From a virus, in the IMG/VR virus record IMGVR_UViG_3300033571_008978, positions 1 through 40,978 of that record: DNA of 40,978 nt; one strand, written 5' to 3'. This document shows, in pieces, positions 1-40,978 of the stretch. The stretch's first letter is position 1; each line of letters begins with the position of its first letter. The notes below the pieces were generated by a model. The model saw nothing but the letters and a program-made list of their open reading frames with translations. It was not told the DNA's origin and made no database searches. A program made the position numbers and the translations under genes.

Positions 1-186
1 GGCGGCTCGGGGTCTGTACGAATCCTGACTTGGTCTCCGGGTATCCGCTGACCGGCCTGGGCCGAGTCCCGCGAGGGCCTCGAGGCGGGGCCGGTGCCCC
101 ATAAGACTTCACTCACAATACACCACGATTCGTGGCTCAGGAAGCCGAACCCGCACGACCTGGTGTCGGCGGCGAAAGGATCAGAT
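1..186. other. Left-end non-coding region, probable packaging site (left half)
   Basis: No convincing gene lies here. A GTG at 94 is in frame with the terminase gene, but the peptide it would add is poor and the ATG at 187 has the better ribosome binding site. The stretch contains GAATCCTGA at 20-28, also found at 40911-40919, a 10-bp palindrome centred on CTCGAG (77-86) and a GGGGC/GCCCC hairpin (87-100). Its position between the HNH gene at the far right end and TerS suggests a cos or pac region. The exact cut site cannot be read from the sequence. Confidence 0.45.
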
Positions 187-603
187 ATGCCTCCCCTTCC
201 AAAGCCGCCGGGCCAGCGTGTCCGGCGCAACAAGGACCAGTCGCAGTGGAAGCAGCTGCCCGAGCAAGGCCCCGACAGGCCGGCGCCGAAGCTGCCAACC
301 AAGAAACCGGCGTGGCTCAAGTCCACACGCACCAAATGGGAAAAGCTCTGGGCCTCACCGATGGCAACGACCTACGTGGACGCCGACATCATTGCCCTTG
401 AGCGCATGGCGCTCCTCTGGGATGAGATCGAGCGCGGCAACACCGGCGGCGGACGCCTGAATGCAGTCCAGAACCTCGAGGACCGTTTTGGCATCTCACC
501 GAAAGGCCGCAGACAGCTTCAATGGGAGATCACGAAGTCAGAAGTCGTTGAGCTTCCCAAGAAGAAGCCGCAGCGCAGACTTCGAGCAGTCGAGACCGGC
601 TAG
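187..603 (+). CDS. terS: Terminase small subunit (P27-like)
   Basis: A 138-residue protein that should recognise the packaging site and load DNA onto TerL. The start is chosen at ATG 187 because GAAAGGA lies about 7 bases upstream. The N-terminal third is rich in Pro, Lys and Arg. The middle (about residues 40-110) has the helical pattern of P27-type small terminases, including a W-x-K-L-W segment and a region of acidic helices ending near D-R-F-G-I-S-P-K-G-R-R. The call rests on family pattern and on position directly before TerL, since the stop at 601-603 abuts the TerL ATG. A start at 94 would give 169 residues and is less likely. Confidence 0.8.
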   Translation: MPPLPKPPGQRVRRNKDQSQWKQLPEQGPDRPAPKLPTKKPAWLKSTRTKWEKLWASPMATTYVDADIIALERMALLWDEIERGNTGGGRLNAVQNLEDRFGISPKGRRQLQWEITKSEVVELPKKKPQRRLRAVETG

Positions 604-2184
604 ATGCCCTGGAGAGGGCCGGAAGTGCCCGGCGAGTTCCCGACACTCGGCTATTTGGTGGCCGATTGGATCGAGGACTACTGCGCGATTCCCGATGGCG
701 AAAGAGCAGGCGATCCTTACCTGCTGACCGACGAGCAGCTGCGTTTCCTGCTCCACTTCTACCGGATCAACGAGAAGACTGGGAAGTTCGCCTACGAGCG
801 TGGCGGCCAGTTGGTCAGACCGCAGAAATGGGGCAAGGGCCCGTTCTCGTCAGCGATTGTCTGCGCCGAGGCTTTGGGTCCGGTCGTGTTCGACGGCTGG
901 GATGCAGACGGCGAGCCCGTAGGCCGGGATTGGGCGACACCCTGGATTCAGATTACGGCGATTTCGGAAGCACAGACCGCAAACGTCTGGCGGGCCTTGG
1001 TGCCGATGATCCGACTGGGCAACGAGCTCGCAGCCGAGATCCCGGACACCGGCGAGACTCGCATCAACCTTCCCGGAGGGGGCCGGATTGAACCCGTAAC
1101 TGCATCTGCAAAGTCAAGGCTCGGTCAGCGCATCACCTTTTGCCTCCAGGACGAAACGCACAGCTGGCTTGAGACAAACGGCGGTCGAAACCTGGCCGAC
1201 AACCAGCGCCGCAACTTGTCGGGCATGAAAGGCCGGTTTCTCGAGACCACCAACGCCTGGGACCCGGCCGAAGAATCGGTAGGACAGCAGACTTACGAGG
1301 CCGAATCCGATGGCGTCTTCATAGATGACGTCGAACCGGGCGAAGGCTCGATCAGGAACAAGCGTGAGCGCCGCCGGATGCTAAAGGCGGTCTACGGCGA
1401 CTCGGCGGCCGGCGACAAAGAGCGCGGCATCGAAGGCTGGATTGACCTGGACCGGATCGACGCCGAGATTGTGGACCTTTTGACCCGCGATGCACCGCAG
1501 GCAGAGCGATTCTTTCTCAATCGCAAGCGTGCAGGCGAGGCAAGGGCCTTCGACCCCGAGAAATGGGACGAAAACGGTCACCCGCAGGAAGTCGAGCCCG
1601 GATCGCTGATTGTCCTGGGCATCGACGGGGCCCGATTCCACGATGCTTTGGCGATCATTGCCACAGAGGTCGAGACGGGCTATCAGTGGCCGCTTGGCAT
1701 CTGGGAGACGCCGCAGGACGCCCCGGACGACTACGAGCACCCTTTCGAAGACGTAGATGGTGCCGTCATAGAGGCCGCCGAGCGTTTTCAAATCTGGCGG
1801 GCCTACATCGACCCGCAATACATCGAGCCGCTCTTCGAGAGATGGCAGGGACGCTATGGAGAGCGCAGCTTTATGCCTTGGTACACGTCAAGGCCCCGCC
1901 AGGTCGGTTGGGCCGTCCGAGAGTTCACCGACGCAATTTCGGCCGGCGATTTTCAGCACGACCCCGACGAAACATTCACCCGGCACATCAAGAACGCGGT
2001 GAAAAGCAAGCTGAATGTCCGAGATGACCGCCAAAGGTTCATGTGGACCATCAGCAAGGACCGGGTTGACAGCCCGCGCAAGATCGACGCCGCGATGGCG
2101 GCAGTTTTGAGCTGGGAGGCCCGTGGCGACGCCATTTCAGCCGGCGCGACCACCAAACAAGACAAGAGCTGGGTGACTTTTTAG
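604..2184 (+). CDS. terL: Terminase large subunit (packaging ATPase/nuclease)
   Basis: A 526-residue motor protein that translocates DNA into the prohead and cuts it. The ATPase half has a divergent Walker A at about residues 72-84 (RPQKWGKGPFSSA) and a Walker B with catalytic acid at about 178-186 (TFCLQDETH). The nuclease half has an RNase H-like fold signature: Asp341 in VLGIDGARF, Asp403 in YIDPQY and a late Asp in KIDAAMAA. The length is normal for the family. The ATG follows the terS stop directly, so translation is probably coupled. The portal gene follows 15 bases downstream. The identity is secure; the packaging strategy cannot be fixed from the protein by eye. Confidence 0.95.
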   Translation: MPWRGPEVPGEFPTLGYLVADWIEDYCAIPDGERAGDPYLLTDEQLRFLLHFYRINEKTGKFAYERGGQLVRPQKWGKGPFSSAIVCAEALGPVVFDGWDADGEPVGRDWATPWIQITAISEAQTANVWRALVPMIRLGNELAAEIPDTGETRINLPGGGRIEPVTASAKSRLGQRITFCLQDETHSWLETNGGRNLADNQRRNLSGMKGRFLETTNAWDPAEESVGQQTYEAESDGVFIDDVEPGEGSIRNKRERRRMLKAVYGDSAAGDKERGIEGWIDLDRIDAEIVDLLTRDAPQAERFFLNRKRAGEARAFDPEKWDENGHPQEVEPGSLIVLGIDGARFHDALAIIATEVETGYQWPLGIWETPQDAPDDYEHPFEDVDGAVIEAAERFQIWRAYIDPQYIEPLFERWQGRYGERSFMPWYTSRPRQVGWAVREFTDAISAGDFQHDPDETFTRHIKNAVKSKLNVRDDRQRFMWTISKDRVDSPRKIDAAMAAVLSWEARGDAISAGATTKQDKSWVTF

Positions 2185-2199
2185 AAAGGAGCGCCACAG

Positions 2200-3834
2200 A
2201 TGGCCGAATACACGCCAGAGCAGTGGCGCGACCGCCTGGAGCACAGACTTCACGAACGCTGGAACGATTGGTCCCTGTTTGACGCCTACTACGTGGGCGA
2301 TCAGCGCCTCAACTTCGCAACGCAGAAGTGGAACGACACCTTTGCGGCTCGTTTCGGCAAGATCACCGATAACTGGTGCCCGATTGTCGTTGACTCGACC
2401 GTCGAGCGTCTGACGGTGCAGGGTTTCCGCTTCGGACAGGAGCAAGAGGCCGATCAGGCCGCTTGGGACATCTGGCAGGCCAACAACCTGGACTCTGGCT
2501 CAGAAATGGCCCACACGGAGTCCGTGAAGCTCGGTGAGAGCTACTGGCTGGTCGAGCCACCCCTGCAGGCCGGCGGCGCACCCCGGATCACAGCCGAACA
2601 TCCGTCGCAGGTCATCGTCGCCCACGTCCCCGGCGACCGTCAGCGGCGGATGGCCGCGTTCAAGAAGTGGATTGGCGAGGACGGCTACGCCTACTGCACG
2701 CTCTATCTCCCCGATTTCATTTACAAGTGGGAGTCCAAGAAGGAGCTTGACAAGGGCGGGGTCATAAAGGGCCAGATCGACTGGGTTGAGCGCATGGGCG
2801 ACCCCGGCGGTCGAAACTCGCTTGGCGTAGTTCCGGTCATCCCGCTGCCCAACTCACCGTCGATGCTCTACGGCGGCCGCTCCGACCTTGCAGACATCAT
2901 CGACCTGCAGGACGCAATCAACAAGGTCCTTTCAGACATGATGATCGGCTCCGAGTATCAGGCGTTCCCACAAAGGGTCCTGACAGGCGTTGAGATTCCC
3001 AGAGACGAAAATGGGCAGCCGCTCAGGGCCGCAGCACTCAAGGCCGCTCACGACCGCGTCTGGACGTTTTCAAACGACAACGCCAAGGTCCACGAGTTCT
3101 CGGCGGCCGACCTCAAAAACTACATCGACGCCAAGAACAGCCTGGTCTCGGATCTGGCAGCCCAGACACGCCTCCCGCCGCAGTATGTGAAGGGCGAGAT
3201 CACCAACGCTTCTGCAGACGCGCTCAAGATGGCCGAAATCGGACTTGTCAGCCGCACCCGACGCAAGATGCCGTCGTTCGGTGCCGCACACGTCGAAGCC
3301 ATCCAGCTGGCTTTCCAGTCGATGGGCGACAACGAGCGTGCTGGCGAAGTCTTGGCCCACACGATTTGGGTTGATCCCGAGTCCCGTTCCATCGCCCAAG
3401 TGGTCGACGCAGCCGTCAAGCAGAAGGAGCTCAACGTCCCGGATGAGGTCCTTTGGGAGAAGATTGGGTATTCGAGCTCCGAAATCCAGCGCATGCGAAC
3501 CGTCCAGGCGCAGGACATCCTTTTCCAGGACATATCGGCGGTCGAGGCAGTGCCGACATCCGGCGAGACGCAGACCGGCAACGAAGGCCAGATTTCAGCC
3601 TGGCTCGATGAGCTGCTTCGCTACGTCAGGGAGGGCAACGCAGAAGCCATTGCCGTCTTGCTTGCTTCTGGCTGGCCCGACCAGTGGGATCAGAGCATTG
3701 ACGAAATGACCTACGCCGGTCGTGAGGGAGACCTCGAGCTTCTCAGGCGGATCATTGCCGTGCTTCGGTCGGTCAACGGGCCCGCCGACGCGGCAACGAT
3801 CAGGTCTTTGCTTTCCCAGATCCAAGGCAACTAA
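2200..3834 (+). CDS. Portal protein (SPP1 gp6-like)
   Basis: A 544-residue portal that forms the dodecameric ring at one capsid vertex and gives passage to DNA. GAAAGGAG lies well placed before the ATG. The N-terminus has the typical Y-Y-x-G-D-x-R-L opening (about residues 30-38), followed by W-C-x-x-V-V-D (near 65) and the DLQDAINKVLSDMM helix (about 235-250). The central SSEYQAFPQR and TRLPPQYVKG segments are typical of SPP1/HK97-type portals. The C-terminal 60 residues after QISAWLDEL are an additional acidic and hydrophobic helical tail. It sits between terL and the MuF gene, the expected place. Confidence 0.93.
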   Translation: MAEYTPEQWRDRLEHRLHERWNDWSLFDAYYVGDQRLNFATQKWNDTFAARFGKITDNWCPIVVDSTVERLTVQGFRFGQEQEADQAAWDIWQANNLDSGSEMAHTESVKLGESYWLVEPPLQAGGAPRITAEHPSQVIVAHVPGDRQRRMAAFKKWIGEDGYAYCTLYLPDFIYKWESKKELDKGGVIKGQIDWVERMGDPGGRNSLGVVPVIPLPNSPSMLYGGRSDLADIIDLQDAINKVLSDMMIGSEYQAFPQRVLTGVEIPRDENGQPLRAAALKAAHDRVWTFSNDNAKVHEFSAADLKNYIDAKNSLVSDLAAQTRLPPQYVKGEITNASADALKMAEIGLVSRTRRKMPSFGAAHVEAIQLAFQSMGDNERAGEVLAHTIWVDPESRSIAQVVDAAVKQKELNVPDEVLWEKIGYSSSEIQRMRTVQAQDILFQDISAVEAVPTSGETQTGNEGQISAWLDELLRYVREGNAEAIAVLLASGWPDQWDQSIDEMTYAGREGDLELLRRIIAVLRSVNGPADAATIRSLLSQIQGN

Positions 3835-3837
3835 ACC

Positions 3838-4656
3838 GTGCCGGCCAATCGGCGCAGTCTGGCGATCACCAACGCTTACGGGCAAAGGCTCAAGGCAGTC
3901 GAGCGTCGGGTCTTGGCCGAAAGCCGCAGGGCCTACCGCAGCACTGGCGACTTCGACGCCGACTACGCACGCTGGTTTGAGGTCATGGCACCGGCAGTTG
4001 CAGCTGCCCAGGCCGCCAACGTAACGCTCACTTCCGCGTATCTGGGTGCTTTCGAAAGCTCAGAGCGCGGACGTGTTGTCAGGGCCCCGCAGATCGACCC
4101 AACTGAGTTTGTCGGCAGGACCCGCGACGGCAGGACGTTCGAAGAGGGCTGGACTTCACCGCCGATCAAGAGCAAGGTCGCAATATCCGAAGGCAAGACC
4201 ATCGAAGAGGCAGTCAAGATCGGTTTTGATGCGTCTTCGAACCTGATCCGTCTTGACACCTACGCCGCGGCGCGTAACGCCATGGCAAAGGTGATCCGAG
4301 ACAGTGGCGGCATCATCGGATACAGGCGTGTTAGCCAGGGCGAGACGACGTGTGGTGGATGTCTGGCTGCCGAAAGCGGCGACGTCCTCCTAGACAGCGA
4401 AGACTTTGCCAGTCACGCTGGTTGCGACTGCGTTGCCGAGCCGGTCTACGGAGATGTCGATGACCTCTTCAACCACCCCACCGGAGCCGAACGCTACAGC
4501 CGACTTTCCGCTCAGGAAAAGATTGAAGCGGTGGGCCTAGACGCCGCTCAACTTATTGACGATGACCAAATCAGCCTTTCTGAGCTACAGGGCGTGTCGG
4601 TCACAGCTCTGGGAGATGACTTTCTTACCCAACGTCCTTTGAAGGACGTCATCTAG
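3838..4656 (+). CDS. MuF-like minor head protein
   Basis: A 272-residue protein starting at GTG 3838, four bases after the portal stop. Helical residues 1-150 are followed by the MuF signature around 160-205. Cys172, Cys175, His193, Cys196 and Cys198 form a probable metal site (TTCGGCLAAE, then ASHAGCDCV). MuF proteins bind the portal and are carried in the head, where some are ejected with the DNA. The last 65 residues (RYSRLSAQEKIEAVG onwards) form an acidic helical extension without a recognisable toxin domain. No strong ribosome binding site precedes the GTG, so translational coupling to the portal gene is likely. Confidence 0.85.
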   Translation: MPANRRSLAITNAYGQRLKAVERRVLAESRRAYRSTGDFDADYARWFEVMAPAVAAAQAANVTLTSAYLGAFESSERGRVVRAPQIDPTEFVGRTRDGRTFEEGWTSPPIKSKVAISEGKTIEEAVKIGFDASSNLIRLDTYAAARNAMAKVIRDSGGIIGYRRVSQGETTCGGCLAAESGDVLLDSEDFASHAGCDCVAEPVYGDVDDLFNHPTGAERYSRLSAQEKIEAVGLDAAQLIDDDQISLSELQGVSVTALGDDFLTQRPLKDVI

Positions 4657-4684
4657 CCACCCCAACGACCCAGGAGGTCACAAC

Positions 4685-5200
4685 ATGTCCGAAGAGGACG
4701 CACCGGCCCAGGAGGCCACATCAGCCCCTGCCGAAGACCAGCAGGCACCCGAAGCCCCGGAGGCAACGGAAGAGCCGAAGGTCTTTGACGAGGGATACGT
4801 CAAGAAACTCCGCTCGGAAGCGGCGAAATACCGCACCGAGGCAGCTGAGGCCAAGGCCAAGGCACAGGAGTACGAGGACGCGCAGAAGTCCGAGCTTGAA
4901 AAGGCCCAGGACCGTCTGACGCAGACAGAAACTGCCAAGGCGGAAGCCGAGGCCAAACTGCTCCGCTACGAAGTCGCTGCAGAGAAGAACGTGCCAGGAC
5001 ACCTGCTCGATCTTCTCGTTGGTAGCAGCAAGGAAGAGCTCGAGCAGAAGGCGGATCTCATTCTCGAGAACGTCAAGCCAGCGGAAGCCCCGCAGGCCAC
5101 CTTCGACGGTGGACCGCGAGTGCCCGCACCCGAGCCCAAGACCCCTGAACAGGCTCACAACGAGCTTGTGATCGGTCTGCTCGGCAAGACAAACCAGTAA
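4685..5200 (+). CDS. Capsid scaffold protein
   Basis: A 171-residue, very charged protein. CAGGAGGT lies 6-7 bases before the ATG. Residues 1-35 are Ala/Pro/Glu-rich and probably disordered. Residues 38-105 form a long coiled coil (Lys/Glu/Ala heptads from YVKKLRSEAAKYR to RYEVAAEKN). A short hydrophobic helix (VPGHLLDLLVG) and a Pro-rich linker precede a C-terminal helix (QAHNELVIGLLG) that could bind the capsid protein. Location directly before the major capsid gene, composition and length fit a scaffold. No protease gene is seen, and the gp6-like portal plus MuF order resembles phages that use a separate scaffold. Confidence 0.85.
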   Translation: MSEEDAPAQEATSAPAEDQQAPEAPEATEEPKVFDEGYVKKLRSEAAKYRTEAAEAKAKAQEYEDAQKSELEKAQDRLTQTETAKAEAEAKLLRYEVAAEKNVPGHLLDLLVGSSKEELEQKADLILENVKPAEAPQATFDGGPRVPAPEPKTPEQAHNELVIGLLGKTNQ

Positions 5201-5255
5201 AGGTTCCCGAAGCCGCAAGCCGGCAGCGGGACATCGACAGTAAGGAGGGGCTTCA

Positions 5256-6206
5256 ATGCCCAATCAGATCCCGCTGTCCGGTCTCAGCGATGCGGCCGGC
5301 GGCTTCCTACTCCCTGATGAGCAGGGTCAGCTGCTCACCACGGGGATACTCAACCAGGCTGCTGCCTTCCAGGTGGCAGGCGACGTCAGGACCACCACGT
5401 CCCGGCGCACCGAGTTCCCCATCTGGCTCGGAGAGCCGACCGCCTCATTCGTAGGCGAGGCCGGCACCAAGCCGGTAACCGGCGCTGAGTTCGGCCAGGG
5501 CACGCTCAACATCAAGAAGATCGCGTCCATCGTGCTCTTCACTGACGAGCAGATCGAGGACGTCCAGAACGGCGACCTCAACGTTCTGGTCGACTCGGGC
5601 GTGCGTGACGGCATTGCCAAGGTCATCGACCAGCACGCCATCGGCCGCAACAACGGCTCGGCCGTGTCGGGCAACTTCGACACCGAGCTCTGCGACACCA
5701 GCTCCAAGGTCGAGCTCGACCTGGGCAAGCAGGACGGGCTGGCACTGGCCGTCTCGGCTGCCATGGGCACGCTGGAGTCCAACGGCTACACCGACTCCAG
5801 CCAGATGGCGCTCATCCTGGCCTCCGACGCTGCACGCCACCTGCGTGACGCCCGGCAGACCGGCGGTGGCACCGCTGCCGCGACCGCACAGGCCCAGGGC
5901 CTCTACGTCTCGAACGTGGACCCGCTCTACGGCCTCGAGCGTTCGTTCTCGTCCAACCTGGACCGCATCAACAGCGGTGCCGGGTCGAACAAGACCGTCG
6001 CCCTGCTGGTCTACAAGCCCAACCTCCACGTGAGGGTCCGCAACGACATCCGCGTTGCGAGCTCGAGCGAGGCCACCGTCCACGACGGAACCGGCCTGCG
6101 GAACCTCTGGCAGGAGAACCTCACCGGTCTCCGCTACGAGACCCGCGTTGGGTTCTACGTCCACGACCTGAACCGGGCCGTGGTCAAGATCGCCAACGAG
6201 TCGTAG
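5256..6206 (+). CDS. Major capsid protein (HK97 fold)
   Basis: A 316-residue main shell protein with TAAGGAGG before the ATG. It has no long N-terminal delta domain, consistent with the separate scaffold upstream. HK97-fold landmarks are visible: a Gly/Leu-rich N-arm (AAGGFLLPDEQGQLL), the E-loop region (RTEFPIWLGEPTASFVGEAG), the spine-helix region and the A-domain strands near the C-terminus (YETRVGFYVHDLNRAVVKI). Codon use is strongly biased to C/G third positions compared with the accessory genes, as expected for a highly expressed product. Confidence 0.93.
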   Translation: MPNQIPLSGLSDAAGGFLLPDEQGQLLTTGILNQAAAFQVAGDVRTTTSRRTEFPIWLGEPTASFVGEAGTKPVTGAEFGQGTLNIKKIASIVLFTDEQIEDVQNGDLNVLVDSGVRDGIAKVIDQHAIGRNNGSAVSGNFDTELCDTSSKVELDLGKQDGLALAVSAAMGTLESNGYTDSSQMALILASDAARHLRDARQTGGGTAAATAQAQGLYVSNVDPLYGLERSFSSNLDRINSGAGSNKTVALLVYKPNLHVRVRNDIRVASSSEATVHDGTGLRNLWQENLTGLRYETRVGFYVHDLNRAVVKIANES

Positions 6207-6216
6207 GACTCGCTGA

Positions 6217-6402
6217 GTGAAGGGGTCGGTCGACATCAAGTTCCCGGAACGGAAGTCTGATGCCACGGGCCAGCGTCCTAGCTGGTTCCCGTTTCAGATC
6301 AACTCTGTTGCCGACGACAACGATTCGGCCGACCCCATTCCACTCACCAAGCGCGAAAAGTCGATTGGTGAGCGCAAACCAATCCCTTGGTGGCCCTTCT
6401 GA
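6217..6402 (+). CDS. Small hypothetical protein after the capsid gene
   Basis: A 61-residue protein starting at GTG 6217, with AGGA 8 bases upstream. It is Pro- and Trp-containing (PSWFPFQ near residue 23, PIPWWPF at the C-terminus) and has no recognisable domain or membrane segment. Its stop overlaps the next ATG (TGATG), so it is translated together with the adaptor gene. Position after the capsid protein would fit a small head or decoration protein, but nothing in the sequence proves this. Confidence 0.55.
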   Translation: MKGSVDIKFPERKSDATGQRPSWFPFQINSVADDNDSADPIPLTKREKSIGERKPIPWWPF

Positions 6403-6755
6403 TGACCGAAGCCGAAGTTGTAGACAAACTCAGCCGCCTGATCGACGCCGACACTGACCCGGCGCTCACAGACGACGACATGGACGACCTCCTGGCTATC
6501 GCCGCCCGGCCCGATACCGCCGGCCGCACCCGTGCCGATGACGCATGGGAGCCGACTTGGGACATAAACGCCGCAGCCGCAGAGGGATGGCTTCGGAAGG
6601 CCAGCAAGGCCGTAAGCCGCTTTTCCTTCCAGGAAGACGGCCAGAGATTTGAAAGGGCGCAGATTTATGCGCACTGCATCCGTCAAAACGAGCTTTACGC
6701 CCGAAAGGCAATGGGAAGCCTTACGACGGAAACCTACTTCGGCCCGGTCGACTGA
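6402..6755 (+). CDS. Head-tail connector (adaptor-type) protein
   Basis: A 117-residue protein; the chosen ATG at 6402 overlaps the previous stop. The pattern acidic helix (LLAIAARP), then W-x-P-T-W-D-x-N-A-A-A-A-E-G-W-x-x-K-A, then S-R-F-S-F-Q-E-D-G, then a final helix with H-C-x-R-Q is typical of phage connector adaptors that bind the portal after packaging. The partner head-closure gene does not follow directly. It lies 3.6 kb downstream, after the sugar gene cassette. Confidence 0.65.
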   Translation: MTEAEVVDKLSRLIDADTDPALTDDDMDDLLAIAARPDTAGRTRADDAWEPTWDINAAAAEGWLRKASKAVSRFSFQEDGQRFERAQIYAHCIRQNELYARKAMGSLTTETYFGPVD

Positions 6756-6770
6756 CCTGGGCTGACAAGA

Positions 6771-6811
6771 CGTAGGGCCTGCCATCCCCGGTGGCGGTGA
6801 CAGGCCCTGCG
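6771..6811 (+). terminator. Strong hairpin between connector gene and sugar cassette
   Basis: Bases 6771-6781 pair with 6801-6811 (11 bp with one G-U pair), and an inner GCCA/TGGC pairing extends the stem. No T run follows, so it may be a weak or factor-dependent terminator, an attenuator or an RNA-stability element. It lies exactly at the left border of the inserted glycosyltransferase genes. Confidence 0.5.
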
Positions 6812-6846
6812 ACCTGATGCCACCGACTGCCACCAATAGGAGCGAC

Positions 6847-8043
6847 ATGACTGACGCTGCCACCAAGCGTCCGCGTCTGCTTTGGCACTCAAACGCGGGT
6901 TGGAGCCCGACGGGATACGGCCAACAGACCGGACTCTTCGCACCGAAGCTGAATGAGCACTACGAGGTCGGGATCTCGGCCTTTTACGGCCTCGAGGGCG
7001 CACGCCTCAATTGGAACGGGATCATCACCTATCCGGGGATGCAGCCCGACATGGGCAATAAGACCCTCCTGCCGCACGCCAAGGCCCACTTCGGCGGCGA
7101 TGTCAGAAACGGGCTTGTCGTCACCCTGCTCGATGTCTGGGTGCTTTCACCCGATGTCGCTCGTCGGATGAACATGGCCTGCTGGGTGCCGGTCGATCAC
7201 GAGCCAGCTCCGCCCAGGGTTCTTGACTTCTTCCGCGAGTCCGGCGCCATTCCGATTGCCATGAGCAAGTTCGGACAGCGGATGCTCGAGGAGTTCGACC
7301 CGCTGTATGTGCCGCACGGCATCGACACGTCGGTCTACAAGCCCATTGACAAAAAGACCGCCCGCGAGGTAACCCAGATGCCCCAGGACAAGTGGCTGGT
7401 CGGCATGGTCGCCGCCAACAAGGGCAACCCGTCAAGAAAGTGCTTTGCCGAAGCCCTGATGGCTTTCAAGAAGCTCGCTGACGGAAACCCTGATGTCGGG
7501 CTTTACCTGCACACCGAAGCCCAGGGGATCTTCAACGGCGTGGATCTACCCCGCCTGATCCGCGAGATCGGGATACCGGGCGACCGCGTTTATCTTTCCG
7601 ACCAGGAGCGGCTTCTTTTCAACCCCGTTGGTCACGAGACGATGGCGCACGTCTATTCGTCACTTGACTGTCTGCTGTCCCCGTCCGCAGGCGAGGGTTT
7701 CGGCATACCGGTCCTCGAGGCCAACGCATGTGGAGTCCCGGCCATCGTCACAGACTTCTCGGCACAGTCCGAGGTCTGTGGCGCAGGCTGGAAGGTCGGC
7801 TACGCCCCGTATTGGACTACGCAGTCCAGCTGGCAGGCGCACCCTGACGTTGACGACATCACGCAGGCCCTAAAGGCCGCCCACAGGCGCACAGACCGCG
7901 AGATCGAGACCATGAGCCAGCAGGCCAGAGAGCATGGGCTTGAATACGACGCCGACCTGGTCATGGAGCGCTACATGCTCCCGGCGCTCGAGGAAGTAGC
8001 CAACCGCTACGAGGCAAGACAGCCCAAGCTGGTCAAAGCATGA
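6847..8043 (+). CDS. Glycosyltransferase, GT-B fold (family 4-like)
   Basis: A 398-residue enzyme expected to transfer a sugar from a nucleotide-sugar donor. The start is set at ATG 6847 because AGGAGCGAC precedes it; an in-frame ATG at 6817 lacks a good site. The N-terminal domain has HSNAGWSPTGYGQQTG (about residues 14-29). The C-terminal donor-binding domain has GMVAANKGNPSRKC (about 185-198) and the E-x7-E type motif in SAGEGFGIPVLEANACG (about 281-297). The acceptor is unknown. It forms one overlapping block with two more transferases and an epimerase. Confidence 0.88.
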   Translation: MTDAATKRPRLLWHSNAGWSPTGYGQQTGLFAPKLNEHYEVGISAFYGLEGARLNWNGIITYPGMQPDMGNKTLLPHAKAHFGGDVRNGLVVTLLDVWVLSPDVARRMNMACWVPVDHEPAPPRVLDFFRESGAIPIAMSKFGQRMLEEFDPLYVPHGIDTSVYKPIDKKTAREVTQMPQDKWLVGMVAANKGNPSRKCFAEALMAFKKLADGNPDVGLYLHTEAQGIFNGVDLPRLIREIGIPGDRVYLSDQERLLFNPVGHETMAHVYSSLDCLLSPSAGEGFGIPVLEANACGVPAIVTDFSAQSEVCGAGWKVGYAPYWTTQSSWQAHPDVDDITQALKAAHRRTDREIETMSQQAREHGLEYDADLVMERYMLPALEEVANRYEARQPKLVKA

Positions 8044-8810
8044 AGGTTGCATGGCTCCACGACCAGGGCAACGCCGATGGGACCAAGGGCGGCGCCGAAT
8101 ACACGATGGACTGGTTCAAGCAGCTGGCTCCGAACGGCATCCAGTTCGACCCGGACGGCTACATCGCGGTCGTAGGTAACTGCGTCACATTCCAGCCGGA
8201 AATCATTGACGAGATCGCCCACAAGCGGGTCATCCGCTACCACCACGATTTGAGCTACGCCGAAGACGCGGCGCTCCGATACTGGCTGGACGGCAACGCG
8301 GTCAACATTTTCACTTCGCCGCTTCACCTTGAGAAATACCGCTTTGAGGTTGAGCCAAGGCACGAGCCGCTCGTAATACCGCCTTTTGTCGACCTCAACT
8401 CGTTTCGGCCGAACCGCCAGACGCGGCGAAACGGCAAGCGGCAGGGAATTGTTACGGTCGCAAGCTGGCAGAACGCCGGCAAGGGCGCACAGCTCGTCTC
8501 GGAAACCCTTTACCGCCAGGGACTTGAGGCCGACTGCTACGGGCCCGGCTACTTCACGCCCTACGGAGACCACGTTCACAAGAAGGGCCCGGTCGACCCG
8601 GACAAGCTGCCCCAGATCCTCTGGCAATACGAGCAGTTCATCTTCTTGCCAAGCGTGGTTGAGCCCTTTGGCCGCTGCGTAGTCGAAGCCTGGGCTGCGG
8701 GCTGCGAGGTCCTGACGAACGATCTAGTGGGCAGCCGTCACTTCATCGAGAACGACCCGAAAGCCCTCCAGACGGCCGCTGAGGACTTCTGGGAGGTCGT
8801 CTGTGGTTGA
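8040..8810 (+). CDS. Glycosyltransferase, GT-B fold
   Basis: A 256-residue protein whose ATG overlaps the previous stop (ATGA). The N-terminal part (MKVAWLHDQGNADGTKGGAE) is the Rossmann-like start common to GT-B enzymes. Around residue 140, VASWQNAGKG is the usual start of the donor domain. SVVEPFGRCVVEAWAAGC (about 204-221) is the conserved glutamate-containing motif. It is shorter than typical family 4 enzymes and ends soon after the donor motif, so it is compact or slightly truncated at the C-terminus. Substrate unknown. Confidence 0.85.
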   Translation: MKVAWLHDQGNADGTKGGAEYTMDWFKQLAPNGIQFDPDGYIAVVGNCVTFQPEIIDEIAHKRVIRYHHDLSYAEDAALRYWLDGNAVNIFTSPLHLEKYRFEVEPRHEPLVIPPFVDLNSFRPNRQTRRNGKRQGIVTVASWQNAGKGAQLVSETLYRQGLEADCYGPGYFTPYGDHVHKKGPVDPDKLPQILWQYEQFIFLPSVVEPFGRCVVEAWAAGCEVLTNDLVGSRHFIENDPKALQTAAEDFWEVVCG

Positions 8811-9408
8811 TGTGATCGTGCCAACGATTGAGGGCCGCGAAGAATCGCTTGAGCGGTGCCTGGCGAGCTTCTCGGGCCTAAACCACATCGTCGTCAAGGG
8901 AGAGCCGACCTGTGGACGTGCCTGGATCAAGGGAATCGAACAGTCAACGGCTGACTACATCTTGCTTTGCGCCGATGACATCCAGTGCGACTATTACGAC
9001 TGGCAAGAGCCGCTTTGGATCGAAGCCTGCATCGAGACCTGTGAGAAGGGGATGCTCCCGGCTCCGGTCGTCTTTCGCCCCAACCACTCGCTGGAGTCGG
9101 CCGGCGGCGACATGAGCGCGTCGGGCTGTCTGATCGACCATATCCAGCCCGACTGGACGCCTGTGGACTTCACGCCGATGCCCTTTGGCTCCAGAGAGCA
9201 GATCGAGGCCATCGGAATGATCGAGGCGCACTACATGACCGACGTGTGGTTCTCCCACCGGGGTCGCCAACTGGGCTACGAGACCGTGCTTCGCCATCCC
9301 TATCGGCTCATTCACCACCACGAGATGGTTGGCCGCATCAACTCGACTGATTCAGACCAGCGGATCTACAACGAAGCAATGGAGAAAGCCACCACATGCG
9401 AGTCCTGA
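8803..9408 (+). CDS. Glycosyltransferase, GT-A fold (family 2-like)
   Basis: A 201-residue protein from GTG 8803, overlapping the previous gene by 8 bases. It opens with VDVIVPTIEGREESLERCL, the usual family 2 start, and carries an Asp-Asp in YILLCADDIQCDY (about residues 52-64) that probably binds the metal and nucleotide sugar. The His-rich RLIHHHEMVGR near the C-terminus may also be part of the active site. Compact size suggests only the catalytic domain. It is followed by an overlapping epimerase. Confidence 0.8.
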   Translation: MVDVIVPTIEGREESLERCLASFSGLNHIVVKGEPTCGRAWIKGIEQSTADYILLCADDIQCDYYDWQEPLWIEACIETCEKGMLPAPVVFRPNHSLESAGGDMSASGCLIDHIQPDWTPVDFTPMPFGSREQIEAIGMIEAHYMTDVWFSHRGRQLGYETVLRHPYRLIHHHEMVGRINSTDSDQRIYNEAMEKATTCES

Positions 9409-10322
9409 TCACCGGATCACTTGGCACCTTGGGCGTGCCGCTTACCTTCGAGCTGTCTGAGCGCGGCCACACCGTCTTTGGCTGCGACTTGGCGCACACC
9501 GACCAGGAGCGCGAGACCTACATGCGTGCCGACGTGGCGAAGTATCGCCAGATCCAGCGCGTCTTTGAGGCATACCAGCCCGAAGTCGTCTACCACCTTG
9601 CAGCCGAGTTCGGCCGGCATAACGGCGAGGACTACTACGAGGACGTGTTCATCAGCAACTACCTGGGCACCCGCAACGTGCTCGAGCTCTGCAAGCGACA
9701 CGGCTCCAAGCTGATCTTCGCCTCATCGTCTGAGATTTACGGCGACTGCGGCGAGGAGTGGCTGTCAGAAGAGCTCTCAGAGCGCATGGTGCTCAACCAG
9801 CCCAATGAGTATGCCCTGAGCAAGGCCGCCAACGAGGCCCAGGTGCGCATGTTTAGCCAAAAGCACGACCTCGAGGCGGTCAGGCTCAGGTTCTTCAACG
9901 TCTACGGGCCCGGCGAGCACTACCACCCCTACCGCTCAGTCGTTGCGCTCTTTTGCCACAGGGCCCTGAACGGAATCCCCTGGACGGTCTACAGGGGCTA
10001 CTACCGCACTTTCATGTATGTGGACGACTTCATCCCGACCCTTGCCAACGCCATGACCAAGGGCCAGCCGGGCGAGGTCTACAACATCGGCGGCGAGGAT
10101 TACCGCTCAATCGAGGACCTGTCGGCTTTGGTGCTTGACGAGACCAGGGCAGACCCGGATCTCGTCACCTACCTCGACTACGACCCAGACAACGTGGTTT
10201 CCAAGCGTCCCGAGAACACCAAGGCCCGTGCCGAGCTCGGCCACGACCCCAAGGTGACAATCAACGAGGGAGTCCCACTGACTATTGACTGGATGCTTGG
10301 CCGCGTGCCCGCATCCCTGTAA
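9396..10322 (+). CDS. NAD-dependent nucleotide-sugar epimerase/dehydratase
   Basis: A 308-residue extended short-chain dehydrogenase. The Rossmann motif GSLGTLG is at residues 7-13. The catalytic set is Ser in ASSSEIYG (about 109-116) and the Tyr-x3-Lys pair in NEYALSKAANEA (Tyr about 138, Lys about 142). RLRFFNVYGPGEHYHPY and later segments match the sugar-nucleotide binding half. It should make or convert the sugar nucleotide used by the neighbouring transferases. The specific reaction (4-epimerase, dehydratase or reductase) cannot be assigned. It overlaps the previous gene. Confidence 0.88.
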   Translation: MRVLITGSLGTLGVPLTFELSERGHTVFGCDLAHTDQERETYMRADVAKYRQIQRVFEAYQPEVVYHLAAEFGRHNGEDYYEDVFISNYLGTRNVLELCKRHGSKLIFASSSEIYGDCGEEWLSEELSERMVLNQPNEYALSKAANEAQVRMFSQKHDLEAVRLRFFNVYGPGEHYHPYRSVVALFCHRALNGIPWTVYRGYYRTFMYVDDFIPTLANAMTKGQPGEVYNIGGEDYRSIEDLSALVLDETRADPDLVTYLDYDPDNVVSKRPENTKARAELGHDPKVTINEGVPLTIDWMLGRVPASL

Positions 10323-10331
10323 GGAGGCCCT

Positions 10332-10685
10332 GTGCTGACAGCTGACGAGCTTGCCTCGATGCGCGACACCATGAATGACTCGTTGGCTGGCACGGCGATA
10401 GTTCGGACAGCCACTTGGGTCTCGGACGGTGGCGGTGGCGGAACGACCAGCTGGGTTTCTGCCGGCACCTACGACTGCCGGGTCACACCCGCGGGAGGCT
10501 TCGAGCAGGACCAGGGCGACCGGGTGCAGCCCGAGACCGAATACATCTTTACCCTTCCGGCGCTCACAAGCATTGACGAGGACGCCCAGATCGTCTACGG
10601 CGGCGGCACCTACGACGTCATTGCCATCCCGTCGCCCAGAACCTTTGAGGTCAGCCGGCGAGTCCAGGTCAAGGTGCGCAAGTGA
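10332..10685 (+). CDS. Head closure / head-tail joining protein
   Basis: A 117-residue protein from GTG 10332, with TAAGGAGG 5 bases upstream. After a short helix (TADELASMRDTMNDSL) it is mainly beta: TAIVRTATWVSD, DCRVTPAG, TEYIFTLPA, YGGGTYDVIAI, FEVSRRVQVKV. This beta-barrel pattern and the position before a gp10-like gene match head-closure proteins of siphophages. It resumes the structural order interrupted by the sugar cassette. Confidence 0.7.
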   Translation: MLTADELASMRDTMNDSLAGTAIVRTATWVSDGGGGGTTSWVSAGTYDCRVTPAGGFEQDQGDRVQPETEYIFTLPALTSIDEDAQIVYGGGTYDVIAIPSPRTFEVSRRVQVKVRK

Positions 10686-11068
10686 TTACGACTGCCGTTT
10701 TCACCAAGCTGCAAAGTAAGTTTGACGAAATCGCAGACAACCTGGCCGATGAGCTGGACCCGGTTGTCGAGCAGGCCGCGCAGAAACTGGTTGAGCAGGC
10801 CAAGGAGACGACGCCACCGTCAAGCCAGTCCGGTCGGCTCAAGGACTCAATCAGGGTCATCAAATACGACACCTGCCAATACAACGTGGTCGCTGACGCC
10901 AAGGCACCGTCCAACAACCTGCCCTACGGAATCATGCTCGAGTTCGGCACCGAAGCCGGCGGCAAGGGCGGGGGCAACATCGCACCAACCTTCTTTATGA
11001 GTCGTGCTTCTGAGGAGATTTTGCCTGAGTTTCAGCAGATGATTGACGACAAGCTGGGTGAGCTATGA
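10682..11068 (+). CDS. Neck/tail protein, HK97 gp10-like
   Basis: A 128-residue protein from GTG 10682 overlapping the previous stop (GTGA). Features of the HK97 gp10 family are visible: a long N-terminal helix with paired Gln/Glu (LDPVVEQAAQKLVEQAKETTP), a G-R-L-K-D-S-I segment, A-P-x-x-N-x-L-P-Y-G-x-M-x-E-F-G-T (about residues 75-95) and P-T-F-F-M near 101. These proteins connect head completion and tail. Confidence 0.8.
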   Translation: MITTAVFTKLQSKFDEIADNLADELDPVVEQAAQKLVEQAKETTPPSSQSGRLKDSIRVIKYDTCQYNVVADAKAPSNNLPYGIMLEFGTEAGGKGGGNIAPTFFMSRASEEILPEFQQMIDDKLGEL

Positions 11069-11475
11069 GCACGGCAATCCGCAAGGCGCTCTACACCAAG
11101 CTGACCACTACAAGCACGGTGTCCAGCAAGCTCTCAACGCCCACAGCGGTCTACCACGGCCAGTCGCCGCCCGATGGCGCCTACCCGCTGGTGATCATCT
11201 CCAAGCAGTCCAACCGTTACACCAGGGCATTTGAAAAGACCACGGCCTTTGAGGCCGAGACCTGGCTTGTCAAGGCGGTCGACCGCAACTCAACTTCGAA
11301 CATCGCAGAGGCCATAAGCGAGGCGGTTGCCGCAACGCTTACCAATGGCACTCTGACGGTCACGGGTAGGACTGTCGAAGACATCTACCCAACTGGCGAC
11401 GTGGACTACCTAGAAACCGATGGGGATGTCACCTATCGGCACCACGGAACCCTCTACAGAATCGTCACTACCTAG
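11065..11475 (+). CDS. Tail terminator/completion protein (DUF3168-like)
   Basis: A 136-residue protein in ATGA overlap with the gp10-like gene. The start (AIRKALYTKLT), the AVYHGQSPPDGAYPLVIISKQS strand region and the W-L-V-K-A-V-D segment followed by an amphipathic helix (IAEAISEAVAATL) fit the tail-completion fold. The position directly before the tail-tube gene supports this. It would cap the tail tube and join it to the neck. Confidence 0.7.
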   Translation: MSTAIRKALYTKLTTTSTVSSKLSTPTAVYHGQSPPDGAYPLVIISKQSNRYTRAFEKTTAFEAETWLVKAVDRNSTSNIAEAISEAVAATLTNGTLTVTGRTVEDIYPTGDVDYLETDGDVTYRHHGTLYRIVTT

Positions 11476-11484
11476 GAGACGACT

Positions 11485-11655
11485 ATGAAGAAGAAGTACC
11501 GGGTGGTCGGCGCCGCTGAGGTTTTCGGCCACAAGCCGGGATCGGTCTTTGAGGCCGAGATCCCGGATGAACAGGAAGCCCTGCTCCTTGAGAGCGGGTC
11601 GCTGATCCGCGTCCAGAAGGACGCAGCAAAAACCCCTAACAAGGAGAAGAAGTAA
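11485..11655 (+). CDS. Small hypothetical protein before the tail tube gene
   Basis: A 56-residue protein. ATG 11485 is preceded by CTAGGAGAC, and the stop TAA overlaps the tail-tube ATG (TAATG). It starts MKKKYRVVGAAEVFGHKPG and ends in a Lys-rich tail (KTPNKEKK). A beta-strand and short helix pattern resembles the small conserved proteins often found at this place in siphophages, but the function is unknown. Coding potential is supported by the ribosome binding site, the gap-free fit and third-position GC. Confidence 0.7.
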   Translation: MKKKYRVVGAAEVFGHKPGSVFEAEIPDEQEALLLESGSLIRVQKDAAKTPNKEKK

Positions 11656-12074
11656 TGGCAAAGCAGGTGTTGAAGGACGCCTACATCGTGGTCAACGGAA
11701 CCAACCTCTCTGACCACGTCTCCAGCGTCACTCTCGAAGACACTGCCGACGAGGTCGAGTTCACCGGCTTCGGCGGCGACTACCGCGAGTACGGCCAGGG
11801 CCTCAAGACGGCCTCCATCAGCCTCGAGGTCTTTCAGGACTTCGCTGCCGGTCAGGTCGACGCGGTCATGGAACCGCTCTACCGCACTGGCGGCACGTTC
11901 ACGGTGGAAGTCAGGCCGACAAGCGCGACGGTCACGTCCACCAACCCGAAGTACACCATGGTCGGCCGGCTGTTCTCGTACAGCCCGCTCCAGGGTGCCG
12001 TTGGCGATGCCAACACGACCAGCGTGACCATCAACAACGGTGGGACCGCGGGACTCGTCAGGGGCACGACCTGA
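11655..12074 (+). CDS. Major tail (tube) protein
   Basis: A 139-residue protein with AAGGAGAAG before the ATG. It is a compact beta-rich tube subunit: YIVVNGTNLSDHVSSVTLEDTADEVE, then GLKTASISLEVFQDFAAGQVDAVM, then FTVEVRPTSA and VGRLFSYSPL. The S-I-S-L-E-V-F-Q-D pattern is typical for siphophage tube proteins. The C-terminus is short and has no Ig-like domain. A strong hairpin follows, as often seen behind highly expressed tube genes. Confidence 0.87.
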   Translation: MAKQVLKDAYIVVNGTNLSDHVSSVTLEDTADEVEFTGFGGDYREYGQGLKTASISLEVFQDFAAGQVDAVMEPLYRTGGTFTVEVRPTSATVTSTNPKYTMVGRLFSYSPLQGAVGDANTTSVTINNGGTAGLVRGTT

Positions 12075-12090
12075 TCTGACGTGAAGTAAG

Positions 12091-12114
12091 GGGTCGGGCC
12101 TTCGGGCCCGGCCC
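12091..12114 (+). terminator. Hairpin with TTCG loop after the tail tube gene
   Basis: Bases 12091-12100 pair with 12105-12114 around a TTCG loop, 10 bp with one G-U pair. No T run follows directly, so it may partly terminate transcription or protect the 3' end of the abundant tube mRNA. Confidence 0.65.
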
Positions 12115-12154
12115 AGCCACCGGCTTTTCAGCCACCAACAGAAAGGAGCCACGC

Positions 12155-12604
12155 ATGGCGCGGCTTAGCAAGGATGCCCTCTTGAAGGCATCGGATCTCA
12201 AGACCAAGGAGATCGAGCTGGAAACGATTGGCGGCTCTGTCGTAGTGCAGGGCCTGTCAGCCGCCTACAGCAACCAGGCGTCCTCAGAGGCGCTTGAGAT
12301 GAAGACCACCGCTCGAGGCGATCAGATCGCCACAGTCAACACCGCCAAGCTGGAGACCATTCAGGTTCTGCACGGCCTGGTCGAACCGAAGCTCGACACC
12401 TTTGAGGAGGCGCAGCAGTTCATGGAAAACTGCGGCCCGGCTGCCAAGGCCATTGTCGAAGCGATTGACGAGCTGTCGGGACTCGACAAGGAGGCCATCA
12501 GCGAAGCGTCTGCCCGGTTTCCGAGCAGCGGAGCGGTGGAGAGCGGGCCAGTGGTGGACGATGGAATTGCCGCTGGGAGTTCCCGACCCGATCTTCCTCT
12601 GTGA
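12155..12604 (+). CDS. Tail assembly chaperone, short form
   Basis: A 149-residue protein with GAAAGGAG before the ATG. It lies between tail tube and tape measure, where the G/GT-type chaperones are encoded. It has a helical core (LETIQVLHGLVEPKLDTFEEAQQFM, AKAIVEAIDELSGLDKE) and a low-complexity end. The next reading frame, open from at least 12402, continues to 12746 and encodes a typical chaperone C-terminal domain, so a longer frameshift product is expected. Confidence 0.8.
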   Translation: MARLSKDALLKASDLKTKEIELETIGGSVVVQGLSAAYSNQASSEALEMKTTARGDQIATVNTAKLETIQVLHGLVEPKLDTFEEAQQFMENCGPAAKAIVEAIDELSGLDKEAISEASARFPSSGAVESGPVVDDGIAAGSSRPDLPL

Positions 12605-12746
12605 GTTAGCCCTAGAGATGGGGAAAAGCGTCTCTGAGCTCTGCGACTCGATGAGCGCACACGAGCTCTGCGTCATCTGGCCCGAATACTTCGCCACCCG
12701 TCAGCGGATGCGCGAGGCAGAAGAGGCCAAGCGGGCCGGTCGGTAG
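12561..12746 (+). CDS. Tail assembly chaperone, C-terminal part reached by frameshift
   Basis: The listed segment encodes 61 residues in the +1 (equivalently -2) frame relative to the short form. It has the DUF4035-like pattern F-L-C-E-L-A-L-E-M-G-K-S-V-S-E-L, then A-H-E-L-C-V-I-W-P-E-Y-F, known as the T part of chaperone fusions. Two possible +1 slip points are TTT-C at 12518-12521 and CCC-G shortly before the zero-frame stop. Independent initiation at ATG 12561 is possible, but the upstream ribosome binding site is weak. The reading frame is open further upstream, so the left border is a choice. Confidence 0.7.
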   Translation: MELPLGVPDPIFLCELALEMGKSVSELCDSMSAHELCVIWPEYFATRQRMREAEEAKRAGR

Positions 12747-12763
12747 TCCGGCTGGCCCGTTTT
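12732..12763 (+). terminator. Intrinsic terminator after the tail assembly chaperone
   Basis: Bases 12732-12743 pair with 12748-12759 (12 bp with two G-U pairs, loop TAGT), followed by TTTT. The stem overlaps the stop codon of the frameshift product. It sits just before the ribosome binding site of the tape measure gene, so partial termination could lower tape-measure expression. Confidence 0.75.
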
Positions 12764-12793
12764 CGTGTCTGCGACCCTGAAAGGAGGTAACCG

Positions 12794-15700
12794 ATGGCAT
12801 CACCCGCTGCAATCCTGCAGGTTTTCGTAAATGCCAATACCAAGGTTGCTTCCGCCCAGCTGGCTGCGTTTGAAAAGCAGCTGCATGGGGTCGGGAAGAC
12901 ATCTCAGGCAACTGCTGCTGGCGGCATGGGCAAGTTCACCAAGGGCGCAGCCGGCGCAGCAACTGCAATCACTGCAGCGGGCGTAGCGGTTGGAGTCGCT
13001 GGAAAGCAGCTTTACGACCTGGGCAAGCAGTTTGACCAGGCATACGACACGATCCGAGTTCGGACTGGCGCCACTGGCAAAGAGCTTGAAAAACTCAAGC
13101 GTGATTTTCGAAGCGTTGCGACACAGGTTCCGGAAGACTTTGAAACGGTTGGCAAGGCAATAGGTGGGCTAAACCAGCGCCTTGGATTGTCCGGCAAACC
13201 CCTGCGGCAACTTTCGACGCAGATGCTCAACCTGTCCAGAATCACTGAGACTGACCTAGACGGCAACATCAAGAGTGTCGCCAAGGCTTTTGTTGATTTC
13301 GAAGTGCCCGTCAAGCGCCAAAAGAGGTCGCTCGACGGGCTTTTTCGTTTGTTCCAAGCTGGTGGTGGATCGGTAGATGAGCTTGCCAGCAACGTCCAAA
13401 AGATGGGCTCACCACTTCGGAACCTCGGTTTTAGCTTTGAAGAATCGGCAGCGATGTTTGCCAACTTTGAGCGGTCTGGCGTCAACACTCAAACGATGAT
13501 GCCCGGTCTCAAAATGGCTATTGGCAACCTAGTCAAGCCGACTGATGATTTTGCCAAAAGGCTCCAGCAGCTTGGCATTGAGGCAGAAAAGCCGGGACCA
13601 GCTCTTAGGGAAATCATGGATCAACTGGGTCCCAAGGGCAAACTCAACGACATTGACAAGATGGGCCTTGCCATAGAGGTGTTTGGCAAGCGTGCAGGCA
13701 ACGACATGTCCGAAGCCATTGAGCAGGGCCGATTCAACCTAGACAAAATGCTCGGCACCTTCCGCAAGGGCGACACGATCAACAAGGCCGCCCGGGACAC
13801 CAACGATTTCTCCGAAAACATGAAGATTTTTGGCAATCGTTTGAAGATTGCCGTTAGGCCGGCTGCCGAGGCCGTTTTCAACGCCATGACCAGGTTGTCG
13901 AAGTTCTTGGCCGGGCCCGAGGGCAAAAAGGGCATCAAGATCATCGGAGAAGTCTTCAAGGCCACCTTTGCGGCCATCAAGTTCCTGGTCAAGCCGATGG
14001 TCCAGACCGTGATTGCGGGGTTCAAGGGCATTCGAGCGGCCGTCAGGTTCGTAAAGGGCATTATCGGCCCGGTGCGGCAAACCTTCAACACGGTCAAGGA
14101 CGCCATTGTTGGAGCGTTCCAGAGCGCCTATCAGGCCGTCGTAAGCCTGGTCAACAAGATCATTGGAGTAATCAACGCCATACCCGGCATTCCTGACATT
14201 GGTTCAGTTGGTGGCGGGGGAAGGGCCCGTGGACCTATAGGCCCGCAAGGAAGTGGACCCATCGGACCCCAGCGCAGACAGCGTGGCGGAGTCTTGAGCG
14301 GCGGAACACCTTCTGGCGACTCCATCCCGGCCATGCTCGAGCGCGGGGAATATGTGCTGAACCGTGAGGCGGTCAAGAAGATCGGCGTCAAGCGGCTCAA
14401 CAAGATCAATTTCTCCCATGCGCCCAGGTTCCAAAAGGGCGGCTACATCGACACGCTGACCGAGTTCCCGGGCAAGTTTGTCAGGCCACTGGCAGATGCT
14501 GGAACGGCGGCCCTCGGTTTGCTCATGGACGGGCCTGGACAATTTCTAAACATGCTTCCGAAACCCAACATTCCGGCGCCCTTCACGGGAGTCGGCCCGA
14601 TGGTGCTGGACGCTGCAAGGGCCTACATCAAACAGGTCGCCACCAGCCCGCTAAAGGACAACGCTTGGGTCGACAGCAACACCTTCGCCGTCGCCAACTT
14701 CCTTGCCAGCAAGTTCAACGCCTCGATCAGCTCCAGCTACCGCTCACCAGCACAAAACGCAGCAGTCGGCGGCGTTCCCAACTCGTCGCACACTAGGGGC
14801 ACGCCGAGCAACCCCGGTGCCTTTGATTTCGTGCCGCCATCGGGCGGGATGCAGAGCTTCGCCGGCAAGAACATCGCAGGCGTTGTTGAGAACATGATCC
14901 ACGACGTCGGATCGGGCCTGCACAATCACATCGCTTTCTTCCAGCGTGGCGGTCTGGCGGCCAGGTCCGGCCCCAACCGCGGCGGCTGGTACAAGACCGG
15001 CTACACGGTTTTTGACGATGTCATGGGCTACCGCGGTCCCCTGCGCGGAAAGGCTTACGCCGAGCTTGGGGCACCAAGCGGCGGGGTCGGCTACATCTCA
15101 CGGCTTCTGGGCATCAACAAGGAGCTGCCGCTTGACTTCCCGCTTGAGGTCAAGATTGGCAACAAGAAGACCAAGCTCTACAAGCGTGACATTGGCACCG
15201 GCCAAGGCACGTCCGCCCACTCAATCGACATCTGGAAGTCGATGTGGCCGTTTTACGGACTGAACCAGTTCTCCAAGGGCACGGCTTTTATCCGAAGGGC
15301 TGACGGCAAGGCCGACACCGGCCCGTCCAAGGCCGAAATCAACAAGAAGAAGGTCAAGAAGCTCACGTCCAAGGTCACAAGGGCCGGGGCCAATTTCCCG
15401 CAAAAAGGCAAGCTGTTTAGAAACTCAAAACAGCTTTCCAAGCAGCAGGAAATCATTGACCTGGCTGAGCGCAACTTCGGTGCCGATTTCGGGCCAGGCG
15501 GCTCTGATTACACAGAGCAGGAGCTGGCGCAGGCTAAGGCTGTCTGGATTACCTTGCAGCGGCTGCAGCTCCAGCGACTTCGTCTGCTGACAGCCGCCAA
15601 GAGCTACCTCAAGGGCCTTATCAGCCGCTATCGCAAGAGCCGCGGCAAGGCCAAGGGTCCATTCAAGGAAGCCTTTGGCAAGGGCCTCTCGGCTGCCAAC

Positions 15701-16177
15701 AAGAGCCTTGGGCAGGTCAACTCCGACATCCGCGACCTTACGGGCCTCACCGGCAAGGGCGGCGCACTGGGAGACACGGCATTCAGGCTCAAGGAGCTCG
15801 GCTTTCAGGCAACGGGCAGCGCCACCGGGGACTCAGAGATTGCATCTCTTCTCCGCGAGCAGCTCACCATCTCCCAGCGCAATCTCGCAATCGCCCAGGC
15901 ACAGGCTCCCGTCTTTGAGCAGTTCATGCCCAAGTTCCACCAAGGCGGCATCGTCCAGGGCCCGCTGGGCGCCGAGCGTCCGATCATGGCGCAGGCCGGC
16001 GAGGGCGTCTTTACCCGCGATCAGATGCGGGCGATGGGCGGCAACAACATCACCGTCGTAATCGAGGACGGGGCGATTGACTCCAACCGCATCCGGGTCG
16101 AGGTCGACGGCGTGCTCCAGGACAAGATCAGCACGGTCAGGCGCTCAACGCCCAACAGGAGGTATGCCGCTAAATGA
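12794..16177 (+). CDS. Tape measure protein with embedded M15-like peptidase domain
   Basis: An 1127-residue protein with GAAAGGAGG before the ATG. It sets tail length and is extruded during infection. Residues 1-320 form the usual helical N-terminal domain (start AAILQVFVNANTKVASAQL). About 360-455 are hydrophobic helices. Near 500-525 and near the C-terminus are GG-V-x-x-G-x-x-S-G-D-S-I-P-A-M-L-E-R-GE type segments common in tape measures. At about residues 635-715 a peptidase-like domain appears: SSYRSPAQN, SSHTRGTP with PGAFDF (His and Asp of an M15-type site) and LHNHIAF (second His pair). It may cut peptidoglycan during entry. A further 330 helical residues follow. Confidence 0.9.
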   Translation: MASPAAILQVFVNANTKVASAQLAAFEKQLHGVGKTSQATAAGGMGKFTKGAAGAATAITAAGVAVGVAGKQLYDLGKQFDQAYDTIRVRTGATGKELEKLKRDFRSVATQVPEDFETVGKAIGGLNQRLGLSGKPLRQLSTQMLNLSRITETDLDGNIKSVAKAFVDFEVPVKRQKRSLDGLFRLFQAGGGSVDELASNVQKMGSPLRNLGFSFEESAAMFANFERSGVNTQTMMPGLKMAIGNLVKPTDDFAKRLQQLGIEAEKPGPALREIMDQLGPKGKLNDIDKMGLAIEVFGKRAGNDMSEAIEQGRFNLDKMLGTFRKGDTINKAARDTNDFSENMKIFGNRLKIAVRPAAEAVFNAMTRLSKFLAGPEGKKGIKIIGEVFKATFAAIKFLVKPMVQTVIAGFKGIRAAVRFVKGIIGPVRQTFNTVKDAIVGAFQSAYQAVVSLVNKIIGVINAIPGIPDIGSVGGGGRARGPIGPQGSGPIGPQRRQRGGVLSGGTPSGDSIPAMLERGEYVLNREAVKKIGVKRLNKINFSHAPRFQKGGYIDTLTEFPGKFVRPLADAGTAALGLLMDGPGQFLNMLPKPNIPAPFTGVGPMVLDAARAYIKQVATSPLKDNAWVDSNTFAVANFLASKFNASISSSYRSPAQNAAVGGVPNSSHTRGTPSNPGAFDFVPPSGGMQSFAGKNIAGVVENMIHDVGSGLHNHIAFFQRGGLAARSGPNRGGWYKTGYTVFDDVMGYRGPLRGKAYAELGAPSGGVGYISRLLGINKELPLDFPLEVKIGNKKTKLYKRDIGTGQGTSAHSIDIWKSMWPFYGLNQFSKGTAFIRRADGKADTGPSKAEINKKKVKKLTSKVTRAGANFPQKGKLFRNSKQLSKQQEIIDLAERNFGADFGPGGSDYTEQELAQAKAVWITLQRLQLQRLRLLTAAKSYLKGLISRYRKSRGKAKGPFKEAFGKGLSAANKSLGQVNSDIRDLTGLTGKGGALGDTAFRLKELGFQATGSATGDSEIASLLREQLTISQRNLAIAQAQAPVFEQFMPKFHQGGIVQGPLGAERPIMAQAGEGVFTRDQMRAMGGNNITVVIEDGAIDSNRIRVEVDGVLQDKISTVRRSTPNRRYAAK

Positions 16178-18213
16178 AGTTCCTGATCTGCGATGACGAG
16201 CGCGAGCTTGACCTAGTCACTAACGCCAACATTCGGCTTGCTCAGGATGGGCTTGAGATGCCCTTGGTTGCCAAGGAGCTGACCTACGCAGAGTCGGCTG
16301 ACTCTGACGGCCGGCGCCGGGTCAGGACCAAGCACCAGAACGCAGAAGGCCGGATCGGCGTCAACATCTCTGGCACATCGGACTCACACTTCTGGGGCAA
16401 CGTAGACAACCTTGCCGAGCTGGTTGAGTCCTGCCACAGAAACCGGGGGTCCATCGTCTACCAGCCGCCCGGTGGCACCGCAGTCATCTGGGATGTGGAG
16501 GCCATCACTGTCACTGGCCTGCCGCAGCCAGGCATCGAGCTTCGCCGCCGCCGCCAGCAGGCAGAAATCACCTTTGAAGTCCAGCCTTACGGCAGGCTTA
16601 CGGAAGTCACGCTTTCCTCGGGCGGCACCATCGACGGGCCGATTGGCTCGGTCACGGTCGAAAACGTGCCTGGACAGGTAGATGCCTTCGGCAACCTTCG
16701 ACTTACCGACGTCTCCACCCAGACCCGGCAGTTCGTAGAGATCGGCGTCCAGCACGATTTCAACAGCGCATCCCCTGAGCCGCTGCTTTTGACGGCAGGC
16801 ACCATGGCTGGGGCCGGGGGGACGCTGACAGGTCTATCGGCTACGGCCGGCACCGCCTCGAGGCCAACAGGCGCCTACACCACGAGCTCGGGCAACTCAA
16901 ATACGCTCAGGGCAGTTATCGACCCCAACGCACGCGCCATCGCCACAACCTCTGCTCGACCGCACAAGGGCCTTTGGAAGGTACGGGCAAGGGTGCAGTC
17001 GGCAGCAGAAAATACGCTTGTGAGGCTTGCCTGGAGGACCGGAGACGGTGCATTCAACCGCGAGCAGTGGCGGGTCGTGCCTAGTGCAAGCGGCTGGTAT
17101 GACCTCGACTTGGGGGTTGTTGATATCCCACAGATGATGGGCACGCATAGCTGGGAGGGCCGAATTGAAGCAGCCTCACAAAGCGGCACGGCCAACTTCG
17201 ACCTCGACACTGTCTCATTTATCCCTTGCGACTCATACACTCGGCTTCGGGGTTCTAGGACGCAAGACACTCCTGTCGACGCCCTGGTTGCATCTGACAA
17301 TTTCAACCGTAGTGCGGGCACCCTGAACGGTGGGACCGTCGGCTACACGCCGTCGGGAACCGTGACATGGTCTACGTCGGGTGCAACCGGAGATTTCAAC
17401 ATTTCGGGAAACGAGCTCATCCGAAACCAGGGCGGCGATTCCAACCTGAATTCGGGACGCTACGCCCGAGTCGGCAATCAGACCCTTGCCGGAATCGGCC
17501 TATCGGCCAAGGTATTCCTGCCAACAAACTACGGCTCCTACAACGGCGTCTTTGCTCGATTTATCGATTCGAACAATTGGTTGATGGTCAGGTATTACGC
17601 AGTTCAGGGTTTCTTGGGCGCGGACTACTACATCGAATTGTTGAAAAGAGTCTCAGGCACCGTGACAAGCCTCGGTTCTTGGACTAGAAATGCCGGATTT
17701 CTCGATGTAAGCGAGGGTCCGATACTCAACGGATTGAACTCTTTGGTCTTGACCGTTGACGCTTCAGGAAATGCGCGGGTCTCAAGCAACGGCGTAACGG
17801 CAATTACCGTTACCGATTCGGATTTTGCCACTGGCGGCACGTTGGCTTCGGGCGGCTACGGCATCTACCACGCCAACACTGGAACTGCGTCAACAAATGA
17901 CAAATGGGAGGACTTTTCGGTCACTGGAGTCAGCAGCGCCACCCTGGATAACCCAGTCGTCTTCTCATCTCGCACCGTAGACCTGACGCACCAGGCGGCC
18001 GTATCGGCCTCGTCTGACGGCAGCCGCATGAACCGCACCCCGATTGTCGAGGGCAACTACCTCAAAATTCCCCCCGCAACGCGCAACTCAGACAGGCACC
18101 GCATCGTGGTCCGCTCGAGGCGCAACGACATTGACGCAGGGTTTGCCGACTCTGGACTCACCGACAAGGTGACGGCCACTGTCAAAGCAACGCCCAGGGT
18201 CATTCTCGATTAG
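16174..18213 (+). CDS. Distal tail (Dit-like) protein with concanavalin-like insert
   Basis: A 679-residue protein overlapping the tape measure stop (ATGA). The N-terminal 180 residues (RVRTKHQNAEGRIGVNISG, ELRRRRQQAEITFEVQPYGR) fit a distal-tail ring protein. About residues 185-365 are a beta-sandwich-like region. Residues about 370-585 are a LamG/concanavalin-like domain (DNFNRSAGTL, GVFARFIDSNNWLMVRYY, LVLTVDASGNARVSSNG, KWEDFSVTG). The C-terminal 90 residues return to the tail-protein style. The DNA of the lectin-like part (about 17290-17930) has more A/T-ending codons than its surroundings, suggesting a later insertion. It probably binds a host surface sugar. Confidence 0.75.
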   Translation: MKFLICDDERELDLVTNANIRLAQDGLEMPLVAKELTYAESADSDGRRRVRTKHQNAEGRIGVNISGTSDSHFWGNVDNLAELVESCHRNRGSIVYQPPGGTAVIWDVEAITVTGLPQPGIELRRRRQQAEITFEVQPYGRLTEVTLSSGGTIDGPIGSVTVENVPGQVDAFGNLRLTDVSTQTRQFVEIGVQHDFNSASPEPLLLTAGTMAGAGGTLTGLSATAGTASRPTGAYTTSSGNSNTLRAVIDPNARAIATTSARPHKGLWKVRARVQSAAENTLVRLAWRTGDGAFNREQWRVVPSASGWYDLDLGVVDIPQMMGTHSWEGRIEAASQSGTANFDLDTVSFIPCDSYTRLRGSRTQDTPVDALVASDNFNRSAGTLNGGTVGYTPSGTVTWSTSGATGDFNISGNELIRNQGGDSNLNSGRYARVGNQTLAGIGLSAKVFLPTNYGSYNGVFARFIDSNNWLMVRYYAVQGFLGADYYIELLKRVSGTVTSLGSWTRNAGFLDVSEGPILNGLNSLVLTVDASGNARVSSNGVTAITVTDSDFATGGTLASGGYGIYHANTGTASTNDKWEDFSVTGVSSATLDNPVVFSSRTVDLTHQAAVSASSDGSRMNRTPIVEGNYLKIPPATRNSDRHRIVVRSRRNDIDAGFADSGLTDKVTATVKATPRVILD

Positions 18214-19824
18214 ATGCGCGACGAGATAGCGGTATCGCTCAACCTGGCGGATGGGAGGACGCTTCGATTCGGCGGCGACGAGGCCGATGCCGAAAACATC
18301 CCCTACGACATCAGCTTCGACACCCAGATCCCCGGTGGCTTCAATGGCGCCTCGATCACCCTGCCGAAGCCGGCCAACCTCTACACCGACGACGCAAGGC
18401 TTTTCTCCGATGCCGTGGTCTACGGGGCCGGCGGCAGGACGCTTTACGAGGGTTTCGTTACTTCGGTGCCGCAGGTCGGCGCAAACGAGATCCGGCTGGA
18501 GCTCTCTGGCTGGGCGCAGGCGCTTGACCGCTACCAGACCTTCAAGGAGATATTCGTAGACCGGGATCTTGGTGCCTGGGAGGGGCCAAGCTCGGCAAGG
18601 ACGAGGGCCGTCTTGGACCTTGGCACGTCCAACTTGGATGAGGCAAGCGTAGATTGGGATTCGACCACACCGGCCCTAGCCCTTGCAACCGACGGCGGAC
18701 GGGTCAACCCGATCATTGAGGCCTATTACGACGCTGGCCCAGGCCTTCTTGTCGACTCGATCTATTACGACATGATTTCGACAAGCACGTCTTCTTACAC
18801 CGGGGTAATCGGCGTTGCTGCGACTAACACTTTGGGATCAGCCAGCAATACTGGCGACCTTCTTACTGGCTCAAACTCATCGGCTGCGGGGACTTTCACA
18901 CCGGCCACTGAGCGTCGATACGGATATGCCCAGTTCTCGCTCGTGGGAACGGTCGGCACAACAAGAACCGAGATGCGTCTTCGAAACCTTGCTGTCTACG
19001 GCAACCACGGTCTCACCCTCCGCGGCACAGACCCCAAGGGCGTATTCGGCTCCGACGTGATCCGCTACGTAATTGGCAAGACCCTGCTCAATACGACCTC
19101 TGAATCAGTGGAGCTGTCTTCGGAGATCATCAGGCACTTGGCGTTTCGAGAGGACACGCCGATCCCATCGGTCATCGAGCAGGTCACGGCAATTGGCTCC
19201 TCGACCATTCAGCCCAATGATTGGGGCGTCTACGAGGGCAAGACGTTCTTCTGGCGCACACCCGGCACCTACGGCCGGGTCTGGCATGTTCGCCGCGACC
19301 AGGTGGCAACGCCAACGTCAGACGGCCCGCAGGCAGACCAGCGTGTGGCCGGCGTCAAGGTGGTCTATTCGGATGCTTCGGGCCGGGAGAGGTCGGTAGG
19401 CCCGGTCGGCTCCAACTCCGACACCGAAACCAACGAGCTCGTCTCAATCGACCCCGACAACCCCGCAAGCCGGATACCTGGGGCTTTTGAGGTTGTCAAC
19501 GTGGGCCTTGTGCCGCTCGAGGCAAACGCCATCAACATCGGCAAGCTGATTCTGAACGAACGAAATGCCCTCCGATGGAGGGGAAGCGTGCAGCTTCAAG
19601 GGGAGGCCACCGACGAAAACGGAAACCGCTACCCCGTAGCCCTAGTCAGAGCAGGAGACACCATCGTGATCGAAGACGATGCCGACACGACCCCTCGCAC
19701 CATCAACTCAACGTCTTACACGCACTCGGACCTGAGCCTGACGGCCAACGTCGGGGCCCGGCCCGACACCCTTGAAAGCCTTCTCGGCCGTTTGGCCGCT
19801 GTCACGGAGCTGTTCGGCGCATGA
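18214..19824 (+). CDS. Tail tip/hub protein
   Basis: A 536-residue protein whose ATG follows the previous stop directly. The beginning (EIAVSLNLADGRTLRFGG, SFDTQIPGGFNGASITLPKP, LYEGFVTSVPQ, RLELSGWAQALDR) is the pattern of siphophage tail hub proteins, which resemble the baseplate hub fold. The C-terminal third (VWHVRRDQVATPTSDG, AGVKVVYSDASGRE, NAINIGKLILNERN) is also typical. In the middle (about residues 180-270, DNA about 18760-19010) there is a Ser/Thr-rich beta segment with lower GC that may be an inserted binding domain. Confidence 0.7.
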   Translation: MRDEIAVSLNLADGRTLRFGGDEADAENIPYDISFDTQIPGGFNGASITLPKPANLYTDDARLFSDAVVYGAGGRTLYEGFVTSVPQVGANEIRLELSGWAQALDRYQTFKEIFVDRDLGAWEGPSSARTRAVLDLGTSNLDEASVDWDSTTPALALATDGGRVNPIIEAYYDAGPGLLVDSIYYDMISTSTSSYTGVIGVAATNTLGSASNTGDLLTGSNSSAAGTFTPATERRYGYAQFSLVGTVGTTRTEMRLRNLAVYGNHGLTLRGTDPKGVFGSDVIRYVIGKTLLNTTSESVELSSEIIRHLAFREDTPIPSVIEQVTAIGSSTIQPNDWGVYEGKTFFWRTPGTYGRVWHVRRDQVATPTSDGPQADQRVAGVKVVYSDASGRERSVGPVGSNSDTETNELVSIDPDNPASRIPGAFEVVNVGLVPLEANAINIGKLILNERNALRWRGSVQLQGEATDENGNRYPVALVRAGDTIVIEDDADTTPRTINSTSYTHSDLSLTANVGARPDTLESLLGRLAAVTELFGA

Positions 19825-20051
19825 CTCAGTCAGAGGCAGAAGCCATCAAGGAGCTCTTGCAGCAGCAGATGGGCGACATCAAGACCGATCTGGATGAGAT
19901 CAAGCAGCAGACCACGCTGACCAACGGGCGTGTCAAGGAGCTGGAGCTTCGCCAAGAGCGGCAAAAAGGCTGGTTGCAGGCATTGGGGCTGGGGCTGCCG
20001 ATCTTTACCGGAGTCTTGGTCTGGGCGCTAGTCGAGAAGGTGCTGGTCTAA
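19821..20051 (+). CDS. Small membrane protein, XhlA-like
   Basis: A 76-residue protein overlapping the hub stop (ATGA). The N-terminal 50 residues form a Gln/Glu/Lys-rich coiled coil (IKELLQQQMGDIKTDLDEIK, LTNGRVKELELRQERQKGW). One C-terminal membrane segment follows (ALGLGLPIFTGVLVWALVEKVLV). This coiled coil plus single hydrophobic helix matches the XhlA/haemolysin-type family associated with phage lysis or tail-membrane contact. Its place before the fibre, 4 kb from the lysins, leaves both roles open. Confidence 0.65.
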   Translation: MTQSEAEAIKELLQQQMGDIKTDLDEIKQQTTLTNGRVKELELRQERQKGWLQALGLGLPIFTGVLVWALVEKVLV

Positions 20052-22370
20052 GTGGCCGACGCCCAGGTCAACATCACCGAGCAGGACGTTGAGATCCTCG
20101 AGGACGGCGCCAACGTCACGATCGAAGTGACAGAGGCAGAAGTCACGATCCTCGAGCATCCGTCGACGCTGCAGGGCATTCAGGGGCCAACCGGGCCTAC
20201 AGGGCCGGCCGGGGCGACCGGACCCACAGGAGTGGGAGCAACGGGTGCAACCGGACCCACCGGACCGCAGGGTATTCCAGGGGCGGGCGTGGATTGGCGG
20301 GGCGCCTACAACCCCGCAACGACTTACACGGTCGATCAGGCCGTCTCTTACAACGGATCGAGCTGGATCGCCAACACGACTGTCACCGGGGAGACACCCG
20401 GCACCGGCTCTTCTTGGGACCTCTGGATTGCCATAGGCCCAACCGGACCGACCGGCGCTCAGGGGGCCATCGGTGCGACCGGCCCACAGGGCAATACGGG
20501 AGCCACTGGCCCCACAGGCTCGCAGGGAAACCAAGGCATACAGGGCAACCCCGGCCCGACCGGTGCGACTGGGCCTCAAGGAGAGGTTGGCCCGACTGGC
20601 CCGCAAGGTGCTCAGGGAACCGCAGGTCCTACCGGTGCCACGGGCTCTCAGGGCCCAACCGGCTCTACCGGCCCCGCTGGAGCCACAGGTGCGACCGGGC
20701 CGCAGGGCATTCAGGGAGAAGCAGGACCAGCTGGAGCAACTGGCGCTACGGGAGCACAGGGAGCCACAGGACCCGCTGGCGCAACCGGCCCGGCCGGCGC
20801 TACGGGAGCCCAGGGTGCCGTTGGCGCAACCGGGCCGCAGGGTGAGCAGGGCATCCAAGGCGATTCAGGCCCCACAGGTGCCACAGGCCCACAGGGGCCG
20901 ACAGGTGAGACGGGAGCGGCAGGTGCCGTCGGCGCTACCGGTCCCATCGGAGCCACGGGACCAACAGGAGCGCAGGGAAACACAGGGGCCACAGGACCGC
21001 AGGGCTCGACCGGCCTGACCGGGGCTACCGGGCCGAGCGGATCAACGGGGCCCGCTGGAGCAACCGGACCAACAGGCGCCACGGGTGCCGCTGGCACGAG
21101 TTTTACGTGGGAGGGCGAATGGGATGTCGCTACCACCTACCAGTCCAACGATGTCGTCTCAAGGTCTGGATCTACCTACATCGCGGTCCAGACAACGACG
21201 GGCAACGATCCCGCCACAGACACGACAAACACCTATTGGGCAGAGGTAGCGGTGCAGGGCCTCGAGGGGCCAACCGGAGCCACGGGCCCGGCCGGAGCTA
21301 CGGGCCCAGCAGGAGCTACGGGTGCAACAGGCGCGACCGGACCCCAAGGTGCGCAAGGCAATGTCGGGGCAACTGGACCGACCGGAGCCCAAGGCGAAAC
21401 AGGTGCTGCGGGTGCGATTGGAGCTACGGGTGCCACCGGGCCTGTCGGGGCTACAGGTCCCCAGGGGGATCAAGGACTACAAGGAGTCACCGGAGCCACG
21501 GGCCCGCAGGGCGCCCAAGGCAACGTCGGTGCAACGGGTCCGACCGGCCCGCAGGGCGAAACAGGAGCTGCCGGAGCCGCAGGCGCTACCGGTGCCACTG
21601 GTGCAACCGGTCCCCAGGGAACGCAAGGCAACACGGGTGCGACGGGACCGACAGGAGCCACCGGGCCTCAAGGCGCACAGGGCATTCAGGGCGTTCAAGG
21701 TGATGCCGGGCCGACGGGAGCCACCGGACCCGCAGGAGCCGTAGGCGCAACCGGACCAACTGGTGCAGCTGGCCCCACCGGAGCCACGGGCCCGCAGGGC
21801 GCCATTGGCGAGACCGGTGCGGCGGGAGCTGTAGGCGCTACCGGTCCTACCGGGCCGCAAGGCGATGTAGGCGCCACGGGTCCACAGGGCTCTGCCGGTC
21901 CAGCAGGCCCAACAGGGGCAACGGGCCCGGCAGGTGCCGATTCAACAGTCCCTGGACCCACGGGAGCAACCGGCCCGGCCGGCTCGACTGGAGCCACGGG
22001 ACCCACTGGCCCAACCGGTGCCACGGGTTCGACCGGAGCCACAGGTGCATCTGGCACCTGGTCGCTTGCTCAGACCGTTGACGCCAAGACGGCTTCTTAT
22101 GGATTCGTCACGGCCGACGCAGGCAAGCTGGTGACTTTCAGTGGAACGGTAGCCATGAACGGAACGATTGACGGATCGCTCAACTTGGATACCGGTCAGC
22201 GCATTGACGTCTTGCAGCTCGGAACCGGTCAGGTGACGTTTGTTGCGGCTTCTGGCGGGACTATTTTTGGCACGCCTACGACAAAACTAAGGGCGCGGTA
22301 TTCGGCTTGCTCGATTCTTTGCACCTCGCTTGATAACTACGTCATCATCGGCGACATGGCAGCGGCCTAA
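20052..22370 (+). CDS. Collagen-like tail fibre with chitin-binding-like inserts
   Basis: A 772-residue protein from GTG 20052, directly after the previous stop. Residues 1-40 are a beta-rich attachment segment. Gly-X-Y triplets, mostly GPTGATG and GPQG, run from residue 42 to about 668 and should form a triple-helical shaft. Two short non-collagen modules interrupt it: near residues 80-125 ([21 protein letters not shown]) and 351-400 ([21 protein letters not shown]). Both have the W-x5-Y-x3-D-x-V-x-Y/S-x-G pattern of family 5/12 carbohydrate-binding modules. The last 100 residues form a beta-rich head ([18 protein letters not shown]) that probably trimerises and binds the receptor. Thr in many triplets could carry O-linked sugars. 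Confidence 0.9.
20175..22056 (+). repeat. Collagen-coding triplet repeat tract
   Basis: This tract is an imperfect 9- to 27-base repeat coding for Gly-X-Y, mainly GGN-CCN-ACN and GGN-GCN-ACN. Only two short modules interrupt it (about 20285-20440 and 21100-21260). Codon choice varies strongly between copies, so the repeat is kept at protein level rather than by recent DNA duplication. Open frames on the other strand across this tract are mirror effects of the repeat. Confidence 0.9.
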
Positions 22371-23122
22371 TGCCCCAGACGCTTGGACTCCAAGGGCTTT
22401 TGCCTAACCCGGCAGCCGAGATAGATGCGCTGGGACCAAAGGGCTGGTGGCGGCTAAACGACACTTCCGGCACAACCGCCGTAGCAAAAGTCTCCAACAA
22501 TGGGACATACACCGGAACGCCATCGCTTGACTCGGGAACGCTCGCGATTGACGGCAGTTCATTCACGGCTGGCTCTGGCAACTATGTGACCGTCGGCGGC
22601 ACAGCCGACAGTGTGAACGCATCAAATACGGCCTTTACGATGATGGCTTTCTGTCTTACGACAGACATTACGACTTCCGGAAACCAAGTTCTATTTGAGA
22701 TTGGTGGAGCAAACAACGGATGCGCCATGCATATAACCGGCTTTGATGACATCGACTGCATGGCGTGGTCTCTAGTGTCAAGCACCGTCGTTATCCAAAG
22801 CCGAATCCGGCTTTCGGACTATGTAACGACGAACAAGATTTACCACATAGCCTACGGCTACAACGCAGCCGGACCAACGACCGTCCTTTATGTAAACGGA
22901 GAATCACTCGGCACCGTCCTAAACAACACCGGAGTCGCGGTAGGTGCTTCTGCTGCTGCAAACGGCTTGGGAGGGACGAACGGATCTACGAGAAACGCGG
23001 CAGGAGCATATGGAGCGGGAGCATTTCCTTGGCGCGGGAGGGTCGGTGATGTGGCCTATTTCGACTACTTGCTTACCCAAGATCAGGTTCGTCGTGTGGC
23101 CCGTCAGATGATGACCACCTGA
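22370..23122 (+). CDS. LamG/concanavalin-like tail protein
   Basis: A 250-residue protein overlapping the fibre stop (TAATG). KGWWRLNDTSGTT (about residues 24-36) is the standard start of a phage LamG domain. NGTYTGTPSLDSG, NYVTVGGTAD, FTMMAFCLTTD, TTVLYVNGESLGT and WRGRVGDVAYFDYLLTQDQV follow in the usual order, covering residues 20-245. It probably binds cell-surface sugars as an accessory tail protein. The DNA is less GC-rich than the neighbours, which suggests separate acquisition. Its stop overlaps the next glycosyltransferase start. Confidence 0.85.
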   Translation: MPQTLGLQGLLPNPAAEIDALGPKGWWRLNDTSGTTAVAKVSNNGTYTGTPSLDSGTLAIDGSSFTAGSGNYVTVGGTADSVNASNTAFTMMAFCLTTDITTSGNQVLFEIGGANNGCAMHITGFDDIDCMAWSLVSSTVVIQSRIRLSDYVTTNKIYHIAYGYNAAGPTTVLYVNGESLGTVLNNTGVAVGASAAANGLGGTNGSTRNAAGAYGAGAFPWRGRVGDVAYFDYLLTQDQVRRVARQMMTT

Positions 23123-24177
23123 TGCGCCTCCACCTCCCCGCATTGCCCGGCCAACCGGTCGGAGGACCTGACGCACGCTCGACTTGTGCTTTCACGGAGA
23201 AGATTCGGAAGTTTCCGGCCATGCTCCAGCCCTTGGGCTATGAGGTCATCATCTACGGCCCCGAGTCCCACGAGCATGAAGGCACCCACGTCGGCTGCTA
23301 CGAGGACATCGACCCGCCAGCCTTCACAGCAGAAGAGTGGGGCTGGTTCAACCAGGTAGCCGCTCGAGAGATCCGCGAGCGCATGGAGCCAGGCGACATT
23401 CTGGGCATCATGGGCGGAACGGCGCAGAAGTTCGTTGCCGACCTGCTGCCCGAGCTTTTGCCGGTCGAATACGGCATCGGATACGCGGGCAGCTGGGCGC
23501 CATACCGGGTCTTTGAAAGTTGGGCTTGGTATCACCAGACGCTGGGAGGCCAAGGGACGGTCGACGGCGACGGCCGCTTCTACTGGTCGGTGATCCCGGC
23601 CTACTTCGAGCCAGAGCGATTCCCCGAGAACACCGGCGGCGACTACATCCTCTACTTGGGCCGGATGACTCAGCGCAAGGGCGTCGAGATCGTGGAGAAG
23701 GTCGCCCAGGAGTGCGACATGCCGGTTGTCTTCGCCGGTGAGGGAGAGTGGGTGGACAAGATCACCTACGAAAAGGCCGAGTGCGTAGGCAACGTCGGCG
23801 TCGAGGAACGAGCCGAGCTGCTCGCCAACGCCCACTGCCTGATGTATCCAACGGTCTACGTCGAGCCCTTCGGCTGCTCGCAGACCGAAGCGGCGCTATG
23901 CGGTTTGCCGACCCTCACGAGCCCATTCGGGGCCTACTCAGACCGAGAGCGGGTCAGGCACGGCATAGACGGCTGGCGCTGCGCCACCATCGGGGAGTTC
24001 GTCTGGGGAGTCCAGCACGCAGGCGACCTGGACCGCTCCGAGATCCGCAGACACGCGCAACAGACCTACTCGCTGGAAGCGATAGCACCGCTTTACGACC
24101 ACTACTTCCAGCACTTGCAGACGCTTTCAGGCGACGGCTTCTACGACGCCACCGCCAAAGCACCCAACTGGTTCTAG
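23122..24177 (+). CDS. Glycosyltransferase, GT-B fold (family 4-like)
   Basis: A 351-residue enzyme in overlap with the LamG gene. The N-terminal domain begins GPDARSTCAFTEKIRKFPAM. The donor domain begins at ILYLGRMTQRKGVEIVEKV (about residues 176-194) and has VEPFGCSQTEAALCGLPTL (about 247-265) with the conserved glutamates. It is the fourth transferase of the phage and stands between the fibre genes and the lysins. The location makes a virion fibre a plausible acceptor, though the sequence alone cannot show this. Confidence 0.87.
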   Translation: MRLHLPALPGQPVGGPDARSTCAFTEKIRKFPAMLQPLGYEVIIYGPESHEHEGTHVGCYEDIDPPAFTAEEWGWFNQVAAREIRERMEPGDILGIMGGTAQKFVADLLPELLPVEYGIGYAGSWAPYRVFESWAWYHQTLGGQGTVDGDGRFYWSVIPAYFEPERFPENTGGDYILYLGRMTQRKGVEIVEKVAQECDMPVVFAGEGEWVDKITYEKAECVGNVGVEERAELLANAHCLMYPTVYVEPFGCSQTEAALCGLPTLTSPFGAYSDRERVRHGIDGWRCATIGEFVWGVQHAGDLDRSEIRRHAQQTYSLEAIAPLYDHYFQHLQTLSGDGFYDATAKAPNWF

Positions 24178-24187
24178 GAGGACCTAC

Positions 24188-24733
24188 ATGCCCGCACCGC
24201 TACCCACACTGAGGGAGAAGCTCGCACGCCGCTACAAGGCCCGCAAGAGGCAGACCAAGCTCTGGCGGCGCACGAAAAAGGCCGGCCACGGCAAGGCTGC
24301 GAAGGCCCACACCCGTGCGATCAAGAAGCTCAAGCGGCTGATCAAGAAGGCGATCAACGCCAGGCCAAAGTCGGGCACGGGGCCTTGGGCGGGCACTAAG
24401 TCGATTGCGGTAAATGAAGTCATCCCGGTTGCCAATCGTTTCGGCGTGCCGGTGACGTCAAGAAAGCGGGCAGCGAGCCACTCGCTTTCGATCGCCAACC
24501 CGTCAAGTGATCACAACGCTGCAAACGAGGACGCCTACGCAGTCGATTTCGGCACATACGACGGAGCACGGCTGGCCGAAGCAATCGCCCGGAAGCTCGG
24601 CATTCAGGGCTACGCCAACGGCTCTTACACCGGCCACTACATCACCCGTGCGGGCAAGCAGTTCCGTGTCCAGATCCTGTGGGCGGTGCCAGGGCACTAC
24701 GACCACGTCCATGTCGGGATCAAGGCAGCATGA
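24188..24733 (+). CDS. Lysin with M15-like peptidase domain
   Basis: A 181-residue protein with AGGAGGACCT before the ATG. Residues 1-60 are extremely basic (KLARRYKARKRQ, KKAGHGKAAKAHTRAIKKLK) and strongly resemble the N-terminus of the next lysin. The C-terminal domain has SSDHNAANEDAYAVDFG (about 105-121, His and Asp of an M15-type zinc site) and GHYDHVHVGI (about 169-178, His-x-His). This arrangement fits a D,D- or L,D-type peptidase acting on peptidoglycan cross-links. No signal peptide is visible, so a holin is needed for release. The assignment to M15 is by motif only. Confidence 0.75.
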   Translation: MPAPLPTLREKLARRYKARKRQTKLWRRTKKAGHGKAAKAHTRAIKKLKRLIKKAINARPKSGTGPWAGTKSIAVNEVIPVANRFGVPVTSRKRAASHSLSIANPSSDHNAANEDAYAVDFGTYDGARLAEAIARKLGIQGYANGSYTGHYITRAGKQFRVQILWAVPGHYDHVHVGIKAA

Positions 24734-25434
24734 ATCTGACAAGGCTCAAGCAGAAACTCAGAAGGCGCATCAAGCGCCGCGACCGCCAGCTTGCCAAGTT
24801 CCGCAAGACCGGCAAGGCAGGGCACGCCAGAGCGGCCCGGATGCACGTCAAGGCCATCCGCAAGCTCCGAAAGCTGATCGAGCAGGCCGAGCTTACCCCG
24901 ATGATTTCACCCAAGGGCGTTGAGTTCATTGCCGAGTTCGAAGGTCTGCCAAACGGCGGCAGGCCCTACAACGACCCTGTGGGCTATGCCACGGTCGGCT
25001 ACGGCCACCTGATCGCATACCGGCCGGTCCTCGAGGCCGACCACGGCGACATCTGGGTTGCCGGTCAGCAAACCCCGGGCAAGCTCACCAAGGCAGAGGC
25101 CAAGAAACTGCTCAAGCAGGACCTGGCACGCAAATACGAGCCCGCAGTCAGGGCGCTGTTTGCCGTAAATGGTCCGCTGGTCAACACCTTCAACCAGCCG
25201 CTTTACGACGCTCTTGTCAGTTTTGCCTACAACCTAGGAACGGGATCGCTTACCGGCGCAGCCGGGTTCGAAACGATGGGTCGAGCAATCAGGTCGGGCA
25301 AGCCCAAAAAGATTGCCGACGCCATGACGCTTTACGTCTACGGCGGCACACAGAGGCTTCCCGGCCTCGTAAGGCGCCGCAACGCGGAAGCCCGTCTTGT
25401 GAGGACGGGCAACTACTCCACAGAGTTCCCCTGA
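24730..25434 (+). CDS. Phage lysozyme (T4-type, GH24)
   Basis: A 234-residue protein. The ATG at 24730 overlaps the previous stop (ATGA) and is preferred over an in-frame ATG at 24679 inside the upstream gene. Residues 1-53 are a basic segment (LKQKLRRRIKRRDRQ, KAGHARAARMHVKAIRKLRK) related to that of the previous lysin. The catalytic triad of T4-type lysozymes is visible: Glu71 in EFEGL, Asp82 in YNDPVG and Thr88 in ATVGYGH. NTFNQPLYDALVSFAYNLGTG and GLVRRRNAEARL complete the family pattern. It should hydrolyse the glycan strand. Confidence 0.9.
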   Translation: MNLTRLKQKLRRRIKRRDRQLAKFRKTGKAGHARAARMHVKAIRKLRKLIEQAELTPMISPKGVEFIAEFEGLPNGGRPYNDPVGYATVGYGHLIAYRPVLEADHGDIWVAGQQTPGKLTKAEAKKLLKQDLARKYEPAVRALFAVNGPLVNTFNQPLYDALVSFAYNLGTGSLTGAAGFETMGRAIRSGKPKKIADAMTLYVYGGTQRLPGLVRRRNAEARLVRTGNYSTEFP

Positions 25435-25437
25435 TGG

Positions 25438-25478
25438 AAGCAGTGCCGCTGGTTTTCCTGGCACTGCTTTTGCTGTTT
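25438..25478 (+). terminator. Intrinsic terminator after the lysozyme gene
   Basis: AAGCAGTGCC (25438-25447) pairs perfectly with GGCACTGCTT (25460-25469), followed by a T-rich stretch. It ends the lysin messages in part, while the holin-like gene begins 21 bases further on. The stem also explains a 22-codon open frame here. Confidence 0.75.
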
Positions 25479-25498
25479 CACCTAACCAAGGAGATCAC

Positions 25499-25684
25499 AT
25501 GAAGCGCATTTTTCAGGCGTTTTACACAGAGCCGACCGTGGTGCTGTTGGTTGCCAATGCCGTTGTAGCGGCGCTCGCAGCCGAAGGCATCATCGCTGGC
25601 TGGATCAGCGTCGTGACTATTGCGGCGACTGCCCCCATTCTGCGTCATTTCGTAGAGCCGAGCAGGAAAAACACTGGCCGGTAA
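25499..25684 (+). CDS. Small two-helix membrane protein, probable holin
   Basis: A 61-residue protein with CCAAGGAGATC before the ATG. Two hydrophobic segments lie at about residues 12-32 (PTVVLLVANAVVAALAAEGII) and 34-52 (GWISVVTIAATAPILRHFV). They are framed by a basic N-terminus (MKRIF) and a basic C-terminus (RKNTGR). Size, topology and position behind two lysins fit a class II-like holin. No sequence family is certain. The following coding frame begins inside its last codons. Confidence 0.65.
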   Translation: MKRIFQAFYTEPTVVLLVANAVVAALAAEGIIAGWISVVTIAATAPILRHFVEPSRKNTGR

Positions 25685-26918
25685 GGAATCCCCAAGATTC
25701 CAGAGCCTCGACCTGGACGCGGCAGAGGCCCGTGTCCTAGAAGTCGGGATACCCACGGCAGCCGCTGAGTTCGGCGTCTCGGCAGCCGGTCTTCGCCACA
25801 AACTGATGCGGGAGGGCAGGTCAACTCGCATGGGCGAATCCGCGCAGCAGGACGAGCGGGTCTACTCGCTCGACCACCTGCCCGAAGGTTCGGGCTGGAC
25901 TCCGCAGAAGCTGATGAAGCGGCTGGGGCTCGACCCCGAAAAGTTCGAGATCACAAACGTCAAGGTGAGGGGCGGCCATTGGGGCAAGCCCGACGATCCA
26001 AACTCACAAATCAGGCTCGAGGTGTCGGTGCGTCCGATACCCGAGCCTTTCAAGTTTCCGGATGTAACAAGCTGGAAGCCGATCCCGAAGCCGAAGAAGG
26101 CAAAGCGGGCAAAGGGCGAGCCGCAGAAGGTGATCGTGCTCTCCGACCAGCACGCACCCTTCCATCACAAGGCCAACCACAGGCTTCTCTGTGCGTTCCT
26201 CGAGGACGAGCAGCCAGACCGCATCATCTGCGCTGGCGACCTGCTCGACTTCCCAGACATCTCCAGACACCGCACGATCCCAGGCGATCGCTTCGACGCG
26301 ACGGTCAACGAGTGCTTGCAGGCCGGATACGAGCTGCTTGCCGACTACCGCGACGCAGCTCCAAGCGCCCAGATTGACCTGATCCCCGGAAACCATGACG
26401 TCCGCCTTGCCCACAAGGTGATCGACCAGGCCGAAAGGCTCTGGGACATCCGTGCGGCCGGCGACGACGTACCGGCCCTGTCGCTGCAGAAGCTGCTCCA
26501 CCTCGAGCGCCTGCACATCAACTACGTCGATGAGGCCGACTGGAAACGGGCCAAGGTGCAGATCAACTCTAGGCTTACGGTCAGGCACGGTCACAGCACC
26601 AAAAAGCATCCCGGCCCAACCCTGCTGCAAAATCTCAGCGGCTCGACCATCCAAGGCCACAGCCATAGGGCCTCCTCTTATTACTCCACGGCCCACGGCC
26701 CGGACGGTCCCGAGTTTCGGGTGGCGGCGGAGACCGGATGCCTTTGCGAAATCGAAGACGGGCTGGGATACGCCACTGAGGCCGATTGGCAGCCCGGCTT
26801 CTTGCGCGTTTTGACTTGGGGCGAGGATTTCCTGATTTCCAACTGCATGTTTCTGACCGATCCCGACCGTCTGCTCATCCCCGACGGTCGGCGCTATCAA
26901 GACAGGGCAACCAAATGA
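25674..26918 (+). CDS. Metallophosphoesterase with N-terminal helix-turn-helix
   Basis: A calcineurin-like phosphoesterase. Metal-binding motifs run in order: LSDQHAPFHH, GDLLDF, PGNHDVR, VRHGHS and IQGHSHRA. The first ATG in frame is at 25806 (370 residues), but the same frame is open back to 25656. The extra residues include IPTAAAEFGVSAAGLRHKL, a good helix-turn-helix, as often found in phage members of this family. No ATG, GTG or TTG is available upstream; CTG 25674 has AGGA 6 bases before it, giving 414 residues. The substrate (nucleic acid or nucleotide) is unknown. The C-terminus overlaps the next gene (ATGA). Confidence 0.8.
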   Translation: MAGKESPRFQSLDLDAAEARVLEVGIPTAAAEFGVSAAGLRHKLMREGRSTRMGESAQQDERVYSLDHLPEGSGWTPQKLMKRLGLDPEKFEITNVKVRGGHWGKPDDPNSQIRLEVSVRPIPEPFKFPDVTSWKPIPKPKKAKRAKGEPQKVIVLSDQHAPFHHKANHRLLCAFLEDEQPDRIICAGDLLDFPDISRHRTIPGDRFDATVNECLQAGYELLADYRDAAPSAQIDLIPGNHDVRLAHKVIDQAERLWDIRAAGDDVPALSLQKLLHLERLHINYVDEADWKRAKVQINSRLTVRHGHSTKKHPGPTLLQNLSGSTIQGHSHRASSYYSTAHGPDGPEFRVAAETGCLCEIEDGLGYATEADWQPGFLRVLTWGEDFLISNCMFLTDPDRLLIPDGRRYQDRATK

Positions 26919-27505
26919 GAATCATCGGATTGACGGGCTACGCCCGATCAGGCAAGGACACCGTTGCTGCGTTGATTGCCGAGCATTACGACGGCAGGGT
27001 CAGAACCGTGGCCTTTGCCGACGTAATCAAGGTCTCGGCTGCGCGGGCCCTGGGCGTGCTTCGCCACCCGGACGATTTGGGCGCAGATGCAGTCAGGCGC
27101 TGGGCCGATCAGTTCAAGACCGGCCACCAGGTCAAGATCACCGACGCCGAAGGCAACGAGCTGCATTCGATTACCGGCAGGGCCTTCCTGCAACGTTATG
27201 GCTCCGAAGCGCACCGGGATCTGTTTGGGGACAACTTCTGGATTGAGCAGATCGACTGGGAGCCAGATTGCGACCTTCTGATTTTTACCGACTGCCGCTT
27301 TGCAAACGAGGCAGAGGCAATCCGAGCACGAGGCGGCGAGGTCTGGCGCACCAACCGGCCCTCGAGCAAGGCGGGCACTCATGTATCTGAAATCGCATTG
27401 CCGTCAGCGCTGGTCGACCTGGAGCTCGTCAACGACGGGACCATTCAGGACCTGGCGCAATCTGTTGGGAGAGCAGTGAGCGAGTTGGTTGCCGCGCACA
27501 GCTGA
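26915..27505 (+). CDS. Deoxynucleoside monophosphate kinase
   Basis: A 196-residue P-loop kinase in ATGA overlap with the phosphoesterase. GLTGYARSGKDTVA (residues 5-18) is the Walker A with the GK-D-T pattern typical of phage dNMP kinases. VAFADVIK (about 35-42), GRAFLQRYGSEAHRDLFGDNFWI (about 89-111) and LLIFTDCRFANEAEAI (about 121-136) are further family segments for substrate binding and the lid. It would raise dNTP precursors during replication. Confidence 0.9.
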   Translation: MRIIGLTGYARSGKDTVAALIAEHYDGRVRTVAFADVIKVSAARALGVLRHPDDLGADAVRRWADQFKTGHQVKITDAEGNELHSITGRAFLQRYGSEAHRDLFGDNFWIEQIDWEPDCDLLIFTDCRFANEAEAIRARGGEVWRTNRPSSKAGTHVSEIALPSALVDLELVNDGTIQDLAQSVGRAVSELVAAHS

Positions 27506-27818
27506 TCAGAGGCGAGGCATAGACAGGGAACGAGCTTTGGTCCGGCACCTGCGGGATCTGGACTGGTTTGCCATGCGAGCACCAGCCAGCTTGGGCGTAG
27601 CCGATGTGGTGGCGCTTAGGGCCGACCGCTCAGGCCGGTGTGAGGCGCGGTTGATCGAAGTCAAATCGACAGCCGCAGGTCCCTATGCCAAATTCGGCCC
27701 GGCCGACAGAAAGAAGCTCAGGGAAACGGCCGAAATGGCGGGCGCCCAGGCGTATCTCTGCTGGTGGCCCAAGCGCAAAGACCCGGTGTGGATTCATTCA
27801 ACCGATTGGCCCAAATAG
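27489..27818 (+). CDS. Holliday junction resolvase-like nuclease (Hjc-type)
   Basis: A 109-residue protein from TTG 27489, overlapping the kinase by 17 bases. Motifs of the archaeal-type resolvase fold are visible: GIDRERALVRHLRD (Glu near residue 14), FAMRAPASLGVADVVAL (catalytic Asp about 39) and ARLIEVKST (Glu-x-Lys about 57-59). KKLRETAEMAGAQAYLCWW matches the usual helix and strand after the active site. It probably resolves branched DNA before packaging. TTG is preferred because later starts would remove the conserved glutamate region. Confidence 0.82.
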   Translation: MPRTADQRRGIDRERALVRHLRDLDWFAMRAPASLGVADVVALRADRSGRCEARLIEVKSTAAGPYAKFGPADRKKLRETAEMAGAQAYLCWWPKRKDPVWIHSTDWPK

Positions 27819-27838
27819 CGAAAATTCGCGTCTTTGGG
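27810..27838. terminator. Hairpin at the end of the resolvase gene
   Basis: CCCAAA (27810-27815) pairs with TTTGGG (27833-27838), and inside it GCGAA (27818-27822) pairs with TTCGC (27825-27829). It spans the resolvase stop and lies between two converging transcription units. It may stop both the late rightward and the leftward repressor transcripts, although T runs are short on both sides. Confidence 0.5.
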
Positions 27839-27840
27839 TA

Positions 27841-27869
27841 TTGCGGGGGGGGGGGGGGTAGCCTACTAT
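27841..27869 (+). promoter_or_regulatory. Promoter-like sequence with a run of 14 G in the spacer
   Basis: TTGCGG (27841-27846) and TACTAT (27864-27869) are separated by 17 bases, most of them the G run 27845-27858. Spacing is ideal for a sigma70-type promoter, though the -35 box is poor. If active it would read rightward, antisense to the end of the repressor gene. No convincing gene follows: an open frame from ATG 27894 to 28193 overlaps the repressor on the other strand. An assembly artefact in the homopolymer cannot be excluded. Confidence 0.3.
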
Positions 27870-27990
27870 CTTGCCCCGGCCACGACGGCCGTTATGAAAA
27901 ACCTTGGCAGGGACGCCGCCACCGAAAGGATGTCAGTGGACCAGTCGGAGTATGCCGCCATCAGAGACGCCACAAAGGCGCTCGACGCCC

Positions 27991-28407
27991 TCAAGGATTG
28001 CCGTTGTCTCCCGGAGACGGTGATTCACGCTTCAAGGTCCTACTCAATGCTTCTTGAAGAGTTTCTACCCGTGCGACCTTCGCCTGCAGGTCAGCGATCT
28101 GTCCGCGCATCGAAAGCAAGAGCTCGCGCACGTCATCTTCGTCTCCTGCCCGGTCAACCGGATGGCCGGCAATCAGAAGAGCTTTTGCGTTGAGCGCCTG
28201 AGTCGTAGTCTCCAAGGCCGCTGCGATTTCCTCGAGACGGGAGAACGCGGCGGCCTTTTTGCCTTCGCTTCGTTCCCACCGGCCGACCGTCTGAACGGAT
28301 ACATCCAGCCGCCTGGCTAGGTCTTCCTGAGATAGGTCGAGCTCTTCGCGTCGATTGCGGATTGCTTGACTCAATGCGGTTTTCTGTTGCCCTGCCACTG
28401 CCTGCAT
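27991..28407 (-). CDS. XRE-family repressor
   Basis: A 138-residue DNA-binding protein read leftward. The start is at ATG 28407 because AAGGAGGG lies 6 bases upstream. An XRE helix-turn-helix covers about residues 10-62 (LSQAIRNRREELDLSQEDLA, then RRLDVSVQTVGRWERSEGKK). The C-terminal half (QIADLQAKVARVETLQEALS) is a coiled coil for dimerisation. No peptidase or RecA-cleavage domain is present. It stands opposite the early operon with an 85-base shared control region, which fits the phage immunity repressor. Confidence 0.87.
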   Translation of the reverse strand: MQAVAGQQKTALSQAIRNRREELDLSQEDLARRLDVSVQTVGRWERSEGKKAAAFSRLEEIAAALETTTQALNAKALLIAGHPVDRAGDEDDVRELLLSMRGQIADLQAKVARVETLQEALSRTLKRESPSPGDNGNP

Positions 28408-28492
28408 CGTAGCCCTCCTTGGCTTGTTTTGGTAGCACACACAATCTATCGTGTCTTGTCGTGACATCTTTTGATACACTAGCAGACGCGTT
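28408..28492. promoter_or_regulatory. Divergent control region of repressor and early operon
   Basis: An A/T-richer region between the divergent genes. Rightward, TGATACACT (28472-28480) is an extended -10 box, which would place the transcript start about 6 bases before ATG 28493. Possible operators are TCGTG repeated at 28449 and 28459 (one helical turn apart) and the dyad TGTC-N7-GACA at 28452-28466. They overlap the expected -35 region of the rightward promoter, where repressor binding would block it. The leftward promoter cannot be assigned with certainty. Confidence 0.6.
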
Positions 28493-28666
28493 ATGGAAGA
28501 CCTAAAGACAGCTGACCGGGTAAAGGGCGTCAACGTCCGCATGCCCGTCGAGGAATGGGACAAAGCCGCAAAGGCTGCCGAGGCCGAGTGTCGGTCGCTG
28601 TCCGGTCACGTCCGGTTCCTCATCCGCAAGGACATCGAGGAAAGGGAGAAGTCATGGACGCAGTAG
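28493..28666 (+). CDS. Ribbon-helix-helix DNA-binding protein
   Basis: A 57-residue protein, first gene of the rightward early operon. GVNVRMPVEEWDKAAKAAEA (about residues 12-31) followed by SLSGHVRFLIRKDIEE (about 35-50) is the strand-helix-helix pattern of Arc/CopG-type regulators. There is no Shine-Dalgarno sequence before the ATG, and the predicted transcript starts only a few bases upstream, so it may be translated from a nearly leaderless mRNA. It could act as the Cro-like counterpart of the repressor. Confidence 0.72.
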   Translation: MEDLKTADRVKGVNVRMPVEEWDKAAKAAEAECRSLSGHVRFLIRKDIEEREKSWTQ

Positions 28667-28914
28667 TCAACGCCGCGGCGGCCCAGGTCGGGCTGATCAT
28701 GGTTGCTTCGCTGTTTGTCCTGCTCGGCGTGGTCGAGCTCATCGAGCGCATCAAGAACCGACCGGTCAAGCAGCCGGTCAGGGCTGCGGCCCGGATACCT
28801 GAGCGCGAGATGCAGCTGGTCGGAGACGACTACCGCGATCACGTCCGCGCCTATTTCGGCATCCGCGAGCGCCGCCGCCAGATCGTCTCGGAGGTCTGCC
28901 GTGAATCTGAATAA
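28654..28914 (+). CDS. Small membrane protein
   Basis: An 86-residue protein; ATG 28654 has AAAGGGAGAAG upstream and overlaps the ribbon-helix-helix gene. Residues 12-33 (VGLIMVASLFVLLGVVELIE) form one membrane helix. The remainder is charged and probably cytoplasmic (REMQLVGDDYRDHVRAYFG, RERRRQIVSEV). No known family is recognised. Early expression next to the immunity genes would be compatible with host takeover or superinfection exclusion, but that is a guess. Confidence 0.65.
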   Translation: MDAVVNAAAAQVGLIMVASLFVLLGVVELIERIKNRPVKQPVRAAARIPEREMQLVGDDYRDHVRAYFGIRERRRQIVSEVCRESE

Positions 28915-29107
28915 CGCAGTCGGCGGCATGGAGCGTGCGCATGACGAGCTGCACAGGGCGGGCAAGGACCTTCTGCCTTTTTGCGAGTCGGGCGACATCC
29001 CATGGCACTTGCACCAGCGGCTCATTGAGATCCGCGAGGCCGTGCGCGATGTCGAGTCGCAGATTTCAGAGCACGTCGTTGCAACCACGGAGACCGACCA
29101 TGCCTGA
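28901..29107 (+). CDS. Small hypothetical early protein
   Basis: A 68-residue protein from GTG 28901, with GGAGGT upstream, overlapping the membrane protein gene. It is helical and charged (NAVGGMERAHDELHRAGKDL, WHLHQRLIEIREAVRDVESQ) with no recognised domain. The end overlaps the next ATG, so it belongs to the same translationally coupled series. Confidence 0.6.
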   Translation: MNLNNAVGGMERAHDELHRAGKDLLPFCESGDIPWHLHQRLIEIREAVRDVESQISEHVVATTETDHA

Positions 29108-29306
29108 CCTGATCGAATCCCAGGAGGAAGAAAACCGGGCGCTCGTTCTGGAAGTCCTGGGAGATGCCCAGCAGTCGGCTACCGAGATTGCGGTATCGGC
29201 CGGCATATCGCTAAGCGCCACCAGCCGAGCCCTTGACTTGTTGCAGCTGTCCGGCCGCGTCATGCGGATCATGGACGGCGACACAGCCATCTGGAGCAGA
29301 ACCTAG
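29100..29306 (+). CDS. Small winged-helix regulator-like protein
   Basis: A 68-residue protein. LVLEVLGDAQQSATEIAVSA, then GISLSATSRALDLLQLSGRV (about residues 15-54) is a MarR/winged-helix pattern with a recognition helix around SLSATSRALDLL and a wing (VMRIMDGDTAIW). It directly precedes the ERF recombinase and probably regulates early genes. Its stop abuts the next ATG. Confidence 0.65.
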   Translation: MPDLIESQEEENRALVLEVLGDAQQSATEIAVSAGISLSATSRALDLLQLSGRVMRIMDGDTAIWSRT

Positions 29307-29948
29307 ATGGCCGCGCAGGGGAGCACGAAGGCTAAGGGGATTTACGCCAAGCTGGCGGCTGCCATCTCCGATGTTGAGCGCATCGGCAAAGACGGCACCA
29401 ACTCCTTTCACAAATACACCTACACGTCTGCCGAGCAGGTCTACCGGGTCATCCGGGGCCCGTTGCTAAAGCACGGACTCGTCGTAATTCCCGAGGCCAC
29501 CGGCTACGAGGCCAATGGCGACTTGGGCACGGTCAGGCTCAGGCTCCGCATAGTTGACACCGAGACTGGCGAGGCCATCGAGTCGCAGTGGTATGGCGAG
29601 GGCCAAGACAAGGGCGACAAGGCGGTCTACAAGGCCGTCACCGGCGGCATGAAGACGTGGCTCAAGCATCTCTTCCTACTTCCGGCCGACGATGATCCAG
29701 AGGCCGATCCGTCAACCGACCGGGCGCCGGCCAGGTCAAAGAAAACATCAAACGGGTCGGCGTCCGGCGGTGACGAGCTGGCACGACTTCGCAGCATGGT
29801 CGCCAAGGCTGGCCTGACCAAGCAACAGATGGAAGCCGTTGGCAAGTGGGTGAAGCCCAACGGAAAGCCCCGTCAGGACCGCCTGACCCAAGCCATGCAG
29901 CTGCTAGAGGCCGGCAAGGCAAAGGAGCTAGTCGAGATTGCCGTCTGA
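29307..29948 (+). CDS. erf: ERF-family single-strand annealing protein
   Basis: A 213-residue recombinase expected to anneal complementary single strands. KGIYAKLAAAISDVERIGKD and FHKYTYTSAEQVYRVIRG (about residues 10-52) begin the ERF core, and GEGQDKGDKAVYKAVTGGMK, then TWLKHLFLLP (about 97-126), is the hallmark end of the domain. A low-complexity linker and a C-terminal helical segment (LTKQQMEAVGKWV) follow. The phage probably uses it for recombination-dependent replication or circularisation together with the Hjc-like resolvase. Confidence 0.9.
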   Translation: MAAQGSTKAKGIYAKLAAAISDVERIGKDGTNSFHKYTYTSAEQVYRVIRGPLLKHGLVVIPEATGYEANGDLGTVRLRLRIVDTETGEAIESQWYGEGQDKGDKAVYKAVTGGMKTWLKHLFLLPADDDPEADPSTDRAPARSKKTSNGSASGGDELARLRSMVAKAGLTKQQMEAVGKWVKPNGKPRQDRLTQAMQLLEAGKAKELVEIAV

Positions 29949-30384
29949 GCCCCTCAACTGGTACGGGCCACGCATGACCCGGCTTATGGCCCATTACGGC
30001 ATAGATCCGGCCGAGGCGAAATACGAGCCGCATCGCGGTCAGGGTCGTGAGTGGTGCTCGTTTTGCGCAATGCATCCGGTCGACAGCCCTCAACCTAGGT
30101 GCGACCTGGAGCAGGCCCGAGCCAAGGAGCTTGAAGCCTGGGGCTACGAGGTTTCAGTCTGTCTTCATTGCAAGTGCGCCTACCCGCAGATGTTCAACCG
30201 GGCTGGCCTGTGCAGGTCCTGCCATCACCGGCAGATCAAGAACGACCGGCGGCTCCGCGAGCAAGCCACCAAGCGCAGGATCAGCTCCGACACGGGCGCA
30301 TGGGTGCGTGTGCCGGACGGCTCAGGCTGCACCGAGCGGCTGCCCCGCTGGTCTGTCGAGTGGAACGGGAGCCCAGATGGCTAA
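29938..30384 (+). CDS. Zinc-ribbon hypothetical protein
   Basis: A 148-residue protein from TTG 29938; AAGGAG lies about 10 bases upstream, inside the end of the ERF gene. Cysteine pairs occur in REWCSFCAMH (about residues 37-46), CLHCKC (about 75-80) and GLCRSCHHRQIKNDRR (about 90-105), suggesting one or two zinc sites that bind nucleic acid. An in-frame ATG at 29974 is an alternative start. The position after ERF suggests a recombination accessory role. Confidence 0.55.
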   Translation: MPSEPLNWYGPRMTRLMAHYGIDPAEAKYEPHRGQGREWCSFCAMHPVDSPQPRCDLEQARAKELEAWGYEVSVCLHCKCAYPQMFNRAGLCRSCHHRQIKNDRRLREQATKRRISSDTGAWVRVPDGSGCTERLPRWSVEWNGSPDG

Positions 30385-30763
30385 CAACCGTCCTTGGGAC
30401 TTTGACGAGGCACGTGCGGCCTGTCGTAAGGCAAGCCAGATGCAGGAGAGGGCCGAACGCACTCTCAAGCAGGCTTACGTCAACGCAGCGCACGCCCAGG
30501 AGGAATACCGACGGGGCCTTGCCGACAAGATCCTCGACCTTCGGGCCGATGGTCTCCCGGCCACGCTTTGTCAGGACCTGGCGAAGGGCAGCAAGGAAGT
30601 CTCCGAGCTTCGACGCCTCTGGGACATAGCCGAAGGCACCAAGGAGGCCATGCAGCAAAACTGCTGGCGCCACACCGCCGACCGCAAGGACGCGCAGCGC
30701 TTTGCCGATTGGAGCCAGCGCCGGGAGATGGCCGAGACCGGACACATGGAGCCAATCGGATGA
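30377..30763 (+). CDS. Helical recombination-associated hypothetical protein
   Basis: A 128-residue protein; ATG 30377 overlaps the previous stop and has GGGAGC upstream. It is almost entirely helical. The pattern LADKILDLRADGLPATLCQD, then KEVSELRRLWDIAEGTKEAM, then CWRHTADRKDAQRFADWSQR recalls small proteins often found beside phage annealing recombinases. No enzymatic motif is visible. Confidence 0.6.
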   Translation: MANNRPWDFDEARAACRKASQMQERAERTLKQAYVNAAHAQEEYRRGLADKILDLRADGLPATLCQDLAKGSKEVSELRRLWDIAEGTKEAMQQNCWRHTADRKDAQRFADWSQRREMAETGHMEPIG

Positions 30764-31014
30764 TCGAGGCGATTGGACTTCTGGCAGCTGCCGCAATCGG
30801 TGGCCTTTGCTTCTCGGCCGGCACGCTGATTGGTGCCAGGCGCCAGAGCGGCCAGCACTGCATTCACTGCGCCGATATGAAGGCTGAGGTTCTTCGGTGC
30901 AGGGAGTTGATGGACGAGGCCACCAAGGCAATGGACCTTTACGAGAAGTTGTTTAGGGAGGCCAAGCCGATCCTCGAGGAACACACCTGGCACTCAATGA
31001 AGGCGGAGAAATGA
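30760..31014 (+). CDS. Small membrane-anchored protein with a Cys pair
   Basis: An 84-residue protein in ATGA overlap. Residues 2-28 are hydrophobic (MIEAIGLLAAAAIGGLCFSA) and form a membrane helix. A His/Cys group follows (QHCIHCADMK, about 35-44), then an acidic helix. The family is unknown. Confidence 0.55.
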   Translation: MIEAIGLLAAAAIGGLCFSAGTLIGARRQSGQHCIHCADMKAEVLRCRELMDEATKAMDLYEKLFREAKPILEEHTWHSMKAEK

Positions 31015-31376
31015 CCCAGCAGGAGAAGGTCATAGCCATGCTCGAGCAGGCCGGGGCGGAGGGCGTCACCTCCAACCAGTTCTACGCAGCCTGCCTGCCG
31101 CGGTTTTCAGCCCGGATTCACGAGCTGCGAAACAAGGGTCTTGACATTCGGAAGGAGCCGATTGAAAGCGGCCATTTCCGCTACACACTTCATCGGGAGC
31201 CCACCGGACAGGGTGCCCCTGGTGAAACGCTCAGGGACGGCGCCGGCCGCGTTTCTGTTGTCGCGCAGGCCGATGTTCCCCCCTCGGAAGAAAGCGCTGT
31301 CCCTGAGCCCCTCTTCGAAGTAGACGAAGACGGCCCGACTGGGCCGGTCAATCCATACGAGTGGGAGGCCGCGTGA
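31011..31376 (+). CDS. Winged-helix domain protein
   Basis: A 121-residue protein in ATGA overlap. Residues 1-60 have the pattern of the phage helix-turn-helix family with QEKVIAMLEQAGAEGVTSNQ, RFSARIHELRNKGLDIRKEP and HFRYTL, a winged helix for DNA binding. The second half is acidic and Pro-rich and probably disordered. Confidence 0.65.
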   Translation: MTQQEKVIAMLEQAGAEGVTSNQFYAACLPRFSARIHELRNKGLDIRKEPIESGHFRYTLHREPTGQGAPGETLRDGAGRVSVVAQADVPPSEESAVPEPLFEVDEDGPTGPVNPYEWEAA

Positions 31377-31942
31377 GCGACCTAGCTGAACTAGATGACG
31401 CTCGCTACGACATGCGTCCTTCGCTTTCAGCGTGCGAAGAGGTCATTGAGAGGGCTTTTACCGCCTACGCGTCAGCTGGGCTTGCGCTCAGGACAATCCG
31501 TGATAACCGGCTTTACAAGGCTGAATTTTCTCGCTTCGATGATTACTGTCGGTCCCGGTGGGGCTGGACTCGCGTCCACGCCCATCGGCTAATAGACGCC
31601 GCTGAAATTCATGAGCTGCTGTATCAAAGTTTGTTACCAATTGGTAACAAAGGAACTCCGCTACCTCGAGCTGAAAGCGTCGCTAGGGCACTAAAGCCCT
31701 TGGCTAACTCTCCCGAGGTTTTGGCGAGCACCTGGGTAGAGGTTGTCGAGAAGGCCGGCGAAGAACCGACTGCAGCGCAGGTCACAAAGGTAGTCGCACA
31801 GGTTCTCGGCCCGCCCCACGATTCAGGAACATCATTGGCGCCGCCCTCGGTGGCTATTAGCCGCCTAATCACACGCGGTTACTCGATCTTCGAACTCCGT
31901 CAGGCACTTGAGTGCATAGAAAGGGAGCAGTCCAATGAGTAG
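31373..31942 (+). CDS. KorB/ParB-like DNA-binding protein
   Basis: A 189-residue protein from GTG 31373 in GTGA overlap. The segment GLALRTIRDNRLYKAEFSRF, then DDYCRSRWGWTRVHAHRLID, then AAEIHELL (about residues 38-85) is the helix-turn-helix seen in plasmid- and phage-borne proteins related to the ParB/KorB DNA-binding core. PLPRAESVARALKPLANSPE and WVEVVEKAGEEPTAAQVTKV (about 100-145) continue the known pattern. A perfect 22-bp palindrome lies inside the gene. DNA from here to 33716 is visibly less GC-rich with more A/T-ending codons. It overlaps the GHKL ATPase gene by 8 bases. Confidence 0.7.
   Translation: MSDLAELDDARYDMRPSLSACEEVIERAFTAYASAGLALRTIRDNRLYKAEFSRFDDYCRSRWGWTRVHAHRLIDAAEIHELLYQSLLPIGNKGTPLPRAESVARALKPLANSPEVLASTWVEVVEKAGEEPTAAQVTKVVAQVLGPPHDSGTSLAPPSVAISRLITRGYSIFELRQALECIEREQSNE
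31630..31651. promoter_or_regulatory. Perfect 22-bp palindrome, candidate protein-binding site
   Basis: Bases 31630-31640 (TTTGTTACCAA) are the exact reverse complement of 31641-31651. It lies in the coding sequence of the KorB/ParB-like protein and encodes part of SLLPIGNKG. I found no second copy in the window. Perfect symmetry and size are those of a dimer-binding operator or a centromere-like site. Confidence 0.5.
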
Positions 31943-33716
31943 CACCGTTCCGGTTACCCTCACCAACAATCGAGTAACGATTGATCGGCTTTACCAAGAG
32001 GCGGGTCCGTTCCAATGGGCCCGTGAGACCGTCGTCAATGCCCTTGAAGCCAAGGCCACCAAGATCTATTTCGGCGTTGAGCCAGACGGGCTCAAGGGTA
32101 CTGGCCTGAGCCGCCGGTATATCGCTGACAACGGACGCGGGATGGATGAATCCGAGCTGGTCGAACTTTTTGGGGCCCTGGGTGGATCTGGAAAGAACGT
32201 TGGCGGGGCACACGAAAACTTTGGCGTTGGGGCGAAGATTTCACTGCTGCCATGGAATAGGGCTGGCCTTCTTGTTTGCTCTTGGAAAGACGGTGTCGGG
32301 AGCATGATCTGGCTGAAGGCAGATGATGAAACAGGCGAATACGGACTGCAGCAGGTTGTCCACAATGGAATCAATACAACCGCTTGGCCCGCTGAACTGG
32401 TCTCCGAGTTAGGGCTGGGAGTTGACAATCTCAAACCTGAATGGATTGAAGATCACGGAACGGTCCTTTTACTTCTTGGAAATGATTCTGAGGAGAGCAC
32501 GTACTACTCAGCCGAGAGGGACGAGAGTGGTCACAACAAGCTCAGGCAATATCTAAACGAGCGGTTTTGGGTGTTGCCAGATCATTGTGAGGTTTTTGTT
32601 GAGGAGCATGACAAAGACAAGTTGACGGTCCGCCAAGTCAAGGGCGCCAGGCACCAGCTCGATCAGATGCAAGATCCAATTTCGGGCACGATGGATCTCC
32701 AGAGTGGTGCGAGCGTGAGCTGGTTTTACGACATCAATCGTGAGGCCCGCGCAGCGGAATCTTGGTCACACAAGAGGGGCTACATGGCGGCTAAGTATTG
32801 CGATGAGCTCTACGAGGTCGAAAGGCGCATACATCGTTACAACGACTTTGGCATCACCTCAAATGAGGTGCGTAGTCGTCTCTTTGTGATTGTGGAGCCG
32901 AGGGTGTCGGACGCTAATCGACGCAATGGAGCCTTTCCCAAGGGTGATCGTTTCTCTTTGCTTTGGGCAGATGGGTCTGGCAATAACACTCCTCTCCCTT
33001 GGTCTGATTGGGCAGAGGAGTTTTTTGAGCGTATGCCCGAGGTGTTGAAGGACGAGCTCAGGAAGGATCAGGGCGGCGGCACAATCTCAGATGATCGCTA
33101 CAAAAAGAAGTTTGCGCACATGATGGATGCAAATCGCTTCCGGCTTTCGAGGCGACGGGTTGCACCAAGTGGAGATACATCAGTCGATGCCGACCTAGGA
33201 CATACGACCAAAAATGGGAGTAGCAGGGGCAGGCGAATAGTCTTGAGCGCCAACAGGCCGACTACCGGAAACTGTGACGGCTCGCAAGCGGCGACGGAGT
33301 CCGAGGTCATTGGCGGGATTCCAAGCTGGCGACCTTGCAAGGCGGCCGACATTGGTGCTGAGTGGATTGCAGAGTGGCATCCACGTGACATCAACGGGCC
33401 GACCGTTGCTTTGAACATCGAACACCCTGCCATCGTCAACCAGGTTGAGCATTGGGTGTCCAAGTATGCAAAGAGATACTCGGCCATTGTCGAAAGCGCC
33501 GTTCACGACGTTTATGGCGAGAGCCTCGTTGCGAAGATCTGCCATAGCGAGGGCCTTTCGCGAGATGCGGGCGTAGTGAAGCAGAATCTGGATTTGAAGT
33601 ATCGGTCGAAGGAGGCCCTGACAATGGCTTGTCTAGGTCTAATCAACGAGGATGCCGCGATTCAGCAGCGCATCAATCTTCCGAAGAACAAGTCAACGAC
33701 CGCTGGGGTTGAGTAG
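31935..33716 (+). CDS. GHKL (Hsp90/MORC-like) ATPase
   Basis: A 593-residue protein with AAGGGAG upstream. The Bergerat ATP-binding fold is clear: N box RETVVNALEAKAT (about residues 30-42, Glu31 and Asn35), DNGRGMD (65-71) and the lid GGSGKNVGGAHENFGVGAK (about 83-101). The central and C-terminal parts, about 450 residues, are mixed helix/strand with aromatic motifs (SVSWFYDINREARAAESW) and match no common histidine kinase, gyrase or MutL layout. There is no His-kinase phosphorylation box. It is paired by gene overlap with the DNA-binding protein upstream. Codon use differs from the structural genes, suggesting acquisition as a cargo pair. Confidence 0.8.
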   Translation: MSSTVPVTLTNNRVTIDRLYQEAGPFQWARETVVNALEAKATKIYFGVEPDGLKGTGLSRRYIADNGRGMDESELVELFGALGGSGKNVGGAHENFGVGAKISLLPWNRAGLLVCSWKDGVGSMIWLKADDETGEYGLQQVVHNGINTTAWPAELVSELGLGVDNLKPEWIEDHGTVLLLLGNDSEESTYYSAERDESGHNKLRQYLNERFWVLPDHCEVFVEEHDKDKLTVRQVKGARHQLDQMQDPISGTMDLQSGASVSWFYDINREARAAESWSHKRGYMAAKYCDELYEVERRIHRYNDFGITSNEVRSRLFVIVEPRVSDANRRNGAFPKGDRFSLLWADGSGNNTPLPWSDWAEEFFERMPEVLKDELRKDQGGGTISDDRYKKKFAHMMDANRFRLSRRRVAPSGDTSVDADLGHTTKNGSSRGRRIVLSANRPTTGNCDGSQAATESEVIGGIPSWRPCKAADIGAEWIAEWHPRDINGPTVALNIEHPAIVNQVEHWVSKYAKRYSAIVESAVHDVYGESLVAKICHSEGLSRDAGVVKQNLDLKYRSKEALTMACLGLINEDAAIQQRINLPKNKSTTAGVE

Positions 33717-34060
33717 TGGCCTGGGCCCGCCTAGACGACGGCTTTTACGATCACCCCAAGGTGATGCGGCTGGCATCAACCGTGCCGGCCGCGGGGTTCC
33801 TCCACGTGAGGGCAATCACCTACTGCTGCAAACACCTGACCGATGGCGTGATTACTCGAGCCATGGTCGAGAGCCTAGTGCCCGTCCAACGAGACCGAGA
33901 CGAGCAAGTGGGCGCCCTGTTAGAGACGGGGCTTTGGTACGAGGACGGGGACCGCTACGCGATCCATGACTTCCACGACTACCAACCGACCAGAGACGAA
34001 GTAGCCGAAAAGCGCCGGAAGGACAGGGAGAGAAAGCGCCTGGAGAGGGCCGCCGCATGA
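33716..34060 (+). CDS. Replication initiator-like protein (N-terminal domain type)
   Basis: A 114-residue protein from GTG 33716, overlapping the ATPase stop. WARLDDGFYDHPKVMRLA, then GFLHVRAITYCCKHLTDGVI, then VGALLETGLWYEDGDRYAIH, then DFHDYQPTRDEV is the winged-helix start common to phage replisome organisers. The usual C-terminal half is missing here; the next gene may supply a related part. GC returns to the level of the rest of the phage. Confidence 0.68.
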   Translation: MAWARLDDGFYDHPKVMRLASTVPAAGFLHVRAITYCCKHLTDGVITRAMVESLVPVQRDRDEQVGALLETGLWYEDGDRYAIHDFHDYQPTRDEVAEKRRKDRERKRLERAAA

Positions 34061-34392
34061 GGACCTCTTCCGGTGACAGAAAGGTTCGGGGTTTCTCAAT
34101 CTCAGAACCTAAGCCAAATAAACCTGTCCGCACGGATTCCGGGTCAACCGGAGTCAGGGATGGGATGGGAAGGGTATGGGTGAGTGAAGAACAACCACCT
34201 TTGACTCAACGCAGAGCCAAGGAGTTCGACTTCGTCCGCTCCCACCTGCCCGAAGAACACGAGGGCTTCGCCGTATCCGCCCTCATCAGCCTCCAGATGC
34301 GGGGGCGAAAGCCAACCAAGCAAGCAGTCCTGGACCGCCTCGAGGCGCAGGGCCGCCGCTCTGACCAGTTGAGGGAGAAGGGATGGATGTAG
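34057..34392 (+). CDS. Hypothetical protein, possible second part of replication protein
   Basis: A 111-residue protein in ATGA overlap. Residues 1-50 are a Ser/Pro/Lys-rich, probably flexible region. Residues 50-108 form helices (RRAKEFDFVRSHLPEEHEG, AVSALISLQMRGRKPTKQAV). The layout linker plus small helical domain resembles the C-terminal half of initiator proteins whose N-terminal half is encoded just upstream, so the pair may be a split form. Confidence 0.5.
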   Translation: MRTSSGDRKVRGFSISEPKPNKPVRTDSGSTGVRDGMGRVWVSEEQPPLTQRRAKEFDFVRSHLPEEHEGFAVSALISLQMRGRKPTKQAVLDRLEAQGRRSDQLREKGWM

Positions 34393-34736
34393 CAACCAAA
34401 CAGCGGACGGAGGCAATGGAAAAGGCCAACCTCTATCGCAAGGCAGTTTCGGTGAGGCGCAAGGAAATCGCAGCCATGCCGGCCGACGAGGGCCACCAGG
34501 AGCTGGCGGACCTCATCGAGCATTGCGAAGACCCGGCACTGCTGTCCGGCCGCGTCAGCCACTGGCTTACCGCTCCGCGGTTCTCAGGCCACCAGAAGGC
34601 CACCAGGGCGATTGCCCACATGAACATCCGCAGGGCCGACCGCAGGCTTCGGGATCTCACACCGCGTCAGCGTGAAGAGCTGGCCGGAATCGTCAGGGCC
34701 CGGTTCAACATCCGCCAGTGGAGGCAGGCCGCATGA
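34383..34736 (+). CDS. Helical hypothetical protein
   Basis: A 117-residue, strongly basic helical protein. ATG 34383 overlaps the previous stop and has GGGAGAAGG close upstream. It contains a conserved-looking W-L-T-A-P-R-F-S-G-H-Q-K-A segment (about residues 60-72) and ends RARFNIRQWRQAA. The family is not recognised; nucleic-acid contact is possible from its charge. Confidence 0.5.
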   Translation: MDVATKQRTEAMEKANLYRKAVSVRRKEIAAMPADEGHQELADLIEHCEDPALLSGRVSHWLTAPRFSGHQKATRAIAHMNIRRADRRLRDLTPRQREELAGIVRARFNIRQWRQAA

Positions 34737-34963
34737 CTGCGATCCGCTACAAGGCGAACCTTGCCGAAGAGCACCCCGAAGGCAACTTGGTCGGTGTCGA
34801 GGCCATCGCTGACCTCGAGAAACGGTTGGAAGACCTCTACGACGAAGGCACCGAGCTCTACGACGCCGCAGAGGCCGTGATCAGGGCCATTGAAAAGGCT
34901 GGCATCAAGAACGTGCAGATCCTGTCGAAGGTCGAGCGATGGAAGGAGATCACCGGTGGGTAG
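34733..34963 (+). CDS. Small acidic hypothetical protein
   Basis: A 76-residue protein in ATGA overlap, with a Glu/Asp-rich helix (DLEKRLEDLYDEGTELYDAA) in the middle and a final segment NVQILSKVERW. No known domain is recognised. It is part of a run of small coupled early genes. Confidence 0.5.
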   Translation: MTAIRYKANLAEEHPEGNLVGVEAIADLEKRLEDLYDEGTELYDAAEAVIRAIEKAGIKNVQILSKVERWKEITGG

Positions 34964-35150
34964 GCGCTCGGGCAAGACCCGCAGAAAGCCCAATCTCAAG
35001 CGTCACCCCGCAGGTGAAGGAAAGCCCGGAATTCCCTACATCCCGATTTTTCCGCCAAAGCCCGACGATGGCAAGTGGTTCTGGGATTACGACAAGAAGC
35101 AGTGGGTCGACCAAGACCCCTACAAGGACGGCAACTCAAAGGCCGCATGA
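34956..35150 (+). CDS. Small basic hypothetical protein
   Basis: A 64-residue protein from GTG 34956, with AAGGAG 8 bases upstream. It has a basic N-terminus (GRRSGKTRRKPNLKRHP), a Pro-rich centre (IPYIPIFPPKPDD) and a Trp-rich end (KWFWDYDKKQWVDQDPY). Function unknown. Confidence 0.5.
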   Translation: MGRRSGKTRRKPNLKRHPAGEGKPGIPYIPIFPPKPDDGKWFWDYDKKQWVDQDPYKDGNSKAA

Positions 35151-35320
35151 GGGTCCTGATCACAGCCAACGACCACCGTTTCTACGACAGGACGGGCGAG
35201 GCTAACCAGCAGGCCCTGACGCCCGACGGGCGCAAGATTTGGCTGGTGCAGCTCGACGGGGGCAGGCTTACGACCGTTGAAGAGGGCCAGTTCAAGGAAA
35301 TCAAAAAGCAGGATTCATGA
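35147..35320 (+). CDS. Small hypothetical protein
   Basis: A 57-residue protein in ATGA overlap. It is a mainly beta pattern (RVLITANDHRFYDRTGEA, KIWLVQLDGGRLTTVEEG). No family is recognised. Coding is supported by the exact overlaps on both sides. Confidence 0.5.
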   Translation: MRVLITANDHRFYDRTGEANQQALTPDGRKIWLVQLDGGRLTTVEEGQFKEIKKQDS

Positions 35321-35400
35321 TTTTGACGTTGGCAGCTGCATCACTTGCGTGTGCTGTGGTCTTGGCCGTCATTGTGATCCTCGGGGAGGGCAGCCGGTGA
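35317..35400 (+). CDS. 27-residue membrane micropeptide
   Basis: ATG 35317 overlaps the previous stop and its own stop overlaps the next start GTG 35397. The product is one hydrophobic helix (TLAAASLACAVVLAVIVIL) with a short polar tail. The double overlap fills what would otherwise be a 76-base gap in a gap-free operon, which supports it. Function unknown. Confidence 0.45.
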   Translation: MILTLAAASLACAVVLAVIVILGEGSR

Positions 35401-35753
35401 TCAGCCGCGACTGGACAGAAGCCGACGAGAAGTGCCGTGCCGAAGGCTGCTGTCGTCGCTGTGGTGTCAACCGGATCGAGCGGGCCCACCTGGCACCGCG
35501 CACACACGACGAGCGAGTCAAGCTCGGCAGCAAGAAACGGCGCGTGGCTGCCAATAACTGCATCCCTCTCTGTCCCTCGTGCCATCGAAAGTTCGATCAC
35601 AACGAAATCGACATCCTTGAATACCTGACGCTCGACGAGCAGCTGCACGTCGTCAAGGCCCTGGGCGGCATCGAGAACGCCCGGATGCGGTTGGCCCCGC
35701 TGGATTACAAGCCGCACATGGAATCGGCTCGACTGACGCTGAGGGCCGCATGA
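35397..35753 (+). CDS. HNH endonuclease-like protein
   Basis: A 118-residue protein from GTG 35397; GGGGAGG lies upstream. Paired zinc cysteines are in CCRRCGVNRIERAHLAP (about residues 18-34) and IPLCPSCHRKFDHNEID (about 60-76). The His of RAHLAP, Asn of ANNCIP and final His of CHRKFDHN form the HNH site. It stands at the end of the early run, just before the oppositely oriented integrase gene. Confidence 0.8.
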   Translation: MISRDWTEADEKCRAEGCCRRCGVNRIERAHLAPRTHDERVKLGSKKRRVAANNCIPLCPSCHRKFDHNEIDILEYLTLDEQLHVVKALGGIENARMRLAPLDYKPHMESARLTLRAA

Positions 35754-35926
35754 GCGTTCCCCAACACCTGATCGAGCGCGGCATACAGGCCGTTATCGCC
35801 CGAAGGGAGGCAGATTCAGGTCTGACCTTCTCCATCGTCGCCAGACCAAGCGATTCTGATGCGGTCGCTGCCACGGCCTCGAGCGATGTAGACGCCATCC
35901 ATGACGGCGAAGGCGAAAGCACGTAA
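35750..35926 (+). CDS. Short open frame facing the integrase, possible gene remnant
   Basis: ATG 35750 overlaps the HNH stop (ATGA), as for real genes of this operon. The first residues (QHLIERGIQAVIARREAD) look natural. From 35816 the frame is antisense to the integrase end and the product (58 residues in all) becomes low quality. It may be a small gene whose 3' part was replaced when the integrase gene was inserted. Confidence 0.3.
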   Translation: MSVPQHLIERGIQAVIARREADSGLTFSIVARPSDSDAVAATASSDVDAIHDGEGEST

Positions 35927-37228
35927 GTCTTGATCAGTCGGGGAGCTCAGATCAACGGCAAGCAGGGAATCCGACCGGATGGCCTCATCGCGTGCCGCCT
36001 GGGCTTCTCTAAGCGCTTTCGACCTGGCGACCATGCCGGCCTCCCACTTCTCCTGACCGAGGGAGGTTCTGGCGGTGAGGTTGTCCAAGAAGGCATCCAA
36101 TTCGGCTTCTGCCGTTTCGACCGCGGCGTCAAGCTCTTCGACATCGGTGCGGGCCCCGGCCAGCTCGAAGCCGGCCATGGCCTCTCTGGCCTCATTGAAG
36201 ACGAGATCCTCAACTATCGACGCAGAGATGACGGCTCCTTTCCCGCACCTGGCACCGCAGCGATAGACGGGGATGTTGCCAGCCGATCCGCCGAAGCGGT
36301 TACCACTGAGCGTCGAGCCGCAGTTCTCACACCGCAACAGACCGACAAGCGCCAGGGACTGGGCCGAGCGCATCGGTCTGGCCGAGCCCGGTTGCGCTGC
36401 CTTGAAGGTGGCCGGGTCGACAAGCCGCGGGTGGCTGTCGGTGGCGGACATGTCTCCGTAGTGCAGCTCGCCCAGGTAGAACCGGTTCTTGAGCCATCTG
36501 CGAATCTGGCTGCTCGTGTAGTTGGAGTCCAGCCGGGAGTTGACCCAACGGGCAATCTCGCCAAGCGGTGTCTGGGCCGCGGCCTGGTCAAAGATTTCGG
36601 AGACAATGGGGCCTTCGACCGGATCGGGCACGACTGTCCCGACAGCAGGCTCAAACCCGAGGATCTTGGCCGCGTCGGCCGGGCTGATGTGATTGTCCTT
36701 GACCGGCGGGGACTTGACCCGCAGGTAACCGAAGGGCGTAGGCCCGATTGGTGCGCCGCGTTTGATCGCCCGAGACTTGGCCGCTCGCCAAGACGCCTTC
36801 GACTGGTCAAGGAAGAGCTCAGCGTTGGCAAGGAAGCTCGTCAACATGTATTTGCCCTCCGGAGTCGACGGGTTGATGCGCTCCTGGCAGGAGGCAAAGA
36901 CCTTGCCGGATTCGGTCAGCTCCCTGATCACCGAAGCCCCGTCAGCCACCGATCTGGCGAAGCGGTCAATTCGCATGACCACGATGCCATCAAGGTCGCC
37001 AGACCGGATCAGCGCGAGCGCCTGTTGGAAGGCCGGCCGCTCGAGGGTGCCGCCCGAGAAGTCTTCATCGGTGAACCATTGGTCGATCAACCCCTCCATG
37101 TCGTAGGCGTAGTCGCTGATAGCCTGTCGCTGCAGGTCGGGGGAGATGTAACCCTCACCGGCCCGCCCGCCAACGCGGCTCACCCTGATATATCCAGCCA
37201 GTTTCAATCCGCTTCTCATTATGGTCAT
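35816..37228 (-). CDS. int: Large serine integrase
   Basis: A 470-residue serine recombinase that would integrate the phage by attP x attB recombination. The catalytic domain begins LAGYIRVSRVGGRAGEG with Ser17 as nucleophile, and SPDLQRQAI, DEDFSGGTLERPAFQ and DGIVVMRIDRFARS follow. The recombinase domain (about 165-270) includes PFGYLRV and the WLKNRFYLGE turn. A zinc ribbon lies at about 298-330 (GLLRCENCGSTLSG, then YRCGARCGKG). A coiled-coil segment (about 350-430, AAVETAEAELDAFL) is also present. ATGs at 37228 and 37219 are both possible; neither has a good ribosome binding site. No recombination directionality factor is recognised. Confidence 0.93.
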   Translation of the reverse strand: MTIMRSGLKLAGYIRVSRVGGRAGEGYISPDLQRQAISDYAYDMEGLIDQWFTDEDFSGGTLERPAFQQALALIRSGDLDGIVVMRIDRFARSVADGASVIRELTESGKVFASCQERINPSTPEGKYMLTSFLANAELFLDQSKASWRAAKSRAIKRGAPIGPTPFGYLRVKSPPVKDNHISPADAAKILGFEPAVGTVVPDPVEGPIVSEIFDQAAAQTPLGEIARWVNSRLDSNYTSSQIRRWLKNRFYLGELHYGDMSATDSHPRLVDPATFKAAQPGSARPMRSAQSLALVGLLRCENCGSTLSGNRFGGSAGNIPVYRCGARCGKGAVISASIVEDLVFNEAREAMAGFELAGARTDVEELDAAVETAEAELDAFLDNLTARTSLGQEKWEAGMVARSKALREAQAARDEAIRSDSLLAVDLSSPTDQDLRAFAFAVMDGVYIARGRGSDRIRIAWSGDDGEGQT

Positions 37229-37302
37229 TTCGACAAATCAGTTCAGAATGTTTCTCTTGACCATACAGAAGCAAGAATGCAAGCAACCATCAGGAGGATC
37301 AA

Positions 37303-37530
37303 GTGAGCTGCGAGTGCGGGAGCTGTAGATGCCGGGGCAAGGCGGTTGTCGATAAAGACGAATACGACGGGCTGGTCAAGGCGGCCGAGCCGAACATCGA
37401 CCTGCGAGAAGCCGCGATCCAGCTGGTCGGCGCCGCTAATCACCAGGGCGTTGAAGGCATGGTCAAGGTCTGGGTCCAGAAGCTCGAGGAAGCGATTGAC
37501 AACGAAGGGGCTGCCAGGAGGGCCGCATGA
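37303..37530 (+). CDS. Small Cys-rich hypothetical protein
   Basis: A 75-residue protein from GTG 37303, with CAGGAGG upstream. A dense Cys cluster at the N-terminus (CECGSCRCRG, residues 3-12) may bind metal. The rest is a helix (REAAIQLVGAANHQGVEGMV). It is the first rightward gene after the integrase. The 74-base gap before it would hold promoters for both directions; I could not assign one with confidence. Confidence 0.55.
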   Translation: MSCECGSCRCRGKAVVDKDEYDGLVKAAEPNIDLREAAIQLVGAANHQGVEGMVKVWVQKLEEAIDNEGAARRAA

Positions 37531-38093
37531 AAGACCCGCTGTCAGGTATGCGCCGAGCAATCGCGGAGCGCAAAATCAAGGTGCTCAGGTGGCCGGCCGA
37601 CAAGCCCTGCCCCGTCGAGAAGGGCCAGATGTTCGAAGTCGGCTCAATCAAAATCGAGATTGAGAGCGTCAACCGAAAAATCGTCAAGGGAGCGCCGGCC
37701 GAATGGCACGCCACGTTTATCCGCCATGAGCCCGACCGCTACTACTTCCTGCGGCAGGCCCCGCCGGTCCATGCCGGATCTGAAAAGGACCTCGACTTGG
37801 ACATGTCTGCGACCGAGAGGGCCCGGCGCGACGGCAGCTACACCTCGAGCAAGGTTGCAGCCTCACCTGGCGAGCCCGAGACCGTAGGGCCTGATTGGGA
37901 AGACCCCAACACCGCAGAGCGGGAGCTTCGACGCCACGAAGCAAGGCGCGAGATCGAGCGCCAGCGCATGGAGCAGGAAGCCAAGTCAAGGCTGGGGCGG
38001 CTGCTGCAGGGATCGACGCCCGAACAGGCCCAGATCATCTTGGCTCAGGTCGAAATGATGTGCCAGCAGGCCGAACAGAAAACCGCTGCTTAG
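37527..38093 (+). CDS. Hypothetical protein with beta domain and coiled coil
   Basis: A 188-residue protein in ATGA overlap. Residues 10-75 are beta-rich (KIKVLRWPADKPCP, KGQMFEVGSIKIEIESVNRK, EWHATFIRHEPDRYYFLR), somewhat like small RNA/DNA-binding barrel domains. Residues 125-185 are a charged coiled coil (AERELRRHEARREIERQRME). No family is recognised. Confidence 0.55.
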   Translation: MKDPLSGMRRAIAERKIKVLRWPADKPCPVEKGQMFEVGSIKIEIESVNRKIVKGAPAEWHATFIRHEPDRYYFLRQAPPVHAGSEKDLDLDMSATERARRDGSYTSSKVAASPGEPETVGPDWEDPNTAERELRRHEARREIERQRMEQEAKSRLGRLLQGSTPEQAQIILAQVEMMCQQAEQKTAA

Positions 38094-38099
38094 CCGTCA

Positions 38100-38128
38100 C
38101 TTTTTTCGTCCGCAACCGACCGTATTCT
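38100..38128 (+). promoter_or_regulatory. Promoter-like sequence before the structured RNA
   Basis: TATTCT (38123-38128) is a fair -10 box. Transcription would start about 38135-38136, immediately before the first paired base of the RNA structure. The -35 region (T-rich, near 38100-38105) is poor. The close match between predicted start and helix start is the main support. Confidence 0.4.
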
Positions 38129-38135
38129 TGTAGCA

Positions 38136-38285
38136 CGGTATCGGGAGCCCCGCTAAGGCGAAAGCGGCCGCCAGTGATGACGACAGCTGGCCCCTGCCCT
38201 GATACCGACCTCTTTCAAAGTCTCATCCCGTCCCTCCCTGCGGGGTGAACCGGCGTGCTTCGGTGCGCCGGAGTCTTCTTTCGTG
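38136..38285 (+). ncRNA. Structured RNA or riboswitch-like leader
   Basis: A 71-base three-way junction can be drawn. The closing helix pairs 38136-38145 with 38198-38207 (10 bp, one G-U). Hairpin 2 pairs 38150-38154 with 38163-38167, loop AAGGCGAA. Hairpin 3 pairs 38170-38174 with 38187-38191, 12-base loop. A separate 6-bp hairpin (38225-38230 with 38241-38246) and a terminator-type hairpin follow. It is not a tRNA: no T-loop or anticodon arm fits. It matches no riboswitch class I can recall. It could be a free small RNA or a leader controlling the next gene, whose start is at 38283. Confidence 0.55.
38250..38285 (+). terminator. Terminator hairpin with TTCG loop
   Basis: CCGGCGTGC (38250-38258) pairs with GTGCGCCGG (38263-38271) around a TTCG loop, then a T-rich tail follows. 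The GGAG at its 3' side is the only possible ribosome binding site for GTG 38283, so the hairpin could stop transcription or hide the start site. Confidence 0.7.
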
Positions 38286-38462
38286 ATCTACGAGATCCCC
38301 AAACACCTGCAACCAAAACCCGACCCCGGCCCGTATCCGCCGGGGCGAGTGTGCAGGCACGAGCTCTGCATCACCAGGCTCAACCGAAACAACCCAGGTC
38401 CCTACTGCCACCACCATTGGACCGATCAGCTGCCGCCAGACGAGAGACTTGCCGCAGCATGA
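38283..38462 (+). CDS. Small zinc-finger-like protein
   Basis: A 59-residue protein from GTG 38283. VCRHELCITRLNRNNPGPYC, then HHHW (about residues 23-46) has the C-x4-C-x12-C-H-H-H spacing of a small zinc site. The L-N-R-N-N-P-G pattern recalls small actinobacterial regulator fragments. Its stop lies inside the next gene. Its expression would depend on reading through or opening the hairpin just upstream. Confidence 0.55.
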   Translation: MIYEIPKHLQPKPDPGPYPPGRVCRHELCITRLNRNNPGPYCHHHWTDQLPPDERLAAA

Positions 38463-38655
38463 CCTGATCCGCCACTGCGACCCCGAACCAAGGTCCGCGG
38501 CGACTATCGCCCACATCACCGGCCAGAGAATCGAAGTGGTGCTCTGGCAGCTCAGGGAGCTTGAGGATGCGGGCGTCATCCGGCACGTCACTGACGAGGC
38601 CGGCGTTATGCGTTGGGTAAAGGTGCCCATCGAGATCAAAGGGAGGCTCCTATGA
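38449..38655 (+). CDS. Small winged-helix protein
   Basis: A 68-residue protein from TTG 38449, overlapping the zinc-finger gene by 14 bases. SAATIAHITGQRIEVVLWQL, then RELEDAGVIRHVTDEAGVM (about residues 17-55) is a winged helix-turn-helix. No upstream ATG is available in this frame, so the TTG start is the most natural. The pair of small DNA-binding proteins may regulate the right-end operon. Confidence 0.6.
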   Translation: MPQHDLIRHCDPEPRSAATIAHITGQRIEVVLWQLRELEDAGVIRHVTDEAGVMRWVKVPIEIKGRLL

Positions 38656-39464
38656 GGGTCTACATCACCGGCATTGCCGGATTCATCGGATCGCACCTGG
38701 CACGCCACCTTGAAGCCCAAGGCCACACGGTCAACGGCTGTGACAACTTACTTTTCGGCAGTCCAGACAACCTTTCGACCGGCGACATCCCCTGGACGCG
38801 CAAAGACGTCCTTCACATGCACCGCCCAGGGCTTGACTGGTTTGACCCACATGTCGTAATCCACCTGGCTGCGGTCAGCTGCTCGAGGCACCCCAACGAG
38901 GCGCTTATCTGGCAGAACAATCTTTGGGCGACAGCGCACCTGATGTCAGTTGCGAAGCGTCGCCGCATCATCTTCGCCTCAACGTGTCTGGCCGATAAGC
39001 CAGAGACCGGCGCTTATGCCGACTCCAAGAGGGCCTGCGAGAAAATCATCAGCCCCGAAGGAGCGACGATATTGCGCTTGGCGAACGTCTATGGCCCCAG
39101 ACAGCGTGATTGGGGCACAGAGCCTTCTGCAATGGCCGCATGGCGTAAAGCCGAGGCCGAGGGCAAGCCGATCCGCATTGACGGCGACGGCACCCAGACC
39201 CGAGACTTCATCCACGTAGATGATGTCGTTCGGGCCTTTTCGCTTGCCGTGGAAACCCCAGAAGCCGCGGGTCAGACCATGGACATCTGCACGGGCATCC
39301 AGACCCCAATCATCGAAGCCGCGGAGCGATTCAAGGGCCCGCGTGACTATCAGCGCCGCCCACACAATGACCCGGATCACACGACACAAGACCCCGAGCT
39401 GGCCGAAAAGGTTCTGGGCTTTCGGGCCGAGATCCCGCTTTACCAACTTTCGGAGGCCGCATGA
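38652..39464 (+). CDS. NAD-dependent epimerase/dehydratase (second copy)
   Basis: A 270-residue protein; ATG 38652 overlaps the winged-helix stop and has GGGAGG upstream. The Rossmann motif is GIAGFIGSHLARHL (residues 7-20). The catalytic region has FASTCLADKPETGAYADSKR with Tyr about 121 and Lys about 125. RLANVYGPRQRDWGT and DGDGTQTRDFIHVDDVVRAF are the classic substrate-binding segments. It is shorter than and clearly different from the 9396-10322 protein, so it was probably acquired separately. The reaction is not assignable. Confidence 0.87.
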   Translation: MRVYITGIAGFIGSHLARHLEAQGHTVNGCDNLLFGSPDNLSTGDIPWTRKDVLHMHRPGLDWFDPHVVIHLAAVSCSRHPNEALIWQNNLWATAHLMSVAKRRRIIFASTCLADKPETGAYADSKRACEKIISPEGATILRLANVYGPRQRDWGTEPSAMAAWRKAEAEGKPIRIDGDGTQTRDFIHVDDVVRAFSLAVETPEAAGQTMDICTGIQTPIIEAAERFKGPRDYQRRPHNDPDHTTQDPELAEKVLGFRAEIPLYQLSEAA

Positions 39465-39799
39465 GCTACCCAGCCAAATACAAGATCAGCGTCAAGCAGG
39501 GAGACACGCTGGACAAGACTTTCACCTGGCAGGTCGAGGATTCCCCAGTCAATCTGACGGGCTTTACGGCCGACATGCAGGTCAGAAGCACTCCTGAGTC
39601 CGACACGGTTGTGCTCGATGCAGGCAACTTCATCACGTTGGGCGGCACGCTCGGAACGGTCAGGGTCAACATCCCGGCCGGCACAATCGGAGACTTAGAC
39701 GCAGGCCGCTACGTCTACGACCTCGAGCTCAATAACGGCGGCACCGTAACTACCCTGCTCGCCGGTGTCTTTCAGGTATCTGCCGAAGTAACCCGATGA
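39461..39799 (+). CDS. Virion Ig-like (BppU N-terminal-like) protein
   Basis: A 112-residue beta protein in ATGA overlap. KISVKQGDTLDKTFTWQVED, VNLTGFTADMQVRS and GRYVYDLELNNGGTVTTLLA match the first domain of baseplate proteins such as BppU (Q-G-D-T, then N-L-T-G, then M-Q-V-R). It is probably a structural or decoration protein. Its place far from the tail genes, at the end of the rightward unit, is unusual but contiguous with the late genes once the genome is circular. Confidence 0.6.
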   Translation: MSYPAKYKISVKQGDTLDKTFTWQVEDSPVNLTGFTADMQVRSTPESDTVVLDAGNFITLGGTLGTVRVNIPAGTIGDLDAGRYVYDLELNNGGTVTTLLAGVFQVSAEVTR

Positions 39800-40047
39800 G
39801 CCAGACCGAGCAGCTGAGACAGCTTCGCTCGGCTTTACAGGTTTCAGTCCCCAACTCCGAGGACTGCGGGATCTTGACCGGATACGTCGTAATCAGCCAG
39901 TGGCGAGACAACGACGGTGACGAGTGGCTTATGACCACGGCCGGCGACATCAACGACCAGGGCGCCGCAGCCTGGGCAATCAAGGGCTGGCTGGTCCACA
40001 CGCTCGACAATCTCTACGAGCACTTTCAAGACCAGGACGAAGACTGA
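39796..40047 (+). CDS. Small acidic hypothetical protein
   Basis: An 83-residue protein in ATGA overlap. It contains CGILTGYVVISQWRDNDGDE and WLMTTAGDINDQGAAAWAIK, then an acidic tail. The beta-hairpin with a following helix suggests a compact fold. Family not recognised. Confidence 0.5.
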   Translation: MSQTEQLRQLRSALQVSVPNSEDCGILTGYVVISQWRDNDGDEWLMTTAGDINDQGAAAWAIKGWLVHTLDNLYEHFQDQDED

Positions 40048-40862
40048 GACGCCAGAAGCGCCGATACATCTCTGTCTGTGTAGAGCGTGGTTGTCCGGAG
40101 CTTGCTGACGAGCGGTTCTGCGAGAAGCACGCCAAGGATTACTACCGCGCTGTGGAATCTCGGCGGCCTACTGCCAGCAGTAAGGGCTACGACGCACAGT
40201 GGCGCAAGCTCCGAGCCGAGTTCTTACGCGCATACCCGATCTGCCAAGACGAAACCGGATGCTTCGACCGAGCCACTGACGTAGACCACATCGACGGGCT
40301 GGGCCCGCTCGGACCTCGAGGCCACGACTGGTCCAACCTGCGGGCGCTTTGCCACAGCCATCACTCCAAGCGCACGGCTCGAGATCAGCCAGGCGGATGG
40401 AACATGGGAGCCAGAGCCAAGGGTCCATTCGTTGTGCTGATCGGTGAGTCAGGGGTTGGCAAGTCCACGGTCGGGGTGAGGTTGGCCGGCAAGCTGGCAG
40501 GACCGAGACTGACACGCGATGACTTCGACAATGGATGGCGCGATCTTTACCCCGTGCTTGATCACTCAGAGAACGCAGTGGTCGAGTGCGTGCGGATACC
40601 TCAAGCACTAAGGCAGCGCATGGAGGACAGGGAAGCCGTGCTGGTCGAGCTGACAGTGAGCGACAAGACACGGCTTGAGCGTCTGCAAGCACGAGAAGTA
40701 GATGCAGAAGACGTTGAGATGCTGTTCAGAGTTCGCAAGGGACCCAACAGCTACGACCGCCACGTTGAGCCTGACATGAGCCTCGAGACCGACCGGGACC
40801 CCGGCGTTGTTGCCGAAGAGATTGCCGGCCGTGTTCGGCGTCTATCGGTTGGGAGTCTGTAA
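40044..40862 (+). CDS. HNH endonuclease fused to P-loop kinase-like domain
   Basis: A single open frame with two domains. Residues about 1-120 are an HNH nuclease: GYDAQWRKLRAEFLRAYPIC, then DVDHIDGLG, then HDWSNLRALCHSHHSKRT, typical of nucleases next to phage cos sites. From about residue 124, FVVLIGESGVGKSTVGVRLA is a clear Walker A followed by LTRDDFDNGW and AVLVELTVSDKTRLERLQAR, as in small nucleotide or sugar kinases. No ATG/GTG/TTG start fits the HNH part; CTG 40044 overlaps the previous stop and has AGGA 6 bases before it (272 residues). ATG 40404 could start the kinase alone. Confidence 0.75.
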   Translation: MRRQKRRYISVCVERGCPELADERFCEKHAKDYYRAVESRRPTASSKGYDAQWRKLRAEFLRAYPICQDETGCFDRATDVDHIDGLGPLGPRGHDWSNLRALCHSHHSKRTARDQPGGWNMGARAKGPFVVLIGESGVGKSTVGVRLAGKLAGPRLTRDDFDNGWRDLYPVLDHSENAVVECVRIPQALRQRMEDREAVLVELTVSDKTRLERLQAREVDAEDVEMLFRVRKGPNSYDRHVEPDMSLETDRDPGVVAEEIAGRVRRLSVGSL

Positions 40863-40978
40863 GCAGAATGTGAGCGTGCGGGTCTGGCTGCGGCTGGATC
40901 GGCGCGTTTGGAATCCTGATTCAGACTCAGGGATTGCCGACGGGGTGGGGGGTAATCCCCTCCGATTTGGCAAGAGAA
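40863..40978. other. Right-end non-coding region, probable packaging site (right half)
   Basis: No gene is seen. It has GGGTCTG (40880-40886) and GAATCCTGA (40911-40919), both also near the left end (10-16 and 20-28). A hairpin pairs 40912-40919 with 40927-40935 (one bulge), and another pairs GGGG with CCCC around TAAT (40949-40960). Between HNH and TerS this is the expected cos/pac position; it may also end the right-end transcript. Confidence 0.45.

What the first reader, a model, noticed from the sequence alone, without database searches (positions are those of the whole stretch)
38094..38285. Undescribed structured RNA with own promoter-like box and terminator
In a genome where genes overlap, 190 bases carry no gene but hold a 10-bp closing helix around two hairpins, then a 6-bp hairpin, then a TTCG-loop terminator. 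A -10-like box would start transcription exactly at the first base of the closing helix. The order aptamer-like junction - terminator/ribosome-site hairpin - small zinc-finger gene is that of a riboswitch; it could equally be a free phage small RNA. I tested it by eye as tRNA and hammerhead and it does not fit.
Basis: partly seen in the sequence, partly recalled or inferred. Interest (0 to 1): 0.75.

Follow-up and report, generated by a model that had tools for sequence, protein, structure and literature searches.

The report
Structured leader of phage late operon
The 190 gene-free bases look like the start-up region of the block of virus-particle genes in a temperate phage, with a weak promoter and several RNA hairpins ending in a terminator-like one, rather than a proven new riboswitch or small RNA.

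Summary
38094-38282 is non-coding in all six frames and can fold as described: a 10-bp closing helix (38136-38207) around two small hairpins, a 9-bp hairpin, and a 9-bp TTCG hairpin overlapping the ribosome site of a putative zinc-finger gene. The fold is good but not unique: about 1% of same-size pieces of this genome fold as well. Context says more than structure. Codon usage reveals a serine integrase and a CI-like repressor on the minus strand (temperate phage). The gap sits at the early/late junction. A distant relative (66% integrase identity) has an unalignable 213-base gap at the same junction, again with a TATNNT box exactly 7 bases before a stable helix and GGAGTCTTC after the last hairpin. 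I read it as a promoter-bearing, terminator-ended 5' leader of the late operon, working like lambda pR'-tR'; the antitermination step is inferred. A riboswitch is unsupported: aptamer-like element and terminator fold together without competing. A put-like RNA or free small RNA is not excluded. Known kind, unclassified fold, modest interest.

The parts
38107..38112 (+). CGTCCG box, 16 bases upstream of the -10-like box; same spacing in the relative's leader (L044 4569)
   Evidence: noticed after the fact, suggestive only
38123..38128 (+). -10-like box TATTCT; predicted start 38135/38136
   Evidence: TATNNT is rare here (12 on both strands of 41 kb); no -35 box
38136..38207 (+). closed RNA domain: 10-bp helix 38136-38145/38198-38207 around hairpins 38150-38154/38163-38167 and 38170-38175/38186-38191; an alternative inner form of equal energy exists
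   Evidence: 1% of genome windows fold as well
38223..38248 (+). second hairpin, 9 pairs including G-U
38250..38271 (+). TTCG-loop hairpin, 9 pairs, followed by the T-rich but interrupted tail AGTCTTCTTTC; terminator-like
   Evidence: 7 such sites found against 5.1 expected in the region scanned, so the consensus alone is weak
38270..38278 (+). GGAGTCTTC: GGAG is the likely ribosome site of the gene at 38283, partly inside the hairpin; the 9-mer also follows the last hairpin of the relative's leader
   Evidence: sequence
38283..38462 (+). putative 59-aa Cys/His (zinc-finger-like) protein, GTG start
   Evidence: codon score near zero (0.018 per codon), so the gene is likely but not certain
38449..38655 (+). 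winged-helix protein, homolog in the relative's late operon (50% identity)
37527..38093 (+). gene just upstream, last of the regulatory/early side (188 aa, weak dsDNA_bind match below cut-off)
39461..39799 (+). phrog_1084 protein; in the relative its homolog is the first gene after the leader
35816..37228 (-). serine integrase, context marker for the junction

Best explanation
38094-38282 is the promoter and structured 5' leader of the late operon of a temperate phage, probably of Thermoleophilia. RNA polymerase starts near 38136, makes a compact leader (10-bp closed domain, then two hairpins) and mostly stops at the TTCG hairpin around 38272-38281, releasing a leader RNA of about 140 bases; the same hairpin also shuts off read-through from the early genes upstream. 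Late in infection a phage factor, perhaps encoded just upstream or acting at the CGTCCG box, lets polymerase pass into the zinc-finger, winged-helix, epimerase, HNH, terminase and structural genes. This would work like lambda pR'-tR' with its 6S leader RNA. Shown: non-coding gap, hairpins, position, an equivalent gap in a relative. Inferred: start site, termination, antitermination.
For: Non-coding gap between regulatory genes and late genes. Relative L044 has a 213-nt non-coding gap at the same junction, after the 66%-identical integrase and two HTH genes and directly before the phrog_1084 homolog and structural genes. Both gaps have TATNNT exactly 7 nt before a stable helix (72/6000 and 82/6000 shuffles at 7 bp or more), CGTCCG 16 nt further up and GGAGTCTTC after the last hairpin. 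Terminator-like hairpin. The relative's leader holds a 12-mer otherwise found only in two inter-genic regions of that phage, as an operator would be.
Against: The two leaders do not align (p 0.5), so common descent is not shown. No -35 box. The T tail is interrupted and the relative's leader gives no hit in the terminator scan. No antiterminator gene identified. No transcript data. CGTCCG and GGAGTCTTC were noticed after the fact.
Confidence: 0.42

Rival explanations
1. A plain operon boundary: an ordinary terminator for the upstream genes and an ordinary promoter and 5' UTR for the next ones, with no regulation through the RNA; the closing helix is incidental or merely protects the 5' end.
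For: Several other inter-genic gaps of this phage hold GC-rich hairpins, one with a TTCG loop; 1-5% of genome windows fold as well as the core.
Against: Three long helices in a row are uncommon, and the exact 7-base spacing from TATNNT to the helix recurs in a relative.
Confidence: 0.3
2. A free-standing phage small RNA of about 70-140 nt acting in trans on host or phage mRNA.
For: Own -10-like box, compact domain, terminator. [quoted passage not shown]
Against: The sequence is not conserved in the relative with the same junction; the gene at 38283 begins within 12 bases of the hairpin, as a leader would have it.
Confidence: 0.1
3. A put-like cis-acting RNA that binds RNA polymerase and makes it ignore the terminators that follow.
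For: A roughly 70-nt structured RNA at the very 5' end of an operon followed by terminator-like hairpins; HK022 putL is about 70 nt, just downstream of its promoter (PMC9378689).
Against: put is two stem-loops side by side, here one closed domain; put sits in early, not late, operons; no sequence test was possible.
Confidence: 0.05
4. A riboswitch or RBS-masking switch controlling the zinc-finger gene.
For: Order junction - terminator/ribosome-site hairpin - gene; GG of the GGAG site is in the hairpin.
Against: The domain and the terminator hairpin coexist with probabilities near 1; no competing helix stronger than a weak 8-bp G-U-rich one; no Rfam match.
Confidence: 0.03
5. The fold is a chance product of GC-rich sequence and has no function as RNA.
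For: 22 of 2274 windows of this genome reach the core's z; z of the stated interval is -1.07.
Against: 0/200 shuffles for 38136-38272; non-coding position; recurrence of the layout in a relative.
Confidence: 0.08
6. The inverted arms are the phage attachment site (attP) of the nearby serine integrase.
For: Long inverted arms close to a serine integrase gene.
Against: In prophage contig L043 a host gene begins within 24 bases upstream of the integrase start, so attP should lie in 37229-37302, some 900 bases away.
Confidence: 0.02

Closest known systems
Phage lambda late leader pR'-tR' (6S RNA) with Q antitermination (from general knowledge); compare AlpA-controlled promoters with terminators before the first gene (PMC7969949)
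   Same: Position at the early/late junction, promoter, short structured leader, terminator before the first late gene.
   Different: No Q-like or AlpA-like protein identified, weaker T tail, no sequence relation, nothing measured.
HK022 putRNA (PMC9378689)
   Same: About 70 nt, structured, at the 5' end of a phage transcript, followed by terminators.
   Different: put is two adjacent stem-loops in early operons; here one closed 10-bp domain in front of late genes.
Late promoter regions and non-coding RNAs of actinophages L5/D29 (PMC5712189)
   Same: Actinobacterial phages whose late transcripts start at a defined point near the left genome end, with abundant RNAs of unknown function.
   Different: Those rest on RNA-seq; no sequence relation was found.

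Membership tests
Late-operon leader with terminator (lambda pR'-tR' type) | Lies between the early/regulatory genes and the first late gene, same strand | tested here: met
   same in relative L044
Late-operon leader with terminator (lambda pR'-tR' type) | Active promoter at its upstream edge | tested here: inconclusive
   rare TATNNT with fixed spacing to the helix but no -35 box
Late-operon leader with terminator (lambda pR'-tR' type) | Intrinsic terminator before the first gene | tested here: inconclusive
   hairpin with interrupted T tail; number of sites near the shuffled expectation
Late-operon leader with terminator (lambda pR'-tR' type) | Late antiterminator that acts at the promoter | not testable with these tools
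   no recognisable antiterminator among the upstream genes in Pfam or PHROGs
Riboswitch | Match to a known aptamer family | tested here: not met
Riboswitch | Mutually exclusive helices linking aptamer and expression platform | tested here: not met
putRNA | Two adjacent stem-loops of about 70 nt that contact the zinc-binding domain of RNA polymerase | tested here: not met
   the first 72 nt fold as one closed domain; the polymerase contact itself cannot be tested
tRNA or tRNA-like RNA | tRNA arms recognised by ARAGORN | tested here: not met
   (only random-level hits at thresholds of 50% or less)
New structured RNA family | Compensatory changes in homologs | not testable with these tools
   no homolog found (with 88)

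The most novel reading that the evidence does not exclude
Temperate phages of this group start their late operon with a structured leader RNA whose first base is the first base of a closed domain, and this RNA itself controls the passage of polymerase through the terminator that follows (a put-like, protein-responsive or ligand-responsive late switch in phages of Thermoleophilia).
Probability: 0.1. Interest if true: 0.6.

Novelty: new member of a known kind. Interest (0 to 1): 0.3.

Why it matters
If right, it marks the late-gene switch of temperate phages that probably infect a little-studied class of soil actinobacteria (Thermoleophilia) and gives a precise 190-base region to test. As a new RNA class it would matter more, but nothing here shows that.

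Tried and rejected
Homolog searches of the RNA: blastn against phages, exact and degenerate patterns in IMG/VR and GTDB, and a single-sequence covariance model over all relatives and 399 Thermoleophilia genomes; its five weak hits (27-31 bits) all lie inside host genes and are chance. The L036 hit with a similar closing helix lies antisense in a terminase gene. Neighbouring proteins (188-aa gene, zinc finger, 593-aa gene, epimerase) gave no close relatives (the epimerase only distant ones). The plus-strand ORF 35930-37306 gave none because the real gene is the minus-strand integrase. tRNA, attP and riboswitch were considered and rejected (see rivals). Nineteen terminase relatives lacked a similar sequence. 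In other relatives the TATNNT-plus-helix feature turned up in inter-genic DNA of L025, L027 and L029, but in L025 and L027 the strand points away from the terminase genes, and in L029 the flanking genes lie on the other strand. A search with the relative's own terminase in Thermoleophilia found nothing.

Full report
What is there. The 189 bases 38094-38282, between a 188-aa gene and a putative 59-aa zinc-finger gene, score negative for coding in all six frames. Folding gives a 10-bp closing helix 38136-38145/38198-38207 with pair probabilities near 1; within it two forms of almost equal energy compete, a three-way junction and a single extended hairpin. Two more hairpins follow, 38223-38248 and the TTCG hairpin 38250-38271 (9 pairs each, G-U included). 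The last is followed by AGTCTTCTTTC, an interrupted T tail, and its 3' arm shares GG with the GGAG ribosome site of GTG 38283. A TATTCT at 38123 would start RNA at 38135/38136. It has no -35 partner and ranks 384th among sigma-70-like sites in the window, but TATNNT itself is rare in this genome: 12 on both strands.

Is it more than chance? The 72-nt core has z about -3.3 and 38136-38272 has z -3.64 (0 of 200 shuffles). Against the genome itself the core is in the top 1% by z (22 of 2274 windows) and the top 5% by GC-corrected energy. Three disjoint helices of at least 9 bp occur in 0.25% of shuffles and 0.6% of genome windows. So there is real structure potential, but it is not unique.

What the neighbourhood is. 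Codon usage exposes two genes hidden on the minus strand: a serine integrase 35816-37228 (Resolvase, Recombinase and Zn-ribbon domains) and a CI-like HTH_3 repressor 27991-28407, opposite an Arc-like protein. The phage is therefore temperate. Rightwards from 38283 come a zinc finger, a winged helix, an epimerase, phrog_1084 and HNH genes, then, across the contig ends, terminase, portal and capsid genes. The gap is the junction between the regulatory/early half and the late half. Terminase relatives at 61% identity occur in two Thermoleophilia genomes and an integrase relative in a Solirubrobacterales contig, so the host is probably of that class.

A relative with the same junction. IMG/VR contigs L041/L042 (also read as L044-L047) carry a 66% identical integrase and the same order: minus-strand integrase, two HTH genes, a 213-nt non-coding gap, the phrog_1084 homolog, structural genes, the winged-helix homolog, terminase genes and portal. 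The two gaps do not align (p 0.5), yet share three things: a TATNNT exactly seven bases before the first base of a stable helix (window 10 bp, relative 7 bp; about 1.2% and 1.4% of shuffles at 7 bp or more), CGTCCG 16 bases upstream of that box, and GGAGTCTTC directly after the last hairpin. The relative was tested with the spacing seen in the window, but the 7-bp threshold and the two short words were noticed after the fact; each is weak alone. Together they suggest a common layout with diverged sequence. The relative's leader also carries GGTTGACTTCAC, found otherwise only in two inter-genic regions of that phage, where it begins a near-palindrome, as an operator would.

Reading. The most economical account is a promoter-proximal, terminator-ended late leader, working like lambda pR'-tR' with its leader RNA (general knowledge) or like the AlpA promoters with their terminators (PMC7969949). 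Late transcripts of actinophages L5 and D29 also start at a mapped point, and those phages make abundant non-coding RNAs (PMC5712189). Start site, termination and antitermination are inferred. A plain operon boundary is nearly as likely. A riboswitch is unlikely: the aptamer-like element and the terminator coexist in the ensemble without a competing helix. A put-like role is possible by size and place but differs in topology (PMC9378689). The structure is not attP: a prophage junction places that directly upstream of the integrase start.

What could not be done. The five covariance-model hits in Thermoleophilia genomes lie inside host genes and are chance.

Noticed in passing
window 35816-37228 (-): Serine integrase on the minus strand, hidden under a longer-looking but spurious plus-strand ORF 35930-37306; shows the phage is temperate.
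   Followed up: yes
window 37229-37302; L043 6977-7001: Probable attP directly upstream of the integrase start: in the Solirubrobacterales contig L043 host genes, the first one looking like elongation factor P, begin within 24 bases of the integrase.
   Followed up: partly
window 27991-28492: CI-like HTH_3 repressor on the minus strand facing an Arc-like gene at 28493; the 85-base gap between them is the likely immunity/operator region.
   Followed up: partly
L044 4649; L047 7993 and 6786 (-): The 12-mer GGTTGACTTCAC occurs in the relative's late leader and in two inter-genic regions, where it begins a near-palindrome; a candidate repressor operator.
   Followed up: partly
L029 17728-18410: 683 non-coding bases in another terminase relative; a 144-nt part can fold as a multibranched domain with a long closing helix (z -2.7 on one strand, -3.1 on the other), no Rfam match; strand uncertain.
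   Followed up: partly
window 1; L038 1: A 92%-terminase relative's contig begins at the same distance (604 bases) before the terminase gene as this window, suggesting a physical genome end.
   Followed up: no
window 31935-33716: 593-aa protein with a weak HATPase match at its N-terminus in the replication region; no close relatives found.
   Followed up: no
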